Source of the DNA: a virus
IMG/VR virus record: IMGVR_UViG_3300044825_000311
Location: 1 to 59,558 of that record
Strand: one strand, 5' to 3'
DNA: 59,558 nt
This document shows positions 1-59,558 of the stretch, one piece after another; position 1 is the first letter of the stretch, and every line of letters starts with the position of its first letter. Position numbers and translations under genes: made by a program. The notes beneath the pieces were generated by a model. The model worked only from the letters and a program-made list of their open reading frames with translations, was not told the origin of the DNA and made no database searches.

Positions 1-127
1 CGCCTGCGCAGACTACCCCCGGTGTGCAAGCCCCGCCGCCTGCGGCTCCCCCGCCGACCGACCTTGGACTTCCCAATGTCGCGGCGACTGATCTTATCCC
101 CCGCACCTCGGCGGCAGATTACGCTGG
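1..127. repeat. 127-bp exact terminal direct repeat (circular contig)
   Basis: Bases 1-127 are identical to 59432-59558. Joining them gives a 59,431-bp circle and restores one reading frame (57988 through the end into 1-959). A length of 127 matches a common assembler k-mer size, so this is most simply the overlap left by linearising a circular assembly graph and not a physical phage terminus. The true packaging ends are not visible. Confidence 0.95.
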
Positions 128-959
128 TCTGAACGATGGTACTGGATCGCTGGCTACTGCCATCGCGCGTACCCGCCCCGGCGAAGTTCCGAAGACCCCG
201 GACTTGGGAATGTATCTGTTTGAACCGGCGATGATCACGAACGACCGGCGGCTGCTTGCCATGCAGCAGGATGAAATCCAGCGGCAGCTTCAGATCGCCA
301 GCATGACCCGTGACTTCACGAGCATGGCAAACCTGCGCAATCAGGCGGTTCAGAACCAGCTTGCCAGTAACCTCCTTGGTGCAATGGAAGTCATTGCTAC
401 GATGCAGCAGGGAGACGACGAGACGTTTGCCCGCACGCTGTCCGGTCTCACCCAAGGCAGGCAGCGTCTGCAGCCGCGCTCCGATGGCTCGTTCAATATC
501 TACTACGACAACGAGTTGGTCGGTGAAGGTGTTTCGCGCAACCAGATCATTGCTTCGCTGCGGATGCAGTACGATAAGCGATATCAGGAGCTTGCGGCAG
601 CACAAGCCAAGGCGTCCGCTGAACGCGAAACCAAGATGCTTGAGAGCGAACTCAAGACTAACGAAGCAGTTCTGACCGAGGAAGCCAAGGCGCTTCGTGA
701 GCGTGCAACCAAGGCAGCAGAAGCCCAGCTTCGCGCTGATCCGCGTTACCGCGAATATAATGTTACGACTGTGCCCATGCCCGATGGAAGCACGGCATTG
801 TCAATGACGCCAAAGGCTGGACAAGGTACGCCGATCATTTATCAGCTTGAGCCAGATTTGGACATACGTGGACAACCAGTAGTGGACGCGAATAACGCAC
901 CTAAGCTAGTCTGGAAACAGAAGTCGATCTCTGGTACAAGCGCCGTACCGGTGCAGTGA
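3..959 (+). CDS. Virion transglycosylase protein, C-terminal part (continues from 57988)
   Basis: This is the 3' part of the gene that starts at 57988; across the 127-bp overlap the frame is continuous and the whole protein is about 800 aa. The part here has no recognisable catalytic domain. It begins in a Pro/Ala-rich linker and continues into a helical, charged region with coiled-coil character (runs rich in A, E, K and Q around residues 180-240 of this part). An ATG at 24 lies in frame but is internal. The gene ends 9 bases before the giant virion-protein gene at 969, so the two are almost certainly translated from one message and probably act together in the ejection apparatus. Confidence 0.85.
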   Translation, partial: PAQTTPGVQAPPPAAPPPTDLGLPNVAATDLIPRTSAADYAGLNDGTGSLATAIARTRPGEVPKTPDLGMYLFEPAMITNDRRLLAMQQDEIQRQLQIASMTRDFTSMANLRNQAVQNQLASNLLGAMEVIATMQQGDDETFARTLSGLTQGRQRLQPRSDGSFNIYYDNELVGEGVSRNQIIASLRMQYDKRYQELAAAQAKASAERETKMLESELKTNEAVLTEEAKALRERATKAAEAQLRADPRYREYNVTTVPMPDGSTALSMTPKAGQGTPIIYQLEPDLDIRGQPVVDANNAPKLVWKQKSISGTSAVPVQ

Positions 960-968
960 GGATACAAC

Positions 969-3900
969 ATGGCTGGACTGAACGATCCGCTCTCGCAGCT
1001 TGACTATGGTGAGCAGTTCTTGCGCGGTGGACCCAGCGTGACACAGGTATCGGGGATTGCCGGTCTGGCATCTCCCGAGCGTCTGAACATCGCCCGCTCG
1101 ACGCAGAACTCGCTGGACCGTCTTGACCAACTCGGGTCAATGGACTTCGGTGCGCCGCCGCCCCCGCCAGAAGAAGTCGCCAAGCGCCCCGTTCTGGCCA
1201 TTAGCCGTTCTACCGGTAAAGTCTGGGCGAACGGCAAACTGTTCACGCTTGATGACGCGCAGGGTGCCGTCGAAAGTCAGCAGTTCATGGGCGGCGCACC
1301 AGCGCCCGCCCCTCTGGCAGAGGCTTCTGATTGGGAACCGTTGTCTGAAGACGCCTATGCACAACATATTCAGCAGATCAAGAACCCCAGCCTGACGACG
1401 CTTGCGTCAAAGAACTTCGGTACTGGCTTCGACAATATGCAGATGCTGTTAGGCTACGGCCTCCAGTTTCTCGGCGCGGAAGAGACCGGTCAGGGTATTG
1501 TCCGCCAGCAGCTTGAGGATATCCAGCGTAATGCGCCATATCAGCGCAAACTGGAAGATATCCCCGAGCGCGGTGCCGTCGAGTGGTTGGTCGCCAATGT
1601 CGCCCAGCAAGGTCCAAACATCATTGAGAGTATCGTGACTGCGGCCATTGGTGCCGGTGCCGGTGCTGTTGCCGGTGGTGGCGCTAACCCCTTCACGGCT
1701 GTCGGCGGCGCGATGACCTCCTTGGTCGGCAAGCAGACGTTCAAGCAGGCTGTTCTGGCTGCGGCCAAGAAGTATGCAAATGGCGAAGCCCTCGACGCCG
1801 CCGAGCAGAAGTTGCTGAAGGAAGCTGCCGGTATCACACTAGCCGCGACCAAATCGCTGGATGACGACGCAGCGCGTGCGGCGATGGCGGGTATCTCTGC
1901 CACTGGACGCCAGCAAGCCATAACTGGCGGTGCCGTTACATTCTCTGCGGGTCAGAACTACACGACCGCTGTGTCTGATCTGTACGGTGAAAGTGTTGAG
2001 GGCGGTACGCCCGACCGTGGTTTGGCAGCACTTGCTGCTATTCCTTACGCTGCCGCTGAAACGCTTCCCGAATATCTTGCTGCACTGCGGTTCTTCAACG
2101 GTTTCAAGGTGCGGGCGCTCAAGGCCGGTGGTAAGGGCGGTCGTCCCGGTGCGCTTGCTGCTAACGTAGCTCTTGGTGCGGGTGCTGGCGCAGCCGTCGA
2201 AGGTAGCACCGAAGCATTCCAAGAGACGCTGGGTCTTGGCATGAATGCCGAGATTGATGTCAACAGCCCGGAGGGCGTGTCGCGCTTGCTCAACGCCTTT
2301 GCTGCCGGTGCGGCCATTGGCGGTCTGGTCGGCGGCGCATCCAACATGAACTCTGGTAGGGCCACGGACCTCCTGTCCGGTGGCACCAAAGCTGCTGAAC
2401 AGAACGGCACAACACTTACGTCTGGACCTGCTGCTCCCACCCGCGCCCAGCCTCAAGGTGAACTGTTCCCCGGCGCGAACTTGGGCACGCCGCCCGCGCA
2501 GGTTCCGACTGGACCCATGGCTCCCCCGTCTCCTGACATGGGCGGTGCGCAGGGCGATCTGTTCATGACGCAACCCCCTACGGCTGGGATGCCGCAAGGT
2601 GAGTTGTTCCTTCGCGGTGCACTTGGTCGCCCGCCCGCACAGGTCCCGACCGGCCCGATGCAACCCGCTGCCGCGCCTGATTTGCTTGCACAAGGCGATC
2701 TCTTTGCGCCGCCGCGCCAGACAATGCTGGCGCTGCCGCCGTCTTCTACGATTTATGTTCCGCCCACCGGTCAGCAGCAACTTCTTTCGCGGGCTAGGTA
2801 CGCGCCGCCGACCGAGCGCAGGCCGCAGGGAGAGATGTTTACCAGTGCTGAGATGGGCAAAGGACAAGCCCCCGCCAGAGTTCCGACTGGACCGTTGGCC
2901 CCTCCGTCCACCGACATGGGTGGCGAACAGGGCGCTCTTCAGCCCCGGCGTGAGTTTCCGCCTGATTATGGTGTTTCGACCCCTGCGGCAGCTACCCAGT
3001 TGGCCGAAAATCTCAACCCGCTTCGTCGTCAGATGGAACTTGCGCAGGCGCAACAGCAGAGGAGTGCCCAGACACCCACGGCTGCCGAAGTAGACTATAA
3101 CGCTGCGCTGGCGGAACAGCCACTGGTACTGGACACTGAAGGTGCGTCTACTGGTAAGAATAAACTACAGGATGACGGTCGTCGCCGCATCATCGCCGGG
3201 TTCAACACCCTGACCAAGCCGCAGCAGGACGCCATCCTCGTCGAGTTTAATAACGACGAGACGCAGCTTCTTGATTATGTGCGGCGCGAAAAGCCGCCCG
3301 TGGTACGTAAGCAGTTTGCCGCGCTGGCCAGTGTGGAGCCGAGTGCGTTTGAAGTTAAGACACCGAAGCCTGCTGAACCGCAGGCTGCAGCCCAGCCCAT
3401 TGTAGAGGAGACACCTAATGCCCCTGAAGGCGGGAAAGTCGAACAAGGTGATAAGCTCAAACGTACGCAAAATCGTACGGGAGTGGGAGGGCGACGGGTC
3501 AATAGGAACCTCAAGGCCAAAGAGCAAGAAGCAGGCGGTGAGGCAGGCGGTGGCAATCGCCTTAAGCAAGGCAAGGCCGCGCAAGAAGAAGTAACGCCAA
3601 GCCCAAAAGGGGAAGGGGTCGCGGCTCCCTCGTCAAAAAAGACCGCCGCTGAGACCGTCCGCGAGGAAGCTACCAAGTTGCGCACGCTGATGCGCAACGG
3701 CGAAGACTTGCCGTCTCCCGAGACGGACCTTGATGATGTTTACTTTGCTGTTGCGCAGGTTATGAACGCTGATGATAGGCGGCTTCCTGCGGCGCTAGAT
3801 GGACTTTTGTCTTGGGCTATGGACTCCGGTATCGATAAAGACGCCAAGGACGCAGCACGCGCATATATCAACGCTTACGTCGAGGATGAGGATATTGCCG

Positions 3901-6900
3901 CTGCCAAGGCACGGCGCAAAGCCAAGCAGGAAGTCGCGAAGGAAGCCCGCAAGGCTGAGAAGAAGGCGCTTAAGACCATGGAAGCAGAGCGGAAGAAAGG
4001 CCGCAACATGCTCTCCGAGTTTGACAGTGTGGAGAATGCTGTCGATGAGAACGGTCGCCCGCTAAAGCCCATCGATAAAATCCAGTTCAAGACTATTGTA
4101 GATACGTTTAGGCGTGGGCTGGCCAAGGCCCCGCAGATTTTTATCTACAAGAACCAAGCTGACCTTCGCGCCAAGAACCCGAGCCTGTATCGCCGCGCTG
4201 CGGAAGCGCGTCCGCAGGGTGATTTCGATACTGCCCGCGCTGCCGGTTACGCCTTCGGTGATGACCAAGTCATCATCTTTTCGGATCGTATTGCTACGCC
4301 CAAGATGCTGCGCTTTGTGCTGGCGCACGAAGCCATCGGTCACTTCGGTATGCGTTCGTTGCTGCCCACAAAGCAGTTCAACGCACTCATGGATTATATC
4401 TATGAGAACAGTCCGTTGGCCCGGTCCGTGGTGGACTCCGAGGTAGAATACAGCGGCATGGATCGCCGCGAAGCTGTCGAAGAGTACCTTGCTAATTACG
4501 CATCCAAGCTCGACACCAGCATTGTCACCCGTATCTGGAACGCGCTCAAGACGGCGCTGAACAAGCTGGGTATCAAGTTTGAAGACGACCTGACCCGCTA
4601 CCTCGTGAGCCATGCGCGGCGCTACACGCGCGAAGGTTCTAGCCTGTTCGAGCCGAGCAAGTTTGCACTTAAGATGCTGAACGTAGAGTCCAGCATGAAT
4701 GGTTCTGGGCGCTTCAACATCCCGTCGATCCTGCCCGAGCAGCGCGAACTGTCCTTCAAGCTCGACATGGCAGGAGGGATGCCGTCCAACATCACTGACG
4801 CTTGGGGTGATCTCAAGTCCGCTGGTGTTAACACGGCACAAGCCTTTGATAAGTTTGTCCGCACAGTCTTCCGCTTGGCAAACTATGATGCGCTGCGCAA
4901 CCATGGTGCCGCTGCGTATGAGACACTGATCAACGCGGTCAGGACCAATGTCGCTGCATTGCGCAACCAGTACAACGAAGACCTCGCTGATATCATGGGG
5001 CTGAACGAAGAAAGCCGTAACGCTTTCTCTTACTCTATGTATATTGGTCGTAGCATTGCGCATCAGCGGATGAAGTTTGATGCGGCAACCCGCAGCCTGC
5101 CGCTTGTTAAACTTGTGAACGGCGAAGTTGTCACCGACGACGACAACCTTGAGAAGTTCCTCAAGCTGGGTACAGTATCCAAGAAGGAACTGAACGAAGG
5201 CGTTACCGTCAAAGTGCCGATGCCGACCACCATAGTCGGCACCTACAAGGAAGACGAAGTGGTAATCAAGGGTGTGCGTGCCCGTCTGGGCCGCGACCTG
5301 ACCGATGCCGAGTACGACAACTACCTTAAGGGCCGTCGCAAGATGGCCGAGATTGAGATTGATCTGCTCAAGGCGCGGTACGAAAACTACTTCGCTACGG
5401 AAAAGGTATCTCTCTCTGGTATCAGGAAAATCCTTTCCGATGAAACGCTGACCGACGATGACTTGGGCCTCGCCAAGAACGCGGTCAATCACGCCAAGGC
5501 ACTGGTTGCTAAAAACATTGAGTACGATGCGCAGGGTCTACCGACCATCACCACCGATGGTCTGACAGAGGCTAACAAGTTCCTTGCCAAGTTCAATGAA
5601 GCCCTGATCAAGAACGAGAAGGAATACACCGACGCACTAAAGGACGAAGTGCGGGCGTTCTACGACAACAAGGCGCAGGCTGATGCGGCGATCCGTGCCA
5701 TCGAAAAGTTCCGTGAGCGGCGGCGCAAGATTGGTCCCGAGCTTGGTCCCGATGTGGTGTTTGCCGTGCAGAACCGCCTGAAAGAAATCGTGCTGGCCGA
5801 TCAAGCGTTTGAGACGGCGCAGTCGCACGCACGACGCACCATCGCGCAGGGTTACATTCCGGTATTCCGTGAGGGCGGCTGGCAAACCCGCGTCGAAGGA
5901 CAGGTCAATGGCAAGCCCGTAACGCTGCACCCAGAGCATCAGAACAAGCTGATCCTGCGTCTTGAGAATGACCGCGCCAGCAGTGAGCGCGGGGCCAAAG
6001 CACTCAATGCAGCACTCAAGGACGTGGAAGTCGAAGCTCTGGTGTTGCAAAGCGATGGCACCTACAAGACCCAGAAGGTTACGCTGTTTGCCCGTGCGTC
6101 CAAGACAGTGGATGACGTGGCAGCGGACCCGTCACTGGACATCGACAACTTCCTGCATGGCTTGAGGATGTTTGGTTTAGCGACCAACCCGAAGGCTGTT
6201 GAGAAGGTGATCGTTACGCTAACCACCCCCGGTAGCGCACTGCGCAAGGCGCTGCGCTTTGACGACACTCCCGGTTATGACATGACGGCTGGCATTACTG
6301 CCATGTCGAGGCACATCGTTACGCGGGCTTCGCTTATCGCCAAGACCCGCTACCAGCCCGCCATGCACGAACTCCTCGACCGCAACAGCGACCGTGGCAA
6401 GCTGTGGTTCGGTGATGCTGAAGCGGTGATGGTTGCCAAGGAGAAACTTGATGCTGCAACCAACGATACTGACCGCGCGTTTTACCGCAACGAACTGATC
6501 ACCAATCTCTACAAGTACCGGACGACTAACCCCGGCGCTAAGGATTGGGACGGAAGCCGCGCGACATTCCCCGGCAGACCGGAAGGGGCGGAACTCGGAA
6601 ACGTATTCTACAACAACGCCATCCGCACCCAGCAGTGGTTGGATGGTTCGGAGAACATCGCAGAGAGTACGTTTGAGGGTAAGCGCATCCCGGCTGCGCT
6701 CAAGGCTGTCACCAGCGTGGCGTTCCTCGGCGGCTCCATGGCGCAGTTCGCGCAGAACATGATCTCTCCGATCACCAACGTCATCCCCTATCTGGCTAGT
6801 AAGAACGGCAAGACCGGATTTGGCGGTGGCTTCGGTGCTGTAGCAGCAAGCCTTGAATATAGCCGCGCCTTCAAGGACGTGGTGGGTGTCAAGGGTCTGA

Positions 6901-8372
6901 AGCTGTTCAGCACATCGACGGATGCGAATGGCAAGTTCAGCATCCGTGCGGGCGATCCGATCAACGATGCACAATACTACTTTGATATCGCTAAGAAGTT
7001 TGAGGTAGCCCGCGCCAACAAAGATACAGCCAAGGAAGCTGCGCTGCAGGCTGAGTACAACCTCACCTATTACGAAGCGCGGAATATCGGGCGTGAAATC
7101 CGTGAAGGTAAGCTGATCCCGGCACAGGCCAATGCGGTACTGGAGACATCGCGCGGTCTGTATTCGGGCGGCAAGCTGGGCCGCGCATGGATGAAGTTTG
7201 TTGACACCTACATGGTTCCGTTCAATGTTTCGGAACAGTCAGCCCGTCGCGCCACATTCCTCGCCGCTTTCCGTCTGGAATTTAATAGGCTCAAGCAGGC
7301 GGGTGTAGACGAGGATAAGGCCAGCGAGATGGCCCGTGCGTTTGGTGTGCAAACGGTTGATCTCACACTTGGTGAATACTCCACCACCAACCGTCCGCCC
7401 GCATGGCGCGAAGGTCCTGCGTCACTGCTGTTTATGTATAAGACATATCCGATCACCGTGGCGCTGCTCATGCGGAACCTGTCCTACGGCGGAAAGATCG
7501 GGATGCTGACCGGGCTGATGTTCCTGTCGGGTATGTCGGGCCTGCCATTTGCCGAAGACATTGAAGACCTCATGGACACGCTGGCGCAGAAATTCGGTCT
7601 GGACATTGGGCAGGGACCTGCGTTGCGTAAGTTCCTCACTGAACAACTGGACGCAGCGTTCCCCGGTATCGCGCCGTTTGTGATCAAGGGCGTAGCTAAC
7701 CAGTTCGCTCCTATCGATGTTGCGGCCAAGACGGGTATCGGTAACATCATTCCCGGCACTGGCTTCCTCCTAGCTGGGTCTGACCCGTCGCACGAACTGG
7801 CAGAAGTCGCTGGTCCGATCTTCGGCATGGGCTTTAATATGACGAAGTTTACCTATGATCTTATCCGCGCTCCGGTATCGGAAACAACTACGGTCGTTGA
7901 TGCGCTCCGCAATTCGCCAGTGTCGCTGGCGCGGTCTGTGGGCGATGTGGCAATGTACCTCCAGAGCGGAGCCATCGTAGACAAGCGCGGATATGTTGTG
8001 GCACCGGAAGTAAATGCTGCGACCGTGCTGACCCGCCTACTTGGTTTCTATCCGGTCGCCGCTGCCGAGCAATATGAGTTCATCAAGTACGCACGCCGCG
8101 CAGCCGACTACCAGCGTCAGGTATCTGTGGCGTATCGTGACGCATGGATCAAAGCTATGGTGTCGGGCGACCGTCAGCAAGCAGCAAGGATCGTGCAGGC
8201 GGTCAACGAATGGAACGCCGCCAACCCTGACGCCAAGCTCAACAACTGGCTGAAGAACTCGCAGCGTGCGCTTAAAGAAGCGCAACGTCCTGCTGGCGAA
8301 CGGTTCTTGAAGTCAACGCCTCTGGCCTCGCGCGGCGATCTGCAGCGGTTCCAAGACGCCATGATAGAGTAG
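969..8372 (+). CDS. Giant polyvalent virion protein (2467 aa) with LPD-type domains
   Basis: At 2467 aa this is the largest gene, placed last in the virion operon like the large ejected proteins of podoviruses. Residues about 215-260 and 430-455 are Ala/Gly-rich hydrophobic stretches suited to membrane interaction. Residues 480-670 are a Pro-rich linker with five Q-G-[ED]-[LM]-F motifs. Residues 820-900 are low complexity and lie over a nested gene. A zincin-like motif, HEAIGH (residues 1120-1125), follows. The C-terminal third carries a GLPFAED-type segment (near residue 2180) typical of large polyvalent protein associated domain 38. Such proteins are packaged and injected with the DNA; that role here is inferred from family and position. 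GAGGATACAAC before ATG 969 is the ribosome site. Confidence 0.85.
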   Translation: MAGLNDPLSQLDYGEQFLRGGPSVTQVSGIAGLASPERLNIARSTQNSLDRLDQLGSMDFGAPPPPPEEVAKRPVLAISRSTGKVWANGKLFTLDDAQGAVESQQFMGGAPAPAPLAEASDWEPLSEDAYAQHIQQIKNPSLTTLASKNFGTGFDNMQMLLGYGLQFLGAEETGQGIVRQQLEDIQRNAPYQRKLEDIPERGAVEWLVANVAQQGPNIIESIVTAAIGAGAGAVAGGGANPFTAVGGAMTSLVGKQTFKQAVLAAAKKYANGEALDAAEQKLLKEAAGITLAATKSLDDDAARAAMAGISATGRQQAITGGAVTFSAGQNYTTAVSDLYGESVEGGTPDRGLAALAAIPYAAAETLPEYLAALRFFNGFKVRALKAGGKGGRPGALAANVALGAGAGAAVEGSTEAFQETLGLGMNAEIDVNSPEGVSRLLNAFAAGAAIGGLVGGASNMNSGRATDLLSGGTKAAEQNGTTLTSGPAAPTRAQPQGELFPGANLGTPPAQVPTGPMAPPSPDMGGAQGDLFMTQPPTAGMPQGELFLRGALGRPPAQVPTGPMQPAAAPDLLAQGDLFAPPRQTMLALPPSSTIYVPPTGQQQLLSRARYAPPTERRPQGEMFTSAEMGKGQAPARVPTGPLAPPSTDMGGEQGALQPRREFPPDYGVSTPAAATQLAENLNPLRRQMELAQAQQQRSAQTPTAAEVDYNAALAEQPLVLDTEGASTGKNKLQDDGRRRIIAGFNTLTKPQQDAILVEFNNDETQLLDYVRREKPPVVRKQFAALASVEPSAFEVKTPKPAEPQAAAQPIVEETPNAPEGGKVEQGDKLKRTQNRTGVGGRRVNRNLKAKEQEAGGEAGGGNRLKQGKAAQEEVTPSPKGEGVAAPSSKKTAAETVREEATKLRTLMRNGEDLPSPETDLDDVYFAVAQVMNADDRRLPAALDGLLSWAMDSGIDKDAKDAARAYINAYVEDEDIAAAKARRKAKQEVAKEARKAEKKALKTMEAERKKGRNMLSEFDSVENAVDENGRPLKPIDKIQFKTIVDTFRRGLAKAPQIFIYKNQADLRAKNPSLYRRAAEARPQGDFDTARAAGYAFGDDQVIIFSDRIATPKMLRFVLAHEAIGHFGMRSLLPTKQFNALMDYIYENSPLARSVVDSEVEYSGMDRREAVEEYLANYASKLDTSIVTRIWNALKTALNKLGIKFEDDLTRYLVSHARRYTREGSSLFEPSKFALKMLNVESSMNGSGRFNIPSILPEQRELSFKLDMAGGMPSNITDAWGDLKSAGVNTAQAFDKFVRTVFRLANYDALRNHGAAAYETLINAVRTNVAALRNQYNEDLADIMGLNEESRNAFSYSMYIGRSIAHQRMKFDAATRSLPLVKLVNGEVVTDDDNLEKFLKLGTVSKKELNEGVTVKVPMPTTIVGTYKEDEVVIKGVRARLGRDLTDAEYDNYLKGRRKMAEIEIDLLKARYENYFATEKVSLSGIRKILSDETLTDDDLGLAKNAVNHAKALVAKNIEYDAQGLPTITTDGLTEANKFLAKFNEALIKNEKEYTDALKDEVRAFYDNKAQADAAIRAIEKFRERRRKIGPELGPDVVFAVQNRLKEIVLADQAFETAQSHARRTIAQGYIPVFREGGWQTRVEGQVNGKPVTLHPEHQNKLILRLENDRASSERGAKALNAALKDVEVEALVLQSDGTYKTQKVTLFARASKTVDDVAADPSLDIDNFLHGLRMFGLATNPKAVEKVIVTLTTPGSALRKALRFDDTPGYDMTAGITAMSRHIVTRASLIAKTRYQPAMHELLDRNSDRGKLWFGDAEAVMVAKEKLDAATNDTDRAFYRNELITNLYKYRTTNPGAKDWDGSRATFPGRPEGAELGNVFYNNAIRTQQWLDGSENIAESTFEGKRIPAALKAVTSVAFLGGSMAQFAQNMISPITNVIPYLASKNGKTGFGGGFGAVAASLEYSRAFKDVVGVKGLKLFSTSTDANGKFSIRAGDPINDAQYYFDIAKKFEVARANKDTAKEAALQAEYNLTYYEARNIGREIREGKLIPAQANAVLETSRGLYSGGKLGRAWMKFVDTYMVPFNVSEQSARRATFLAAFRLEFNRLKQAGVDEDKASEMARAFGVQTVDLTLGEYSTTNRPPAWREGPASLLFMYKTYPITVALLMRNLSYGGKIGMLTGLMFLSGMSGLPFAEDIEDLMDTLAQKFGLDIGQGPALRKFLTEQLDAAFPGIAPFVIKGVANQFAPIDVAAKTGIGNIIPGTGFLLAGSDPSHELAEVAGPIFGMGFNMTKFTYDLIRAPVSETTTVVDALRNSPVSLARSVGDVAMYLQSGAIVDKRGYVVAPEVNAATVLTRLLGFYPVAAAEQYEFIKYARRAADYQRQVSVAYRDAWIKAMVSGDRQQAARIVQAVNEWNAANPDAKLNNWLKNSQRALKEAQRPAGERFLKSTPLASRGDLQRFQDAMIE
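3418..3594 (+). CDS. Nested DUF6496-like small basic protein, out of frame inside the giant gene
   Basis: A 58-codon frame, shifted relative to the giant gene, starts at ATG 3418 with a strong ribosome site (AGAGGAG, 7-nt spacer) and ends at TAA 3592. The product begins MPLKAGKSNKVI and ends in a Lys/Arg tail; near its C terminus it has KQAVRQAVAIALSKAR. This matches the layout of the very common phage DUF6496 family (MPLKxGxS start, QAVAIALSKA near the end). The giant protein in the same stretch is only a low-complexity linker, which suggests the small gene is the constrained frame. Function is unknown; the basic character suggests nucleic-acid binding. Too short and too overlapped for most gene callers. 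Confidence 0.8.
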   Translation: MPLKAGKSNKVISSNVRKIVREWEGDGSIGTSRPKSKKQAVRQAVAIALSKARPRKKK

Positions 8373-8470
8373 TGGCCCGTATCGTGGAACCCTACGGCAT
8401 CGCGCTTCTCAAAGGATGGAAAAAGAAGCCTTAGCTGGTACTGTTATTGCGCCGACCTGTACCTGCGGCG

Positions 8471-8498
8471 GGTAGCCCCAATGACTTAACGGGCTACC
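8471..8498. terminator. Hairpin at the meeting point of the two transcription arms
   Basis: GGTAGCCC (8471-8478) and GGGCTACC (8491-8498) form an 8-bp perfect stem with a 12-nt loop. It sits where the plus arm (ending 8372) and minus arm (ending 8486) converge, with the minus gene's stop codon inside the loop. No U-tract follows on either strand, so it may end or protect transcripts without being a classic intrinsic terminator. The 113 bases between the two genes hold nothing else recognised. Confidence 0.45.
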
Positions 8499-8899
8499 AT
8501 GTTTGCGTATTTCGCTGCGCGTTTGGATACGCGATGGCCGTAAGCTACACTGATGCCTTGGTTGTGGCAAGCCGCAGCCCGCCACTTGCTCTTGGTCTTG
8601 TGCCAACAGATAGCTAAGTGCTTCATACCGGCGTCAGTCTGTGTCGCACATGACGCTGCGCGTATGTTCTTGTACCCAAGGGATCGGGCTGTAGACGGAA
8701 GAACCTGTAGCGGTCCACGTTCACCAGCGGCACCGACACGACCACACCGGATGCCGCTCTCTACCTTGGCTACGCGCAGCGCAAACTCAACTGGTACACC
8801 GTGACGCTTGGCAGAACTGATAACCAAAGGCTTGGCGTCTGCATAAACTGTAGCTGCACTAAACGTAATCGCCAGTGCTGCAACGATCAGTTTCTTCAT
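8486..8899 (-). CDS. Secreted lytic transglycosylase-like protein
   Basis: 137 aa with an N-terminal Sec-type signal peptide (MKK, then a hydrophobic core, YA at residues 19-20 as the likely cleavage site). The mature part looks like a compact soluble lytic transglycosylase fold: VESG with candidate catalytic Glu47, then GERGPLQVLPSTA (residues 59-71) resembling the G-x-GLMQ block, and four cysteines (52, 84, 98, 109) that could form disulfides in the periplasm. It would cut peptidoglycan from the periplasmic side. It is the last gene of the early minus arm, 10 bases after the primase-helicase, with a good AGGAGA site. It is separate from the lysis cassette at 43.5-44.5 kb, so it may aid lysis or act in wall remodelling. 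Confidence 0.75.
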   Translation of the reverse strand: MKKLIVAALAITFSAATVYADAKPLVISSAKRHGVPVEFALRVAKVESGIRCGRVGAAGERGPLQVLPSTARSLGYKNIRAASCATQTDAGMKHLAICWHKTKSKWRAAACHNQGISVAYGHRVSKRAAKYANMVAR

Positions 8900-8909
8900 G
8901 CACGTTCTC

Positions 8910-11774
8910 CTATGTTATGGCCTGAAGCTGGTTCAAGGTCATGTTATCAACTGCGTCATCCACGTCATCAAGGATACCACGTAGCCTGTCGTGGTTTAGG
9001 TTGACGCCAAGAACGTATATCTGACCGGGCTTGACCGGGCAATCTTTGCCGATTGAGAACTTCTCTGACTTGGGAGTGGCGTTTACCCCGCATATCGTGA
9101 ACGTCTTGACGATCTCATTGTAGTCTCCGTGATTAGTATTGACCCATTGCTTGAAGTGTTTCCTGTCGATCATCATCGTACCGCTGGTGAACGGGGCACT
9201 GGGTGTCTTGCGATATGCGTCGATGCGGACACGAATGCCGTTGCGCGGAATGCGACTGTGATCAACCATGGGTCTGTTCGATCCGACCGTGTGCATAACG
9301 GTCACTGTGTCACCGGCAGCATCGTTAAGATACGCAGCCAGCATATCGAAGGCGTCCATCTTGTTGGACTTGACCGTCTCGCGCAGCGTACCAAGTTCGT
9401 TAAGGATATGACTGGTGCAGAGTTCGTAGTCGTACTGGATAAGGTTTAACTTCTTGGCAAGTTCATTACCAAGATCGGCCATAATGATAGCGTTCTCCCA
9501 GAAGCGTTCCTGCCCGGTGAACTTCGCATTGTACTTCTTGAAGAACCGCACCCGATGATCTTCGATCATTGCGCGGATACCATCTTCGCCAAGTTCAACA
9601 AGATGCTTAAGCAGTACCTCGCCAGCGACACCGTGGTTGTTGGACAGAAAGTCAAAAATCTTTTTGCCCGCCGTGGAGCTATCGCTGAACATAGGTACGG
9701 GATGCATGTTGATTTCCAGAAGGCGGGCAAGCTGCGCGTCTGTATCCATACCGGAGGACATCATCTTGGAGCCAAGTGATCGGTTGGATGAGGTCACGCA
9801 CGGAAGCCCCCACGTCTTGGCGTCCCGCTCTTCGGAGTTCTTGTTGAGCCTAGCCTTGTCCTTGCCCTGCGTAACCCAATAACAGAAGTCACCGACTTCC
9901 TTGTCGGGCATCATGGTGGCTTCATCGATGGTGATGGGTAGGTTGTTATAGAAACCGAAGCGGGAGAACACGGCGTTCTGCGTGTACTTGGCAGCGAAGT
10001 GCAGCTTGTCCGGTACGCCGTAGATCGACTGCATCCACAACTGGGCGATGGACTTGCCGCTACCTGTCGGACCACAGAGGCTGATGACCACGCCGCGAAG
10101 GCCACTGAACTGATACAGCGGGGATGAGAACGCCACACCCAAAGCGAAGCCGTGAACTGGGAGCCTACCTTTCTGAATGAGCGATGTGAACGTAGACCAC
10201 TTCGACACATCACCCTTTACGTCAAACAACTTGTCGCCTAGCTTCTGTGACGTGGCAGCGAGGTTGATGTTCTCAACCACTGCGGACCCACTGTCGTCGC
10301 GCCGGATGATGCGGTCGCCAATGAGGAACGAGGTATTGTCTTCCTTCCACCCCATGGTGGAGTACAGGTTCGTTACCGCTTTGATCTTGCGGAGTTCATC
10401 CATGTATGCGCGTAGCATGTTCTGAAAACTCGCTGTCTGTAATTTGCTTGCGAGGACGATACCTTGGTCTGCGATGGCTGTTGGAAACTCGCGATTGTCC
10501 TGTGCCAGATATGCCTGCCGGAACCTGAGTTCCTTCCACCCAACATGCGGACGGTTCCAGTGGTAGCGCACCACCTCGTAGCCCAGCGTCTCGTCATAGC
10601 CGTACCCAACAGGGTAGATATCGAACTTGCACACGTCGATATCGGTGCCATCGGTAACTTGCTTGATGCCATCCGCCGTGCGCTTGTATGGCTTAGGGAT
10701 AGGGATTTGAAACGCCAGTTGGTCCGGTGCGGATTGTTCGACCGCCACCTCTTCGCGCTGTAAGCCCAGTCTTGCTGGCGATCCGATCCGTTCGTGGAAG
10801 CGACACTTCTTACAAACATCGGGGCGTTCACTGTCGAACTTGGCACAGGTCGTGGGTCCAGTGGCTGCTCTCTTCCAGTGATCCAGCTTGCGGATCGTCT
10901 CGTCTTCGTTAAAGTTAGGGTGGTCCTTAGACCACGCAATGGCTGTGTCCTCTGGGTTGGCGCAGAACGCTGCGATACCCAGCAGCGCGTACCATGTCGG
11001 TTCGCTTACATCCTTCTGGTTGTTGGCCGCCCAGTTAACTTGGGCGCACTTGGATAGGATCACATCAGGGTTGGCCGGGGGATAGTCCTGCTTTACAGCA
11101 AGTTTATCTATCAGTGTAGTTCTGCTGTTTGAAGTAGTCAAACTCTGCACACGAGCCGGGGCACCACCGAATGTACCAAGGCACTGCCGCATTATCTCGA
11201 CGGTTGTTGGCTCTGCGGGTATGACAATCTTAACTTCTTCGCCACCCTTGTGGTTGATCGTACCGATAGGACGAAGCACTCGGGCACTGTCGGCTGGCAC
11301 AGCCGGATCGATCTTGAACCCATGCTTGCGACACGCAGCCTTTAGGTTCTCGGCTACGGGCTTCCACTCAGATGGTTCTAGTTCGCGGTCCACCACCCAA
11401 TAGACATGCCACCCATTACCGGACGAAACGACCATGGGCTTCGGCAGCCCGGTGGCCTTTACGAATTGTCCAAGTGCTACCAGCCCGTCCTTCTTTGTCG
11501 GGTATGACTTCTCCGGTTCCTTATTGATATCAATGTCAAGACAGAACGTCTTTGTCCGAAGTACGTTCTTCTGAAAGCGCCCACCCATTGGGTCAACAAA
11601 CGAAGAGATTGCGTAGTACGCACTAAGCCCAGCGTCACTGGCGGCTGTGGCTCTGTTGGTAAGGTCTTCGATTGTCGGAACAAGACGCTGAACGGGTACA
11701 GTCCCATTGAGATGGAACGATGCGTACCAACCTTCGGACGGCAGGATATGCCGCAAAAATTCCAGCGTGTTCAT
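8910..11774 (-). CDS. Primase-helicase (AEP primase fused to a P-loop ATPase)
   Basis: 954 aa from ATG 11774, chosen over an in-frame ATG at 11789 because GTAGGAG lies 5 nt ahead of it. The N-terminal half has archaeo-eukaryotic primase motifs: LDID (79-82), SSGNGWH (117-123) and SARVLRPIGT (163-172). Cys310, Cys321 and Cys324 with nearby His could bind zinc. The C-terminal half is an ATPase with Walker A GPTGSGKS (568-575), Walker B ITIDEA (614-619) and a TSSN sensor, resembling DUF927-type helicases linked to phage primases. It should prime and unwind DNA at the phage fork together with the PolA polymerase at 17-19 kb. No DnaB-type helicase was found elsewhere. Confidence 0.85.
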   Translation of the reverse strand: MNTLEFLRHILPSEGWYASFHLNGTVPVQRLVPTIEDLTNRATAASDAGLSAYYAISSFVDPMGGRFQKNVLRTKTFCLDIDINKEPEKSYPTKKDGLVALGQFVKATGLPKPMVVSSGNGWHVYWVVDRELEPSEWKPVAENLKAACRKHGFKIDPAVPADSARVLRPIGTINHKGGEEVKIVIPAEPTTVEIMRQCLGTFGGAPARVQSLTTSNSRTTLIDKLAVKQDYPPANPDVILSKCAQVNWAANNQKDVSEPTWYALLGIAAFCANPEDTAIAWSKDHPNFNEDETIRKLDHWKRAATGPTTCAKFDSERPDVCKKCRFHERIGSPARLGLQREEVAVEQSAPDQLAFQIPIPKPYKRTADGIKQVTDGTDIDVCKFDIYPVGYGYDETLGYEVVRYHWNRPHVGWKELRFRQAYLAQDNREFPTAIADQGIVLASKLQTASFQNMLRAYMDELRKIKAVTNLYSTMGWKEDNTSFLIGDRIIRRDDSGSAVVENINLAATSQKLGDKLFDVKGDVSKWSTFTSLIQKGRLPVHGFALGVAFSSPLYQFSGLRGVVISLCGPTGSGKSIAQLWMQSIYGVPDKLHFAAKYTQNAVFSRFGFYNNLPITIDEATMMPDKEVGDFCYWVTQGKDKARLNKNSEERDAKTWGLPCVTSSNRSLGSKMMSSGMDTDAQLARLLEINMHPVPMFSDSSTAGKKIFDFLSNNHGVAGEVLLKHLVELGEDGIRAMIEDHRVRFFKKYNAKFTGQERFWENAIIMADLGNELAKKLNLIQYDYELCTSHILNELGTLRETVKSNKMDAFDMLAAYLNDAAGDTVTVMHTVGSNRPMVDHSRIPRNGIRVRIDAYRKTPSAPFTSGTMMIDRKHFKQWVNTNHGDYNEIVKTFTICGVNATPKSEKFSIGKDCPVKPGQIYVLGVNLNHDRLRGILDDVDDAVDNMTLNQLQAIT

Positions 11775-11799
11775 ATTGTCTCCTACCATATAGAGAAGG

Positions 11800-11819
11800 A
11801 CGGGGGCCGCAGCCCCCGT
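11800..11819 (-). terminator. GC-rich hairpin between HTH gene and primase
   Basis: ACGGGGGC and GCCCCCGT form an 8-bp stem with a CGCA tetraloop, just after the HTH gene's stop (11840) and before the primase leader. On the minus strand it is followed by CCTTCTCTATAT, a weak pyrimidine tract, so partial termination or transcript stabilisation is likely. Confidence 0.5.
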
Positions 11820-11839
11820 GGATTTTCGATGCTACCAGA

Positions 11840-12115
11840 TCAGTTGATCAGAGCAAGCAGCCGCTCACGCCGCACTGCTGGTCCTTTAGGTATAACCTCT
11901 TCAAACCAGAGGCTGTCCTTCGTAAGGTCAAGTAATACCTTGATGACTTTGCGCGCCCTGAGAGCCTGCGCTGAACGCATATTGCCCCCGCGCACCCACA
12001 AGTAATACGTCATCCGCGAAACAGACATGGCCATGGCCATGTCTGTCGTGCTTAACCCAAGACGCTGACGAAGAATTTCTACCTTGGAGAAATCAATCGT
12101 CTTAGGCGTCGTCAT
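11840..12115 (-). CDS. Small helix-turn-helix protein
   Basis: 91 aa when started at ATG 12115, which overlaps the end of the upstream gene by 14 bases. Residues about 16-45 (LSTTDMAMAMSVSRMTYYLWVR) read as a Cro/CI-type helix-turn-helix: a helix, a tight turn at SVSR, then a recognition helix. The rest is a short helical tail. It could be a phage transcription regulator; its position ahead of the primase and a hairpin would suit control of replication genes. No partner operator was identified with certainty. Confidence 0.65.
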   Translation of the reverse strand: MTTPKTIDFSKVEILRQRLGLSTTDMAMAMSVSRMTYYLWVRGGNMRSAQALRARKVIKVLLDLTKDSLWFEEVIPKGPAVRRERLLALIN

Positions 12116-13046
12116 TCGGCGCATCCTGCAGCATTGCAGCGATCTCGTCTTCAAGCGAGGTATCGGCCACGGCTACGGGCTTAGGAGCGGCGGGCTTGGG
12201 GGCGGCAGCCTTGGGAGCTTCAGCCTTGGGTGTACCGAAGCCACGCTTGGGAGCGGGAGCTTCTTCCTCCTGCACAGGATCAGCCTTAGCCTTAACAAGC
12301 ATGGGCTTGGGCGCTTCGATCTTCTGCTGGACGGGTGCGCTCTTAACCTTCTCACCAGTGATCTCGGGGATCGACGGGTCTTCAAGGATAGCATCGACCG
12401 CAGCAACTTCTTCCTCAGTCAACCAGCCGCCAAAGCCAAACGTCAGCTTGGGGAAGGACGCCTTGGTATCGAAGCCGACACGGGTGCGCACCAGTTCGGG
12501 AGCGAAGCCACGGTGGGTCAAGTCCTTCTGGTACTGGCTCAAGTCCTTGAGTGCAGCGGGCGTGATCTGCATCAGATAGATGGGACCACCCGGATCGTCG
12601 GCAGACACAACAGCGATACGCTTGCTATCGCTGCAAGCCTTGAGGTCCTGACCCTGCGGCCCCTTCTTGGAACCCCAAGCGTTGTGCGGACAAGTGGCGC
12701 ACAGGTCGTTCTGCGGTTCGACCACGCTGCTATCCGGGTGCATACCGTCGAGCGAGAAGCAATCCGGTGCAGTCGGTTCAGCGTTCGGGTCCCAAGCCTT
12801 TGCGTAGAACGTCTTGGACAGACGCGGATTGGAACCAACGATCACCACGTCGAGGGTCGTTGAGTTGAGGACAGTTTCGGTATCGCCTTCCTTGATACGG
12901 AAGCGGCCACCCTTGATGGAGATACGCGGCCAGCTTTCACCGCTGGTAATACCACCAGCAAGTTTCTCTGCCAGAGCAGAAGGCTTACCGATGCGGTTGG
13001 CGATGTGCGCCGGAACCTTGGTGTCGAGGGATACGATGTTGCTCAT
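12102..13046 (-). CDS. Putative ssDNA-binding protein with acidic tail
   Basis: 314 aa. A globular N-terminal part (1-215) contains a Cys cluster CATCPHNAW, with a further Cys about 15 residues on (LKAC), that may hold zinc. Residues 235-290 are a Pro/Ala/Lys-rich linker, and the last residues, DEIAAMLQDAPNDDA, form an acidic tip. A folded core, flexible linker and acidic tail is the layout of single-stranded DNA-binding proteins, and the gene lies between replication genes. No OB-fold can be read directly, so the assignment rests on architecture and context. An AGGAG site precedes ATG 13046. Confidence 0.5.
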   Translation of the reverse strand: MSNIVSLDTKVPAHIANRIGKPSALAEKLAGGITSGESWPRISIKGGRFRIKEGDTETVLNSTTLDVVIVGSNPRLSKTFYAKAWDPNAEPTAPDCFSLDGMHPDSSVVEPQNDLCATCPHNAWGSKKGPQGQDLKACSDSKRIAVVSADDPGGPIYLMQITPAALKDLSQYQKDLTHRGFAPELVRTRVGFDTKASFPKLTFGFGGWLTEEEVAAVDAILEDPSIPEITGEKVKSAPVQQKIEAPKPMLVKAKADPVQEEEAPAPKRGFGTPKAEAPKAAAPKPAAPKPVAVADTSLEDEIAAMLQDAPNDDA

Positions 13047-13057
13047 GGTTTCTCCTG

Positions 13058-13345
13058 TTATGAGCGGTTGAAAGGAAGTTCTGTTTGTTCGGTGTCGATG
13101 CCCATCTTATCAAGGGCTTCGCTGTTCACGATCTGCCGCGCCACATCCAGCGGCGTTGCGCAGTATATGCTCGTCTGACCATCATCGCGGTACTGATTGT
13201 TCGATTTGTAGACGATGTAGCCGTTACCGATCTTGTAGACTTGGATGAACGGCGCACCACTGGCTATCGGGTGAGGGACAACCTTAGCAGGGCTAACCTC
13301 GTCATGGACGATCTCCCTCACCCAGTTCTTGATCCACTTGATCAT
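13058..13345 (-). CDS. Hypothetical protein (95 aa)
   Basis: Not recognised. The first 15 residues are amphipathic and rich in Trp, Lys and Ile; the centre is beta-rich (QVYKIGNGYIVYK) and the C terminus is helical. The start overlaps the stop of the preceding gene by ATGA, so it is translationally coupled within the replication operon. Confidence 0.7.
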   Translation of the reverse strand: MIKWIKNWVREIVHDEVSPAKVVPHPIASGAPFIQVYKIGNGYIVYKSNNQYRDDGQTSIYCATPLDVARQIVNSEALDKMGIDTEQTELPFNRS

Positions 13346-13743
13346 GCAGCCTCTACCTTCTTCGTCGGCTTGCGCACGTTGACTTCGATGCGTGTACCGT
13401 AGGTCACGCCGCTGGGTACTGCGTTGTGCGCGTCGATATATCCACGCACAGCGGTCTTGCTCACGCGCTTCTCAAACATATCGAACGCATCGTTCTCCTT
13501 CACGAACTGGAGCATGGCGTCCCAGTTCTCCACGCTGGCGTAATCCACCGTGGTCAGGAAGGCCGTGCCGTGGTTGGTCTTGAAGGACGTGACGCCCTGC
13601 TCGTCGGCCTTGGTCTTGATCCACGCTTCCAGCTTGTCGAGCTTGGCTTCGATCTTGCCCATGGCTTCGTCGGCCTGTGCCTTGATGGCACCCTTCTCGT
13701 TGCGCAGCTTAACGTATAGCGCGACTACATCATCTACTGTCAT
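13342..13743 (-). CDS. Conserved phage protein with N-terminal coiled coil
   Basis: 133 aa. Residues 1-55 are a long charged helix with heptad character, followed by an alpha/beta region (TSFKTNHGTAFLTTVDYASV) and a Lys-rich tail. Proteins with this layout are common next to recombination and replication genes in phages, but I know of no proven activity. It is coupled by ATGA overlaps to both neighbours (13058-13345 and the SNF2 helicase). Confidence 0.7.
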   Translation of the reverse strand: MTVDDVVALYVKLRNEKGAIKAQADEAMGKIEAKLDKLEAWIKTKADEQGVTSFKTNHGTAFLTTVDYASVENWDAMLQFVKENDAFDMFEKRVSKTAVRGYIDAHNAVPSGVTYGTRIEVNVRKPTKKVEAA

Positions 13744-15290
13744 TTCCCTGTATCCTGTTGAATGAGGTCCAGCAACAAACCTTGGAGCTTCTGCTTGTTC
13801 TGTAACCGGGTATACATTTTATATTCTAAGTCGGTGGCTTCGATGTGAACCACGTTGGCAGCGTGCTTCTTACCGATACGTTCAACACGTCCGTTGGCCT
13901 GAACGTATTGCTCGTTGCTTGTGATGGGTCCGTACCACACGATGGTAGACGCAGCCGTCAGTGTAAGACCATGCGCCATGGTAGCAGGGTGCGCGACAAG
14001 CACCTGCGGATGCGGACTGTTCTGGAAGTTCTGGAATATCTCGTTGCGTTTGTTGCTGCTCACCTCTCCATTAACGACACCTACTGTCCAATGCTTCGAT
14101 AGCTCACGCTCAAGCATGTTGAGCGTACCTGTTAGCGGCACGAATACGATGACCTTACCACCAGCTTCTTCGATGATCTCCTTCACCGCATTGATGCGCG
14201 GCGAACAGTCGAGTTCGATATGCTGGCCGTCTTCACCATAGGCTACACCACAAGATATCTGGATCAGCTTCTGCATCTTGATGGCTTCGTTGACCGCAGT
14301 GATCGCACCCTCTTCCGCTTCAGTCGTAAGGTGCTTGACCATCTTCTGGTAATGCTTGCTCTGCTCCGGTGTAAGTTCGACCTCGCGCGTCTGGAACACG
14401 GTGTCTGGAAGATCAAAGCATTCATCGCGCGTGTAGCGGATCGCCGGATGCAGAACATGCTTGACGATCTCGACGCTCTCAGGCCGTGGCACCCATGTGT
14501 ACTGCCGTATCTTGTACATAACTTGTTCACGGAAGGCGGTATATGTTTTGGGAATGAACGGACTATCGACAAGTCGCGCCAGCGCCCAAGCATCAGACGG
14601 TTCGTTAGGTGTGGGCGTGCCAGTCATCAGCCATAGGCGGGTGTCAGGGTTACGCGCCATCCAGTTACGCAGTTCCTTGAAGCGCCTCGTGCCGGGGTTA
14701 CGCAGCACAGCAGCTTCGTCCACGATAATAAGGTCGAACATACCGTGGCATTCATCTGCGATGATCCCAAACCCGTCATGGTTGACGATGTAGAAGTCAA
14801 CGTCCGTCTTGAGCAGCTTGCGCCTACGCTCGGCAGAGCCGTGGAGAACCACCGACTTGCGCCCAACAAAGTTGGAGAACACGGCGTCATCCCACACGCG
14901 CTTGAGTGTAGACAGCGGAGACATGATGAGCGTCTTCCGCACTGCACCCACCGACATGAGGTAGTCCGCAGCCCATAGTGCGCTCACCGTCTTACCCGTG
15001 CCGATGTCGTTAAGCACCAGTGCCTTTTTATGCAGCGTCAGGAACGCAGCCGTTTGCTTCTGGTGTTCATACGGTTTGAACCTACCTTCCCACTCATAGA
15101 AGTGGAGGATGGGTGACGGCACGTCGAACCCAAGAGACTGCAACGTGACGGCTTCTTCTAGCCGCAGCGGAACGACAACCGCTTCGCTACCCTTGATGTT
15201 CACTTGTTTCGCAGAAGGGAGAGCTTCAAGTACCCGGTACGGGTTACTCAGTTTGAGGAGCAACGCCCTCGCATTGGGAAGCACCAGCAT
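13740..15290 (-). CDS. SNF2/superfamily-2 DNA helicase
   Basis: 516 aa. Q-like motif YEHQKQTAAF (74-83), Walker A GTGKT (97-101), Walker B DEAA (191-194), motif III TGTP (223-226) and, near the C terminus, QANGRVERIGKK (motif VI with arginine finger). This is the compact SNF2-type translocase found in many phages, often beside a VRR nuclease as here. It probably remodels replication or recombination intermediates. The start lies inside the VRR-NUC gene (47-base overlap), so expression of the two is linked. Confidence 0.88.
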   Translation of the reverse strand: MLVLPNARALLLKLSNPYRVLEALPSAKQVNIKGSEAVVVPLRLEEAVTLQSLGFDVPSPILHFYEWEGRFKPYEHQKQTAAFLTLHKKALVLNDIGTGKTVSALWAADYLMSVGAVRKTLIMSPLSTLKRVWDDAVFSNFVGRKSVVLHGSAERRRKLLKTDVDFYIVNHDGFGIIADECHGMFDLIIVDEAAVLRNPGTRRFKELRNWMARNPDTRLWLMTGTPTPNEPSDAWALARLVDSPFIPKTYTAFREQVMYKIRQYTWVPRPESVEIVKHVLHPAIRYTRDECFDLPDTVFQTREVELTPEQSKHYQKMVKHLTTEAEEGAITAVNEAIKMQKLIQISCGVAYGEDGQHIELDCSPRINAVKEIIEEAGGKVIVFVPLTGTLNMLERELSKHWTVGVVNGEVSSNKRNEIFQNFQNSPHPQVLVAHPATMAHGLTLTAASTIVWYGPITSNEQYVQANGRVERIGKKHAANVVHIEATDLEYKMYTRLQNKQKLQGLLLDLIQQDTGK

Positions 15291-15570
15291 CGATATAATC
15301 TTTCAACAGTTTCAATGTTTCATCGTCAAACACTAGGAAGCACTTACCACCAGCGGCTTCGATCTGTGCCATGCACTTGCGCTGCAGTGCGGTAGGCTTC
15401 TTGGTCCTGTCGGCTTTGACTTCGATGCCAACGAATTGGCCTCGTACAATCGCCACTCTGTCAGGAATACCAGCACGTCCATAAGGTCCAGCTTGTGGGC
15501 TGTAGAACCAAATCTTGTGCTGATGAAGAAGCCTATCGACCTTTGCTTTGACCTTGCCTTCTGGTGTCAT
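15244..15570 (-). CDS. VRR-NUC domain nuclease
   Basis: 108 aa from ATG 15570 (a TTG just upstream is also in frame). The single domain shows the virus-type replication-repair nuclease signature: G-I-P-D (Asp37), IEVKAD (Glu50, Lys52) and LQRK (Gln63). This is a stand-alone metal-dependent PD-(D/E)XK nuclease, probably acting on structured DNA with the adjoining SNF2 helicase. Confidence 0.88.
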   Translation of the reverse strand: MTPEGKVKAKVDRLLHQHKIWFYSPQAGPYGRAGIPDRVAIVRGQFVGIEVKADRTKKPTALQRKCMAQIEAAGGKCFLVFDDETLKLLKDYIDAGASQCEGVAPQTE

Positions 15571-15602
15571 CAATGTATGTCCGCTTTACAACTATGTCAA
15601 GC

Positions 15603-16256
15603 TCACTGAGCGAAGTCGCACAGGTGTCTGGCAGGACAGAACCTGCACAGTCCGCTCGGACGCGCAGGCCAAACCTCTGTTTCCAAAGACTTTTCTATGC
15701 GATTAATCTGTGCAAGGAGTTTCGTCCACAGCTCTGCGGCATCCTGCCGCAGGTATTCCTCACGGTCCATCGCCTTGTCCTTGAGCCAGACAAATCCAAC
15801 GGACACGCGCTCGACTTCGGGATAGTGCGAGAAGATTTGCAATGCGTAGAGTTCAAGCTGGTCGAAGTCAGGCTTGCGCTTGCCCGTCTTCCAGTCGAGG
15901 ACTGCCGCTCTCTTGGTGTCAATAACCAGCACGTCGATCTTGGTACGCAGCCAAGCATCCTTGTCGAACCAGCCCGTGGGTTTAAGCTCTGCGTTTAGCG
16001 TAAGCTCCTGCTCAACCAGCAACTCTCCCTTCATTCCCTTGAGGATAGCAGACACAAGCCCTTCATACTGCGCAGCCTCTTGCGGAAGATCGGTGTTCGT
16101 CTTGAGGCGGTCTTCAAGAAACTTATGGATACGCTCTCCGTAGTGTGTCGCCTCGTTACCCGGATCGGACACGGCCTTTCGCACCCGCTGGTGGTAGTAC
16201 CGCAGCGGGCAGTTCATATACATCTTGATGGATGAGAACGAATGAGTAAGGCTCAC
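15603..16256 (-). CDS. Cas4/RecB-type PD-(D/E)XK exonuclease with iron-sulfur cysteines
   Basis: 217 aa. Active-site residues are His44, Asp108, Asp121-x-Lys123 (VLDWKTG) and the QLELY motif at 133-137. Cys16 at the N terminus with Cys204, Cys207 and Cys213 at the C terminus has the spacing of the 4Fe-4S clamp of Cas4/AddB-type nucleases. It would resect DNA ends for recombination or replication. No CRISPR array or other cas gene is present, so this is a phage recombination nuclease. The start overlaps the stop of the dCMP deaminase gene by four bases. Confidence 0.85.
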   Translation of the reverse strand: MSLTHSFSSIKMYMNCPLRYYHQRVRKAVSDPGNEATHYGERIHKFLEDRLKTNTDLPQEAAQYEGLVSAILKGMKGELLVEQELTLNAELKPTGWFDKDAWLRTKIDVLVIDTKRAAVLDWKTGKRKPDFDQLELYALQIFSHYPEVERVSVGFVWLKDKAMDREEYLRQDAAELWTKLLAQINRIEKSLETEVWPARPSGLCRFCPARHLCDFAQ

Positions 16257-16696
16257 TGATGAAGCTCCAGCAGACGAGACACATGGACGCCCGCTTCGTT
16301 AAACATCTGCATGGCAACCTCGAACTCTTCCATGGGCATAGACGTTGACCCGTTGTCCACGATCACCGTGGTGATGCCCGCTTGGATGAGGGTTCTCGCA
16401 CACCTACTGCATGGCATATGCGTAACGAAAGCAGTGCCATTCTTGAGGGGCATACCGACACGGGCTGCTTGAGCCACCGCGTTCTCTTCTGCATGACTGG
16501 TCCATAGATATTTGGCAGGACGCTCCATGCGCTCAGGTTTATCTTCGACGCCGCGCGGCAGGCCGTTATAACCAGTGGCTACGACAACCTTATCCTCGCT
16601 AACGACGATGCAGCCGACCTGTGTGTTGGGGTCTTTGGATTTGCTGGCGATGAGGTGCGCCATCTCAAGGAAGTGGTTGGTCCAAGACTTGGTCAC
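16253..16696 (-). CDS. dCMP/cytidine deaminase family protein
   Basis: 147 aa. Zinc site HAEENA (His68, Glu70) and PCSRC (Cys96, Cys99) are complete, as is the N-terminal GYNGLPRG substrate loop. The enzyme should convert dCMP to dUMP and so feed dTMP synthesis, though no thymidylate synthase was found in this genome. I chose GTG 16696 because AAAGGA lies 6 nt upstream; an in-frame TTG at 16702 is the alternative and overlaps the upstream stop. Confidence 0.88.
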   Translation of the reverse strand: MTKSWTNHFLEMAHLIASKSKDPNTQVGCIVVSEDKVVVATGYNGLPRGVEDKPERMERPAKYLWTSHAEENAVAQAARVGMPLKNGTAFVTHMPCSRCARTLIQAGITTVIVDNGSTSMPMEEFEVAMQMFNEAGVHVSRLLELHQ

Positions 16697-16698
16697 TA

Positions 16699-16986
16699 TC
16701 AATCCTTTGCTTTATCATACGCTTCGATGATGACGGTCCGCACAAAGACGGCGGGGGGAGTACCTTGCAGTTCAGCGTTCTTCATAACCCACGCCAAGAC
16801 GCTATCGGGCAGAGCCGGGGATACGTTGTGGTTCCAAGACAGAACACGTTTAAGCGTGAGCGATACGTTGGACTTAGTACACCCAAGCTGTGCGGCAATT
16901 TCGGTGACAGTCTTCTTCTCCACCTCGTAGAGGCGGACAATTTCATCGCGCAAGGACTGGCGTTTCAAGATGTTGTTTCCTTCCAT
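16699..16986 (-). CDS. Helix-turn-helix protein
   Basis: 95 aa. Residues 12-48 (RDEIVRLYEVEKKTVTEIAAQLGCTKSNVSLTLKRV in outline) form a clear sigma70 region 4/GntR-like helix-turn-helix: helix, TVTEIAAQLG, turn CTKSN, recognition helix. The C-terminal half is helical and could dimerise. It may be a regulator of the nucleotide/replication block. The ribosome site is weak, so the exact start is uncertain. Confidence 0.7.
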   Translation of the reverse strand: MEGNNILKRQSLRDEIVRLYEVEKKTVTEIAAQLGCTKSNVSLTLKRVLSWNHNVSPALPDSVLAWVMKNAELQGTPPAVFVRTVIIEAYDKAKD

Positions 16987-17147
16987 ACTTCCATGGCCTG
17001 TGCTGCGGACGTGTGAAATCCAGCAAGCGATAATGTATTAGCAGCAGTGAGTATCGCCGCTCTCAGCTTGACCACATCCGCCTCCGATTTGCGTAGGCTT
17101 TGGCTGAGTGTACGGTTGACGATCTCCAAGTCAGGTGGCTCTCTCAC
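16965..17147 (-). CDS. Small helical protein, GTG start coupled to polymerase
   Basis: 60 aa. GTG 17147 overlaps the polymerase stop as GTGA, which argues for it over longer upstream frames. The product is mostly one long helix with LSQSLRKSEADVVKLRAAIL, a likely short coiled coil. Not recognised. Confidence 0.6.
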   Translation of the reverse strand: MREPPDLEIVNRTLSQSLRKSEADVVKLRAAILTAANTLSLAGFHTSAAQAMEVWKETTS

Positions 17148-19027
17148 TTCGCATCCCCGTAGTTGTATCCAATATCTGCTTCGCAAGCGACCGGGAGATC
17201 GGGTGCCCACTTCGGCGGCGCGGACATGCACTCCATGATAAACGCCTTGGCTTCTTCAGCCTCGGCCTCATCGACGCAGCACACGACCTCGTCGTGTACT
17301 TGTAAGACAATCTTATACCGCTTCGCAATGTTAACCACCTGCGAAGTCACAACTATGCGGGCCAGTGCTTGGACTATGTTTTCCGTAACCTTGCCGCCGT
17401 AGATGCGCACCCATGGAAGGTCTTCTGCACTCTCGCCCGTCAGCTTGGCGACCGCTGCCTTACGATATGTCCTGCCGTCAGCGATATAACGCAGATTGCC
17501 ATCGCTGCCCTCGTTGAGTAGCGGGTACTGGATCGATAGCCTGTTGGGTAGGATGATCGCGTTGTTCTTATAGGGAAGCAACGACTTCATTGGGATGACT
17601 TCACCATCTCGCCCCAGCAGAAGGTCACGCAGCACGGAACTGCAACGGTGCCAGAACTGGGCGATGCGGTGGTTCTTGGAGCGATAAATCTGTACGATGT
17701 TGCGGGCTTCGTGAGGTTCGATGTTAACCTTGATGCCGCCCTGCCCGATAGCCAGCGCACCACGGAACTTGTCTGGACCCATGCCATAGCCAAGGCCAAG
17801 GATACAGGTCTTACCTACAAACCGTTCTACCTTGTCGGACTTCGTGACCTTGCGACCATAGACCTCACTGGCGAACTCGGAGTAAACGTCACGCCCCTCA
17901 CGAAATGCTTGGAGCAGATCGTTCTGCTCCGACACCCATGCCACCATACGCGCTTCAATCTGTGAGCTATCGCAAGCGATAAGAACTTTACCCTTGGGTG
18001 CGCAGAGGGATTTGCGCAGGGTTCCGCCACGAGGGAGGTTCTGAAGGTTCATCTTGTCGCCACCGCTGAAGCGTCCGGTGTGAGCGCCGTAATAGTTCAG
18101 CATGATGGGCAGCGCACCACGCTGCGACACACCGATAAGGGATTGGGTACGAGACTGTTCGATGGTGGACTTGACGCCCAGCCGTGCAGCCACGGCGGCT
18201 TGGACTTGCGGGTTATGATGGTCAAGCAAGTCAGTGAACGCCTTGTCCGACTTGCTGAAAGCGTATGCTTCCCTGCCTGTGGTCGGGCTTATCTTGGTAG
18301 GCGGATCAATACCAAGGCCAGAGAGAAAGTTTGCGAACTTGTCGTTGCTCATCAGAACAGACTTGGCTTCGTCTTCGGTACAGCCTAGCCCAAGTTCTGC
18401 GACTAGGTCAGACTTCTTATTGATAACCTCATGGAGGTGCTGCTCCAACATCGGGCGATTAAGTTCGATGGTCGGCTCCGTGAACATGCGCATGGTGATA
18501 TCGATCACCCGGAGTTCGTCAGCCGTGAAGCGTCCCTTCATCTTGTTGAATAGCTTATAGGTAAGGTCCACATCGTTCACGCAATAGGATGCGTAGCGTG
18601 CCATCTCGTCTTGGCTGAAGTCACTGCGGCGTTTGCCCAGTGCATGGATCACCTCGTCACCCTTGGCACCAAGTCCGTAGTGCGCGGTCAATGCCTTGAG
18701 GCTACCTCCTACGGATACGTTATGCAGAGGACGCGCCATTGACAGTGTATCCAACCACAGCTTCGGCTTGATCCCAAAGTGCCACGACAGAATGGCACCG
18801 TCGAAGACAGTGTTATGGCAGAGGATCGCCTTGTCCTTATAGGACAGAGACTTAAGGAACCGACCGGGGTTCTCGCCGCTGTACCAGTCAGTCGGATGGT
18901 CGTTCACCTTGACGCCGACACCGATCACCTCGAACCGGGGATCGCGCACATATGCTTCGGTTGTCATCTTGGACAGGGAATACTCCCTGTCGTAGTATGT
19001 TTCAAAGTCAATGGTTACGATATCCAT
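17144..19027 (-). CDS. DNA polymerase, family A
   Basis: 627 aa. The 3'-5' exonuclease domain has TIDFET (Asp7, Glu9), LCHNTVFD near 70 and YCVNDVDLTY near 150. The polymerase domain has motif A VLIACDSSQIEARM (about 345-358), motif B K-x7-YG in FVGKTCILGLGYGMG, and motif C VHDE (577-580). It is the size of compact phage PolA enzymes, with no 5' nuclease domain. It is the phage replicase, working with the primase-helicase at 8.9-11.8 kb. The start overlaps the preceding stop as TAATG. Confidence 0.93.
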   Translation of the reverse strand: MDIVTIDFETYYDREYSLSKMTTEAYVRDPRFEVIGVGVKVNDHPTDWYSGENPGRFLKSLSYKDKAILCHNTVFDGAILSWHFGIKPKLWLDTLSMARPLHNVSVGGSLKALTAHYGLGAKGDEVIHALGKRRSDFSQDEMARYASYCVNDVDLTYKLFNKMKGRFTADELRVIDITMRMFTEPTIELNRPMLEQHLHEVINKKSDLVAELGLGCTEDEAKSVLMSNDKFANFLSGLGIDPPTKISPTTGREAYAFSKSDKAFTDLLDHHNPQVQAAVAARLGVKSTIEQSRTQSLIGVSQRGALPIMLNYYGAHTGRFSGGDKMNLQNLPRGGTLRKSLCAPKGKVLIACDSSQIEARMVAWVSEQNDLLQAFREGRDVYSEFASEVYGRKVTKSDKVERFVGKTCILGLGYGMGPDKFRGALAIGQGGIKVNIEPHEARNIVQIYRSKNHRIAQFWHRCSSVLRDLLLGRDGEVIPMKSLLPYKNNAIILPNRLSIQYPLLNEGSDGNLRYIADGRTYRKAAVAKLTGESAEDLPWVRIYGGKVTENIVQALARIVVTSQVVNIAKRYKIVLQVHDEVVCCVDEAEAEEAKAFIMECMSAPPKWAPDLPVACEADIGYNYGDAK

Positions 19028-19227
19028 TACCGCATCTTCCTTTTGATATCGGCCAGCACGAACTGCGGCCAGTGTGATTTGCTACGCGGAGACACCGACA
19101 CTATGATCTTGGCTACCCGCCCAGTGGTGTCGGCCACGGTCGCCTTGATATGACGGCCTGTGTCAGCGTCAAGCAGAATGTACCCGGCGTCCTCCACTAC
19201 TTTCTTCAAACTTCTATGCGTCACCAT
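19027..19227 (-). CDS. Hypothetical protein (66 aa)
   Basis: Not recognised. Basic N and C termini flank a beta-rich centre (GYILLDADTGRHIKATVAD). It is joined to the polymerase by a TAATG overlap and to the upstream HTH gene by a 14-base overlap, so it is part of the polymerase operon. Confidence 0.65.
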   Translation of the reverse strand: MVTHRSLKKVVEDAGYILLDADTGRHIKATVADTTGRVAKIIVSVSPRSKSHWPQFVLADIKRKMR

Positions 19228-19468
19228 CGCGCTTCCACCTCACGACAAACTCACCACCCAATACGTTTATTACAGCCTCAATGTCCGCCAGCTTGGGGGA
19301 GTTCTGCCCCCGCCGCCACTTGCGCATCGTGCTTGAACATACGCCAGACCGCAGCGCCACATCCTCTTGGCTGGCACGTTGCCTATTCATCTGCTCCCAT
19401 ATCCAGCGCACCGCTGGATGGATCGCCATGTCCTTGGCTGGTTCCTTACACCGCTGATAGTTCCTCAT
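19214..19468 (-). CDS. XRE-type helix-turn-helix protein
   Basis: 84 aa from ATG 19468, which overlaps the stop of the tiny membrane gene upstream (ATGA). Residues 25-60 (RASQEDVALRSGVCSSTMRKWRRG) are a classic Cro/CI-type helix-turn-helix, followed by LADIEAVINVLGGEFVVRWK, the usual closing helix and beta hairpin. A phage DNA-binding regulator is likely; target unknown. Confidence 0.75.
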   Translation of the reverse strand: MRNYQRCKEPAKDMAIHPAVRWIWEQMNRQRASQEDVALRSGVCSSTMRKWRRGQNSPKLADIEAVINVLGGEFVVRWKRDGDA

Positions 19469-19560
19469 TCGTCTGCATCTCCTCCAACTTTGAATGACGA
19501 AAAACAAAAGACAACGATTACAGTAAACACACAGAGCGCAAGTCCATACTCAAGCGTCAT
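19465..19560 (-). CDS. Tiny membrane peptide (31 aa)
   Basis: A 31-codon gene from ATG 19560. GCAGGAGAAAACCG gives a good ribosome site; the start lies inside the end of the upstream gene and the stop overlaps the next start as ATGA. Residues 6-22 (LALCVFTVIVVFCFS) form one transmembrane helix, followed by an acidic tail. Coupling at both ends argues that it is real. Function unknown. Confidence 0.6.
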   Translation of the reverse strand: MTLEYGLALCVFTVIVVFCFSSFKVGGDADE

Positions 19561-19741
19561 CGGTTTTCTCCTGCGGAAGGGGGAGGATGAGGGTTCCGCA
19601 GCGCACCGCGTCAAGGTTAACCCCCGGCCACGCATTGATGGCGGCGGCGAGGCATTCCTTTGTGGACAATGTTGATGTTACCGCCCACGCTTTTTGAAAC
19701 GCCTCAAAGACCTCATCCGGTATCTGTTCAGCCTTCAGCAT
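19550..19741 (-). CDS. Small AWPG-type protein (63 aa)
   Basis: Starts at ATG 19741 in the GGAGAACACCAATG junction shared with two other gene borders. It has AAINAWPGVN, then LILPLPQ, a pattern repeated in the upstream gene 19728-19976 (AAWPG, IILPL), so the two are paralogues. Such short proteins are frequent in alphaproteobacterial phages; function unknown. Confidence 0.65.
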   Translation of the reverse strand: MLKAEQIPDEVFEAFQKAWAVTSTLSTKECLAAAINAWPGVNLDAVRCGTLILPLPQEKTDDA

Positions 19742-19976
19742 TGGTGTTCTCCATAAACAGGGGGAGGATGATGCGGCCATGACTGGCATCCCATGAGTAG
19801 TTCTTAACTATCCCCGGCCACGCGGCGATCCCTGCGCGGAGAGCGGCGGTGGCGTGCGCCTTCCAGTAAATACAGCCGCACTCGTCAGGCATACATTTGC
19901 AGGGGCCGTTTTCCGTTTCGCAAATAGCCCTCGCAGCCGCCTCCAGCGCCTCGGGCGGGATAGTGATGTCAGTCAT
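19728..19976 (-). CDS. Small AWPG-type protein with Cys cluster (82 aa)
   Basis: Starts MTDITIPPEALEAAARAIC and has CKCMPDECGC (Cys 26-35), which could bind a metal, then AAWPG and IILPL as in its paralogue 19550-19741. Its start overlaps the stop of the tiny membrane gene upstream (ATGA). Function unknown. Confidence 0.65.
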   Translation of the reverse strand: MTDITIPPEALEAAARAICETENGPCKCMPDECGCIYWKAHATAALRAGIAAWPGIVKNYSWDASHGRIILPLFMENTNAEG

Positions 19977-20074
19977 GAAACCCTCGTCACAATGAAAGCA
20001 AAGAACAGCCCGAAGCCACCCATTCCAGCGACAAACCCGATGGCGAGGCTGGTGAGGTCAATTGTCAACGTCAT
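19973..20074 (-). CDS. Tiny membrane peptide (33 aa)
   Basis: A 33-codon gene from ATG 20074 with a strong GGAGGA site 3 nt upstream. Almost the whole product is hydrophobic (SLAIGFVAGMGGFGLFFAFI), a single transmembrane helix with a glycine zipper. It overlaps both neighbours as ATGA (20071 and 19976), strong support for translation. Confidence 0.7.
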   Translation of the reverse strand: MTLTIDLTSLAIGFVAGMGGFGLFFAFIVTRVS

Positions 20075-20511
20075 GCTTCCTCCTTCCCCGGCGCGGGCTG
20101 GCCGTCGAGGGCGGCGCGGGCGGCCTTAAGCTCCCGCACGGACACCTCGCACTTTATGATGACCATATCCGGCCACTTGCTGAAATCGTCTCCGTCATCG
20201 GCCTTGATGCCTGCAAACGGCTTCAGCGCCGCCCGCAGTCGCTCGTTCTCGTCCTCCAACTTCTGCACCATCGTGCAATACCGGTTCTTCGCCGCATCGA
20301 AACCAGTCATGTAGTTAAACTCCGCTTCTTCTTTCAGCCGCTCGTTGTCGGCGCGGAGGGCGGTGATCTCGTCAGAAAACTCAACAGCTAAACCATACAG
20401 ACCATGAAGATGGACGTATGTCTCAGAACCTTTGTAGGTATCCCTGTCGCACCAAGACATGATCTCATCGTTGTCATCGAACGCATTAAGTTTATCTTTT
20501 GCATCGCTCAT
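20071..20511 (-). CDS. Coiled-coil accessory protein (146 aa)
   Basis: Acidic N terminus, then two coiled-coil stretches (DEITALRADNERLKEEAE and QKLEDENERLRAALKPFA). This resembles the Ea22-like accessory proteins of phages and prophages, which have no settled function. ATGA overlaps both ends of the gene. Confidence 0.7.
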   Translation of the reverse strand: MSDAKDKLNAFDDNDEIMSWCDRDTYKGSETYVHLHGLYGLAVEFSDEITALRADNERLKEEAEFNYMTGFDAAKNRYCTMVQKLEDENERLRAALKPFAGIKADDGDDFSKWPDMVIIKCEVSVRELKAARAALDGQPAPGKEEA

Positions 20512-20810
20512 GGACGATCATCCTTTCCTATTACACGTTTCTCGTAAGCAAGCAGGAACAACAGGCAGCACCCGGCATGAGCCAAGTGGCTAAGGCCAGT
20601 CTCAGGGTCGGCTTCTTCGCGCCGCCACCACGCCCACATATGTCTCATCAAGGCAGCGAACGGGCGATGCCACGACATGCCCTGCTCCCAGTTCCTATCG
20701 CCATACTTGGTTGCGCCAAACTGCAAGACCTTGACGATCTCTTCGACCGCATCGGGTGGCAGCAGGTGCCACGGCAACTTGGCTTCATCGAACTTCTTGC
20801 CTTCACTCAT
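20508..20810 (-). CDS. dATP/dGTP diphosphohydrolase N-terminal-like (MazG-type) protein
   Basis: 100 aa matching the compact all-helical family first called DUF5664 and now linked to dATP/dGTP pyrophosphohydrolases: KFDEAKLPWHLLPPDAVEE, FGATKYGDRNWEQG, then LMRHMWAWWRREEADPETG and LAHAGCCLLFLLAY. The acidic residues in these helices would bind Mg2+ for dNTP hydrolysis. Relatives (MazZ) work with PurZ in 2-aminoadenine phages. No PurZ-like gene was found here, so general nucleotide-pool control is the safer reading. Confidence 0.75.
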   Translation of the reverse strand: MSEGKKFDEAKLPWHLLPPDAVEEIVKVLQFGATKYGDRNWEQGMSWHRPFAALMRHMWAWWRREEADPETGLSHLAHAGCCLLFLLAYEKRVIGKDDRP

Positions 20811-21196
20811 GTCTTATATTTCCCCGTACGGATAAGGTGATCGACCTCTTCGATATGTTTCTTCATCACATCGGTGATCAGATCGAACGTCTCGACGGCG
20901 CTCATGATGGTAGTATGATGCTTGTTAAGGTAACGCGCAAGCGTTGGATACGAAACATCAAGGCGGTTATGATACATCACCCAGCAGAAGTGCTGCCTTG
21001 CAATAACTAAGTTGTTGGTACGACTGTTCGATTTCATCTCGTCCGTGGTCAGACAATAGTACGAACGTACTGCATGGAAGCATTTGTTCATGGAGTAGAT
21101 GGCGCGGTTCTCCCGCGCCAGCTTGTCGATCTCGTTGAAAACATCTGGATAGTTATGCCGCAGAAAGTCAGCGCGAATGTACTTGAGTTGGGTCAT
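20807..21196 (-). CDS. Stand-alone DnaA domain IV-like protein
   Basis: 129 aa from ATG 21196 (ATGA overlap with the upstream stop). Residues 35-112 match the DNA-binding domain of DnaA: TTDEMKSNSRTNNLVIARQ, then SYPTLARYLNKHHTTIMSAVE, which corresponds to the DnaA signature with its conserved HHTT-like turn. There is no AAA+ domain. Such a protein can bind DnaA boxes. The AT-rich hub at 28.8-29.3 kb holds several TTATACA sequences, so it may mark the phage origin or block host initiation. Confidence 0.8.
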   Translation of the reverse strand: MTQLKYIRADFLRHNYPDVFNEIDKLARENRAIYSMNKCFHAVRSYYCLTTDEMKSNSRTNNLVIARQHFCWVMYHNRLDVSYPTLARYLNKHHTTIMSAVETFDLITDVMKKHIEEVDHLIRTGKYKT

Positions 21197-21876
21197 TCCT
21201 CGAACACCCCGAACTCCTTGCGCAGCGGGTTGCGCCACCTGTTGATAAGGTTGTCGTACTCACGCATCAGGTCTTTGTAATTCTTGTCTCTGCCCATCAC
21301 GGCATAGGTCAAGAAGTTAATCAGTTGGTCCGGGTACTCACCGTTACGCATCCAGTAAGCGAACTCTTTGCAAGTAAAATACGTCACTCCATTGCTGTCA
21401 CCACGAAGCCCCAGCTTGAAGCGAACGGCCAGACCCTTGCGATGATCCTTCAAAGTCTTGAGCCATACCTTACGTGCATCCTTGTCTACCCGCAGGTGCA
21501 TGTCAGGCAGGGGGTTCTCACACGCGGTGCTACGTAGATTAAATTTAATACCGCCATAGTATTCCGGCAGCGCAGTAAACCCACGGCCAATGCGATACCG
21601 ACCGTGTGATATGCGGATCAGCCCCAGTGGTAAAACTTTATGTAAGTTAAGCACAAGCGCGAAGGAACAAGTGTCGTAGAGTTCTTCCGACGACATGACG
21701 AAAGTGATCATGTCATCCGGCGTGATGTTCGCCAGTCTGTGATCGTTGATCATCAGTCGAAAGCTATCGTCAGAGTTCTTGAACAGGCGAAGACCGCAGC
21801 GATGCAACGGCTTACCTTCAGAGGGAGAACGAGCGCGGCTGAATGCCTTGACACAATGGGCGTAGGATGAAAGCAT
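21193..21876 (-). CDS. Hypothetical protein (227 aa)
   Basis: Not recognised. Mixed alpha/beta protein with a basic N terminus, a central GRYRIGRGFTALPEYYGG segment and a helical C terminus rich in Tyr, Asn and Arg. AAGGAT precedes ATG 21876 by 9 nt. It lies between a DnaA domain IV gene and a possible nucleotide-modification-type gene. Confidence 0.7.
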   Translation of the reverse strand: MLSSYAHCVKAFSRARSPSEGKPLHRCGLRLFKNSDDSFRLMINDHRLANITPDDMITFVMSSEELYDTCSFALVLNLHKVLPLGLIRISHGRYRIGRGFTALPEYYGGIKFNLRSTACENPLPDMHLRVDKDARKVWLKTLKDHRKGLAVRFKLGLRGDSNGVTYFTCKEFAYWMRNGEYPDQLINFLTYAVMGRDKNYKDLMREYDNLINRWRNPLRKEFGVFEE

Positions 21877-21889
21877 GATATGTTTATCC

Positions 21890-22516
21890 TTATTGGTTGA
21901 GCATCTTGTCGATGGCTACACGGGTTGCCAGTTCTTTCAGCGCCGGGTCCAGTTCCATCGTGACGGAAGACAGACGGTGCTGCGGCACGGATACCTTGGA
22001 CTTAACTTCTTTGGGCAAGAACTCCACGAGTGGAGGGAAATCCTTGATGGCAGGAGGCAGGGACTTGTGCCACTTGAGGACACCCCTCACCGCTGCTTGG
22101 GCGGCATCGCGCTGGGCATGAAGAGTATCCTTCTGTTCTTGCCAAGCTAACAGCGCGTCAACGATATGCTCAGTGCGGATCGTGCGGTTGAGGATTACAC
22201 GGTCGTGGTAATCATCCTTCTGCATGTGTTCATTGGAGGGCATACCGTAAGACCCAAGCTGTGGCGAGGATAGCTTCAGCTTGATGTATACTGGTTTATC
22301 TACGATCTTCCGCAGTTCGATCTCGTAACGCCTGCAAAAGAAGCACTCAGGCAGAAGCGCCATGGCTTCACGATGCGGCTCGTACATCAGGTTATAAAGC
22401 TCATCGCCTACATCAGGCTTCTGCTTCTCGATCTGCTCAACGAACTTATGATAAAGGTCTTGAATGTTATTGGTAACTGCTGCACGTAGCTTGTCTGTAA
22501 TCCGAACTGTGGTCAT
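21890..22516 (-). CDS. Phage protein, possibly Nmad5-like
   Basis: 208 aa from ATG 22516, preferred because AAGGGAAAG lies upstream of it. The layout (VRITDKLRAAV start, MALLPECFF near 55, long central helix ending in PPAIKDFPPLVEFLP) resembles nucleotide-modification associated domain 5 proteins. No catalytic residues can be pointed to, and no base-modification enzymes were recognised in the genome, so this is tentative. CFFCRR near 59 is notable. Confidence 0.6.
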   Translation of the reverse strand: MTTVRITDKLRAAVTNNIQDLYHKFVEQIEKQKPDVGDELYNLMYEPHREAMALLPECFFCRRYEIELRKIVDKPVYIKLKLSSPQLGSYGMPSNEHMQKDDYHDRVILNRTIRTEHIVDALLAWQEQKDTLHAQRDAAQAAVRGVLKWHKSLPPAIKDFPPLVEFLPKEVKSKVSVPQHRLSSVTMELDPALKELATRVAIDKMLNQ

Positions 22517-22539
22517 TGGTCTTTCCCTTGGTTGAGTTA

Positions 22540-22562
22540 CCCCCTGCCACAATGACAGGGGG
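22540..22562 (-). terminator. Hairpin after the VWA gene
   Basis: CCCCCTG and CAGGGGG form a 7-bp stem with a 9-nt loop directly after the VWA-protein stop (22571) and ahead of the next start at 22516. No U-tract follows on the minus strand. It may act as an mRNA barrier or weak terminator. Confidence 0.4.
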
Positions 22563-22570
22563 CTTAGGCA

Positions 22571-23677
22571 TTACATCTTTACGACTTCGCCCCACGGTGC
22601 CTTGTAGGAATAGTTGCTGACCCACAGAACAGGGTAATCAGGGGCGGGACCAAAGTCATCGCAGCACAGATCGGTCAGCACCACGGTGGCAACGGGGTTG
22701 ATATCCTGCTCTTCAAGCGCCTTGAAGATGGGCGAGAAGGCGGTGCCGCCAGTGCCGGGAGACACGAGCTTGCCGATGGTATCGTCGGGGAGATAAGTTT
22801 CCTGCTTGCATACCTCGTGGTGGAAGTACACGACATGCAGTTTCTCAGGCGCACCGTCACCGTGGATAGCCCGGAGTTCAGTGGCGAACTCGGCCAGCGT
22901 CTTGTCATCAATGGACCCGGAACAATCCAGTGCCACGGCGATCTCGCCAAGGCGCTCACCGCTACGGGTCGGGAGATAGATACCCTGTGCCAAGAAGCGA
23001 CGATTGGGTCGAGCGAAAGAACGCTGGTCGGTCTTGGCCTTGGTGATGAAGCGACGAAGAACATCACGCCAGTCAACCTTGGGCTGGAGTGCATCACCGA
23101 TAAGGCGCTGGAGATTGGCCGACAACTTGCCAGCCATCTTTGCAGCCTGTGCAGCCTGAGCGATCATAACCTTCTGCTCGGCCATGTCCTGTGCCTGTTC
23201 AGCAGGAGAACCATCAGCCTCTTGCACGTCATCGCCAGTACCGCCGATGGGACCATCGCCATGAGTGTCGGGGAGCAGCTTATAGATACCGTCCGTGGTG
23301 CCACCGCCAGCGTCATACAAAGCCTTGTTAAGCATACCGCCGGGGATGAACTTGCCGATCTTCTCGTCGGTCAGAAGCTGGTTGATGACGTAATCACCAG
23401 CCATGTTCCACTTCTTGGGGTTGCGACCGTTGAGGCGGTACATATGCTCGAACATGGGATGGAATACCTCGTGTGCTACGAGGAACTTAAGCTGCTCATC
23501 GTCAAGGTCTTCGATGAAGGACGGGTTGAACTTGACCCACTTGCCATTGGTGCAAGCGGTCGGAATGCTGGGGTCCAGTGACATGGGCATGTTAAGAGCA
23601 AGCGTACCGATGAAGGGCTGCTCAAGGATCAAGGCAGTTCGCGCCTTGGCAAGTCTACGATTGAGGTCCATAGCCAT
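22571..23677 (-). CDS. DUF2201-type metallopeptidase/VWA protein
   Basis: 368 aa. Residues 66-80 carry HEVFH (His69, Glu70, His73) of the putative metallopeptidase domain, followed by NMAGDYVINQ. Residues 245-368 are a von Willebrand A-like domain with MIDAS-type DCSGS (251-255). In bacteria such proteins work with MoxR-family ATPases, and one is encoded just upstream at 25298-26296. The pair probably remodels or inserts a metal into a target protein; the target is unknown. The gene has its own leader of 68 bases after a 15-bp palindrome (23745-23759). Confidence 0.85.
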   Translation of the reverse strand: MAMDLNRRLAKARTALILEQPFIGTLALNMPMSLDPSIPTACTNGKWVKFNPSFIEDLDDEQLKFLVAHEVFHPMFEHMYRLNGRNPKKWNMAGDYVINQLLTDEKIGKFIPGGMLNKALYDAGGGTTDGIYKLLPDTHGDGPIGGTGDDVQEADGSPAEQAQDMAEQKVMIAQAAQAAKMAGKLSANLQRLIGDALQPKVDWRDVLRRFITKAKTDQRSFARPNRRFLAQGIYLPTRSGERLGEIAVALDCSGSIDDKTLAEFATELRAIHGDGAPEKLHVVYFHHEVCKQETYLPDDTIGKLVSPGTGGTAFSPIFKALEEQDINPVATVVLTDLCCDDFGPAPDYPVLWVSNYSYKAPWGEVVKM

Positions 23678-23744
23678 AGTATGTTTTCCTTTGTCGGGGT
23701 TGGTCGGGAACCGGAAGATCGCACGACAGTTGTGACGCTGCCAT

Positions 23745-23759
23745 GCGACACGTTGTCGC
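23745..23759. promoter_or_regulatory. 15-bp palindrome, copy 1
   Basis: GCGACAcgtTGTCGC: perfect 6-bp arms around a 3-bp spacer, 68 bases upstream of the VWA gene start. Identical or near-identical copies lie at 26374 and 28774, each ahead of an early gene. It could be an operator or a 5' mRNA hairpin. Confidence 0.6.
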
Positions 23760-23782
23760 GGTCAATGCCCTGCACTGACGGG

Positions 23783-24034
23783 CTAATGCTCGTAGTATTC
23801 TTCAACAGATACAATCTGTTGCGTATCGAAGTAGTCTTCGATGAGTTCCAGCATGTCCTTAAGGACTTCTTCCGGCTCATAATGCCCGCCGGGAACCTGC
23901 CCAATGAGGTTAGCCACAAGCGCCACAGCCTTGGAGAAGGCAATGATAACCTCCCCCTCAGTGTGGTCGCCCTTGGGTACGGCCAGAAGCTCTTGCACCA
24001 GCTTGTTGATACGCTCTTGGTCTATCTTGCTCAT
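23783..24034 (-). CDS. Acidic helical protein (83 aa)
   Basis: Not recognised. Strongly acidic, mostly helical, ending in IEDYFDTQQIVSVEEYYEH. AAAGGA precedes the start. It lies between the VWA gene and a small basic gene inside the MoxR/VWA neighbourhood. Confidence 0.65.
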   Translation of the reverse strand: MSKIDQERINKLVQELLAVPKGDHTEGEVIIAFSKAVALVANLIGQVPGGHYEPEEVLKDMLELIEDYFDTQQIVSVEEYYEH

Positions 24035-24276
24035 GGTAATCCTTTCATAACAGCGTAATCATAGAAGCGTTTGAAGTCTTGGTAGTACACAGACTGTATA
24101 TTATCCGACAAGTCTGTGTACTTATTGGTTTTTCTTTTTCTTTTTTCACCGTGCTTATAGAGAGGTAGGGTGAACTCTATACCATACAGCATCTTTACTG
24201 TAGCCGCTAAGGTTAGCACCCTATCGCGTCCGGGGTAGTGCGAGGGGGCCAGACGGACCCCCTCCCATGGTGCCAT
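24031..24276 (-). CDS. Basic small protein (81 aa)
   Basis: Not recognised. ATG 24276 (GGGAGGA, 5-nt spacer) is preferred to the GTG at 24279 that overlaps the upstream stop. The centre is very basic (KHGEKRKRKTNKY) and the C terminus is aromatic. The stop overlaps the next start by four bases. Confidence 0.6.
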   Translation of the reverse strand: MAPWEGVRLAPSHYPGRDRVLTLAATVKMLYGIEFTLPLYKHGEKRKRKTNKYTDLSDNIQSVYYQDFKRFYDYAVMKGLP

Positions 24277-25136
24277 CACAGTCCTCCCATGAACACAGCC
24301 ATCTTATCCATGATGGCCTTGGCCTCATCGATCTTCTTTGTGCGGAACGTATCGTCTCCAAGCACCGCCTCTTTGTTGAGGCTGGCCAGCTTGGCCTCGA
24401 CCTCACGGCGCATGGCTTCGAGGTTGGGGTCATCGTTAAAGTTAAGGCGCGGCAGCAACTCGCACAGTTCCACGAGGTGTTCGATGCTGCTCTCATGAAA
24501 GCGGGACTTGGGATCGCTTACCTTAACCATCTTTTCGGTAAGGTGCTGGACCCGATCATACAGCCGCTGCCAAACGTCTTTCATTGCGGAAGCACTGGCT
24601 TGCTGAACACGTTCTTCTACGTCACGCTGTATCCGTGACAGTTCAGCGTCACCGATGCTTACACGAAAGTCGTTCGACGGAACGGGGAACACGGCCATGT
24701 CCATCTTGAACTTGGCTGCAATGTCCTTCTCGTGAGGGTAATCCTCTTCACGGTACAGCGAACCAAGGAACCGTTTGGCGTCAGCCTTGAGCAACGAATA
24801 GTTGCTGGTGAATAGGTTCACCAACGTCTCCCACTCGGACTTCTCCTTACGAAACTCATTGATGAAGTTGAGGTAATTGGAGGTGGGCAGCATCTGGGTG
24901 CCTTCGATGCCCCACGGCAACGTGTTCTCGTAATACTTGGTGCGAATATATCCTGCCTTCTGGTGGACGTTGGAGAGGTAGTCGTTAAGGGGCAGGAGCG
25001 ACTTGTTGTAGCGGCCAACGGAGGCGTTGACGCCATGGGTATTGGCCACCTCAAGGGTAGCCTTCTTGTCGTACTTTCGTGCCGTCCACTGGGAGATGTT
25101 AAGCTGGACGAGCAGAGCGCGGTCGGAAAGCTGCAT
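24276..25136 (-). CDS. DUF3150-like protein of the MoxR/VWA module
   Basis: 286 aa, almost all helical with several charged coiled-coil stretches (e.g. 168-200 and 245-275). Sequence style and position between a MoxR-type ATPase and a VWA protein fit the DUF3150 family, which commonly lies beside CobS/CobT-like pairs. The role is probably adaptor or substrate. A hammerhead ribozyme (25154-25209) lies directly ahead of its ribosome site (AAAGGATATATACC), so its mRNA should start with a self-cut 5' end. Confidence 0.75.
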   Translation of the reverse strand: MQLSDRALLVQLNISQWTARKYDKKATLEVANTHGVNASVGRYNKSLLPLNDYLSNVHQKAGYIRTKYYENTLPWGIEGTQMLPTSNYLNFINEFRKEKSEWETLVNLFTSNYSLLKADAKRFLGSLYREEDYPHEKDIAAKFKMDMAVFPVPSNDFRVSIGDAELSRIQRDVEERVQQASASAMKDVWQRLYDRVQHLTEKMVKVSDPKSRFHESSIEHLVELCELLPRLNFNDDPNLEAMRREVEAKLASLNKEAVLGDDTFRTKKIDEAKAIMDKMAVFMGGL

Positions 25137-25153
25137 GGTATATATCCTTTGTT

Positions 25154-25209
25154 AGCCTCATCAGTGCCAGCATCACTGGCAGACGGGGGATTTCTCCCCC
25201 GTTTCGGCT
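25154..25209 (-). ncRNA. Type II hammerhead ribozyme A
   Basis: Read on the minus strand: AGCC, GAA, stem III (ACGGGGGA/TCCCCCGT, 8 bp, GAAA tetraloop), cleavage base C (25182), stem I (TGCCAG/CTGGCA with a 5-nt loop), CTGATGA, GGCT. AGCC pairs with GGCT as the open stem II, so all universally conserved core positions (CUGAUGA, GAA, A15.1-U16.1, C17) are present. Predicted cleavage lies between 25182 and 25181. The site separates the MoxR gene from the DUF3150-like gene, 17 bases before its ATG. Confidence 0.92.
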
Positions 25210-25301
25210 TAGTGCATCAAAAGCACATGGGCGATAAATCCTGCCTGTGTAAGCAGGACACCCACTGCAAGCAAAAACAGCCAAAATGTCCAGCCTGTCA
25301 A
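25209..25301 (-). CDS. Possible tiny membrane peptide (30 aa), TTG start
   Basis: A 30-codon frame whose TTG 25301 overlaps the stop of the MoxR gene as TTGA. Residues 4-28 (WTFWLFLLAVGVLL and following) are a strong transmembrane helix. The stop runs into stem II of hammerhead A. No clear ribosome site, so translation would depend on coupling. Confidence 0.4.
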   Translation of the reverse strand: MTGWTFWLFLLAVGVLLTQAGFIAHVLLMH

Positions 25302-26296
25302 AACATCACGTCATGGTGCTTGATGACCCAGTTACCAAACGCTGCCGTATTGTGCAGCGCCTTGTCGCGGCGCAGCGCAAGGCTAACCGTAAGGACTGAG
25401 AACTCAGCGGGCATACGCTCCACGTACTGGCAAACACGTTCAAAGTTGGAAGTGCTGGCACGTTGTGCCAGTGAACCAGCAAGAGCGTACAGCGTAGCGG
25501 GATCGGTCGGAACGTCAGCCGACTGGGGGTTAAGCAGGATGGCGTCAGGGTTGGGCAGCTTGCGGAAGATACGCAAGAACCCAGTGAACTCAGAGGCCGG
25601 ACCCTCACCGACCGCACCCTTGAACGTCTCGAACTCAGCCTCCTTGGGCACTACGTCAATGGCAGGGGAAACACGTTCGCACCAGCCACGAGGTGTCGGG
25701 TTCTTGTCACGCTGGGCATCGAACTCGTGCAGCAGACCGGACTTGAAGCGGATGAAAGCGATAACCTCCGGGCGGATGTTGTTATCCATAGCCCACTTGG
25801 TCCAGTCATCGATGTGGGTTTCAAGCTCGAACTCGAACTCACGGTCGCTGAGATGGGACAGAACACGATTGGCACCAGCACGATCCTGCTGACGATTGCC
25901 AGTGGACAGGATGAACCAGTTATCAGCCATCGCTACACCGTGAAGCTCACGTTCCTGTACGAGATTAGCCAGTGCCTTCTGGAGATCGTTGTTAGCCTGA
26001 TTACGATCATCGAAGCACAGCACACCGGGCTGACCGTTGTCGTACTTGGACCCCTTGGCAGGGAACCAATCGGGCAGCTTGTAGTACAGCATGGGCTTGT
26101 CGATCATGGGAACACCCAAGTCTTCCACCGGGATGGTCGGGAGATGACGCTGGATGTACTGATAACCCAAGTCCTTGGCGACCTGTTTGATGATGGAGGT
26201 CTTGCCCCCACCCGGAGGGCCAACGATAACAGCCGATGACTTGACACCAGCCTGAAGCAGCGAAGAGATGGTATCCTTGAGAAGAGAAGCACGCAT
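25298..26296 (-). CDS. MoxR/CobS-type AAA+ ATPase
   Basis: 332 aa from ATG 26296 (AAAGGATATATAAACCA ahead). Walker A GPPGGGKT (26-33), Walker B-like VLCFDD (92-97) followed by NQANNDLQKALANL, sensor ILSTGNRQQD, and LSHLSDREFEFEL. This is the MoxR-like pattern. It should power the partner VWA protein (22571-23677), with the DUF3150-like protein between them in the operon. A 15-bp palindrome lies 78 bases upstream. Confidence 0.85.
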   Translation of the reverse strand: MRASLLKDTISSLLQAGVKSSAVIVGPPGGGKTSIIKQVAKDLGYQYIQRHLPTIPVEDLGVPMIDKPMLYYKLPDWFPAKGSKYDNGQPGVLCFDDRNQANNDLQKALANLVQERELHGVAMADNWFILSTGNRQQDRAGANRVLSHLSDREFEFELETHIDDWTKWAMDNNIRPEVIAFIRFKSGLLHEFDAQRDKNPTPRGWCERVSPAIDVVPKEAEFETFKGAVGEGPASEFTGFLRIFRKLPNPDAILLNPQSADVPTDPATLYALAGSLAQRASTSNFERVCQYVERMPAEFSVLTVSLALRRDKALHNTAAFGNWVIKHHDVMF

Positions 26297-26373
26297 TGGT
26301 TTATATATCCTTTGTTTGTTGTAGTGGGTTGGTCGAGGTCGGAAGTGTCGCACCATCCTCCGTGTCGGTCGAT

Positions 26374-26388
26374 GCGACACGCTGTCGC
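26374..26388. promoter_or_regulatory. 15-bp palindrome, copy 2
   Basis: GCGACAcgcTGTCGC, the same arms as copies 1 and 3 with one spacer base changed, 78 bases upstream of the MoxR-type gene. A second small hairpin, GGGCA/TGCCC (26390-26403), adjoins it. Confidence 0.6.
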
Positions 26389-26435
26389 AGGGCAGGCTTG
26401 CCCTTGCTTTGTTTCAGCGAAGCTGCATGTTTTGC

Positions 26436-26675
26436 TTACGTTATCTGCTTTGCCAAAACTGGGTGCTTGGCACTGGGCATGAGCAAGCGTTTCTTATAGC
26501 CACGGCCTACGTTAAGGGCACGGTAGTAGGCTACAGCCTGATGGATGTTACCAGTGAAGCTCCACTTGGTGCGGTAAGCACTGCGGTTCTTACCTATCTG
26601 CACAAGGAACTCGGTCGTGTTGGTATAGACCAACGACTTGCCGTCGAGCGTGACAGTCTTGACTTCGATGGTCAT
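26436..26675 (-). CDS. Hypothetical protein (79 aa)
   Basis: Not recognised. Begins MTIEVKTVTLDGKSLVY, a beta-rich start, then FLVQIGKNRSAYRTKWSF and a helical basic end. Its start overlaps the upstream stop as TAATG. The 140 bases after it hold the palindrome and the MoxR-gene leader. Confidence 0.65.
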   Translation of the reverse strand: MTIEVKTVTLDGKSLVYTNTTEFLVQIGKNRSAYRTKWSFTGNIHQAVAYYRALNVGRGYKKRLLMPSAKHPVLAKQIT

Positions 26676-26899
26676 TACTCAGCCTCCCTGACTTCGGACA
26701 CAAACCCATTCTCGTCAATGTGCAGTATCGTTATGGCATAGGCGTCATCGACCACCACGTAACCACCGTCATGGTGAATACATTTGGCCTTGTTGAAATC
26801 GTTGTCGAGGACAGTGGTCGCGCGTTCGGTCCAGCCGCCCTTGTAGGCAGCCCTTACAAGGGTGTTGAAGTCCTTGGTAGGAACAATCTTAACGTCCAT
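26675..26899 (-). CDS. Hypothetical protein (74 aa)
   Basis: Not recognised. Alpha/beta, acidic, with DGGYVVVDDAYAITILHIDENG. GGAGGG lies ahead of ATG 26899, inside the end of the upstream gene, so the two are coupled. Confidence 0.65.
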   Translation of the reverse strand: MDVKIVPTKDFNTLVRAAYKGGWTERATTVLDNDFNKAKCIHHDGGYVVVDDAYAITILHIDENGFVSEVREAE

Positions 26900-26900
26900 C

Positions 26901-27089
26901 TTAACCCTCCATAGCTACAGCGTGAACGACAAGGTCCGTGCCCGGACCGATAACCTTGATAAGCTCATGGCCCCCAGCGTTTTCCCTTTGGGCATAGCGT
27001 TTGGCCCACGACACAGCGGCGTTGTGTCGCGTGAACTCTTCAAGCAGAGTTGGTTTATGGCCGGGGTTAACCCCGTATACCTTAAACAT
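26901..27089 (-). CDS. Hypothetical protein (62 aa)
   Basis: Not recognised. Begins MFKVYGVNPGHKPTLLEEF and continues TRHNAAVSWAKRYAQ, suggesting a beta strand followed by a helix. GAAAGGATACAT ahead of ATG is similar to the leaders of the MoxR and ribozyme-associated genes. Confidence 0.65.
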   Translation of the reverse strand: MFKVYGVNPGHKPTLLEEFTRHNAAVSWAKRYAQRENAGGHELIKVIGPGTDLVVHAVAMEG

Positions 27090-27123
27090 ATGTATCCTTT
27101 CGTATTGGGCGGGCTTGCCCCCA

Positions 27124-27148
27124 CTGCACAGCCACTGGGGCTGTGCAG
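27124..27148 (-). other. Strong intergenic hairpin
   Basis: CTGCACAGCC and GGCTGTGCAG form a 10-bp perfect stem with a 5-nt loop in the 77-base gap between two early genes. No U-tract follows on the minus strand, so transcript stabilisation or processing is more likely than termination. It lacks the hammerhead core bases. Confidence 0.5.
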
Positions 27149-27166
27149 GAAGAGTTTCCCTTAAAC

Positions 27167-27430
27167 TTATGCAAAGAACGTAAACTCAGCGACCTCGCTT
27201 GCGAGGACGCCATAGGTAGCAGCGTCATGCCAACGCATAAACTGGGTATCCTCGGACACATCGACGCAGTGGCAGGACCCATAAGTCCTGACCATGTCAT
27301 CTACAAATGCGTTAAGGGCAGCGCAGTCCTCGTCATCCATGCCGCTCTCATCGCCATTGATGAGGGCGCAAGCCCAGTGGCTGGGCAGCATAAGGGTATA
27401 GGTCTTGGTCTTGCGGTGAGCCTTAGCCAT
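27167..27430 (-). CDS. Small phage protein (87 aa)
   Basis: From ATG 27430 (GGGAG ahead), overlapping the upstream stop by 8 bases. LPSHWACALINGDESGMDDEDCAAL is reminiscent of a widespread group of short phage proteins of unknown role. CHC near the centre could bind metal. Confidence 0.65.
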   Translation of the reverse strand: MAKAHRKTKTYTLMLPSHWACALINGDESGMDDEDCAALNAFVDDMVRTYGSCHCVDVSEDTQFMRWHDAATYGVLASEVAEFTFFA

Positions 27431-27617
27431 GGAATATCTCCCTGCAAATCTTGTTAAAACCATAGTCAGACATAAGGGCCAGTGCCTCATCGCTGGGCAG
27501 CTTGCCGCGATTGCACGTCCGGGTTACCCCGGACGCTCTCTGTGTGATGAATACCGTATGGTTGCCGACATAACGCAACCGCCAGCATTCGCTGTCGATG
27601 CTCAACCAATTAGCCAT
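27423..27617 (-). CDS. Small hypothetical protein (64 aa)
   Basis: Starts at ATG 27617 within the GGAGAACACCAATG junction. Begins MANWLSIDSECWRLRYVG. Not recognised; coupled at both ends. Confidence 0.6.
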   Translation of the reverse strand: MANWLSIDSECWRLRYVGNHTVFITQRASGVTRTCNRGKLPSDEALALMSDYGFNKICREIFHG

Positions 27618-27978
27618 TGGTGTTCTCCTCGGTTGCGTTAAGCCTATCGTTAATAAGGCTGGTATAGCCCAGCCGATCCAAGAGCTTGATCTGCTCAAGG
27701 GTCAAGAGAACGGTTTCGCAATGCGGATGGGTAAACGACCTGTGTTTGGACGTTGTCGGACCATACTTTTCCTTGTTCTCGAACCACGTATTGACCTTGG
27801 GAACATAGACGAACAACGGCCAATGGGGTCCGTAGCTATAGACGCAGTAACGGGCGAGGCTACCATCAGGGGTATCCTGCCACTCAGCGTAAAGCTGGCC
27901 ATTGGAGTTCTTGAACGGGGTTCGAGCCTTGACATAGGGACGAGCAGTACGTCCATTAATTCGCTTAGGCTTAGTCAT
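27610..27978 (-). CDS. DUF8033-like phage protein (122 aa)
   Basis: From ATG 27978, just downstream of hammerhead ribozyme B. Contains YGPHWPLFVYVPKVNTWF, then NKEKYGPTTSKHRSF and LTLEQIKLLDRLG. The W-F-x-N-x2-KY-x-x-TTSKH pattern is found in small phage proteins that I associate with DUF8033; function unknown. Ends ENTNG because its last codons contain the next gene's ribosome site. Confidence 0.65.
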   Translation of the reverse strand: MTKPKRINGRTARPYVKARTPFKNSNGQLYAEWQDTPDGSLARYCVYSYGPHWPLFVYVPKVNTWFENKEKYGPTTSKHRSFTHPHCETVLLTLEQIKLLDRLGYTSLINDRLNATEENTNG

Positions 27979-27993
27979 AATATATCCTTTGTT

Positions 27994-28045
27994 GGCCTCA
28001 TCAGTGCCAGCGTCACTGGCAGACCGCCTCACGGCGGTTTCGGCC
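27994..28045 (-). ncRNA. Type II hammerhead ribozyme B
   Basis: Minus strand: GGCC, GAA, stem III (ACCGCC/GGCGGT, 6 bp, GTGA loop), cleavage base C (28022), stem I (TGCCAG/CTGGCA, loop TGACG), CTGATGA, GGCC. GGCC pairs with GGCC as stem II. Relative to ribozyme A, stems II and III differ but remain paired, which is covariation, while the core is unchanged. Predicted cleavage is between 28022 and 28021. The sequence after it (AACAAAGGATATAT) is the ribosome site of the 27610-27978 gene, and CCTT (28046-28049 region) upstream could pair with AAGG of that site. Confidence 0.92.
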
Positions 28046-28051
28046 TTAAGG

Positions 28052-28264
28052 TTACGAGTGGACGTAACCATCCTGCTCAATGGCAAGCCACATGCCGCAC
28101 CAGTGAACGACTACAGCGCCATCCATACCAAACGTGGGCTGTACGGTTCGACGGAACTGGCGGTAGCTTATGCCTTTGGCCTTAAGGTCGCCGTGGGCAT
28201 ACTTGCGGAGCAGGGCGATACGCTGTTTGCGATTTAGCTTAACGTAAGTTTTAGCACTAACCAT
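28052..28264 (-). CDS. Small basic hypothetical protein (70 aa)
   Basis: From ATG 28264 in the GGAGAACACCAATG junction. N-terminal half is basic and helical (KLNRKQRIALLRKYAHGDL), possibly nucleic-acid binding; the C terminus is VVVHWCGMWLAIEQDG. Ends just 6 bases before hammerhead B. Confidence 0.6.
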   Translation of the reverse strand: MVSAKTYVKLNRKQRIALLRKYAHGDLKAKGISYRQFRRTVQPTFGMDGAVVVHWCGMWLAIEQDGYVHS

Positions 28265-28463
28265 TGGTGTTCTCCTTGGGCATAAGGTGCAGTTGGGCGG
28301 TGGCGACGGCATCACCAAAATCATCGGTGTAATAGTCGCAGAGGTGGAGGTATTCCTCCTTGAGATGGAACTGTACGATGTATTCCTTGTAGTCGCGGTT
28401 ATATCGAACCACGGCCTTACGACCATTGGGGTTAGAGCCTTGGTAGACAATGTGACTAGCCAT
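28257..28463 (-). CDS. Small hypothetical protein (68 aa)
   Basis: Begins MASHIVYQGSNPNGRK. A beta-rich protein with many Tyr residues (NRDYKEYIVQFHLKEEYLHLCDYY), ending MPKENTNG over the next gene's ribosome site. Not recognised. Confidence 0.6.
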   Translation of the reverse strand: MASHIVYQGSNPNGRKAVVRYNRDYKEYIVQFHLKEEYLHLCDYYTDDFGDAVATAQLHLMPKENTNG

Positions 28464-28465
28464 GA

Positions 28466-28708
28466 TCAGTTCATTCCTTCTGTGTAGGTTACAAACAGTA
28501 CAGTGTTGGACTTGTAAGGTGTAAACTTAAGCATATCGCCACAGTCCTCGGTCCGACCACGGACACCGGACAAACCCATAAGGGCTTTAGCTTTACGTAT
28601 AATGGCAAGGTTTGTGCCTGTGGCATTGTCAAACTCAGCACGCTTTACCCAAGAGTAGTTCGCTTCGCCACCAAAGGTATCTGTATATTCGACTGTAAAC
28701 TTAGACAT
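28466..28708 (-). CDS. Small hypothetical protein (80 aa), first of the leftward cluster
   Basis: From ATG 28708 (ATGGAGATATAC ahead). MSKFTVEYTDTFGG start, beta-rich, with RKAKALMGLSG helix. Longer in-frame starts are not supported because the leader there contains a palindrome. Not recognised. Confidence 0.65.
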   Translation of the reverse strand: MSKFTVEYTDTFGGEANYSWVKRAEFDNATGTNLAIIRKAKALMGLSGVRGRTEDCGDMLKFTPYKSNTVLFVTYTEGMN

Positions 28709-28773
28709 GTATATCTCCATCGGTCGGGCATCGACCTGGGCCAAGCGTCCCACATAGGGCGCGGCTTGTACAT

Positions 28774-28788
28774 GCGACACGTTGTCGC
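28774..28788. promoter_or_regulatory. 15-bp palindrome, copy 3
   Basis: GCGACAcgtTGTCGC, identical to copy 1, 66 bases upstream of the 28466-28708 gene and at the edge of the AT-rich hub. Similar distance to the start codon in all three copies suggests a shared regulatory role. Confidence 0.6.
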
Positions 28789-28789
28789 A

Positions 28790-29300
28790 TCCTTAAGTTA
28801 TACATAGGTATCTGTAGATGGGTCGGAAGACAGGCAAACTATCTGTTATACACGGATAGGCTAAGTGCCTGATTTCATTGGTTCTTTTTGCAACTATCTG
28901 AACTATCTGTGTTTTTGAAGGTAATGAGCTACTACATTGATGAAGGCTGTTAATGTTAATTGAATTCTAGTCGAAAAAGGTTTGTGGCATATATATTTTT
29001 AACGGATAAACTATATATATAGGATACCAAAAAAATCTAGATCGGGCTAAGTCCTTGGTTTCATTGGAGAATCCGGAAACTATACGTAAAGTATTCCCCT
29101 TTTGTTCATGTATAAATCGAAACAGATAGTTCGGAAAGCGCAGATATTTCACCGCTAAGTCATTGATATCACAGCATATTCGCCGTTTTGTATAATTGTA
29201 AATGTATAATTAACCTTAACACTGTATACTTATACATAAGCTATAAGGCTTACAGTTGTATAATAAGGCTACGAGCTATAGGCCCCCGACGTATGGCCTA
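28790..29300. other. AT-rich non-coding hub, candidate replication origin
   Basis: About 500 bases with no convincing gene and far lower GC than the rest. It contains TTATACA at 28798, 28846 and 29230 and its complement TGTATAA at 29109, 29189, 29203 and 29257; TTATACACG at 28846 is one base from a DnaA-box consensus. AACTATCTG occurs at 28837, 28892 and 28901 and inverted at 29123. A 23-bp imperfect repeat lies at 28859 and 29045. Repeats, AT-richness, location between divergent arms and a phage DnaA domain IV gene together suggest an origin; this is inference. Confidence 0.5.
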
Positions 29301-29344
29301 CTACACACCCCCAAACGCAACCGCGCAGCGAACGTAGACGCAGA

Positions 29345-29378
29345 CAAAAAGAAACCCCGGTCCTTTCGGAGCCGGGGC
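29345..29378 (-). terminator. Intrinsic terminator (minus strand)
   Basis: On the minus strand, CCCCGG-CTCC-GAAA-GGA-CCGGGG folds into a stem with a GAAA loop and one bulge, followed by TTTCTTTTT. It ends transcription of the small genes at 29384-29981 before the AT-rich hub. Confidence 0.75.
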
Positions 29379-29383
29379 TGTGG

Positions 29384-29461
29384 TTAGTCGTTGAAGTGGA
29401 ACACCCAGAGGTATCCGATGCAGATGAAGACGAGGTAGAAGCCGAGTGTGAGGAGGGTCAT
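29384..29461 (-). CDS. Tiny membrane peptide (25 aa)
   Basis: A 25-codon gene from ATG 29461 with an excellent GGAAGGAGGG site 4 nt upstream. The product is one hydrophobic helix (LLTLGFYLVFICIGYLWVF) with a short polar tail. Start and upstream stop overlap as ATGA; an intrinsic terminator follows. Function unknown. Confidence 0.7.
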   Translation of the reverse strand: MTLLTLGFYLVFICIGYLWVFHFND

Positions 29462-29616
29462 GCGACCCTCCTTCCATAGTAAGCCCAGCAGCGCGGATAC
29501 TCGGACCAGTGTGCGTTATGCTTTTCAACCTCACGTCTTGCGTTTTCTTCGGTGGTGTAAGCAACTTGCTTGCGCTGATCACCGCGCAGATAAACGACAG
29601 TCCACGGTTTTTTCAT
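29458..29616 (-). CDS. Small basic protein (52 aa)
   Basis: From ATG 29616 (CAAAGGAAA ahead). Begins MKKPWTVVYLRGDQRK, then TTEENARREVEKHNAHW and an aromatic end. The layout, a beta strand followed by a helix in a short basic protein, is common among small phage proteins. Stop overlaps the next start as ATGA. Confidence 0.65.
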   Translation of the reverse strand: MKKPWTVVYLRGDQRKQVAYTTEENARREVEKHNAHWSEYPRCWAYYGRRVA

Positions 29617-29645
29617 AGGTAGTTTCCTTTGGTTTGAGGGGAGTT

Positions 29646-29667
29646 GGGAGGGACCGGGGTCCCTCCC
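29646..29667 (-). terminator. Hairpin after the 29676-29981 gene
   Basis: GGGAGGGAC and GTCCCTCCC form a 9-bp stem with a 4-nt loop just after the gene's stop. No U-tract on the minus strand; may attenuate or stabilise. Confidence 0.45.
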
Positions 29668-29675
29668 TGTTGGTG

Positions 29676-29981
29676 TTACTTGTCCCTGCTACGGAAGGCT
29701 TCTTCCGAGATCAACTTGCCCTTGTTGGCCTTGACGAAGGCGTCAACCTTGTCCCGCATCGCGGAGACCTTTTCCCACTGCCACACGTAGAAGTGGAGGT
29801 TGACGCTTCCCTTGCCAGACGGGACCGAGACGTTGATCCCACCCTTGGCCGAGACCGAGATCGCGGCCTGCGGAGCCGAAGCCTTGAGAGCCTCGTTCTC
29901 AGCCTTTAGGCTGAGGATAAGCTGCATAAGCTGCTCGTTCGAGGGAGCTTCGGCCTTCGCGTTGTTCTTGGACATATTCAT
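29676..29981 (-). CDS. Hypothetical early protein (101 aa)
   Basis: From ATG 29981 (ATG 29975 and TTG 29990 are alternatives; all have weak ribosome sites). N-terminal helix with LMQLILSLKAENEALK, a short coiled coil, then a beta-rich part GGINVSVPSGKGSVNLHFYVW and a Lys-rich C terminus. It is the first gene after the leftward promoter at 30053-30081, so it may be an immediate early gene. Not recognised. Confidence 0.65.
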   Translation of the reverse strand: MNMSKNNAKAEAPSNEQLMQLILSLKAENEALKASAPQAAISVSAKGGINVSVPSGKGSVNLHFYVWQWEKVSAMRDKVDAFVKANKGKLISEEAFRSRDK

Positions 29982-30052
29982 CGCTTTCAATCAGCAGGGC
30001 CTAGGAGCCGAGGCCCTTTGGCGGCACCGAAGTTGTTCGCTTCAGTGACTTC

Positions 30053-30081
30053 AATATGGCATAAGCGGCTCGGATTGTCAA
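30053..30081 (-). promoter_or_regulatory. Leftward sigma70-like promoter
   Basis: On the minus strand TTGACA (30076-30081), 17-nt spacer, CATATT (30053-30058). Start of transcription would be near 30046, about 65 bases before the 29676-29981 gene. A perfect 14-bp palindrome lies just upstream of the -35 element. Confidence 0.6.
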
Positions 30082-30091
30082 ATTGGCCTTC

Positions 30092-30105
30092 AATCCCTAG
30101 GGATT
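30092..30105. promoter_or_regulatory. 14-bp palindrome AATCCCTAGGGATT
   Basis: A perfect 14-bp palindrome 10 bases upstream of the -35 box of the leftward promoter, where an activator or repressor could bind. No second copy was seen. Confidence 0.45.
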
Positions 30106-30235
30106 AGCTACCAGGCAACAGGCCCAGCATTGCGCACCGAGTGGCGCGGCGGACCACCCTCGGGGAGGGGAGGGGGCCACATGGATTGGAAAATTCTAGC
30201 CGCCCCCCAAATGTACCCAACCTCTCAAAGCAAGA

Positions 30236-30295
30236 CCCCCAAAACCAAAGTTAACATCAACAAAAAATTATACAGCCCCCAAAACCAAAGTTAAC
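30236..30295. repeat. 20-bp direct repeat pair in the divergent promoter region
   Basis: CCCCCAAAACCAAAGTTAAC occurs at 30236-30255 and again at 30276-30295, 40 bases apart (close to four helical turns), separated by an A/T-rich stretch with a TTATACA. The second copy ends 16 bases before the -35 box of the rightward promoter. Iteron or operator are both possible. Confidence 0.6.
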
Positions 30296-30311
30296 CTTAA
30301 CATATTCCACC

Positions 30312-30340
30312 TTGACACCCCGCGCCGCCCAGCTTACCCT
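30312..30340 (+). promoter_or_regulatory. Rightward sigma70-like promoter for terminase
   Basis: TTGACA (30312-30317), 17-nt spacer, TACCCT (30335-30340); AGCTTACCC also resembles the alphaproteobacterial -10 style. Transcription should start at or next to ATG 30347, giving a leaderless mRNA. There is no ribosome site before that ATG. Confidence 0.6.
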
Positions 30341-30346
30341 GCGTTC

Positions 30347-30826
30347 ATGTTCACACCCGTCGAATACACCAAGTGGTCAGACAGGTTATGCTTCGACATT
30401 GCCCTGCGACTGGAGGGTAGCGGAGAAGACCTGCCGGAAATTCTCAGTCGTCACAGGATCACCCCACTGGAACTCAGCGAGTTTTCCAAGGACCCGGTCT
30501 TCGACAAGAAGGTCAGGCATTACAGGGATGAAATCCGCGACAAGGGCATCACGTTCAGGCTCAAGGCCCGCGCACAGGCCGAAGAACTCCTCACCACCTC
30601 GTGGACACTGATCCATAACCTTGACGTAAGCGCGGCAGTGAAGGCCGACCTGATCAAGTCCACCATCAAGTGGGCGGGGCTGGAGACCAAGGGCGACGTT
30701 GCGGAAGGCAACGCTGGTGGCGTATCGATCACGATCAACCTTGGTGGTGAACAGCAGACGATGCGACTCGTACCCAACGAGGAACAAGCCGAAGAGATCG
30801 ATGGATACGCTGACGAGTCTGTTTGA
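30347..30826 (+). CDS. Terminase small subunit
   Basis: 159 aa directly upstream of the terminase ATPase. N-terminal helical part with LPEILSRHRITPLELSEF, a helix-turn-helix-like DNA-binding region, then DPVFDKKVRHYRDEI and a helical oligomerisation region. It would recognise the packaging site and load the large subunit. Likely translated from a leaderless transcript. Confidence 0.75.
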   Translation: MFTPVEYTKWSDRLCFDIALRLEGSGEDLPEILSRHRITPLELSEFSKDPVFDKKVRHYRDEIRDKGITFRLKARAQAEELLTTSWTLIHNLDVSAAVKADLIKSTIKWAGLETKGDVAEGNAGGVSITINLGGEQQTMRLVPNEEQAEEIDGYADESV

Positions 30827-30983
30827 CGACCGTGGATGTGCGGTCTTTACATCGGCAAATGCGGCTGTTGCTGTCGAGGATAGCCTGCGCGACCGGGGAT
30901 TATCCTTCAAGACATACATCGTTAAGACCCGAAAGCGCGGTCTGGAATACAGGATACAACTGTTAAATGGGACTGGATATTAA
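30801..30983 (+). CDS. Small protein between terminase subunits (60 aa)
   Basis: From ATG 30801, overlapping the end of the small subunit by 26 bases and the start of the large subunit by 17. MDTLTSLFDDRGCAVFTSANAAVAVEDSLRD-type alpha/beta fold with a basic C terminus. Not recognised. Confidence 0.55.
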   Translation: MDTLTSLFDDRGCAVFTSANAAVAVEDSLRDRGLSFKTYIVKTRKRGLEYRIQLLNGTGY

Positions 30984-32355
30984 CTACACGCCGCCGCCGA
31001 CCGGCAAATTGTTCATGGAGGACGACTCCAAGATGCGGGTCCTGATGGGACCAGTCGGTTCAGGCAAGTCCGTGACGTGCAGCTTTGAAATTGTGCGCCG
31101 TGCAAGCCTGCAACTGCCCAATAAACAGGGTATTCGCAAGACACGAGCGGCTGTAGTGCGCGAAACAGCCCGTCAGTTGCAGGATACGACCATCAAAACC
31201 TTCCTTGATTGGTTCCCGCCGGGGGTTTGCGGCGAGTATATGCGCACGACGAAGACGTATTTCTTCAAAGTTGGCGATGTCGAGTGCGAAATCATGTTCC
31301 GTGCGCTTGATGACGCCGACGATGTGGCGAATTTGAACTCGTTGGAGCTTACTTTTGCGTGGTTTAACGAGTGCCGGGACATACATCCTGACATTGTGGA
31401 CGCCATGTCGAAGCGTATTGGCCGTTTTCCGTCAAAAAAGGACGGCGGACCGACGTGGCACGGCATGTGGGGCGACACAAACCCGCCAACCATGGATACA
31501 TGGTGGTATTATCAGATGGAAGGGCTTGATCCGAAGGACGGGGTGTCGGCAAATGAGAACGGATGGGCGGTATTCAAGCAGCCGTCAGGGCGTTCGCCCT
31601 ATGCGGAGAACGTCGAGAACCTGCCAGAGGGGTATTATGACACCCAAGGCCGGTCGGAGGAGTACATCCGGGTCTATATCGACGGAGATTACGGACTTTC
31701 TTCGGCGGGTATGCCGGTCTACAAGTATTTCCGCCCTGATTATCACATGGCCCCTCAGCGCCTTCATCATATTACCAATGGTTCTCGCCCTGTGGTGGTC
31801 GGCATGGACTTGGGCCTTACGCCAGCAGCGGTTATAGGCCAGCAAGACCCACGTGGACGCGCGTTGGTGCTTGCGGAAGCGGTCAGTTTCGACATGGGTG
31901 TGCAGCGGTTCATCCGGCACATCCTCAAACCGCTGTTGTACGAGCAGTTTCCCGGCGCTCCGGTGCTTATTGTAACCGATCCGGCGGGTATTCAGCGGGC
32001 GCAGACCGATGAGCGCAGTGCCGTTGATATTATCAAAGCAGAGGGGTTCAAGGTCATTCCGGCGCGGACAAACGCCATATCGGCGCGTATCAACGCGGTG
32101 GATGACTACCTCATGCGGCAGGTTGACGGCGATCCTGCGTTTCTCGTGGACCCACGATGCACTCAGTTGAAGGCTGCGATGATGGGTGGCTACCGGTACA
32201 AGCCCAAGGGCGACAGTGACATCGACAAGAACAAGCACAGCCACGTCGCTGAAGCCCTGCAGTACCTGATGCTTCACATCGCCACGGCGGGTGAAGGGAT
32301 GTACGTTGCCCTGCGCAGAAATGTGAAGCCGATTTCCGCTACAGGATGGACTTGA
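30967..32355 (+). CDS. Terminase large subunit
   Basis: 462 aa. ATPase: Walker A GPVGSGKS (28-35), Walker B-like TFAWFNE (129-135). RNase H-like nuclease: VVVGMDLGLT (Asp281), LIVTDPAG (Asp338) and DKNKHSHVAEAL (Asp420, His426). It packages DNA through the portal into the prohead and cuts the concatemer. Confidence 0.93.
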   Translation: MGLDINYTPPPTGKLFMEDDSKMRVLMGPVGSGKSVTCSFEIVRRASLQLPNKQGIRKTRAAVVRETARQLQDTTIKTFLDWFPPGVCGEYMRTTKTYFFKVGDVECEIMFRALDDADDVANLNSLELTFAWFNECRDIHPDIVDAMSKRIGRFPSKKDGGPTWHGMWGDTNPPTMDTWWYYQMEGLDPKDGVSANENGWAVFKQPSGRSPYAENVENLPEGYYDTQGRSEEYIRVYIDGDYGLSSAGMPVYKYFRPDYHMAPQRLHHITNGSRPVVVGMDLGLTPAAVIGQQDPRGRALVLAEAVSFDMGVQRFIRHILKPLLYEQFPGAPVLIVTDPAGIQRAQTDERSAVDIIKAEGFKVIPARTNAISARINAVDDYLMRQVDGDPAFLVDPRCTQLKAAMMGGYRYKPKGDSDIDKNKHSHVAEALQYLMLHIATAGEGMYVALRRNVKPISATGWT

Positions 32356-32440
32356 CCTTCTGCTGGAACCGTAGGATAGTCGGTTTGTACGGGGCAGGAA
32401 CCCACCTGATTGCCTCGTATACCACACTCCCCAACTTAAA

Positions 32441-32467
32441 CCTCGGTGCTGCCGCACCGGGGTTTTT
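32441..32467 (+). terminator. Intrinsic terminator after terminase
   Basis: CCTCGGTGC-TGCC-GCACCGGGG followed by TTTTT: a 9-bp stem (one G-U pair) with a 4-nt loop and a U-tract. It separates the terminase unit from the genes starting at 32523. Confidence 0.8.
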
Positions 32468-32470
32468 CTG

Positions 32471-32499
32471 TTGCCATTAGGTTGTTGATCGTATACCTT
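32471..32499 (+). promoter_or_regulatory. Candidate promoter for the second rightward unit
   Basis: TTGCCA (32471-32476), 17-nt spacer, TACCTT (32494-32499), a near copy of the terminase promoter (TTGACA-17-TACCCT). It begins 3 bases after the terminator's U-tract, so a new transcript would start near 32506. Confidence 0.5.
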
Positions 32500-32522
32500 G
32501 CGGCAAACCTAGGGGTCCCTCC

Positions 32523-32846
32523 ATGTCGTTTTCCGCTATTGGCCTTACGGTCACTGTCACTGCAGCCGTAACGGTGCCGACTTCGGCGCAGGCTGTCTCC
32601 ACCGCCCCCACCACACGTCCCGCCCGCGCTTACCGCGTTGCCAATTTCGGCTCTGAGCTTGTGCTTCTGGGCGTCGGTGTTGATGACACGGCTGCCAAGG
32701 CGGCTGCGGCGTCGGTTGCCGCTGGTGCCATCCCGCTCCTGCCGAACACGGTGTCGATCCTTGGCTTCCCTGCCGGGTCGTACTTCACCGGTAAGACGGC
32801 GGCGAACACGTCGGTTCTGTATGTCACGCCGGGTGAAGAGACGTGA
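32523..32846 (+). CDS. Small beta-rich virion-type protein (107 aa)
   Basis: Rich in Ala, Thr and Val; SFSAIGLTVTVTAAVTV start and a C-terminal GFPAGSYFTGKTAANTSVLYVT. The composition resembles small head decoration or head fibre proteins of phages, but there is no firm match. The next gene starts at an overlapping GTG. Confidence 0.6.
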   Translation: MSFSAIGLTVTVTAAVTVPTSAQAVSTAPTTRPARAYRVANFGSELVLLGVGVDDTAAKAAAASVAAGAIPLLPNTVSILGFPAGSYFTGKTAANTSVLYVTPGEET

Positions 32847-32998
32847 AGAAGCCGGTTTGGGAAAAACCCCGGCCCAAGGGCCTCGGTAAGCCAAAGAAGT
32901 TGAGCGCAACGCAAAAGGCGAAGGCCAAAGCCGCAGCCAAGGCGGGCGGCAGGAAGTACCCTAACCTTGTAGACAACATGAGAGCGAGCAAAGCCTGA
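32843..32998 (+). CDS. Small Lys/Ala-rich protein (51 aa)
   Basis: GTG 32843 overlaps the preceding stop (GTGA) and the stop overlaps the next ATG (TGATG). About one third of residues are Lys or Arg (KKPVWEKPRPKGLGKPKK, then AKAKAAAKAGGRK). Possibly binds packaged DNA. Function unknown. Confidence 0.6.
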   Translation: MKKPVWEKPRPKGLGKPKKLSATQKAKAKAAAKAGGRKYPNLVDNMRASKA

Positions 32999-33099
32999 TG
33001 GCCAAGAAACCGATGCCGAAGTTCACCCCCTGCTCCAAGTGCCCGAACCCGGCCAAGTGCAAGGCCATGGGCCGCTGCATGGCGAAGGGCAAGAAGTAA
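32998..33099 (+). CDS. Cys-rich mini protein (33 aa)
   Basis: ATG 32998 to TAA 33097, overlapping both neighbours. Sequence CSKCPNPAKCKAMGRC has the pattern C-x2-C-x5-C-x5-C in a very basic frame, a plausible single zinc knuckle. Function unknown. Confidence 0.6.
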   Translation: MAKKPMPKFTPCSKCPNPAKCKAMGRCMAKGKK

Positions 33100-33776
33100 T
33101 GGCCGACAAGGTCACGCGGATACCAAACCGCAGCCCGAAAGCCTCCACCACGATGGTGTCCAGAGGGGCTGTGAGAGGGGTTTATCCTACGCCGCAAGCG
33201 TTTTCCCTGTACCGGCTGCCCTCTCAGGGGGTGCCCGCCAACAAGAACGTCTCCCGGTTTGACCGGGAGCAGGCCATCCGGGCGAAATCTCCCACCAAGC
33301 AGGTCATAAATTCTGGCAAATATGCCTACGGACCGAAGCCCGCCGCTAAGCCCTCCATGGGGACTAAGGTTGCCGGTGCTCTCGGCAGCGTAGCGCGCGG
33401 AGCCATGCGGTTTGCTGGACCCGCCGGGGCACTTGTTGGTATGACCAAACCTGCCGGTGTCGGCTCTGACAAGCCGCGCGGACCGCTGATGAAGGGCAAC
33501 TCTCCCGGCGTGGGGCGGGGTCCGAGCAGCAAGCTGGATGCGCCGGTTCGCTCCGGTGCCTCGTCTGCGTCAAAGTCCTATATGGGTCCTACTGGTGGGT
33601 TTAAGTCTGGTGCTTCGTCTGCATCGAAGAGCAAGGCTGGCCCCAGCGGCGGGATGATGGGCGGGTCCGGCTCCGGGGGGTCGGCGCGGACTGCAGCGTC
33701 CAAGTCCACGACCGGTGCCCGTGGTCCCACGGGGCCGCAAGGGCAGGCGCGCTCCTCTCCGACGGGGCGTAAGTAA
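33099..33776 (+). CDS. Low-complexity basic protein (225 aa)
   Basis: Start set at ATG 33099 by the TAATG overlap. N-terminal 70 residues are more ordered (PTPQAFSLYRLPSQG), then a Gly/Ser/Ala/Lys-rich disordered tail with repeats of GASSASKS and GPTG. Similar in style to the 50857-51495 gene. Perhaps a structural linker or DNA-condensing protein. Confidence 0.6.
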   Translation: MADKVTRIPNRSPKASTTMVSRGAVRGVYPTPQAFSLYRLPSQGVPANKNVSRFDREQAIRAKSPTKQVINSGKYAYGPKPAAKPSMGTKVAGALGSVARGAMRFAGPAGALVGMTKPAGVGSDKPRGPLMKGNSPGVGRGPSSKLDAPVRSGASSASKSYMGPTGGFKSGASSASKSKAGPSGGMMGGSGSGGSARTAASKSTTGARGPTGPQGQARSSPTGRK

Positions 33777-34030
33777 TGGCCAAGACCCCCGCGTGGCAGC
33801 GCAAGGAGGGCAAGAACCCCAAGGGCGGTCTCAACGCCAAGGGGCGTGCCGCCTATAATGCCGCCAATCCCGGCAAGCCGGGGCTGAAGGCTCCGCAGCC
33901 GGAAGGCGGACCGCGCCGGGATAGCTTCTGTGCCCGCATGAAGGGCATGAAGAAAAAGCTGACGAGCGCCAAGACGGCGAACGACCCTAACTCCCGTATC
34001 AACAAGTCGCTCCGCGCGTGGAACTGCTAA
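33776..34030 (+). CDS. DUF6321-like basic protein (84 aa)
   Basis: Begins MAKTPAWQRKEGKNPKGGLN, then AKGRAAYNAANPG and later DSFCARMKGMKKK and NDPNSRINKSLRAWNC. This is a highly conserved phage small protein matching DUF6321, often found among structural genes. Its role is not known; it is very basic. Confidence 0.8.
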   Translation: MAKTPAWQRKEGKNPKGGLNAKGRAAYNAANPGKPGLKAPQPEGGPRRDSFCARMKGMKKKLTSAKTANDPNSRINKSLRAWNC

Positions 34031-36343
34031 ATGGCTGTACTGCTGGCAAACAATGTAGCTTCGACGATTGCTGCCAACCTCACGATTGGCGCGACGAGCC
34101 TCAATGTTGCCACTGGTACGGGGGCCAGATTTCCTAGCCCGACAGCACCTGACTACTTCTACGCAACGATTATCTCATCCGTTGGTGAAGTTGAAGTCGT
34201 CAAGGTCGTGGCGCGGGTTAATGATGTTCTTACCATCACCCGTGCGCAGGACAGCACGACAGCCAAAGCGTTTTCTGCAGGGTCTCGCGTCGAAGTAAGG
34301 GTCAACGCCAAGAGCGTTCTCGATGCAGTCGATGATGGGGTGGCTGATGCTGTAGCTACCATGACGGCTGTTACTAACGCACTGGATACCCGTCTCGACG
34401 CCGCAGAAGCCAGCATCATTTCTCTCGACGGCAGGCTTGATACGGCGGAAGCGAACATTGTTTCTCTTGATGGGCGACTTGATGTAGCTGAACCCGAGAT
34501 CGATGCGCTGCAAGCATTCGATGCTGCATTGGCTACATCAACCGGTTCGTCGTCTGTTGGCTTTTTGCAGTCGGGCACGAGCGCCGTCACACGCACTGTG
34601 CAGTCCAAGTTGCGTGATCGCATAAGTGTATTTGATTTTATGACGACTGCGCAGATTGCGGATGTCCAAGCGAGGACCGCGCTCGTCAATGTGGCTACAC
34701 CACTACAGGCAGCTATCGACGCGGCCTGCGCCGCACAGGCCCAATTGTTCTGGCCCAGAGGCGTCTATTACATTACCACCGCGCTAATCGCCAAGTCCAA
34801 GACGAACTGGTTGGGTGAAGGTGGAACCTATTCGGTAGTTAAAGGTAATAGTATAATTGGCACGTTGATCAGCGATGACGACTCCAACATGGAAGATGTC
34901 ATCATTGATAGTATGGGGTTTGACTTTAACGGATTTAACACGACGGATTTTGCCACGGCGCTGTCGTTTAATGCCACCTCGCACACCCGATTTCGCATCG
35001 TCAACAATCGCATTTTTGATAGCAACTACCCCGGTGATGGGGCAGTCAAGCAGCGTCAAGGTATTTTTCTCGGCAATCTTAATACCGATATTTGGGTGTT
35101 AAATAACGATCTATCCGCTGGTGCCCGCATCAAAGTAGGTCGCGGTGGACGTAATGTTTTTATTCGTTCCAACAAACTGAACTTCATTAACGACAACGGC
35201 ATTACAATGGCAATGCGCGGCACCGCCGCTCTGCCGGAAGGTAATGTTACCGAAAACGTCCACATCGAAGATAACATCATTATTAACCCGGCTGTTACCG
35301 GTATTTTTATCGGTGCGGACGGCGAGGATAAAACCGATCCGGCGATGTACGTGAAGAATGTTATTGTCGCACGTAACATCATCTATATGAATACGCCGTA
35401 TACCGGACAGGAAGGGACGTTTAATACCACTCCACGAGGGTTTGCCATTACTGCGCCATCGGGTGGGGTATACGACCTGTCAGTAGTCGATAACACCATT
35501 GTAATGACTGATGTCACGCCAAACTTCGCAAGCGAAGTGATCCGTGTCGGCGCAGCCAATTTACCTGTTGGTACGATGGATCGTGTAACAATCTCGCGCA
35601 ACAAGATATATACCCCGTATAAAAACCAGACCGGTATCTATGTTGGCCCGTTGTACGCTATTAATGACCTTGTAATCTCGGATAACATTATCGATGGGGC
35701 TAACGAGGCCGTTTATCTGCGCACTGCGTCAACACTTAACCGTCCGGTAGTAACCGGAAACATCACTCGTAATAGCGCACGCCCGTTCCGTATCGCTTTT
35801 AATCCTGTAGTTGTTGCAGGTGTTTATGCCCGCAATAGAGATAATGCTCCAACAGCAGCAGCGATTTTCTCCAGTAGCAGTGCTATGGAGTGGCGTATCG
35901 AAAGCAATGAAATCCTTGATAGTGTAGCTGCGGCGCTCGACATTAATGGCGCGGGCACCAAAGATTTCTATATCGTTAACAACGACTTCCGGGGTTCTGC
36001 TACCGGCCCGATCACATTTACCAGTAGCGGTGTACTGTCTGAAAACTCAGCACGTTACGGCAATCTTGGTGATGTAACGCTGACATCCGTTGCTTCTGCA
36101 TCAACTATTACGCTACCGCACGCCCAAGTGGTGTCGATCACCGGCACGACGAACATCAGCACTATTACAGCAACTGGTCGCGCCGGTCAGGTCGTAGTGC
36201 TTAGGTTCGCCAGTGCGCTCACGGTGACTGACGGCACAGGCAATCTTCGCCTCGCGGGGAATTTCACTACTACAGCCAGCGACACATTAACATTGGCTTG
36301 TAACGGAACGGACTGGGAAGAAGTTTCGAGGTCGGTAAACTGA
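34031..36343 (+). CDS. Tail spike/fibre 1 with beta-helix
   Basis: 770 aa. Residues 1-100 are the anchor domain shared with the next three genes ([12 protein letters not shown] start, VEVVKVVARV, ITRAQDSTTAKAF, GSRVEVRV). Residues 115-160 are a coiled coil with repeated LDGRLDTAEA. A segment TRTVQSKLRDRISVFDF is the usual junction to a right-handed beta-helix, which covers about 225-670 with pectate-lyase-like repeats (VLNNDL, IRSNKL, IEDNII). It should bind or degrade a host surface glycan. Confidence 0.85.
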   Translation: MAVLLANNVASTIAANLTIGATSLNVATGTGARFPSPTAPDYFYATIISSVGEVEVVKVVARVNDVLTITRAQDSTTAKAFSAGSRVEVRVNAKSVLDAVDDGVADAVATMTAVTNALDTRLDAAEASIISLDGRLDTAEANIVSLDGRLDVAEPEIDALQAFDAALATSTGSSSVGFLQSGTSAVTRTVQSKLRDRISVFDFMTTAQIADVQARTALVNVATPLQAAIDAACAAQAQLFWPRGVYYITTALIAKSKTNWLGEGGTYSVVKGNSIIGTLISDDDSNMEDVIIDSMGFDFNGFNTTDFATALSFNATSHTRFRIVNNRIFDSNYPGDGAVKQRQGIFLGNLNTDIWVLNNDLSAGARIKVGRGGRNVFIRSNKLNFINDNGITMAMRGTAALPEGNVTENVHIEDNIIINPAVTGIFIGADGEDKTDPAMYVKNVIVARNIIYMNTPYTGQEGTFNTTPRGFAITAPSGGVYDLSVVDNTIVMTDVTPNFASEVIRVGAANLPVGTMDRVTISRNKIYTPYKNQTGIYVGPLYAINDLVISDNIIDGANEAVYLRTASTLNRPVVTGNITRNSARPFRIAFNPVVVAGVYARNRDNAPTAAAIFSSSSAMEWRIESNEILDSVAAALDINGAGTKDFYIVNNDFRGSATGPITFTSSGVLSENSARYGNLGDVTLTSVASASTITLPHAQVVSITGTTNISTITATGRAGQVVVLRFASALTVTDGTGNLRLAGNFTTTASDTLTLACNGTDWEEVSRSVN

Positions 36344-36344
36344 T

Positions 36345-36803
36345 ATGACAGTTCTTCTCGCAAATAACGTCGTAACGACTTTGTCCGGTGCCCTGACCAC
36401 GGCGGCTACGGACATCGTGGTGGTTGATGGGAGCCGGTTCCCGTCGCCGTCTACCGGAGAATACTTCTACGCTACCCTGATCGCCACCAATGGCGCGGTT
36501 GAGATTGTTAAGGTTGTCACGCGCGTAGGCAGCTCAATGGGTGTTACGCGGGCGCAGGAAGGCACGACTGCGCAGGCGTTTGCCGCAGGTTCTCGTGTTG
36601 AGATGCGCGTCACCGCAGCGGCGATTAGGGACGCCATCGCTGACGCAAAGATTATGGGTACTGCCCCGCCGACAACCGGAGCGTGGACACGCAACACCAT
36701 TGTGTGGAATAGTGAGCCTACAGCGGGCGGTGTTATCGGTTGGGTCTGCGTATCCAGCGGTACGCCCGGTACTTGGAAGTCGTTTGGGACGATTGCAGCA
36801 TGA
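36345..36803 (+). CDS. Short tail fibre paralogue 2 (anchor plus small tip)
   Basis: 152 aa. The same anchor ([12 protein letters not shown] start) runs to about 105, followed only by a 45-residue segment WTRNTIVWNSEPTAGGVIG, WVCVSSGTPGTWKSFG that resembles a common C-terminal fibre tip. Either a truncated spike or an adaptor to which others attach. Confidence 0.75.
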   Translation: MTVLLANNVVTTLSGALTTAATDIVVVDGSRFPSPSTGEYFYATLIATNGAVEIVKVVTRVGSSMGVTRAQEGTTAQAFAAGSRVEMRVTAAAIRDAIADAKIMGTAPPTTGAWTRNTIVWNSEPTAGGVIGWVCVSSGTPGTWKSFGTIAA

Positions 36804-39457
36804 CGGTTCTTCTCGCCAACAACGTAACGTCTACTCTGGCTTCTGCTATTACGGCAAGTGCAACTAGCCTTGTCGTGTCTAGCAATGCCGACAAGTTTCC
36901 AACCATCACGGCTGGCCAGCACTACTACGTGACGCTTGTATCTACGACGGGTGTGGTCGAGGTCGTAAAGGTTGTGTCGCGCCTCGGCGCGGCGATGGGT
37001 ATTGTGCGTGCGCAGGACGGCACCAACGCTGTTGCCTTTGCTGCCGGGTCGCGTGTCGAGTTGCGTATCAACGCCGCCTCTGTACTTGATGCAGTAGATG
37101 ACGGTGTGGCCGAGATGACGGTCGTGACTAACGCACTCGACGCTCGTCTCGACACGGTCGAGGCCAAGACTGCTATTCTTGATAGCATCACGGCTTCGGC
37201 TGCGGAGATCAACGTCCTTGACGGCGTGACCGCGACTACATCTAGTATTAACGCCGCCTCCGCTAACTATACCCAGATTAGGAGTTCAGCAGCCGCCCTT
37301 CTGGCGGATACGGTGCTTACGTATACTGCTGGGCAGACTAACAGTGTTTCTGCTGGGGATTATATCTGGACGCGGCTTGAGGGTTTTTCCTACCAAGTCG
37401 CATCTTCTGGTGCAACAGATCATCACGTCACCACTGCCGGTGGGGTGAAGCTCTACATGGCCGGTACGAAGTTTTATTTCCGCCAGCTTCTAACCGGTTC
37501 AGAAACAAATCTGCAGCGCGGCACCAAGTTTATTTCTTTTTTGACTGCGATCCACGATGCCAGACGTACTGGTGTCATCGATGGCGGCACCGGACTAACT
37601 CATGCTTTGAGTTTTTCCGCTACTACGCATTTTACGCTGACGCAAAACAACATTCATTTGGAGAGCGATGGCGCAGCTATATCTACTGACAGAATTACTG
37701 GGTTTATAAACGCAGCCCGTTCTCCTACGACTACATTGTCGGCAGATGCAGCGTGGAAAGCCGCGTCTATTTCGGTAGCTTCTATTGGTAGCGCCGTTGT
37801 GGGTGATCTTATTACGCTGACGACAGCTACGTCAGTGGCTAGTACGTATCTAAACTACCACAAAACTGCTGTGTCGGTTATTGAGTCTATTTCTGGCACA
37901 ACGATTACGCTGGCCCACCAGCTACCATTTAATTTTACAGCGGCAGAGACGACGGTAACGGTATATCCGAAGCGGTCAGTGCGTCTTGATAACATTACGA
38001 TTAGTGTGTTAACCCCCGGTCGTTTTGATTTATCATGGCTGCAGAACTGCCAGATCAACAACCTGACGCTTACTGGCTCAGGGGTTAGCACCACAGACCC
38101 ATTGTTTGTGCGGGCGTGTGTTTCTACAACGCTACGCAATGTGAACGTATCAAACTGCCGCTACGGTGTTATTCACACATCGGGTGGGCGTGATATGCTG
38201 ATTGACGGGATTGTCGGTGATAATGTTATTCACCCAGTAGACCCGTCCGTGTGGTCTTACGGCACATACGTTAAAAATTTCTTGTTTACAAACTGTGTCG
38301 GTATTAATGCACACCCAAGTTTTGAGGTGCATTATGATACCGGAGTATCCAGCGGGCATTATGGCATCCGCGCTATTGGCGCTTCTGCACGCAACACAAC
38401 CTTTGTAAACGCGACTGTTGCGGAGAGCTTGTCCTTTGTCGGTGTACTTGCCGGATATGAGTACCTTGCAGAGCAGCAGCGGCACTATGTTGATAATTGC
38501 AAAGCTGAGACCGTGGTACTTTCTTTTAGTGAGGGTAGCTATGGTGAAATCCGCAATACCCGCGCGTACGGCTTTACGAACGACTATCTAGGGTATGGTG
38601 TAGAACGTCTGTATATCCACGACGACTGTGCTTTTGCTGTACCTTTGTATGGTGTAGGTGATAGGCGGTATATAAAAGTTCAGGCTCCTGTTCCAGTTCA
38701 GCAGAACAGCAGCCTTCAATTTTTGAACCCCGGAGCTACAAAGGTCGTAACGGGCATTACGGCGGCTAACCCAGCCGTTGTCACTTCTGTTGCCCACGGG
38801 CTTACTACGGGGAATAGCGTTAAGCTGTCCGGTGTTTCTGGGATGACCCAGATCAACGATCAGTTTTCTGAAATCACCGTTTTGACGGCAGATACGTTTT
38901 CTCTTAACTGGATCAATAGCTCGGCGTATTCAGCGTATACCAGTGGCGGTACGGCCACGGTAGGTACGTCAGCTACATATGTCGATATTTGTGACGCCAG
39001 CAATAACCGCCGCGTAGGTTCTACGCCGTATATGTGGTATATTGCAGACTTTTACCAAGGTCTCAGTACCTCTAGCGTATCAACTGCGCAGCCAAGCCGC
39101 GTAAGACTCAGACTAGCCGATATCACTAGTGCGGATGGCACACGCCTAGACTACGCCTACGGCGAGATCATTGTATCTGTTTCGGGGCGGTTTGACGGTC
39201 ATGTTCGCCGCAGGGTGCCGTTTTGGGTAAGGCCGACTGTTGGAGCAGTGTTCGGAACGTCTACCATTCTTGAACAGATCGGTACGGAAGATATTGTTAT
39301 CGCCAATCTTTCTACGATTAGCCTTGGCTTGACTACGTGTGACTGTATCGAGTTTACATGGTCTCTGACCAATTGGGGTTCACCAACGTGGATCAATCTA
39401 GCGACTGTAGAGGTAAAGATGTATCGTAGGAATACGTCTTCACGGTATGGGGCATGA
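36800..39457 (+). CDS. Tail spike/fibre 3
   Basis: 885 aa from ATG 36800, chosen because it overlaps the previous stop (ATGA) and restores the shared anchor start [12 protein letters not shown]. Anchor 1-105, a short helical linker with [19 protein letters not shown] (common in fibres), beta-helix about 280-610, then one [13 protein letters not shown] module near 665 and a beta-rich C-terminal domain. Receptor-binding or depolymerase role by family. Confidence 0.85.
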
Positions 39458-40533
39458 CAGTTCTTCTCGCAAATAATGTAGCGTCTACGTTGGCAACAAC
39501 GCTGACTTCAACGGCTACAAGTCTGACGGTCGCTTCCGGTACGGGAGACAGGTTCCCTGTTGTCCCTGCTGGGCGTTATTTCTACGCCACGATCATTGCG
39601 CCGACCGGTGTTGTCGAGATTGTCAAGGCTACGGCACGCGCCGGTAACGTCTTAACCATTGTGCGTGCGCAAGAGAATACCGCCGCGCTTGAGTTCCCTG
39701 CCGGATCGCGCATTGAAATTCGCGTGACGGCCAAGTCTATCTGGGATGCGCTAGGTACAGGCGGTGGACCTGAAGGTCCGCCGGGGCCAGAAGGTCCGCA
39801 AGGTCCTGCCGGTCCTACGGGCGCAACAGGTCCTGCCGGTCCTGCCGGTCCTACGGGCGCAACAGGTGCAACAGGTGCAACGGGCGCAACGGGTCCTGCC
39901 GGTCCAGCGGGTCCTGCCGGTCCAACGGGTCCAGAAGGCCCACAAGGTCCTGCCGGTCCTACGGGCGCAACAGGTGCAACGGGTCCTGCCGGTCCAGAAG
40001 GCCCCGCTGGTCCTACGGGTGCAACAGGTGCAACGGGCGCAACGGGTCCTGCCGGTCCTACAGGACCAGCCGGACCTACAGGTCCAGAAGGTCCTGCCGG
40101 TCCTACGGGCGCAACTGGTGCAACAGGTCCGCAAGGTCCAGAAGGTCCGCAAGGTCCAGAAGGTCCGATTGCAGCGGTTACTGCTTCGATTGAGTTCGTC
40201 GTTGATGGCGGGGGTGCCGCTATTACTACCGGCGTAAAGGGAGATTTGCAGATACCGTTTTCCTGTACGATAAATGAGGTAACGCTCCTAGCAGATCAAA
40301 CAGGGTCCATCGTAGTAGACATATGGAAAGATAGCTACGCTAACTTCCCACCGACCGTTGCCGACACTATTACAGCGTCTGCTAAACCTACACTTAGTTC
40401 TGCTACCAAATACCAAGATACAACATTGACCGGTTGGACCACTTCAATTTCTGCCGGGGATATTGTAAGGATAAACGTGGATAGTGCTACAACTGTCCAG
40501 AGGGTGACACTTGCATTGAAGGTAACGCGCTGA
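39454..40533 (+). CDS. Tail fibre 4 with collagen-like shaft
   Basis: 359 aa. Anchor 1-100 ([12 protein letters not shown] again), then collagen-like G-x-y repeats from about 103 to 240 ([18 protein letters not shown] units), and a beta-sandwich tip (residues 245-359) with [16 protein letters not shown]. Gly-x-y repeats form a triple-helical shaft, so the fibre is probably a trimer. Confidence 0.85.
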
Positions 40534-40775
40534 TGGCTTGGACTGCAGTTATTACGGCGGTTATGGAGAACCCCGTTCCAAACGACACCCGCAATGTTGT
40601 CGTTTGCTACAGCGATGGGACGCGGGAGATTAACCGGACCTACAACATTCACCCAGAAAACTTCCCCACGGTGACTGCCACGGTGTCTTTCATTAAGGAT
40701 CAGGTTGATCGGCTTAACGCTTTTGAGGCTGAAGTTGTTAACCTTGAAGCTCTTGTTGGGACGGAGATTATCTAA
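40533..40775 (+). CDS. Small fibre-associated protein (80 aa)
   Basis: [20 protein letters not shown], beta-rich start, then FIKDQVDRLNAFEAEVVNLEALV, a helix. Coupled to both fibre genes by TGATG/TAATG overlaps. Could be a fibre chaperone or collar piece. Not recognised. Confidence 0.65.
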   Translation: MAWTAVITAVMENPVPNDTRNVVVCYSDGTREINRTYNIHPENFPTVTATVSFIKDQVDRLNAFEAEVVNLEALVGTEII

Positions 40776-43276
40776 TGGCGATGCTTATCAGCCGCGCAAC
40801 GGGGAACTTTACATCCTCGTCCACATGGGGCGTGGCTGATAGCGCAACGGGTTCGCAACTTACCAACCCGACTGCCATGACGGCGACGACGGCGTCCTAC
40901 GTATACTCTTCCACGTTCACCGGGACCAACACAAAAGTCTGCGATGGCGTTGTTCTATTCGTGCGCCGCGTAAACACACTTGGAACTTTCACGGTTGCGT
41001 TGTCAGATGATAACGGCGTGACCGCGACAAGGTCCGTGACTGTCGATGCCGCTGATCTTCCGGCCTCGGAGAGTTGGGTATTCTTTAAGTTCGCCAGCAC
41101 TCTTACGCTTGATGGCGGTACAGATTACAGGGTAGGTGTTGTCTCAAGCTCGGCTGGCAGCGTCAATGTCTGTAGAGACGCAACGGCAGGAAATTGGGGA
41201 AGGCTTATTTCCACAACCGATACAGCCGCCCCTGCGGCTGGCGACACGATGCTTGTCGTCGGGGAGTGGACTGGTTCTGGTGCAAGCACGGCTTATGCCG
41301 TGACAATGGACAACACCGCCACAACTGACTTCGGAACCAGTGCCACCAGCGGAACTCCTGCTCAGACAAACCCCGGTACGTTCAGCGGTATTCAGATCGG
41401 CCAGAATGGCACACTGTCGTGGGGCACTGCAGCAACCACGAATTACTATCTCAAGCTATCCGGCAACCTTGTCGTGTGGAGCGGCGGCACCTACAACATG
41501 GGAACCGTTGCGACACCGTGTCCGCGCGATAGTACCATGTACCTTCAGCTAGATTGCGCTGTAAACGGCGACTTCGGTCTCGTTGTTATGAACTTGGGCG
41601 TGTGCAACATCCAAGGTCAGTCACGCACCTCTGGAAAGAATATCACGTTCTGCCGCCTGACGGCAAACGCCGCAGCTAATGCGACCTCGTTAACGGTAGA
41701 TACCGACACTGGGTGGTTGGACAATGATCAGATCGCAGTAACGTCAACGACCCGCACTATAACTCAGTCGGAAGCTGGGTTTCTGAACGGTGCCGCTGGG
41801 GCGTCAACGCTGACGGTTGATGGTTTTGCTGGCACAGCGGGGGGCGTTCAGTTTGCACATGATGGCACTGCGCCGTTCCAAGCTGAAGTAATGTTGCTTA
41901 CTCGTAACGTACGCATCAGTGGAGCGTCTGCCTCTCTGAACGCCTACGTCCTTCTCAACTTTGTCCCGACCTGTGACTTTGATTGGGCCGAATTTTTCTG
42001 GATAGGGACAGGCACTGCGCCAAGGCGCGGCATTGAATACGGAAATAGCGGACCCACAAGCGGCGACGTAAACATCCAGTATTGCAGCATCAGAAATAGC
42101 GGTCGGTGCTTCTTTATTCTTGGGGGCGGCGGTGGCGCTTGCGTGTTCTCCAACAACACATGCTGGAACTCAACGCACGGCGTAAACTTTGCAGCGGCCA
42201 GTGGTTTGTTTACCTGTAACAACAATGTTGTGTCGCTTGTCACGACTGATCCCTGTATTACCGCCGCAAGAAACGGGACATTCGAGAACAACATTGTTTC
42301 GTCCAGCGCGTCATCCGGGTTTCTGTTTTCTGGTGCAGGGGGGCAGGGAGCGCCCACATCCTTTATTGGTAACGAAGTGCATTCGTGTACGGGTGGCGGA
42401 TTTAACATGGGCTTCTCAAGAAACTCGTCCGTATCGTGCGATGATCTGTATGCGTGGCGTTGCGGTAGCTCTGGCATAACCGCACCCGCTGCATTCGCTG
42501 ATTTGACAGTAACAAACTCCACGATCACTGGCTGTGTATTTGGATTGGCTTTTGGAAACCCCTCAAACGGGGCACAAGTTGTCATGAATAATGTGGGCAT
42601 GTCCACAGAGGCTTCCTATGCCATGACCAATGGCATAACATACGCAACCACTGCCGGGTCCGAGAGTTCCGGTCTCAGCGTTTCTCTTACCAACTGCACA
42701 ATAAACTCTTCAACCGCTGACATATCCGTGGGGCAGGGCCGCAATTGTTTTATCGCGCTGCAAAATTGTCTTCTGTCTGGTCCATCTGAGGTTGCAAACC
42801 AATCCAGCCTACTAACTACAAGTAATATCAAGTCTTCCAAACACGATCAAACGGAGGGGGCTTTCCGTTCTTGGTTTGGGACAGGACGCATTGATCGCGA
42901 CACGACCATATTCAATAACGCTGCGCCATCTGAGCGGCTGACGCCGATTAGCTCTACCCTTAAATTTCAGTCTGCCCCTCGCTTGGTCGCCGTTGACGAC
43001 GGGACTACGGTAACGGTCAATGTTTACGTTCGTAAATCAGTTGTTGGCGACGGTGCTGCTTACAATGGCGGCGAGCCTCGTCTGATCGTGAAGGCAAATC
43101 CTGCGTGCGGTATTGCGACAGATACCGTTCTTGACACTATGACCGCATCTGCCGGATCGTGGGAACAACTCACCGGGACAACTGCCACGGTGGATGCTGA
43201 CGGGGCGCTTGAGTTTGTTGTTGACTGCAACGGGACGACTGGCTGGATCAACGTGGATGACTGGAGCGTTAGCTAA
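40775..43276 (+). CDS. Tail spike 5 with beta-helix, different anchor
   Basis: 833 aa. N terminus (MAMLISRATGNFTSSSTWG) differs from the other fibres. Residues 1-190 form a beta-sandwich (carbohydrate-binding-like); 190-330 resembles a G8-type strand pattern (NPGTFSGIQIGQNGTLSWG, YLKLSGNLVVWSGGTYN); then a parallel beta-helix to about 690 with many Asn/Cys turns; and a C-terminal beta-sandwich. Likely a surface-glycan-binding or -cutting spike. Confidence 0.75.
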   Translation: MAMLISRATGNFTSSSTWGVADSATGSQLTNPTAMTATTASYVYSSTFTGTNTKVCDGVVLFVRRVNTLGTFTVALSDDNGVTATRSVTVDAADLPASESWVFFKFASTLTLDGGTDYRVGVVSSSAGSVNVCRDATAGNWGRLISTTDTAAPAAGDTMLVVGEWTGSGASTAYAVTMDNTATTDFGTSATSGTPAQTNPGTFSGIQIGQNGTLSWGTAATTNYYLKLSGNLVVWSGGTYNMGTVATPCPRDSTMYLQLDCAVNGDFGLVVMNLGVCNIQGQSRTSGKNITFCRLTANAAANATSLTVDTDTGWLDNDQIAVTSTTRTITQSEAGFLNGAAGASTLTVDGFAGTAGGVQFAHDGTAPFQAEVMLLTRNVRISGASASLNAYVLLNFVPTCDFDWAEFFWIGTGTAPRRGIEYGNSGPTSGDVNIQYCSIRNSGRCFFILGGGGGACVFSNNTCWNSTHGVNFAAASGLFTCNNNVVSLVTTDPCITAARNGTFENNIVSSSASSGFLFSGAGGQGAPTSFIGNEVHSCTGGGFNMGFSRNSSVSCDDLYAWRCGSSGITAPAAFADLTVTNSTITGCVFGLAFGNPSNGAQVVMNNVGMSTEASYAMTNGITYATTAGSESSGLSVSLTNCTINSSTADISVGQGRNCFIALQNCLLSGPSEVANQSSLLTTSNIKSSKHDQTEGAFRSWFGTGRIDRDTTIFNNAAPSERLTPISSTLKFQSAPRLVAVDDGTTVTVNVYVRKSVVGDGAAYNGGEPRLIVKANPACGIATDTVLDTMTASAGSWEQLTGTTATVDADGALEFVVDCNGTTGWINVDDWSVS

Positions 43277-43464
43277 TGGCAACCCCTAGTGTAGACGGTG
43301 CTAGATACTGGGTAAACGGCTTACCTGTAGATGGGTTACAGCAAGCTACTAAAGATGCCGGTGCGACGAAGTATTGGGTGAACGGCCTACCGATGGATTT
43401 TCTAGCGTCCTATGCAGCACCGGCTGCTAATACTAAAAGGACATTTGGGATTATTATCCAGTAA
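43276..43464 (+). CDS. Small protein with duplicated YWVNGLP motif (62 aa)
   Basis: Contains RYWVNGLPVDGLQ and KYWVNGLPMDFLA, 23 residues apart, an internal duplication. Coupled to the spike gene by TAATG. Probably a virion or fibre part; function unknown. Confidence 0.6.
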   Translation: MATPSVDGARYWVNGLPVDGLQQATKDAGATKYWVNGLPMDFLASYAAPAANTKRTFGIIIQ

Positions 43465-43483
43465 CAAAGCGGTACGAAAGCAG

Positions 43484-43741
43484 ATGGCGGCGGTGAATAT
43501 CTTGGAAGCGGATACTATTAAAGTTCTCAACATGCTTATGCAGTGGATCATTGCGCCAGTGGCTGCGTTTGTTTGGTTTCTGTATCAGAAGCAGCAGAAC
43601 CACTCGACAGCCATCGCTGTTCTTCAAGCAGAAACAGCCACTGCCCGCATGGCTCATGATCGGGAGATTAAGGAAATCCGTGAGACTAGCCGCGCTATCA
43701 TGGCCAAGTTGGACAGTATCGAAGAGGCACTGCGCAAATGA
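43484..43741 (+). CDS. Membrane protein with coiled coil, lysis cassette
   Basis: 85 aa from ATG 43484. One transmembrane segment (about 14-36: LNMLMQWIIAPVAAFVWFLY) followed by a long charged helix. The layout is like XhlA or an inner-membrane spanin-like/antiholin protein. It overlaps the endolysin start as ATGA, which supports a lysis role. Confidence 0.65.
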   Translation: MAAVNILEADTIKVLNMLMQWIIAPVAAFVWFLYQKQQNHSTAIAVLQAETATARMAHDREIKEIRETSRAIMAKLDSIEEALRK

Positions 43742-44127
43742 TCTTGAACACTGTATCTGAGAAGCGCCTGCGCGGTGTCCATCCCGATTTGGTGCGTGTC
43801 GTGCGCCGCTGTGCTACTGATTGGGCTGACCCCGAAACCGGGTTTATCGTCACGCAAGGACTGCGCACCTTAGAAGAACAGAAGCTGCTCAAGGCCAAGG
43901 GTGCATCCCGCACCCTGCGTTCTCGCCATTTGACTGGTCATGCTGTCGATCTGGCTGTATCTGTTCAGGGGCAAATTCGCTGGGACTGGCCGCTGTACGC
44001 CAAACTGGCTAAGGCTATGAAGGCTGCCGCAAAGGTAGAAAAAGTGCCGCTCGAATGGGGCGGCGACTGGACTTCATTCAAAGACGGTCCACATTTTCAA
44101 CTGCCGTGGTCTAAGTACCCGGTATAA
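43738..44127 (+). CDS. Endolysin, M15-type L,D-peptidase
   Basis: 129 aa. VanY/M15 motif SRHLTGHAVD (His64, Asp71) and GPHFQ (His119) provide zinc ligands; LEWGGDW contains the catalytic Glu106. It cuts the peptidoglycan stem peptide. No signal peptide, so it needs the holin encoded next. Confidence 0.9.
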   Translation: MILNTVSEKRLRGVHPDLVRVVRRCATDWADPETGFIVTQGLRTLEEQKLLKAKGASRTLRSRHLTGHAVDLAVSVQGQIRWDWPLYAKLAKAMKAAAKVEKVPLEWGGDWTSFKDGPHFQLPWSKYPV

Positions 44128-44140
44128 CTAGGAGGTCGCC

Positions 44141-44311
44141 ATGACCAAAGACGCAGTGTTGGGTATTGTTCGTCACGTTCTTACGTTTGCTGGCGGTTAT
44201 ATTGCCGCTAAGGGTATTGCAGATCAGGCGCTTGTTAACGAAGCCGTTGGTGCTGCTGTAACCCTTATTGGCGTTGTCTGGTCGATTGCACAGAAGCGGG
44301 CAGTTGCGTGA
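44141..44311 (+). CDS. Holin (Pam3 gp28-like)
   Basis: 56 aa from ATG 44141 with a strong AGGAGG site. VRHVLTFAGGYIAAKG and VGAAVTLIGVVWSIAQKR are two short hydrophobic helices matching the Pam3 gp28 putative holin family, with a basic C-terminal end. It would make the membrane lesion that frees the M15 endolysin. Confidence 0.8.
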   Translation: MTKDAVLGIVRHVLTFAGGYIAAKGIADQALVNEAVGAAVTLIGVVWSIAQKRAVA

Positions 44312-44553
44312 CTTGGTTTGAGATAGCTGCGACGGTTGTGCTGCTGGTAGGGCTTGGAGCAGGAGCCTTTCTCGTAGCACAACGTCCTGCTTTCTGGATG
44401 GGGCTTGGCTCCCATTTATTGACAGCTATGTGGCCAACCATCGTAAAGTATGTTACCAAGCGTAATTCGCCGGAAGTTGAAGCCAAGATGCACGAATGTA
44501 TTCGACGTGGCGGCACTTGGGACAACTTCCGCAAGAAATGTAGGGACAAGTAG
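44308..44553 (+). CDS. Membrane protein after the holin (81 aa), GTG start
   Basis: GTG 44308 overlaps the holin stop (GTGA). Residues 5-25 are a transmembrane helix (IAATVVLLVGLGAGAFLV), a second hydrophobic stretch follows, and the C terminus is basic with two Cys (KMHECIRRGGTWDNFRKKC). A further lysis protein is plausible; not recognised. Confidence 0.6.
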   Translation: MTWFEIAATVVLLVGLGAGAFLVAQRPAFWMGLGSHLLTAMWPTIVKYVTKRNSPEVEAKMHECIRRGGTWDNFRKKCRDK

Positions 44554-46605
44554 ATGGCTGGACTGACACTCCTCCGCGTAGTTAGCGGTGACGAACTTGT
44601 GAAGCAGGAACGTGCCCGTGTTGATGCTGAACTTCAGGCGCGGCAGAACAACCCCGTCATCCTAGGACTTGCAGCCCATTTGCGTACCTGTTGGGACGCA
44701 GCCCGTATGGCGAAGAACCCTATCAACGACCTGATGTTGAAGGCTCTGCGCCAGCGCAATGGTGAGTACGAACCGGACAAGCTCGACGCGATCAGGTCGC
44801 AGGGCGGCTCCGAAGTCTACATGATGATTACTGAGATTAAGTGTCGTGCAGCAGAAAGCTGGCTGCGTGACATTCTCATGGATAACGGCTCTCCTCCGTG
44901 GGATATCCAGCCAACTCCTGAGCCTGATCTATCCCCCGTTCAGATGGAAGAACTCAAGCAGGCGTTTGCCGAGCAGACCCTGCTCACTATTCAGCAGACG
45001 GGTCAGGCTCCGACCCGGCAGGATTTGCTGGAACTTAAAGAGATCGTGTCACAGCAGTTCCGCTTTAAGGTCCTTCAAGCGGCGCAGAACCGCGTAGATA
45101 AGATGAAGGTCAGGATTGATGACCAGCTTGCGCAAGGTGGGTGGTCCGACGCCTTCAATGAGTTCATCACCGATTTGGTGACGTTCCCCTGCGCATTCCT
45201 CAAGGGGCCTATCGTCCGTCGCCAGAGGTACTTGAAGTGGACGCAGAGTCCAGATGGCAAGATGCAGGTTGAACCCGGTGAGCGTATCGCTCCTGAGTTC
45301 GAGCGTGTTAGCCCGTTTGACATTTACCCCGAGCCGGGGATTACGCGCCTGAACGATGGGTATCTTTTTGAGCGCCACGAGCTTTCGCGGCAGGCACTCG
45401 CTGATCTTATCGGCGTACCCGGTTACGACGAGCAGGCTATCCGTAAGGCGCTGGAACTTGGACCTTCATCTACGTGGATCAATGACCCTGATGAGGATAT
45501 GCGCGACGAGGAAGAGCGCAAGTATTATACCGAGATGCGTCCGACTGATGTGTTTGATGCGCTTGAGTTCTGGGGCAAAGTGTCCGGTGCCATGCTCCGT
45601 GAATGGGGTATGACAGAAGCCGAAGTCCCTGACGAGGCCAAGGAGTATGATGCCAACGTATGGCTGGTCGGAAACATGGTTATCAAAGCCGTGTTGAACT
45701 ACGACCCGCTGGGCGAGAAGCCTTACGCCAAGACTTCGTTTATCAAAACGCCCGGTTCTTTCTGGGGCCGCGCCATCCCCGAAATCATCGAAGACCTACA
45801 GAACGTATGTAACGCTGCCGCTCGTGCGCTCGTTAACAACATGGGTATTGCATCTGGTCCGCAGGTTGAGATCAACCTTGAGCGTATCCCGCCGAATGAA
45901 GAGATTACCCAGATGCACCCGTGGAAAATCTGGCAGGTGCTTAATGACCCGCTAGGTTCGTCTGCCCCGGCAGTGCGGTTTAACCAGCCGAACGATAACT
46001 CCTCCACCTTGATGGCAGTCTATGAGCGGTTCAGCCGTTTGGCTGACGACCATTCGGGTATCCCATCCTACATCTATGGCGACACCGATGTGCAGGGTGC
46101 CGGACGTACTGCGTCCGGTCTATCGATGTTGATGGGATCGGCGGGCAAGAGCATCCGTCAGGTTGTCATGCACATTGACCATGACATCGTGAAACCGGTT
46201 ATTCAGCGCCAGTTTGTTTATAACATGCGGTATGACGACGACGAGAGCATCAAGGGTGATGCGCAGATCGTACCCCGTGGTGCTGTTAATCTTGCGGTTA
46301 AGGAGACCACGAACGTCAGGCGCGTTGAGTTCCTTAACGCCACCGCCAACGAGATCGACATGGGTATCATTGGTCCGAATGGTCGTGCTGCTATCCTGCG
46401 CGAGATCGCCAAGGGGCTGCAGATGCCGGTTGATGAAGTTGTTCCGTCGCGGGAAACGCTTGCGTTCAAGCAGAAAGCCGTTGAGCAGCAGGCCGCCATG
46501 CAGATGTCGCAGCAGGGTAGTATGCCCGGAGCGCAGAACATGGACGTTGGCGGCACCCCCGCTGGCGGGACTAATCTCGTAGCTAACCAGCAGACCGGCA
46601 GATGA
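44554..46605 (+). CDS. Portal protein
   Basis: 683 aa, similar in length to P22-type portals (about 725). Helical wing and crown style, with MMITEIKCRAAESWLRDIL, LNDGYLFERHELSRQAL, SFWGRAIPEIIEDLQ and GAGRTASGLSMLMGSAGK, all typical of podovirus head-to-tail joining proteins. It lies ahead of scaffold and coat genes as expected. Confidence 0.85.
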   Translation: MAGLTLLRVVSGDELVKQERARVDAELQARQNNPVILGLAAHLRTCWDAARMAKNPINDLMLKALRQRNGEYEPDKLDAIRSQGGSEVYMMITEIKCRAAESWLRDILMDNGSPPWDIQPTPEPDLSPVQMEELKQAFAEQTLLTIQQTGQAPTRQDLLELKEIVSQQFRFKVLQAAQNRVDKMKVRIDDQLAQGGWSDAFNEFITDLVTFPCAFLKGPIVRRQRYLKWTQSPDGKMQVEPGERIAPEFERVSPFDIYPEPGITRLNDGYLFERHELSRQALADLIGVPGYDEQAIRKALELGPSSTWINDPDEDMRDEEERKYYTEMRPTDVFDALEFWGKVSGAMLREWGMTEAEVPDEAKEYDANVWLVGNMVIKAVLNYDPLGEKPYAKTSFIKTPGSFWGRAIPEIIEDLQNVCNAAARALVNNMGIASGPQVEINLERIPPNEEITQMHPWKIWQVLNDPLGSSAPAVRFNQPNDNSSTLMAVYERFSRLADDHSGIPSYIYGDTDVQGAGRTASGLSMLMGSAGKSIRQVVMHIDHDIVKPVIQRQFVYNMRYDDDESIKGDAQIVPRGAVNLAVKETTNVRRVEFLNATANEIDMGIIGPNGRAAILREIAKGLQMPVDEVVPSRETLAFKQKAVEQQAAMQMSQQGSMPGAQNMDVGGTPAGGTNLVANQQTGR

Positions 46606-46829
46606 TCCGCCCAGAACCAGAATTAGTTCAGCTACTCGCTCGTGTCGCTACACACTACCCAGATGTAGTGAAGTGGATGAACGATTGGCGACAGCACGAA
46701 CTTGAGCAGCTACCCAATGTGTCGGCAACCAGCGTGTCGCTTGCACAGGGTAGATGCCAAGTATTGACAGAACTCTGTAAACTTGTTAACCAATCTCGTG
46801 ATTTAGCTGCACAATCGAATAAACGATAG
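46602..46829 (+). CDS. Small protein after portal (75 aa)
   Basis: Helical, with LVQLLARVATHYPDVVKWMNDW; position between portal and scaffold is typical of small head-assembly proteins. Coupled to the portal stop (ATGA). Not recognised. Confidence 0.6.
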   Translation: MIRPEPELVQLLARVATHYPDVVKWMNDWRQHELEQLPNVSATSVSLAQGRCQVLTELCKLVNQSRDLAAQSNKR

Positions 46830-46868
46830 CAGAGAACACTAGCACGCACACCGAGAGGAGCGTTTGTA

Positions 46869-47861
46869 ATGGCCCTACCCGAGCAGTTAAGAAAGCAGTC
46901 TGAGGCTATCTCCAAGTTCTACGAGACCCCTCCCGCCGACGAAGCAGCCGCATCGGCTGACACTTCGGGCGATGAGTTGCCCCCGAACGAAGAAGCCAAC
47001 AGTGCCGTCGTCTCTGCACCTGAAGCCGCGCCTAACGAGCAAGGGCGACCGGCTACCACCAATGAAACTGCTGAACAGCGTTATCGCACCCTTCAGGGTA
47101 TGTATAATGCTGACACGTCTCGCCTTCGCGCGGACAAGCAGGAACTTACTTCGCGGGTTGAGCAGCTTGAAAAGCTGCTTTCTTCGCTATCTTCGGCCCC
47201 TGCACAGCCAGCGCAGGTCCAGTCTAAGCATGTTACGGACAAAGACATTGAGGAGTATGGCGACTCTATTGACGTTATGCGGCGCGTAACGAAGGAAGAG
47301 ACGGCGTACTACCAGCAGAAGATTGCTGCATTGGAAGGCACTATTCGTGATCTCCATGCCAGCGTCGTTCCGCGTGTCGAGCAAGTCGCACAGCGACAGG
47401 CAGTGTCTGCCGAACAGGGCTTCTGGTCTGATCTGACAGCAGCCGTACCGAACTGGCGGGACATCAACCAGAACGCCGACTTCCATTCTTGGCTTCTTGA
47501 GGTCGATCCTCTGACTGGCATGAACCGGCAGAGCCATCTTGAGAACGCTCAGAGGTCGCTTGACGTTCGTCGCGTTGCTGCGTTCTTCACGACGTGGCAG
47601 GGGAACAGCGGCCACCGCATTGCTCAAGAACCTCGGGACGCTGCAAAGTCTCAGCTAGAGAAGCAGGTTTCTCCCGGTCGTGGCCGTACAGCGGCTGCAC
47701 CCGTGGATAACCAGACCAAGACGTACTCGACCAAGGACATTTCCAAGTTCTTTGACGATGTACGTAAGGGTGCTTACAAAGGCCGTGAGACCGAGCGCGA
47801 CCGTATCGAACGCGATATCTTCGCCGCACAGCGCGAAAATCGCATTGTCGCAACTGGTTAA
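46869..47861 (+). CDS. Scaffold protein
   Basis: 330 aa, acidic N-terminal half with Glu/Ala/Pro-rich disorder (20-60), central coiled coil (RLRADKQELTSRVEQLEKLLS), and a basic C terminus (FFDDVRKGAYKGRETERDRIE). Directly upstream of the coat gene. It should guide prohead assembly. Confidence 0.75.
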   Translation: MALPEQLRKQSEAISKFYETPPADEAAASADTSGDELPPNEEANSAVVSAPEAAPNEQGRPATTNETAEQRYRTLQGMYNADTSRLRADKQELTSRVEQLEKLLSSLSSAPAQPAQVQSKHVTDKDIEEYGDSIDVMRRVTKEETAYYQQKIAALEGTIRDLHASVVPRVEQVAQRQAVSAEQGFWSDLTAAVPNWRDINQNADFHSWLLEVDPLTGMNRQSHLENAQRSLDVRRVAAFFTTWQGNSGHRIAQEPRDAAKSQLEKQVSPGRGRTAAAPVDNQTKTYSTKDISKFFDDVRKGAYKGRETERDRIERDIFAAQRENRIVATG

Positions 47862-47874
47862 ACGGAGCCTTTAG

Positions 47875-48798
47875 ATGGCATTTCCTGTCGCACCCGGTCG
47901 CCCGAATTACTCGGGTAACTTCATCCCCGAAATCTGGTCGGGGAAGCTGATTGAGAACTTCTACGACGCCACTGTTCTCGCAGCTATTTCCAATACTGAC
48001 TACGAAGGCGAGATCAAGGGTCAGGGAGATACGGTCAATATCCGTACCACCCCGAACATCACGATCCGCGACTACGTGAAGGGTCAGAACCTTGTCGTGG
48101 AAAACCCCGACAAGCCGAAGCTCCAGCTTCTTATCGACAAGGGCGAATACTTCGCTTGCGTCGAGGACGATATCGATAAGGTCCAGTCTGACATCAAGCT
48201 CATGGACGAGTGGTCCAAGGACGCTTCTGAGCAGATGAAGATCAAGATCGACCAGCGCGTTCTGACCGACATCCTGCCCGACGTTGCCGCTATCAACAAG
48301 GGTACGGCTGCTGGCCGCATCTCTGGTGCGTTCAACCTCGGCTCTTCCGTCTCCCCGCTCACCGTCTCCAAGGACGGCGCGGGCGGCACGACCCCGGTCA
48401 CTGATCTGATCGTTGACATGGGCACCGTGCTTGACGAAGCCAACTGCCCCGAGAGCGGTCGCTTCCTTGTGATCCCGGCCCGTATGGCTGGCCTCATCAA
48501 GAAGTCCGAACTCAAGGACGCTTCGCTGACCGGTGACAGCCAGTCGGTGATGCGCAACGGGCGTCTCGGCATGATCGACCGTTTCACGATCTATGTCAGC
48601 CACAACCTCAACGTCTCCTCGGGTAAGTTCAGCATCATCGCTGGCACGAAGATGGGCCTCACCTTCGCATCGCAGATGACGGAGATGGAGACCATCCGCT
48701 CGGAAACGACCTTTGGCGACATCATCCGTGGTCTTCAGGTTTACGGCTACAAGGTCGTTAAGCCGGAAGCTCTCACGACCGCCGTCGTCCAGTTCTAA
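47875..48798 (+). CDS. Major capsid protein
   Basis: 307 aa with HK97-fold style: N-arm APGRPNYSGNFIPEIWSGK, E-loop region with KGQGDTVNIRTTP, spine helix with MDEWSKDASEQMKIKIDQRV, and P-domain strands SGRFLVIPARMAGLI and IAGTKMGLTFASQM. GGAG precedes the ATG. The most abundant virion protein by expectation. Confidence 0.85.
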   Translation: MAFPVAPGRPNYSGNFIPEIWSGKLIENFYDATVLAAISNTDYEGEIKGQGDTVNIRTTPNITIRDYVKGQNLVVENPDKPKLQLLIDKGEYFACVEDDIDKVQSDIKLMDEWSKDASEQMKIKIDQRVLTDILPDVAAINKGTAAGRISGAFNLGSSVSPLTVSKDGAGGTTPVTDLIVDMGTVLDEANCPESGRFLVIPARMAGLIKKSELKDASLTGDSQSVMRNGRLGMIDRFTIYVSHNLNVSSGKFSIIAGTKMGLTFASQMTEMETIRSETTFGDIIRGLQVYGYKVVKPEALTTAVVQF

Positions 48799-48811
48799 GG
48801 AGACCTGATCC

Positions 48812-49282
48812 ATGGTTGCCTATACCGATAGCCTCGGCATCAATAAGGGTTCCATTGCCCTTGCTGCCTCGTACACCAATCACTTCTCGGTGATGGACTA
48901 CGTCATCGACTTTGCCAAGATCGCCGCTGCGCGTTCTGCTGCCGGTGCTGCTGCACTGGCAGCTACCGACACGCTGGTCCTCGCTACCCTCCCGAAGGGT
49001 ACGATGATCGTCGGCGGTATGGTGAAGCTGCTCAAGGCTGAAGGTGCCGCTGGCACCATCGACCTCGGCATCACCGGCTCGCTGACGCTGTTCGCCAACG
49101 ACTTCGACTGCAACACCACGGTGAACACCATCGTCGGAGCCACCACGGCCTCGGCGCTCACGGCGGACACCAATGTGGTGATGACGGTCAACACCAACGC
49201 CATCGACGTCAGCCGCGTGCTGCTGTCCATTGTCGTGGTGGATGTCATGGCCAACCCCGGTTCGATCCCCAACGTAACGTAA
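48812..49282 (+). CDS. Head decoration-type protein (156 aa)
   Basis: Beta-rich, Ala/Thr-rich (LALVATDTLVLATLPKGT-like strand pattern, IDLGITGSLTLFAND). It directly follows the coat gene and precedes a hairpin. A decoration or head-completion role is likely from position; no firm family. Confidence 0.6.
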   Translation: MVAYTDSLGINKGSIALAASYTNHFSVMDYVIDFAKIAAARSAAGAAALAATDTLVLATLPKGTMIVGGMVKLLKAEGAAGTIDLGITGSLTLFANDFDCNTTVNTIVGATTASALTADTNVVMTVNTNAIDVSRVLLSIVVVDVMANPGSIPNVT

Positions 49283-49286
49283 TGGC

Positions 49287-49309
49287 GGGGGCGTAAGCCC
49301 CCTCCTTTC
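49287..49309 (+). terminator. Hairpin after the decoration-type gene
   Basis: GGGGGC-GTAA-GCCCCC followed by TCCTTTC. A 6-bp GC stem with a GNRA-like loop and pyrimidine-rich tail: a partial terminator or mRNA stabiliser. Confidence 0.55.
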
Positions 49310-49323
49310 ATAGGAGAGAACTC

Positions 49324-49701
49324 ATGGGTGTTTATACCGGTATTGCTCAGGATAACGTAAACATTACCAGTGGTAATGCCGTTCTCCAGAGCGTACGTGT
49401 TACGAACAATGCCCCGCCTGCAATCAAGACGGCTTCGTTTACGCTTGGCGCGAACGAGAATTTCGTGATTGTAAACGGTGCTGCCGCCAACGTGACTGTT
49501 ACGCTTCCGGCTGCTTCGTCTGCTCCGGGTCGTGTTGTCACGATCAAGAACTTGTCGGCCTCTTACACGGTGATCTCGGCATCGTCCAACGTGAAGCCGA
49601 TTGGCTCCGACACCGCAGGCACGGCGATCCTCGCCGCTTCCGCTGGTGCTTGGGCCACGCTGGTGAGCGACGGAACGAACTGGGTCATTATGGCCTCGTA
49701 A
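49324..49701 (+). CDS. Beta-rich virion protein (125 aa)
   Basis: Thr/Val/Ala-rich, with VTVTLPAASSAPGRVVTIKN, a stretch shared with tip domains of phage fibres, and GAWATLVSDGTNWV. Located between head and tail-fibre-like genes, bounded by two hairpins. Possibly a head fibre or decoration subunit. Confidence 0.6.
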   Translation: MGVYTGIAQDNVNITSGNAVLQSVRVTNNAPPAIKTASFTLGANENFVIVNGAAANVTVTLPAASSAPGRVVTIKNLSASYTVISASSNVKPIGSDTAGTAILAASAGAWATLVSDGTNWVIMAS

Positions 49702-49704
49702 TGG

Positions 49705-49728
49705 TGGGGGCTTCGGCCCCCATCTTTC
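49705..49728 (+). terminator. TTCG-loop terminator
   Basis: TGGGGGC-TTCG-GCCCCCA followed by TCTTTCT: a 7-bp stem with a very stable UUCG loop and a U-rich tail just after the 49324-49701 gene. Confidence 0.7.
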
Positions 49729-49744
49729 TATTAAAGGGGTTCCA

Positions 49745-50833
49745 ATGCCGACGTTTCTGACCGGCTCTAAGATACGCGATACGTACAGCCAGCTTTTGCA
49801 TATCGATGGCGGCGTCGCATCTACTGAAAAGACAGTTTATACAGCAGCCGGTGCGGCTACGGCAGTCAAGCTCGGCACGCTGTCGATGTCCGTTGGCAAC
49901 GTCAGGCTGACGGGCAACACTATCGCTGCCATTGACGGGTCAGCGGGCTTCACGATTACAGCCCCGACGATCACTACCCCCACGATTTCGGCTCCCACGA
50001 TTGTCGGTGGTACGATTACCGGTATTGCTGACCTCGCTGTTACAGACGGCGGTACTGGCGCGTCTACTGCTGCTGCGGCGCGTATCAATCTTGGCATCAA
50101 TATCGGCACGGATATTCAGGCGTATGATCCTACGCTTCAATCCCTGTCTGCACTGGGTACGGCGGCAGATCGTTACGCTTACACGACTGGTGTGGACACT
50201 TGGGCTGAAGGTACGATCACTACCGCTGGCCGTGCGTTACTCGATGATGCTGATGCGGCGGCGCAACGTACGACGCTTGGCCTCGGAACTATCGCTACGC
50301 AGGCGGCGGACAACGTGGCCATCACGGGCGGCACCGTCTCCTTTGGTGTATTGTCTGGTCGGGCTTTTGGTTCTTTCTCCGACATCACCGATCAGACCGG
50401 CAGCACGACGACGCCGACTGCCGTGAAGTTTGGAACCAACGAGATCACCGGTAGCGGTATCTCTATTGCGCTTGACGGGTCTAGCAACCCCACTCGCATT
50501 ACGTTTGCTGCAGCCGGTACGTATATGGTTGCGCCCAACCTGCAGTTTGCTAATTCTGATGGGGCAGACCACGATGTCACTATCTGGCTTCGCAAAAATG
50601 GTACGGATATCGCCCGGTCTGCAACCAGAATAACAGTGCCAAAGACTGGTGACGGCGGTAATGCGTTCTTCCAAGTTGTGTTCTACGACACGGTAACGGC
50701 TGGGCAGTACATCGAAGTTATGTGGCTTCCTGAAAACATAGCTGTTACTATAGACCACACGGCGGCTGTTACGGGTCCGCCAGCAGTGCCTGCCATCCCG
50801 TCTGCCATTGTGGTGGCTGAACGGATCGCGTAA
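49745..50833 (+). CDS. Fibre-like protein with jelly-roll tip (362 aa)
   Basis: Beta-rich throughout: a repeat of short strands (TITAPTITTPTISAPTIVGG), LGIN-rich middle (GTGASTAAAARINLG, common in phage fibres), and a C-terminal C1q/TNF-like jelly roll (RITFAAAGTYMVAPNLQF, VTIWLRKNGTDIARS). May be a head fibre or side fibre. Confidence 0.7.
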   Translation: MPTFLTGSKIRDTYSQLLHIDGGVASTEKTVYTAAGAATAVKLGTLSMSVGNVRLTGNTIAAIDGSAGFTITAPTITTPTISAPTIVGGTITGIADLAVTDGGTGASTAAAARINLGINIGTDIQAYDPTLQSLSALGTAADRYAYTTGVDTWAEGTITTAGRALLDDADAAAQRTTLGLGTIATQAADNVAITGGTVSFGVLSGRAFGSFSDITDQTGSTTTPTAVKFGTNEITGSGISIALDGSSNPTRITFAAAGTYMVAPNLQFANSDGADHDVTIWLRKNGTDIARSATRITVPKTGDGGNAFFQVVFYDTVTAGQYIEVMWLPENIAVTIDHTAAVTGPPAVPAIPSAIVVAERIA

Positions 50834-50856
50834 CATAGCCAACATAGGAAGTGATC

Positions 50857-51495
50857 ATGGCGAAAGATAACGACAAAGATAAAAACAAGACACCGGGCCT
50901 CAAGGGTGGCAGGGGTGTATTTGGTACACCCGGTGTTGGTTATGGCGGTGTAATGAAGCGCGAAAAGCCGCCGGGTCTTAAGGGCGGTAAGGGCGTGTTT
51001 GGCACACCCGGTGTCGGTTACGGCGGCAAACTTACCAGCAACGGTCCGACTTCGCTGGCCGGTGGCCTCGGGATGCAGGGTTATGGCAATGCGGCAACGG
51101 GTGCTAATCTGCACACCCCGCGTAATGCAACCATGGCGACCCGCAACTACCAGTACGGCGAAGTCATGGGTAAACCCCCAGCGCCGAAGCCTACGGCGAA
51201 GCCCACGCGTAAGCCGACCGAGATTACCATTCCGGGCGGTGGTTTGAAGTCGGCCAAGGTTACTCCTGCCAGCAGCAAGTCAAAGCCCATGGCGACTAAT
51301 AGGTTTACTGGTAGCACTCTCGGTTTCACCTCTGGTAAGACCACCGGTTCTACCGTCACCAAGTCCGGTGTCGCCGGTAAGTCTACTGCCGCTTCGCGTG
51401 CTGCGACGCGGGCATATGATAAAGGCGGTGTGGCTGGACCCACTAAGAACGCCGCTGGCAAGAACGCCTCCAGCATGACGGGTAAGCGCAAGTAA
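50857..51495 (+). CDS. Low-complexity basic protein with tandem repeat (212 aa)
   Basis: From ATG 50857 (AGGAA, 6-nt spacer). Two copies of a 24-residue unit with GGKGVFGTPGVGYGG, then a Lys/Thr/Ser-rich disordered tail. Style resembles the 33099-33776 gene. Function unknown; virion protein by position. Confidence 0.6.
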   Translation: MAKDNDKDKNKTPGLKGGRGVFGTPGVGYGGVMKREKPPGLKGGKGVFGTPGVGYGGKLTSNGPTSLAGGLGMQGYGNAATGANLHTPRNATMATRNYQYGEVMGKPPAPKPTAKPTRKPTEITIPGGGLKSAKVTPASSKSKPMATNRFTGSTLGFTSGKTTGSTVTKSGVAGKSTAASRAATRAYDKGGVAGPTKNAAGKNASSMTGKRK

Positions 51496-51770
51496 TGAAA
51501 CTCTGGCTGAAGCACGTAGAGGACGGGAGTGTCTATGATTGGCACCCCCTCCTCGCCAAGCACCCGAAGCTGGTCGAAGTGACTGACGAGGAGTTGTTCC
51601 CCGAGAAGTACGCGCCGCCGCATATCGTAGCGAAGATGGAAGAGCGTAAAGCCAGTAAGGTGGATTATCTTCCGTCGTTCGATGACATCGTTATCGATGA
51701 GCCGCCCGCTCCGACTAACGAAGAATTGAATGCCGAAGTTACTGTCCGCACGAGGAAGCGTAACAAGTGA
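51495..51770 (+). CDS. Small head-tail region protein (91 aa)
   Basis: MKLWLKHVEDGSVYDWHPLL start and an acidic, then basic C terminus. Coupled by TAATG upstream and GTGA downstream. Similar small proteins lie before adaptor genes in podoviruses. Not recognised. Confidence 0.6.
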   Translation: MKLWLKHVEDGSVYDWHPLLAKHPKLVEVTDEELFPEKYAPPHIVAKMEERKASKVDYLPSFDDIVIDEPPAPTNEELNAEVTVRTRKRNK

Positions 51771-52432
51771 CCCCATCTGATATCATAGTCGAGTGTCGTC
51801 GCCTGCTGAACGACACGCTCACTCCGTATCGCTACAGCGATGCGATGCTACTCGGCTATGTTAATCAGGTTTTGAAGCGGACGGCAGTCCTACGCCCTGA
51901 CCTCTTCGGAGTTCTAGGAGATATATCTGTTACAGCCGATACGGCGGTCCAATCACTACCCGCAACGGCGCACCGGCTGATCGACATCTTTCAGGTTAAG
52001 AACGGTGACGCTGTTACTGAAGTAGACCGGGAGACCATGGCCCGCAACCACCCCTCGTGGATGTCGGAAGCTGCTGGTACTCCGGTCAACTTCATGCGCC
52101 ATGTACGCAACCCGACCAAGTTTTTCCTGTATCCGCCCCCAGTGGCCGGTACTATTCTGGTTGCTGAATATGCCGTATCGCCAGTGGATTACACACTCAA
52201 TCAGGATATTACCTCCCCGCCGCCGTCTTTCTTCGGCGCACTGGTTGACGGCGTGCTGTTCCTCGCTTCGTCGGTTGATGATGAGCATGTCAATTCTGGT
52301 CGCGCTAAAGTGTTCCTCGACAGCTTCACGCAGCAGTTGGGCGTGTCGTTGCAGAACCGTGCCCTTAATGATACGAAGCAGGCGGGCCTGACGGCGTCTC
52401 CTCCGGTCGCCCAACTCGGTGAGGTGTACTGA
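51767..52432 (+). CDS. Adaptor (head-tail connector) protein, DUF6682-like
   Basis: 221 aa, GTG start overlapping the previous stop. Helical N-terminal part IIVECRRLLNDT, YRYSDAMLLGYVNQVL, then LPATAHRLIDIFQVKN and LVDGVLFLASSVDDEHV, the usual pattern of gp6-like/DUF6682 phage adaptor proteins attached beneath the portal. Confidence 0.8.
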   Translation: MTPSDIIVECRRLLNDTLTPYRYSDAMLLGYVNQVLKRTAVLRPDLFGVLGDISVTADTAVQSLPATAHRLIDIFQVKNGDAVTEVDRETMARNHPSWMSEAAGTPVNFMRHVRNPTKFFLYPPPVAGTILVAEYAVSPVDYTLNQDITSPPPSFFGALVDGVLFLASSVDDEHVNSGRAKVFLDSFTQQLGVSLQNRALNDTKQAGLTASPPVAQLGEVY

Positions 52433-53202
52433 TGTCCACCCGGCTGTTTTCCTCGCTGCTTCCTAAAGTCCTTCCCAGCGTTCCCGGCGCTCCGCAGCCA
52501 TTGGTTATCCAGTACATTCGGGACACAGCAATCCGTGTCTGCGAAACTTCCTTGGCATGGCGGCATGTCGAAGACCCGTTTGTTCTTCAGCCGGGGTCAT
52601 ACATTAACCTGTTCAATAAGCCTGCCGACACGGACGTTCATGTTATCTTCCGGGCTACGTCCAATGGGCGTTTGCTCCAGCGTGTTGTTCTGGAAGACGC
52701 CATTGATATGTTCCCCGAGTGGGCCGAGCAGTATAACGGCTTGACGCCGGAAGAGGTTTGGGCAGCGACTTCACCGGATGGGTTTAACGACGACCCGTAC
52801 AACGAAGTGCAGTTCAATGGCGGGGAACCCGCGCCACTCCCAGAAACAGCATACACTGGCGGGTCTGATCCGCGCGTGATCACGCAGCTTACTGCTGACC
52901 GCTACGTCGTCCTCCCCATGCCCGGTGGCGATCAGACCTATACGATCCGTATGTTCTATGCGCTCAAGCCGTCCCGTACAGCGGCTGGTATGGATGAAAA
53001 TGTCCTTAATGACCTTGAGGATGTCATCGTTCATGGGGCGCTACAGCAGCTTCTTGTGATGCCCAAGGTCGTATGGAACGATAACACGCTGGCAGCTTAT
53101 CATGCCAAGCAGTTCCTGTTCCGCCAAGCGGAGCGCAGGGCGCGTGCTAATCTCGGCAACGCTCGTGGCAGTTTAACCGCTCGTGGTGGTGGGTTCACGT
53201 AA
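52432..53202 (+). CDS. Tail connector/tubular protein (256 aa)
   Basis: Has FSSLLPKVLPSVPGAPQPLVI and IRDTAIRVCETSLAWRH at the start and a helical C terminus EDVIVHGALQQLLVMPK, as in proteins linking adaptor and nozzle in podoviruses. Coupled to both neighbours. Likely the second ring of the tail. Confidence 0.75.
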   Translation: MSTRLFSSLLPKVLPSVPGAPQPLVIQYIRDTAIRVCETSLAWRHVEDPFVLQPGSYINLFNKPADTDVHVIFRATSNGRLLQRVVLEDAIDMFPEWAEQYNGLTPEEVWAATSPDGFNDDPYNEVQFNGGEPAPLPETAYTGGSDPRVITQLTADRYVVLPMPGGDQTYTIRMFYALKPSRTAAGMDENVLNDLEDVIVHGALQQLLVMPKVVWNDNTLAAYHAKQFLFRQAERRARANLGNARGSLTARGGGFT

Positions 53203-55841
53203 TGGTCGCTATCAAGATCACCAAGTTCGTCGGGACTGCTCCACGCAATAGCCCGGAGCTTCTTAGCGAAACATCCGCACAGGTTGCTCGTAATAGCAAG
53301 CTATACTCTGGCGATCTTATCCCATATCCGCAGCCTTTGGCAGTAGCCAATAGCAACCGTACTGGTACGGTGCGTACCATTTACGGCTTGCGTACCGGTA
53401 CGGATACCTCTCTCAAGTGGTTGTCGTTTACCAGCAAGGTCGATATTGCTACCCCGGCTACGGAAGAACTTGACGAGCGCCGATTTTATTTTACCGGTAG
53501 CGGGACTCCTAAAGTCAGCACCTATGATCTGGCAGTAGGTACAAGCGCAACTGGACCTTATCCGGTCGGGTCGTATGACCTTGGGTTGCCGCTTCCGACG
53601 ACGAAACCGACTATCACGGTCCAACCGTTTACTAAATCGACGGTTATCAGCTACGAGCGCGACAACGCTAATATGGTGACGCTAAAGACCGTCACGCCGC
53701 ACGGGTTGAAGACCGGTGCCGTTGTTTCTATTAGTGGATTTTCCTATCGCGTCGGTACGTATAGTAGGTCCGGTACGACGATAACCGTGACGATCACCAA
53801 CCACGGGCTGTCCACGGGAGCCAGCATCTTTTTGGAGGTGTCGTCCGGTGCTGCCACGACGAATACCTATATCGTAACTGTTGTTAACGCGAACACGTTC
53901 ACCTGTACTGACACAGCGTCCGGCTCGACCAGCGGTAATATAAAGTGGGACATTCGCGATCTTAACACGATTGCCAGTGCGTCAGTGGTTGATAGCACTA
54001 CGATCACTTATTTCGCTTATGGTCCTGCGGTCGCCACCACGACGGTCATGCGGAGCGGTACGTATACCCAGTCCGCTAGTGCCACTGCAACTATCACGCT
54101 GAGTAGCCACCAGCTAACAACGGGTGATCTGGTTTACCTCGCGTTTACGTCTGGCACGGCAACGTCTGGCGCGTACAGTGTAACTGTAACCGGAACAAAT
54201 ACATTTACTGTTATATTGCCGGTTTCCGCAACGACTAGCGGTAACGTAAACGTGTACCTTGTTGTTGGCACAGTTGACCTCGGAGATCAGGTACAGGGGC
54301 GTTCCTACCTCTATACTTGGTACACTCCGTGGCGCGAAGAAAGCATCGGTTCTGATCCGACTGACCCGGTGTTCATGCGCGAAGGTCAGACTGCCTCAGT
54401 TACTGCCCTGCCGACTGCCGCACCTTCCGGTAACTACAATATCAAGGGCATACGTCTTTACCGTACCCTAGCCACTACATCGGGTAGCGCGTTCTTTCTG
54501 TTGAAGACCCTGTGGTTCCCTGCAGCTATTGCGCAGGTATCGCGGACTAGCAACGTGTCACGCATCACGATGCCAGACTACCACAATCTGATTGTCGGTG
54601 ATCGCATCAAGTTGGTCTGTACGTCTGATGCCTCGTTCAATGCTACTGGCGTTACGGTCACTAGGGTTGTGAACAACAAGACGTTCGAGTTTGCGCAGGT
54701 TGGGGCGACGACGGCAACCACAACTGCAGTGGGTACGCTCTATTACGACGTGTCAGAGAAAAAGACGGATGCAGCACGCTATTGGGGCGATGCTGGTGTG
54801 TATACGTTTACTGACGACTTTAACTATCTCAGCCTTTTGACAATCCTGCGGTCTACAGAATACGAGCCGCCGCCTGCAACGATGCAGGGGTTGACCGCGT
54901 TGCACAACGAGATGTTGGCAGGGTTCGTGGGTAACGATCTATATTTCTGCGAGCCGGGACAGTACCACGCATGGCCTAGCCAGTATCGCAAATCGTTTGA
55001 ATTTGATATCGTAGCACTTGCATCTATCGGCGGCGTTCTGCTGGTTCTTACCAAGGGCTACCCATACGTGGTTGAAGGTAGTTATCCGGCTACGATGATC
55101 CCGCAGAAACTTGCGGTGATGTATCCATGCGTGAGTGCGGCGTCTGTTGTCGCCACCAGCTTCGGTGTCGTCTGGGCTACCCATGATGGTCTCGCGGTAT
55201 ATGGTAACGGCGCACAGCTACTAACCAAGGTCGTGCATTCAAGCGACACATGGAACGCTGATGTTAACCCGGAAGAGATTGTCGGTGCCGTCTTCAAGGA
55301 GAACTACATCGGTTCGACTGCCACGGCGGCGTTAACGCTTGAGGCGATAGAAGGCGAAGGCGGAACCGCGCTGTCCTTCGTAGACTTGGATTTCCAGTAC
55401 ACCGCATCGTGGTACGATAACGAAACCAATGCCTTGTATACGGCAGTTGGGACTGCCGGTGACATATATCGTTGGGATACTCCCAGCACCCAGAACATGA
55501 CCCTTCGGTGGAAGTCCAAGGTCTTTATCACCGATGCCCCCATGAACCTTGGCGCTGCGCGGGTTGTTGCTGACTACAGCCCCATTGGCGAAAGCCCTAT
55601 CTGGGAGGAAACCGACTACAATTGGGAGGCTGCGGATTTCCGTTGGGAAGAAGGTGGACCGCTGGTGTTTAACCTGTATATCAACAAGCAGCTTATATTC
55701 AGCACGAACCGGTTTAACAGCAGCATCTTCCGCCTTCCGGCAGGCTACAAAAGCGACACGTTCGAGGTTGAGATTTATAGCGACGTACGCGTTAGGGCCA
55801 TACACATCGCAGAAACCCCGACAGGATTGGGTGTAGTCTAA
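53202..55841 (+). CDS. Tail nozzle protein (879 aa)
   Basis: Begins IKITKFVGTAPRNSPELL, a start seen in nozzle/tubular B-type proteins. Beta-rich, with LDERRFYFTGSGTPKV, and a run of related modules (about 160-350) built on HGLxTG (TPHGLKTG, NHGLSTG, SHQLTTG), then a large propeller-like part and a Trp-rich segment EETDYNWEAADFRWEEGG near 800. Together with the connector it forms the short tail tube. Confidence 0.8.
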   Translation: MVAIKITKFVGTAPRNSPELLSETSAQVARNSKLYSGDLIPYPQPLAVANSNRTGTVRTIYGLRTGTDTSLKWLSFTSKVDIATPATEELDERRFYFTGSGTPKVSTYDLAVGTSATGPYPVGSYDLGLPLPTTKPTITVQPFTKSTVISYERDNANMVTLKTVTPHGLKTGAVVSISGFSYRVGTYSRSGTTITVTITNHGLSTGASIFLEVSSGAATTNTYIVTVVNANTFTCTDTASGSTSGNIKWDIRDLNTIASASVVDSTTITYFAYGPAVATTTVMRSGTYTQSASATATITLSSHQLTTGDLVYLAFTSGTATSGAYSVTVTGTNTFTVILPVSATTSGNVNVYLVVGTVDLGDQVQGRSYLYTWYTPWREESIGSDPTDPVFMREGQTASVTALPTAAPSGNYNIKGIRLYRTLATTSGSAFFLLKTLWFPAAIAQVSRTSNVSRITMPDYHNLIVGDRIKLVCTSDASFNATGVTVTRVVNNKTFEFAQVGATTATTTAVGTLYYDVSEKKTDAARYWGDAGVYTFTDDFNYLSLLTILRSTEYEPPPATMQGLTALHNEMLAGFVGNDLYFCEPGQYHAWPSQYRKSFEFDIVALASIGGVLLVLTKGYPYVVEGSYPATMIPQKLAVMYPCVSAASVVATSFGVVWATHDGLAVYGNGAQLLTKVVHSSDTWNADVNPEEIVGAVFKENYIGSTATAALTLEAIEGEGGTALSFVDLDFQYTASWYDNETNALYTAVGTAGDIYRWDTPSTQNMTLRWKSKVFITDAPMNLGAARVVADYSPIGESPIWEETDYNWEAADFRWEEGGPLVFNLYINKQLIFSTNRFNSSIFRLPAGYKSDTFEVEIYSDVRVRAIHIAETPTGLGVV

Positions 55842-56194
55842 TGGCACGCTTCTCCGGTATACCCGCAGTTCCAGTTGAAAACCTTGATCCGCAGACAACG
55901 CGTGTACTCTCCGCGCTCAAGGAGAATGTGGAGCTTCTTACCAACCAGCGCGGCGAGGCTGACGGAGCAAGCGTTGCCTTGACCGCCGGAAGCGTTACTG
56001 TAAACACAGTATCCGGTAGCTATCAGGGTCTTACTGCTCGTGCTGTAGGTACTGATGCCGGTGGCGGTGTCGGTGTTCCGCTACTATCCGACTACGTGAA
56101 GTTGTTGCAGGACGTACAGACGCTGGCATATGATGTTGCCACATTGCGTACAGCTTTTAATAACCTCATTATTCAGTTGAGGACCGACATATGA
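55841..56194 (+). CDS. Small virion protein (117 aa)
   Basis: Start coupled by TAATG to the nozzle gene. N-terminal helix DPQTTRVLSALKENVELL, beta-rich centre, C-terminal helix LQDVQTLAYDVATLRTAF. Possibly an assembly or internal protein. Not recognised. Confidence 0.6.
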   Translation: MARFSGIPAVPVENLDPQTTRVLSALKENVELLTNQRGEADGASVALTAGSVTVNTVSGSYQGLTARAVGTDAGGGVGVPLLSDYVKLLQDVQTLAYDVATLRTAFNNLIIQLRTDI

Positions 56195-56934
56195 ACAATA
56201 ACGTACCGCCAGCCCTGACCGGCCTGCTCAATATGAGTACCATTATGACTCCGGCAGACACGTTGCGGAGCAGTTCCGTTACTGGCGGGTCGCTTCCGTC
56301 GTACCAAGCCGGTGGCATGATTGGTCCCGGCGGCGAACCTGTCCGCCCTAATATCCCCGGTATGCCCGGTCTCGCCGGTCCTACTACTGGAGCAGGCGGA
56401 CTTGGTCCGCAGCAGATGGAGATGGAGGCCCGCCGCTTTGTCCAGCAGAACCCCCAGCAGGTCGCTGAAATCCGCGAAGCCGTCGAAGAGGCACTTGCGG
56501 ACGGGGATATCACCATGGATCAAGTCCAAATCCTTACCAATATGGCGAAAGTGGCTCTCCAAAACCCGGAGATGTATGAACCCCTGAAGCGGAACATCGT
56601 CGCTCGTGGTATTCTTGAGGACGACGAACTGCCGCCTACGTTCGATCAGGGCACGCTGTTCATCCTGTTGCTTATCGGTCAGATTGTGCAGGCACCGGCT
56701 GCACAGCCGGGTATGTCACCGACCGCTGGTGGCGAGCAGATGATGGCTCCCGAGCAGCCAATGCCCGCAATGAAGAACGGCGGACCGCTGCCGCATAAGA
56801 GCAACAACGGCGACGGGTCTATTCCTATCCGTGCGCATGAGGGCGAGTACGTTATTCCTGCCAAGGTCGTGCGTGCCAAGGGTACAGAGTTCTTTGACAA
56901 GCTCTTGCAGGGCTATGCAGAAGATGAAGATTAA
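56191..56934 (+). CDS. Internal virion protein (247 aa)
   Basis: Gly/Pro-rich N-terminal half (GGMIGPGGEPVRP), central helical region, and C-terminal IPIRAHEGEYVIPAKVVRAKG, then FFDKLL, a motif that recurs in phage internal virion proteins. Located in the ejection-protein block. Confidence 0.7.
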   Translation: MNNNVPPALTGLLNMSTIMTPADTLRSSSVTGGSLPSYQAGGMIGPGGEPVRPNIPGMPGLAGPTTGAGGLGPQQMEMEARRFVQQNPQQVAEIREAVEEALADGDITMDQVQILTNMAKVALQNPEMYEPLKRNIVARGILEDDELPPTFDQGTLFILLLIGQIVQAPAAQPGMSPTAGGEQMMAPEQPMPAMKNGGPLPHKSNNGDGSIPIRAHEGEYVIPAKVVRAKGTEFFDKLLQGYAEDED

Positions 56935-56948
56935 GGTAGGGTAACGAC

Positions 56949-57974
56949 ATGGGCCTCTGGAAATCAATCAAGAACGCCGCCAAAAGTGTCGGCAAGTTCG
57001 TCAAGAAGAACTGGAAGGCTATCGTCGGCATAACGGCTGCGGTCGTCATTCCGTTCGCGGCTCCCGCTATTGCCGGTGCAATTGGTGGCAGTGCGTTCCT
57101 CGCCAGTACGGCAGTTGGCGGATTTCTTAAAAGCGCAGCCGGTGCAGCACTAGTGGGTGCCGGTCTCGGTGCCGGATCGGCTGCATTGACTGGCGGAAAT
57201 CCGCTTCTCGGCGCTGCTCTTGGCGGCATCGGTGCTTATGGCGTGGCTTCGGCTGGCGGTCTGTCCGGTATGTTTGGCGGTATTGGTGGTGGCGCGGCAG
57301 GCGCACCAGCCGCAGCTACTCCAGCCCTTGGTGCTGGCGGTGCAGTTACTGGTGGTCAGGGTATCGTTGCTCTTGGCGGTACTGGTGCCGCCACCGCTGC
57401 TAGTAGTGGTATTGGTAGTGCCATCACCGGAACCATTGGCAGTCTCGCAACCAAACTAGCTACTAACCCGCAGGCCATCGGCGCACTTAGCCAGCTTGCC
57501 ATGACCATGTTCAACAAAGACATGGGCGAACTGACCAAGGAAGAACGGGCGCAGCTTGAAGAAGCTGCGAAGCAGGCCGGAACCGACCGGGCGCTGTTCG
57601 AGCAGAAGGTCATGGAAGCCCGCAAGGTCATTAACATGGGCACGCCCAACCCTGAGCAAGCGTATGCTAATGCACGCTTCAATGTTGAGAACCAGATGGC
57701 CGACGTTCGTCGTGGTATGCCTGCTGGGCTACAAGAGTCCGCAGAGCGCAAAGCCGCTATCGCTGGCGCTCAGTCTGGTGCTTTTAACGTCGCTGCGGAT
57801 TACGGGGCTGCAGCCCAGACGCGACAGGCTGGCCTTAACATGATGCCGCAACAGGCTCCCACCGGGTACAATCAGCTTGCCATGGACACGTATGCCAGTG
57901 TGGAAGCGCGGCGACAGAAACTTGCAGAGCAGCAGAGCAAGGCGGTCGGTCAACTCTTCGGCGCTCTGGCCTAA
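56949..57974 (+). CDS. Internal virion protein with membrane-like segments (341 aa)
   Basis: Basic N terminus, then IVGITAAVVIPFAAPAIAG and long Ala/Gly-rich stretches (50-150, glycine-zipper style) suited to forming a membrane channel; helical C terminus with RKVINMGTPNPEQAYANA. Fits an ejected, membrane-inserting protein of a podovirus. Confidence 0.75.
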   Translation: MGLWKSIKNAAKSVGKFVKKNWKAIVGITAAVVIPFAAPAIAGAIGGSAFLASTAVGGFLKSAAGAALVGAGLGAGSAALTGGNPLLGAALGGIGAYGVASAGGLSGMFGGIGGGAAGAPAAATPALGAGGAVTGGQGIVALGGTGAATAASSGIGSAITGTIGSLATKLATNPQAIGALSQLAMTMFNKDMGELTKEERAQLEEAAKQAGTDRALFEQKVMEARKVINMGTPNPEQAYANARFNVENQMADVRRGMPAGLQESAERKAAIAGAQSGAFNVAADYGAAAQTRQAGLNMMPQQAPTGYNQLAMDTYASVEARRQKLAEQQSKAVGQLFGALA

Positions 57975-57987
57975 TTAGGAGACTTCG

Positions 57988-59558
57988 ATGGCGATCACGG
58001 CGCGGAGCGGGCAGGGTTATCTTACGGGTGGTGTTAGCGATACTACCCCCGACTGGCTTGGGTCTTACAACGAAGGCTATACGGCTGCGCAGACGCAGCA
58101 GGAGAACGCCCTTCGCCAGCAGGAAGCCAAGCAGCGCATGGCAGAAAGCGCCGCCGCCGAACAGCGGCGCGTGACTGAGTTTGCTAACACGCAGGCTGAT
58201 CGCGAAGCCGCATTGAAAGCTGCCCAGTTGGGGCTTCAGATGCCGTCTGACATTCCGTTCGACGCTATTCAAGGGCCGGGACTTATGGACCCGTATCAGG
58301 TGCCGGTGGCTCCTGAACCGCGTGCGCCTTCGGAAAAGTATGCTGATGAACTGGCAGGTCCCGCTGTCTCGCCCGCAGCACAGGCCAATCTTGAACCCCT
58401 GCTCCCTGAGTTCTCCCAGCTTGAAACAGAAGCTGGTGTACCAGCAGGTTATCTTCGGAACATCTCTATCCTTGAAAGCTCCGGCGGACTTAACGTCGGA
58501 AACAGCAAGGGCAAGTATGTCGGTATGTTTCAGATCGGCCCGGAGGTTGCCAAGGACTTCGGCATCACACCGGAACAGGCCAAGGACCCCCGCGTAGCCG
58601 CCCGCGTGGCGGTACAACTTGCTGCGCGTAACGCGCGGTATCTGCGTACGTCTCTTGGTCGTGAACCAGCGGCATGGGAACTGTACCTTGCTCATCAGCA
58701 GGGTGCCCGTGGCGCGGCTGCACTACTTAAGACACCTGAAGGTCGCGCTATTGATGTGATGACCTCGGTATATGGCGGCGACAAAGCACTGGCGTACCGC
58801 GTTATTGTAGGCAACGGCGGCGATCCCAACATGACCGCTGGGCAGTTCGCCCAGATGTGGGGCCAGAAGTATAGCGGTCAGCCCGTTACAATACCCCCCT
58901 TTGGTATTACAGAAACTGCTCCTGCCCCCAACGAGTTTCCTAACTACGTCCGTCCAGCAGGTGTCTCCGATTTTTCGGCTGACTTTGGCGCTGCTAGTTC
59001 CGAAGCTGATAAGAATTTTGCCATCGGTTCGATTGTAAAAAGTCTGACAGACTTTAGCTTTGCTGGCGGACGTACCAATGCGCTTCAGCAAGGGTACGCG
59101 TATCTGTTTGGTGCGCCGGGTGAAGCTGGTAAAATGCAGGAAGCAAACAAGCTCGCGGAAGATGCGCGGTCTTGGTACATGACTTCCGACGTGCAGAAAT
59201 GGCTGCGCGATAACCCACAAGCGTTAACTGCTGCTACAAAAGACCCTATCGCTGCCTACCAGCAATATAAAAACCAAGTTGCATCCGCTGCTACGCCTGC
59301 TGCTACGCCTGCTGCTACGCCTGCTGCTACGCCTGCCGCTACGCCTGCCGCTACGCCTGCCGCTACGCCTGCCGCTACGCCTGCCGCTACGCCTGCCGCT
59401 ACGCCTGCCGCTACGCCCGGTGTGCAGGTTCCGCCTGCGCAGACTACCCCCGGTGTGCAAGCCCCGCCGCCTGCGGCTCCCCCGCCGACCGACCTTGGAC
59501 TTCCCAATGTCGCGGCGACTGATCTTATCCCCCGCACCTCGGCGGCAGATTACGCTGG
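57988..59558 (+). CDS. Virion lytic transglycosylase protein, N-terminal part (continues at 1-959)
   Basis: From ATG 57988 (TTAGGAG ahead); it runs off the window and continues at 1-959 for a total of about 800 aa. Coiled coil at 30-80; a lytic transglycosylase domain at about 148-270 with ISILESSGG (catalytic Glu163), YVGMFQIG and AYRVIVGNGG; then 10 tandem ATPA repeats (59290-59409). Virion transglycosylases make a local hole in peptidoglycan during DNA entry. Repeat number may be uncertain because it abuts the assembly join. Confidence 0.88.
   Translation, partial: MAITARSGQGYLTGGVSDTTPDWLGSYNEGYTAAQTQQENALRQQEAKQRMAESAAAEQRRVTEFANTQADREAALKAAQLGLQMPSDIPFDAIQGPGLMDPYQVPVAPEPRAPSEKYADELAGPAVSPAAQANLEPLLPEFSQLETEAGVPAGYLRNISILESSGGLNVGNSKGKYVGMFQIGPEVAKDFGITPEQAKDPRVAARVAVQLAARNARYLRTSLGREPAAWELYLAHQQGARGAAALLKTPEGRAIDVMTSVYGGDKALAYRVIVGNGGDPNMTAGQFAQMWGQKYSGQPVTIPPFGITETAPAPNEFPNYVRPAGVSDFSADFGAASSEADKNFAIGSIVKSLTDFSFAGGRTNALQQGYAYLFGAPGEAGKMQEANKLAEDARSWYMTSDVQKWLRDNPQALTAATKDPIAAYQQYKNQVASAATPAATPAATPAATPAATPAATPAATPAATPAATPAATPAATPGVQVPPAQTTPGVQAPPPAAPPPTDLGLPNVAATDLIPRTSAADYA
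59290..59409 (+). repeat. Ten 12-bp tandem repeats encoding (ATPA)10
   Basis: GCTACGCCTGCY repeated ten times in frame, encoding Ala-Thr-Pro-Ala ten times: a stiff, disordered linker between the transglycosylase domain and the C-terminal part. The repeat is 120 bp, almost the size of the contig overlap (127), so copy number may be collapsed in assembly. Confidence 0.9.

Follow-up and report, generated by a model that had tools for sequence, protein, structure and literature searches.

Two type II hammerhead ribozymes lie on the minus strand of the window, by which we mean the whole stretch of DNA analyzed, a virus record of 59558 bases. Both are between co-directional genes and outside coding sequence (Table 1). 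The second, ribozyme 2, was absent from the original prediction, which had placed a single ribozyme between the MoxR and DUF3150 genes. That position was right for ribozyme 1, but the name DUF3150 is a weak one in view of the Pfam score, though a remote homologue of the protein in Synechococcus phage MinM2 carries the DUF3150 annotation. In viral contigs, 277 relatives of the DUF3150-like protein were found. The MoxR-like gene is indeed upstream, but its end is 88 nt from the ribozyme. This gap holds a possible 30-codon hydrophobic ORF (25209-25301, minus strand), whose TTG start overlaps the MoxR-like gene at its end; it may encode a small membrane peptide or may be there by chance.

The portal encoded in the window has remote relatives among the portals of Rhizobium phages and of HMO-2011-like podoviruses. 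No DNA relatives of the region were found among named phages and plasmids. A search of the window for tRNAs found none, and a tRNA or theta-ribozyme context was dismissed for this reason. Nothing convincing was found when a strong terminator or promoter was sought at both ribozyme sites, and the reading of the sites as such signals was dropped.

Table 1. Positions of the ribozymes, flanking signals and neighboring genes in the window.
Feature	Position	Strand	Basis or remark
DUF2201/VWA-like gene, further along the same run of genes	22571..23677	-	Pfam PF13203, PF09967
DUF3150-like gene, directly downstream of ribozyme 1	24276..25136	-	Pfam PF11348 E 0.017 only; remote homologue
Tail after ribozyme 1 with Shine-Dalgarno-like AAAGGA (25150-25145)	25137..25153	-	Sequence
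Ribozyme 1, type II hammerhead	25154..25209	-	Rfam RF02276, descriptor, covariation in relatives
TAA stop of possible 30-codon hydrophobic ORF	25209..25211	-	Last A is the outermost stem II base
MoxR-like AAA ATPase gene, preceding ribozyme 1	25298..26380	-	PHROG 1297 E 1.4e-68; AAA_5
Gene for a 122-aa protein of unknown function, first after ribozyme 2	27610..27978	-	
Tail following ribozyme 2, again with AACAAAGGATATAT, before ATG 27978	27979..27993	-	Sequence
Ribozyme 2, type II hammerhead	27994..28045	-	Rfam RF02276, descriptor, fold
TAA CCT TAA: upstream gene's stop, then a second stop in the same frame directly next to ribozyme 2	28046..28054	-	Sequence

Structure of the two ribozymes

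On the minus strand, ribozyme 1 begins with AGCC (25209-25206) and GAA (25205-25203). These are followed by an 8-bp stem III (ACGGGGGA-GAAA-TCCCCCGT, 25202-25183), C17 at 25182, the stem I hairpin TGCCAG-TGATG-CTGGCA (25181-25165; 6 bp with a TGATG loop), CTGATGA (25164-25158) and GGCT (25157-25154). Stem II has 4 bp. Cutting is predicted at 25182/25181, and the ribozyme ends 17 nt before the ATG at 25136. Ribozyme 2 has stems II, III and I of 4, 6 and 6 bp, the last with a TGACG loop; its predicted cut is 28022/28021 and it ends 15 nt before gene 27610-27978. Folding gave z = -3.7 for the stretch of ribozyme 1 and -2.85 for ribozyme 2. The tails of the two are nearly identical in text, with the Shine-Dalgarno-like AAAGGA in each, and both leaders have GCCAGTGAYGCTGGCACTGATGAGGCYAACAAAGGATATAT in common.

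Both copies scored narrowly above the Rfam RF02276 gathering score of 37 bits: ribozyme 1 with 38.1 bits (E 3.3e-4 over all 4227 Rfam families) and ribozyme 2 with 38.2 bits, in a match spanning 27987-28045 of the minus strand. The family core (CUGANGA, GAA, A15.1-U16.1 and H17) is present in both as CUGAUGA, GAAA...U and C17. Both have the type II topology according to the descriptor and the fold, with stems I and III closed by loops and stem II open. A pseudoknot between loop I and the 3' tail, common but not obligatory in RF02276, was looked for in both window copies and not found. A strict descriptor, composed of the hammerhead core and three helices, had exactly two matches in the 59.6-kb window, which were these sites, and no match in any of 40 dinucleotide shuffles. 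Chance occurrence was ruled out by the Rfam matches, the shuffles and the covariation described below.

By sequence and structure, the minus strand at 25154-25209 was confirmed as a complete type II hammerhead ribozyme. The original prediction was borne out in its strand, core order, stem I and stem III lengths, predicted cut position and distance to the next gene, and in the covariance-model score.

Covariation and patchy presence in relatives

A hammerhead is also present at the DUF3150-like junction in L050/L125, L061, L161, L175 and L181, and at the junction of gene 27610-27978 in L050, L061, L067 and L216 (contig of L121). Where the ribozymes recur at these two junctions (L050, L061, L067, L216, L161 and L175), their stems have been rewritten. 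In an alignment of 14 ribozymes from the phage group, of which 12 are distinct, all 184 base-pair cells were paired; some members had been chosen by a descriptor that demands pairing, whereas those at protein-defined junctions and the Rfam matches are independent of it. Eleven of the 16 pairs in this alignment were changed on both sides, a result equaled in 0 of 500 shuffles, and structures slid along it as a control gave 30-43% pairing. The catalytic core is invariant in the alignment and intact in both window copies. Such compensatory changes between relatives, at matching junctions, are comparative support for a functional ribozyme.

Among the DUF3150-like gene's relatives, 76 had enough sequence upstream; about 4 of these have a ribozyme directly at the junction, and the gap there is shorter than 20 nt in 42. 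The hammerhead is optional, or dispensable, at this junction, and most relatives lack one. A third hammerhead was found in L050 and L061 before a relative of gene 26436-26675, a place that is empty in the window. Presence and absence vary among the junctions of relatives, and the ribozyme has therefore been gained and lost between junctions. A tie of the ribozymes to one gene family was rejected, since the genes behind them differ and most DUF3150-like relatives have none.

In L122-L124, a plain strong hairpin starting ACGGGGGAGA is located just upstream of the DUF3150-like gene, at the site of ribozyme 1. Its first ten bases are common with stem III in the window, and it is possibly a remnant or a precursor.

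Structural classes and layout at gene junctions

A pattern scan of viral contigs gave at least 118 stretches, against only 39 in the whole 257 Gb of bacterial and archaeal genomes. Ten of these 39, Mycobacterium lepromatosis and nine other matches, had no hammerhead fold and were taken as chance matches. BLAST of a window ribozyme against named phages returned weak partial matches only, while a consensus query found real ones. PaP3, a reported carrier of a variant hammerhead, gave no match by descriptor or Rfam.

Among 192 distinct ribozymes, including the matches listed, the stem I hairpin was no longer than 19 nt in 72 and longer in 120. In the short class the hairpin is mostly exactly 17 nt, with 6 bp and a loop near U-N-A-N-G. 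Stem II had at least 4 bp in 63 of the 72 short-class members, while only 8 of the 120 longer ones had 4 bp (Fisher p 1e-31). The fourth pair covaries in the short class, being Watson-Crick in 62 of 72 against 31 expected by shuffling. A loop I-tail pseudoknot of at least 4 bp was found in 81% of the longer class but in 4% of the short class, the same as for shuffled tails. The split was repeated in the genome set (16/16 versus 2/32). Both window ribozymes belong to the short class, with a 17-nt stem I hairpin, a 4-bp stem II and no loop-tail pseudoknot. Both classes keep an adenine immediately 5' of stem II (66 of 72 short, 97 of 120 longer). This adenine, or the first stem II pair, is often provided by a UAA or UAG stop codon, mostly in frame. 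In the closest cases, stops overlapping the 5' shoulder of stem II were in the frame of an ORF with 40 or more codons in 21 of 29 of the short class and 62 of 69 of the pseudoknot class.

The phage ribozymes among the matches listed have a common order of upstream stop codon, ribozyme, Shine-Dalgarno sequence and start codon. This was quantified for the 157 distinct ones, with a stop counted when it closed an ORF of at least 40 codons. A stop was no more than 3 nt from the 3-bp stem II in 109/152 (72%), versus 4.7% for random positions, and a Shine-Dalgarno sequence and start within 60 nt in 111/147 (76%), versus 12%, for ORFs that are mechanical and contigs that are phylogenetically non-independent. 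The median distance to the start was 26 nt. The genome set gave a weaker replicate, with a stop in 21/47 (random, 3.4%) and a Shine-Dalgarno sequence and start in 29/47 (random, 13-18%).

Annotated genomes have the same layout. In phages YPCBV-1, vB_PeaS-P1 and B23, 0-2 nt separate the ribozyme from the end of the preceding CDS, and about 17-21 nt lie between it and the start of the following one. Streptomyces phage Triumph (L232, OQ190479) has ten type II hammerheads between 41830 and 49732, in a region of small genes, all on the minus strand and in gaps between annotated minus-strand genes, with an overlap with a CDS end of one base at most.

One of the Triumph hammerheads is directly before an OCR-like antirestriction gene, which recalls the association with ardA that Perreault et al. 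(PMC3088659) noted. At least six short-class hammerheads occur in one 8-kb chromosomal stretch of Singulisphaera sp. GP187 (L267), which is probably a prophage. An 8-kb contig of a Lokiarchaeota MAG (L246) holds four tandem hammerhead-like elements and may be viral or may have been binned wrongly.

Proposed role and comparison with known systems

Both ribozymes are probably active in cis, cutting a long polycistronic early phage mRNA of the minus strand; this is the best reading of the data. For ribozyme 1, the operon-processing role that the original prediction gave it is the best-supported interpretation. It is favored by the Rfam and descriptor matches, the covariation, the recurrence at the same junctions, the layout and the lack of a convincing terminator or promoter at the sites. 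We infer that the genes form one transcribed operon, that the RNA is cut in the cell, that its new ends are protected and that the phage benefits. The cuts would fall immediately before gene 27610-27978 and immediately before the DUF3150-like gene, and cutting at both sites would release a piece of about 2.84 kb between them. The upstream message would end in the stem III hairpin with a 2',3'-cyclic phosphate, and the downstream message would begin with the stem I hairpin and a 5'-OH, on a leader of 43-45 nt; both new ends would thus be capped by hairpins. The leader would keep its ribosome-binding site, and translation of the next gene would therefore remain possible. The outcome would be gene blocks that decay separately without a host nuclease. 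Both window copies lack the pseudoknot that speeds many type II hammerheads, so their rates in the cell could be low. The optional presence among relatives and the narrow margin over the Rfam score also count against this reading.

More tentatively, type II hammerheads might be a general gene-junction cassette of phages that fuses three signals. The upstream stop codon would be built into the 5' shoulder of stem II, hairpins would be given to both new RNA ends, as only the type II permutation allows, and the next ribosome-binding site would follow at once. Terminating ribosomes would cover the shoulder and delay folding, and so would time the cut. The fold of the short class would be held by a still undescribed contact of the U-N-A-N-G loop with the adenine-flanked 4-bp stem II.

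Three other explanations were weighed against processing of a long message. An improbable one, though the strongest of the three, is that each ribozyme is a regulated leader setting the output of the one gene behind it, with cutting gated by conditions or by ribosomes terminating on the flush stop. This would fit the location close before start codons, the in-frame stop codons overlapping the stem II shoulder and the salt response proposed for a halovirus hammerhead in PMC3088659. However, neither a ligand domain nor a conserved switch sequence was seen, different genes follow the ribozymes, and flush stop codons are also expected from plain genome compaction.

Still less probable is a selfish or drifting repeat, in which cassettes of little benefit to the phage would spread between junctions by recombination and be tolerated because both reading frames are spared. 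Differences in presence between close relatives, the near identity of the window copies in stem I and tail, and the third copy in L050 and L061 at a junction empty in the window could be explained in this way. Neutral copies should decay, but the pairs and the core are kept under heavy sequence change, and each of the two structural classes keeps its own constraints. A catalytically silent structure, whose hairpins would protect message ends or decouple genes with no cutting in the cell, is the least likely: the plain hairpin in the same gap of L122-L124 and the lack of a pseudoknot in the short class are consistent with it, but a plain hairpin does not need the intact and invariant catalytic core, and the same-class Bcep176 ribozyme has measured cleavage according to PMC3088659.

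The ribozyme family and the hypothesis of message processing are already known, and the claim that such processors are little described in phages was overstated. Perreault et al. (2011; PMC3088659) discovered type II hammerheads and described them in phages and prophages. They saw that clusters of them flank phage genes, and proposed that the ribozymes process long phage transcripts into operon- or gene-length mRNAs. In the same paper, 14 of 18 consensus hammerheads were active in vitro, a triple set from an Agrobacterium prophage was cleaved in E. coli, and the 5' end of a halovirus transcript was within 3 nt of the hammerhead cut. The pseudoknot is described there, with many hammerheads lacking it. 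No statement of the stop-ribozyme-start layout was found in the searched text of PMC3088659 or in other searchable literature outside subscription journals. De la Pena et al. (2017; PMC6155905) treated the role of prokaryotic hammerheads as an open question and noted a link to phages.

The present analysis adds a second copy, covariation at the same junctions, a quantified layout, the split into two classes and a cultured phage with ten copies. The regular layout suggests a specific and testable answer on the role of hammerheads, namely host-independent cutting of phage messages at gene junctions. Triumph, which is grown on S. lividans, is a good test phage with its ten copies.

In the early mRNA of T7-like phages, the host protein RNase III cuts between genes of the polycistronic message and leaves hairpin ends. 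By analogy, the proposed cuts would likewise be between genes of a polycistronic message and leave hairpin ends, but here the RNA would cut itself, leaving a 2',3'-cyclic phosphate and a 5'-OH. Compared with the RF02276 hammerheads of phages and prophages in PMC3088659, the window copies are alike in topology, core, predicted cut site and proposed transcript processing, and in occurring in tandem near small phage genes; they differ in having no loop I-tail pseudoknot and a stem II of 4 bp instead of 3 bp. Another close likeness is the hammerhead of phage Bcep176, a short-class member 2 nt after the annotated end of gp32, with a 17-nt stem I hairpin, a TTATG loop and a 4-bp stem II. Its cleavage is slow (below 0.1 per min) because of an A6C change in the core, according to the same paper, whereas both window copies have the consensus core.
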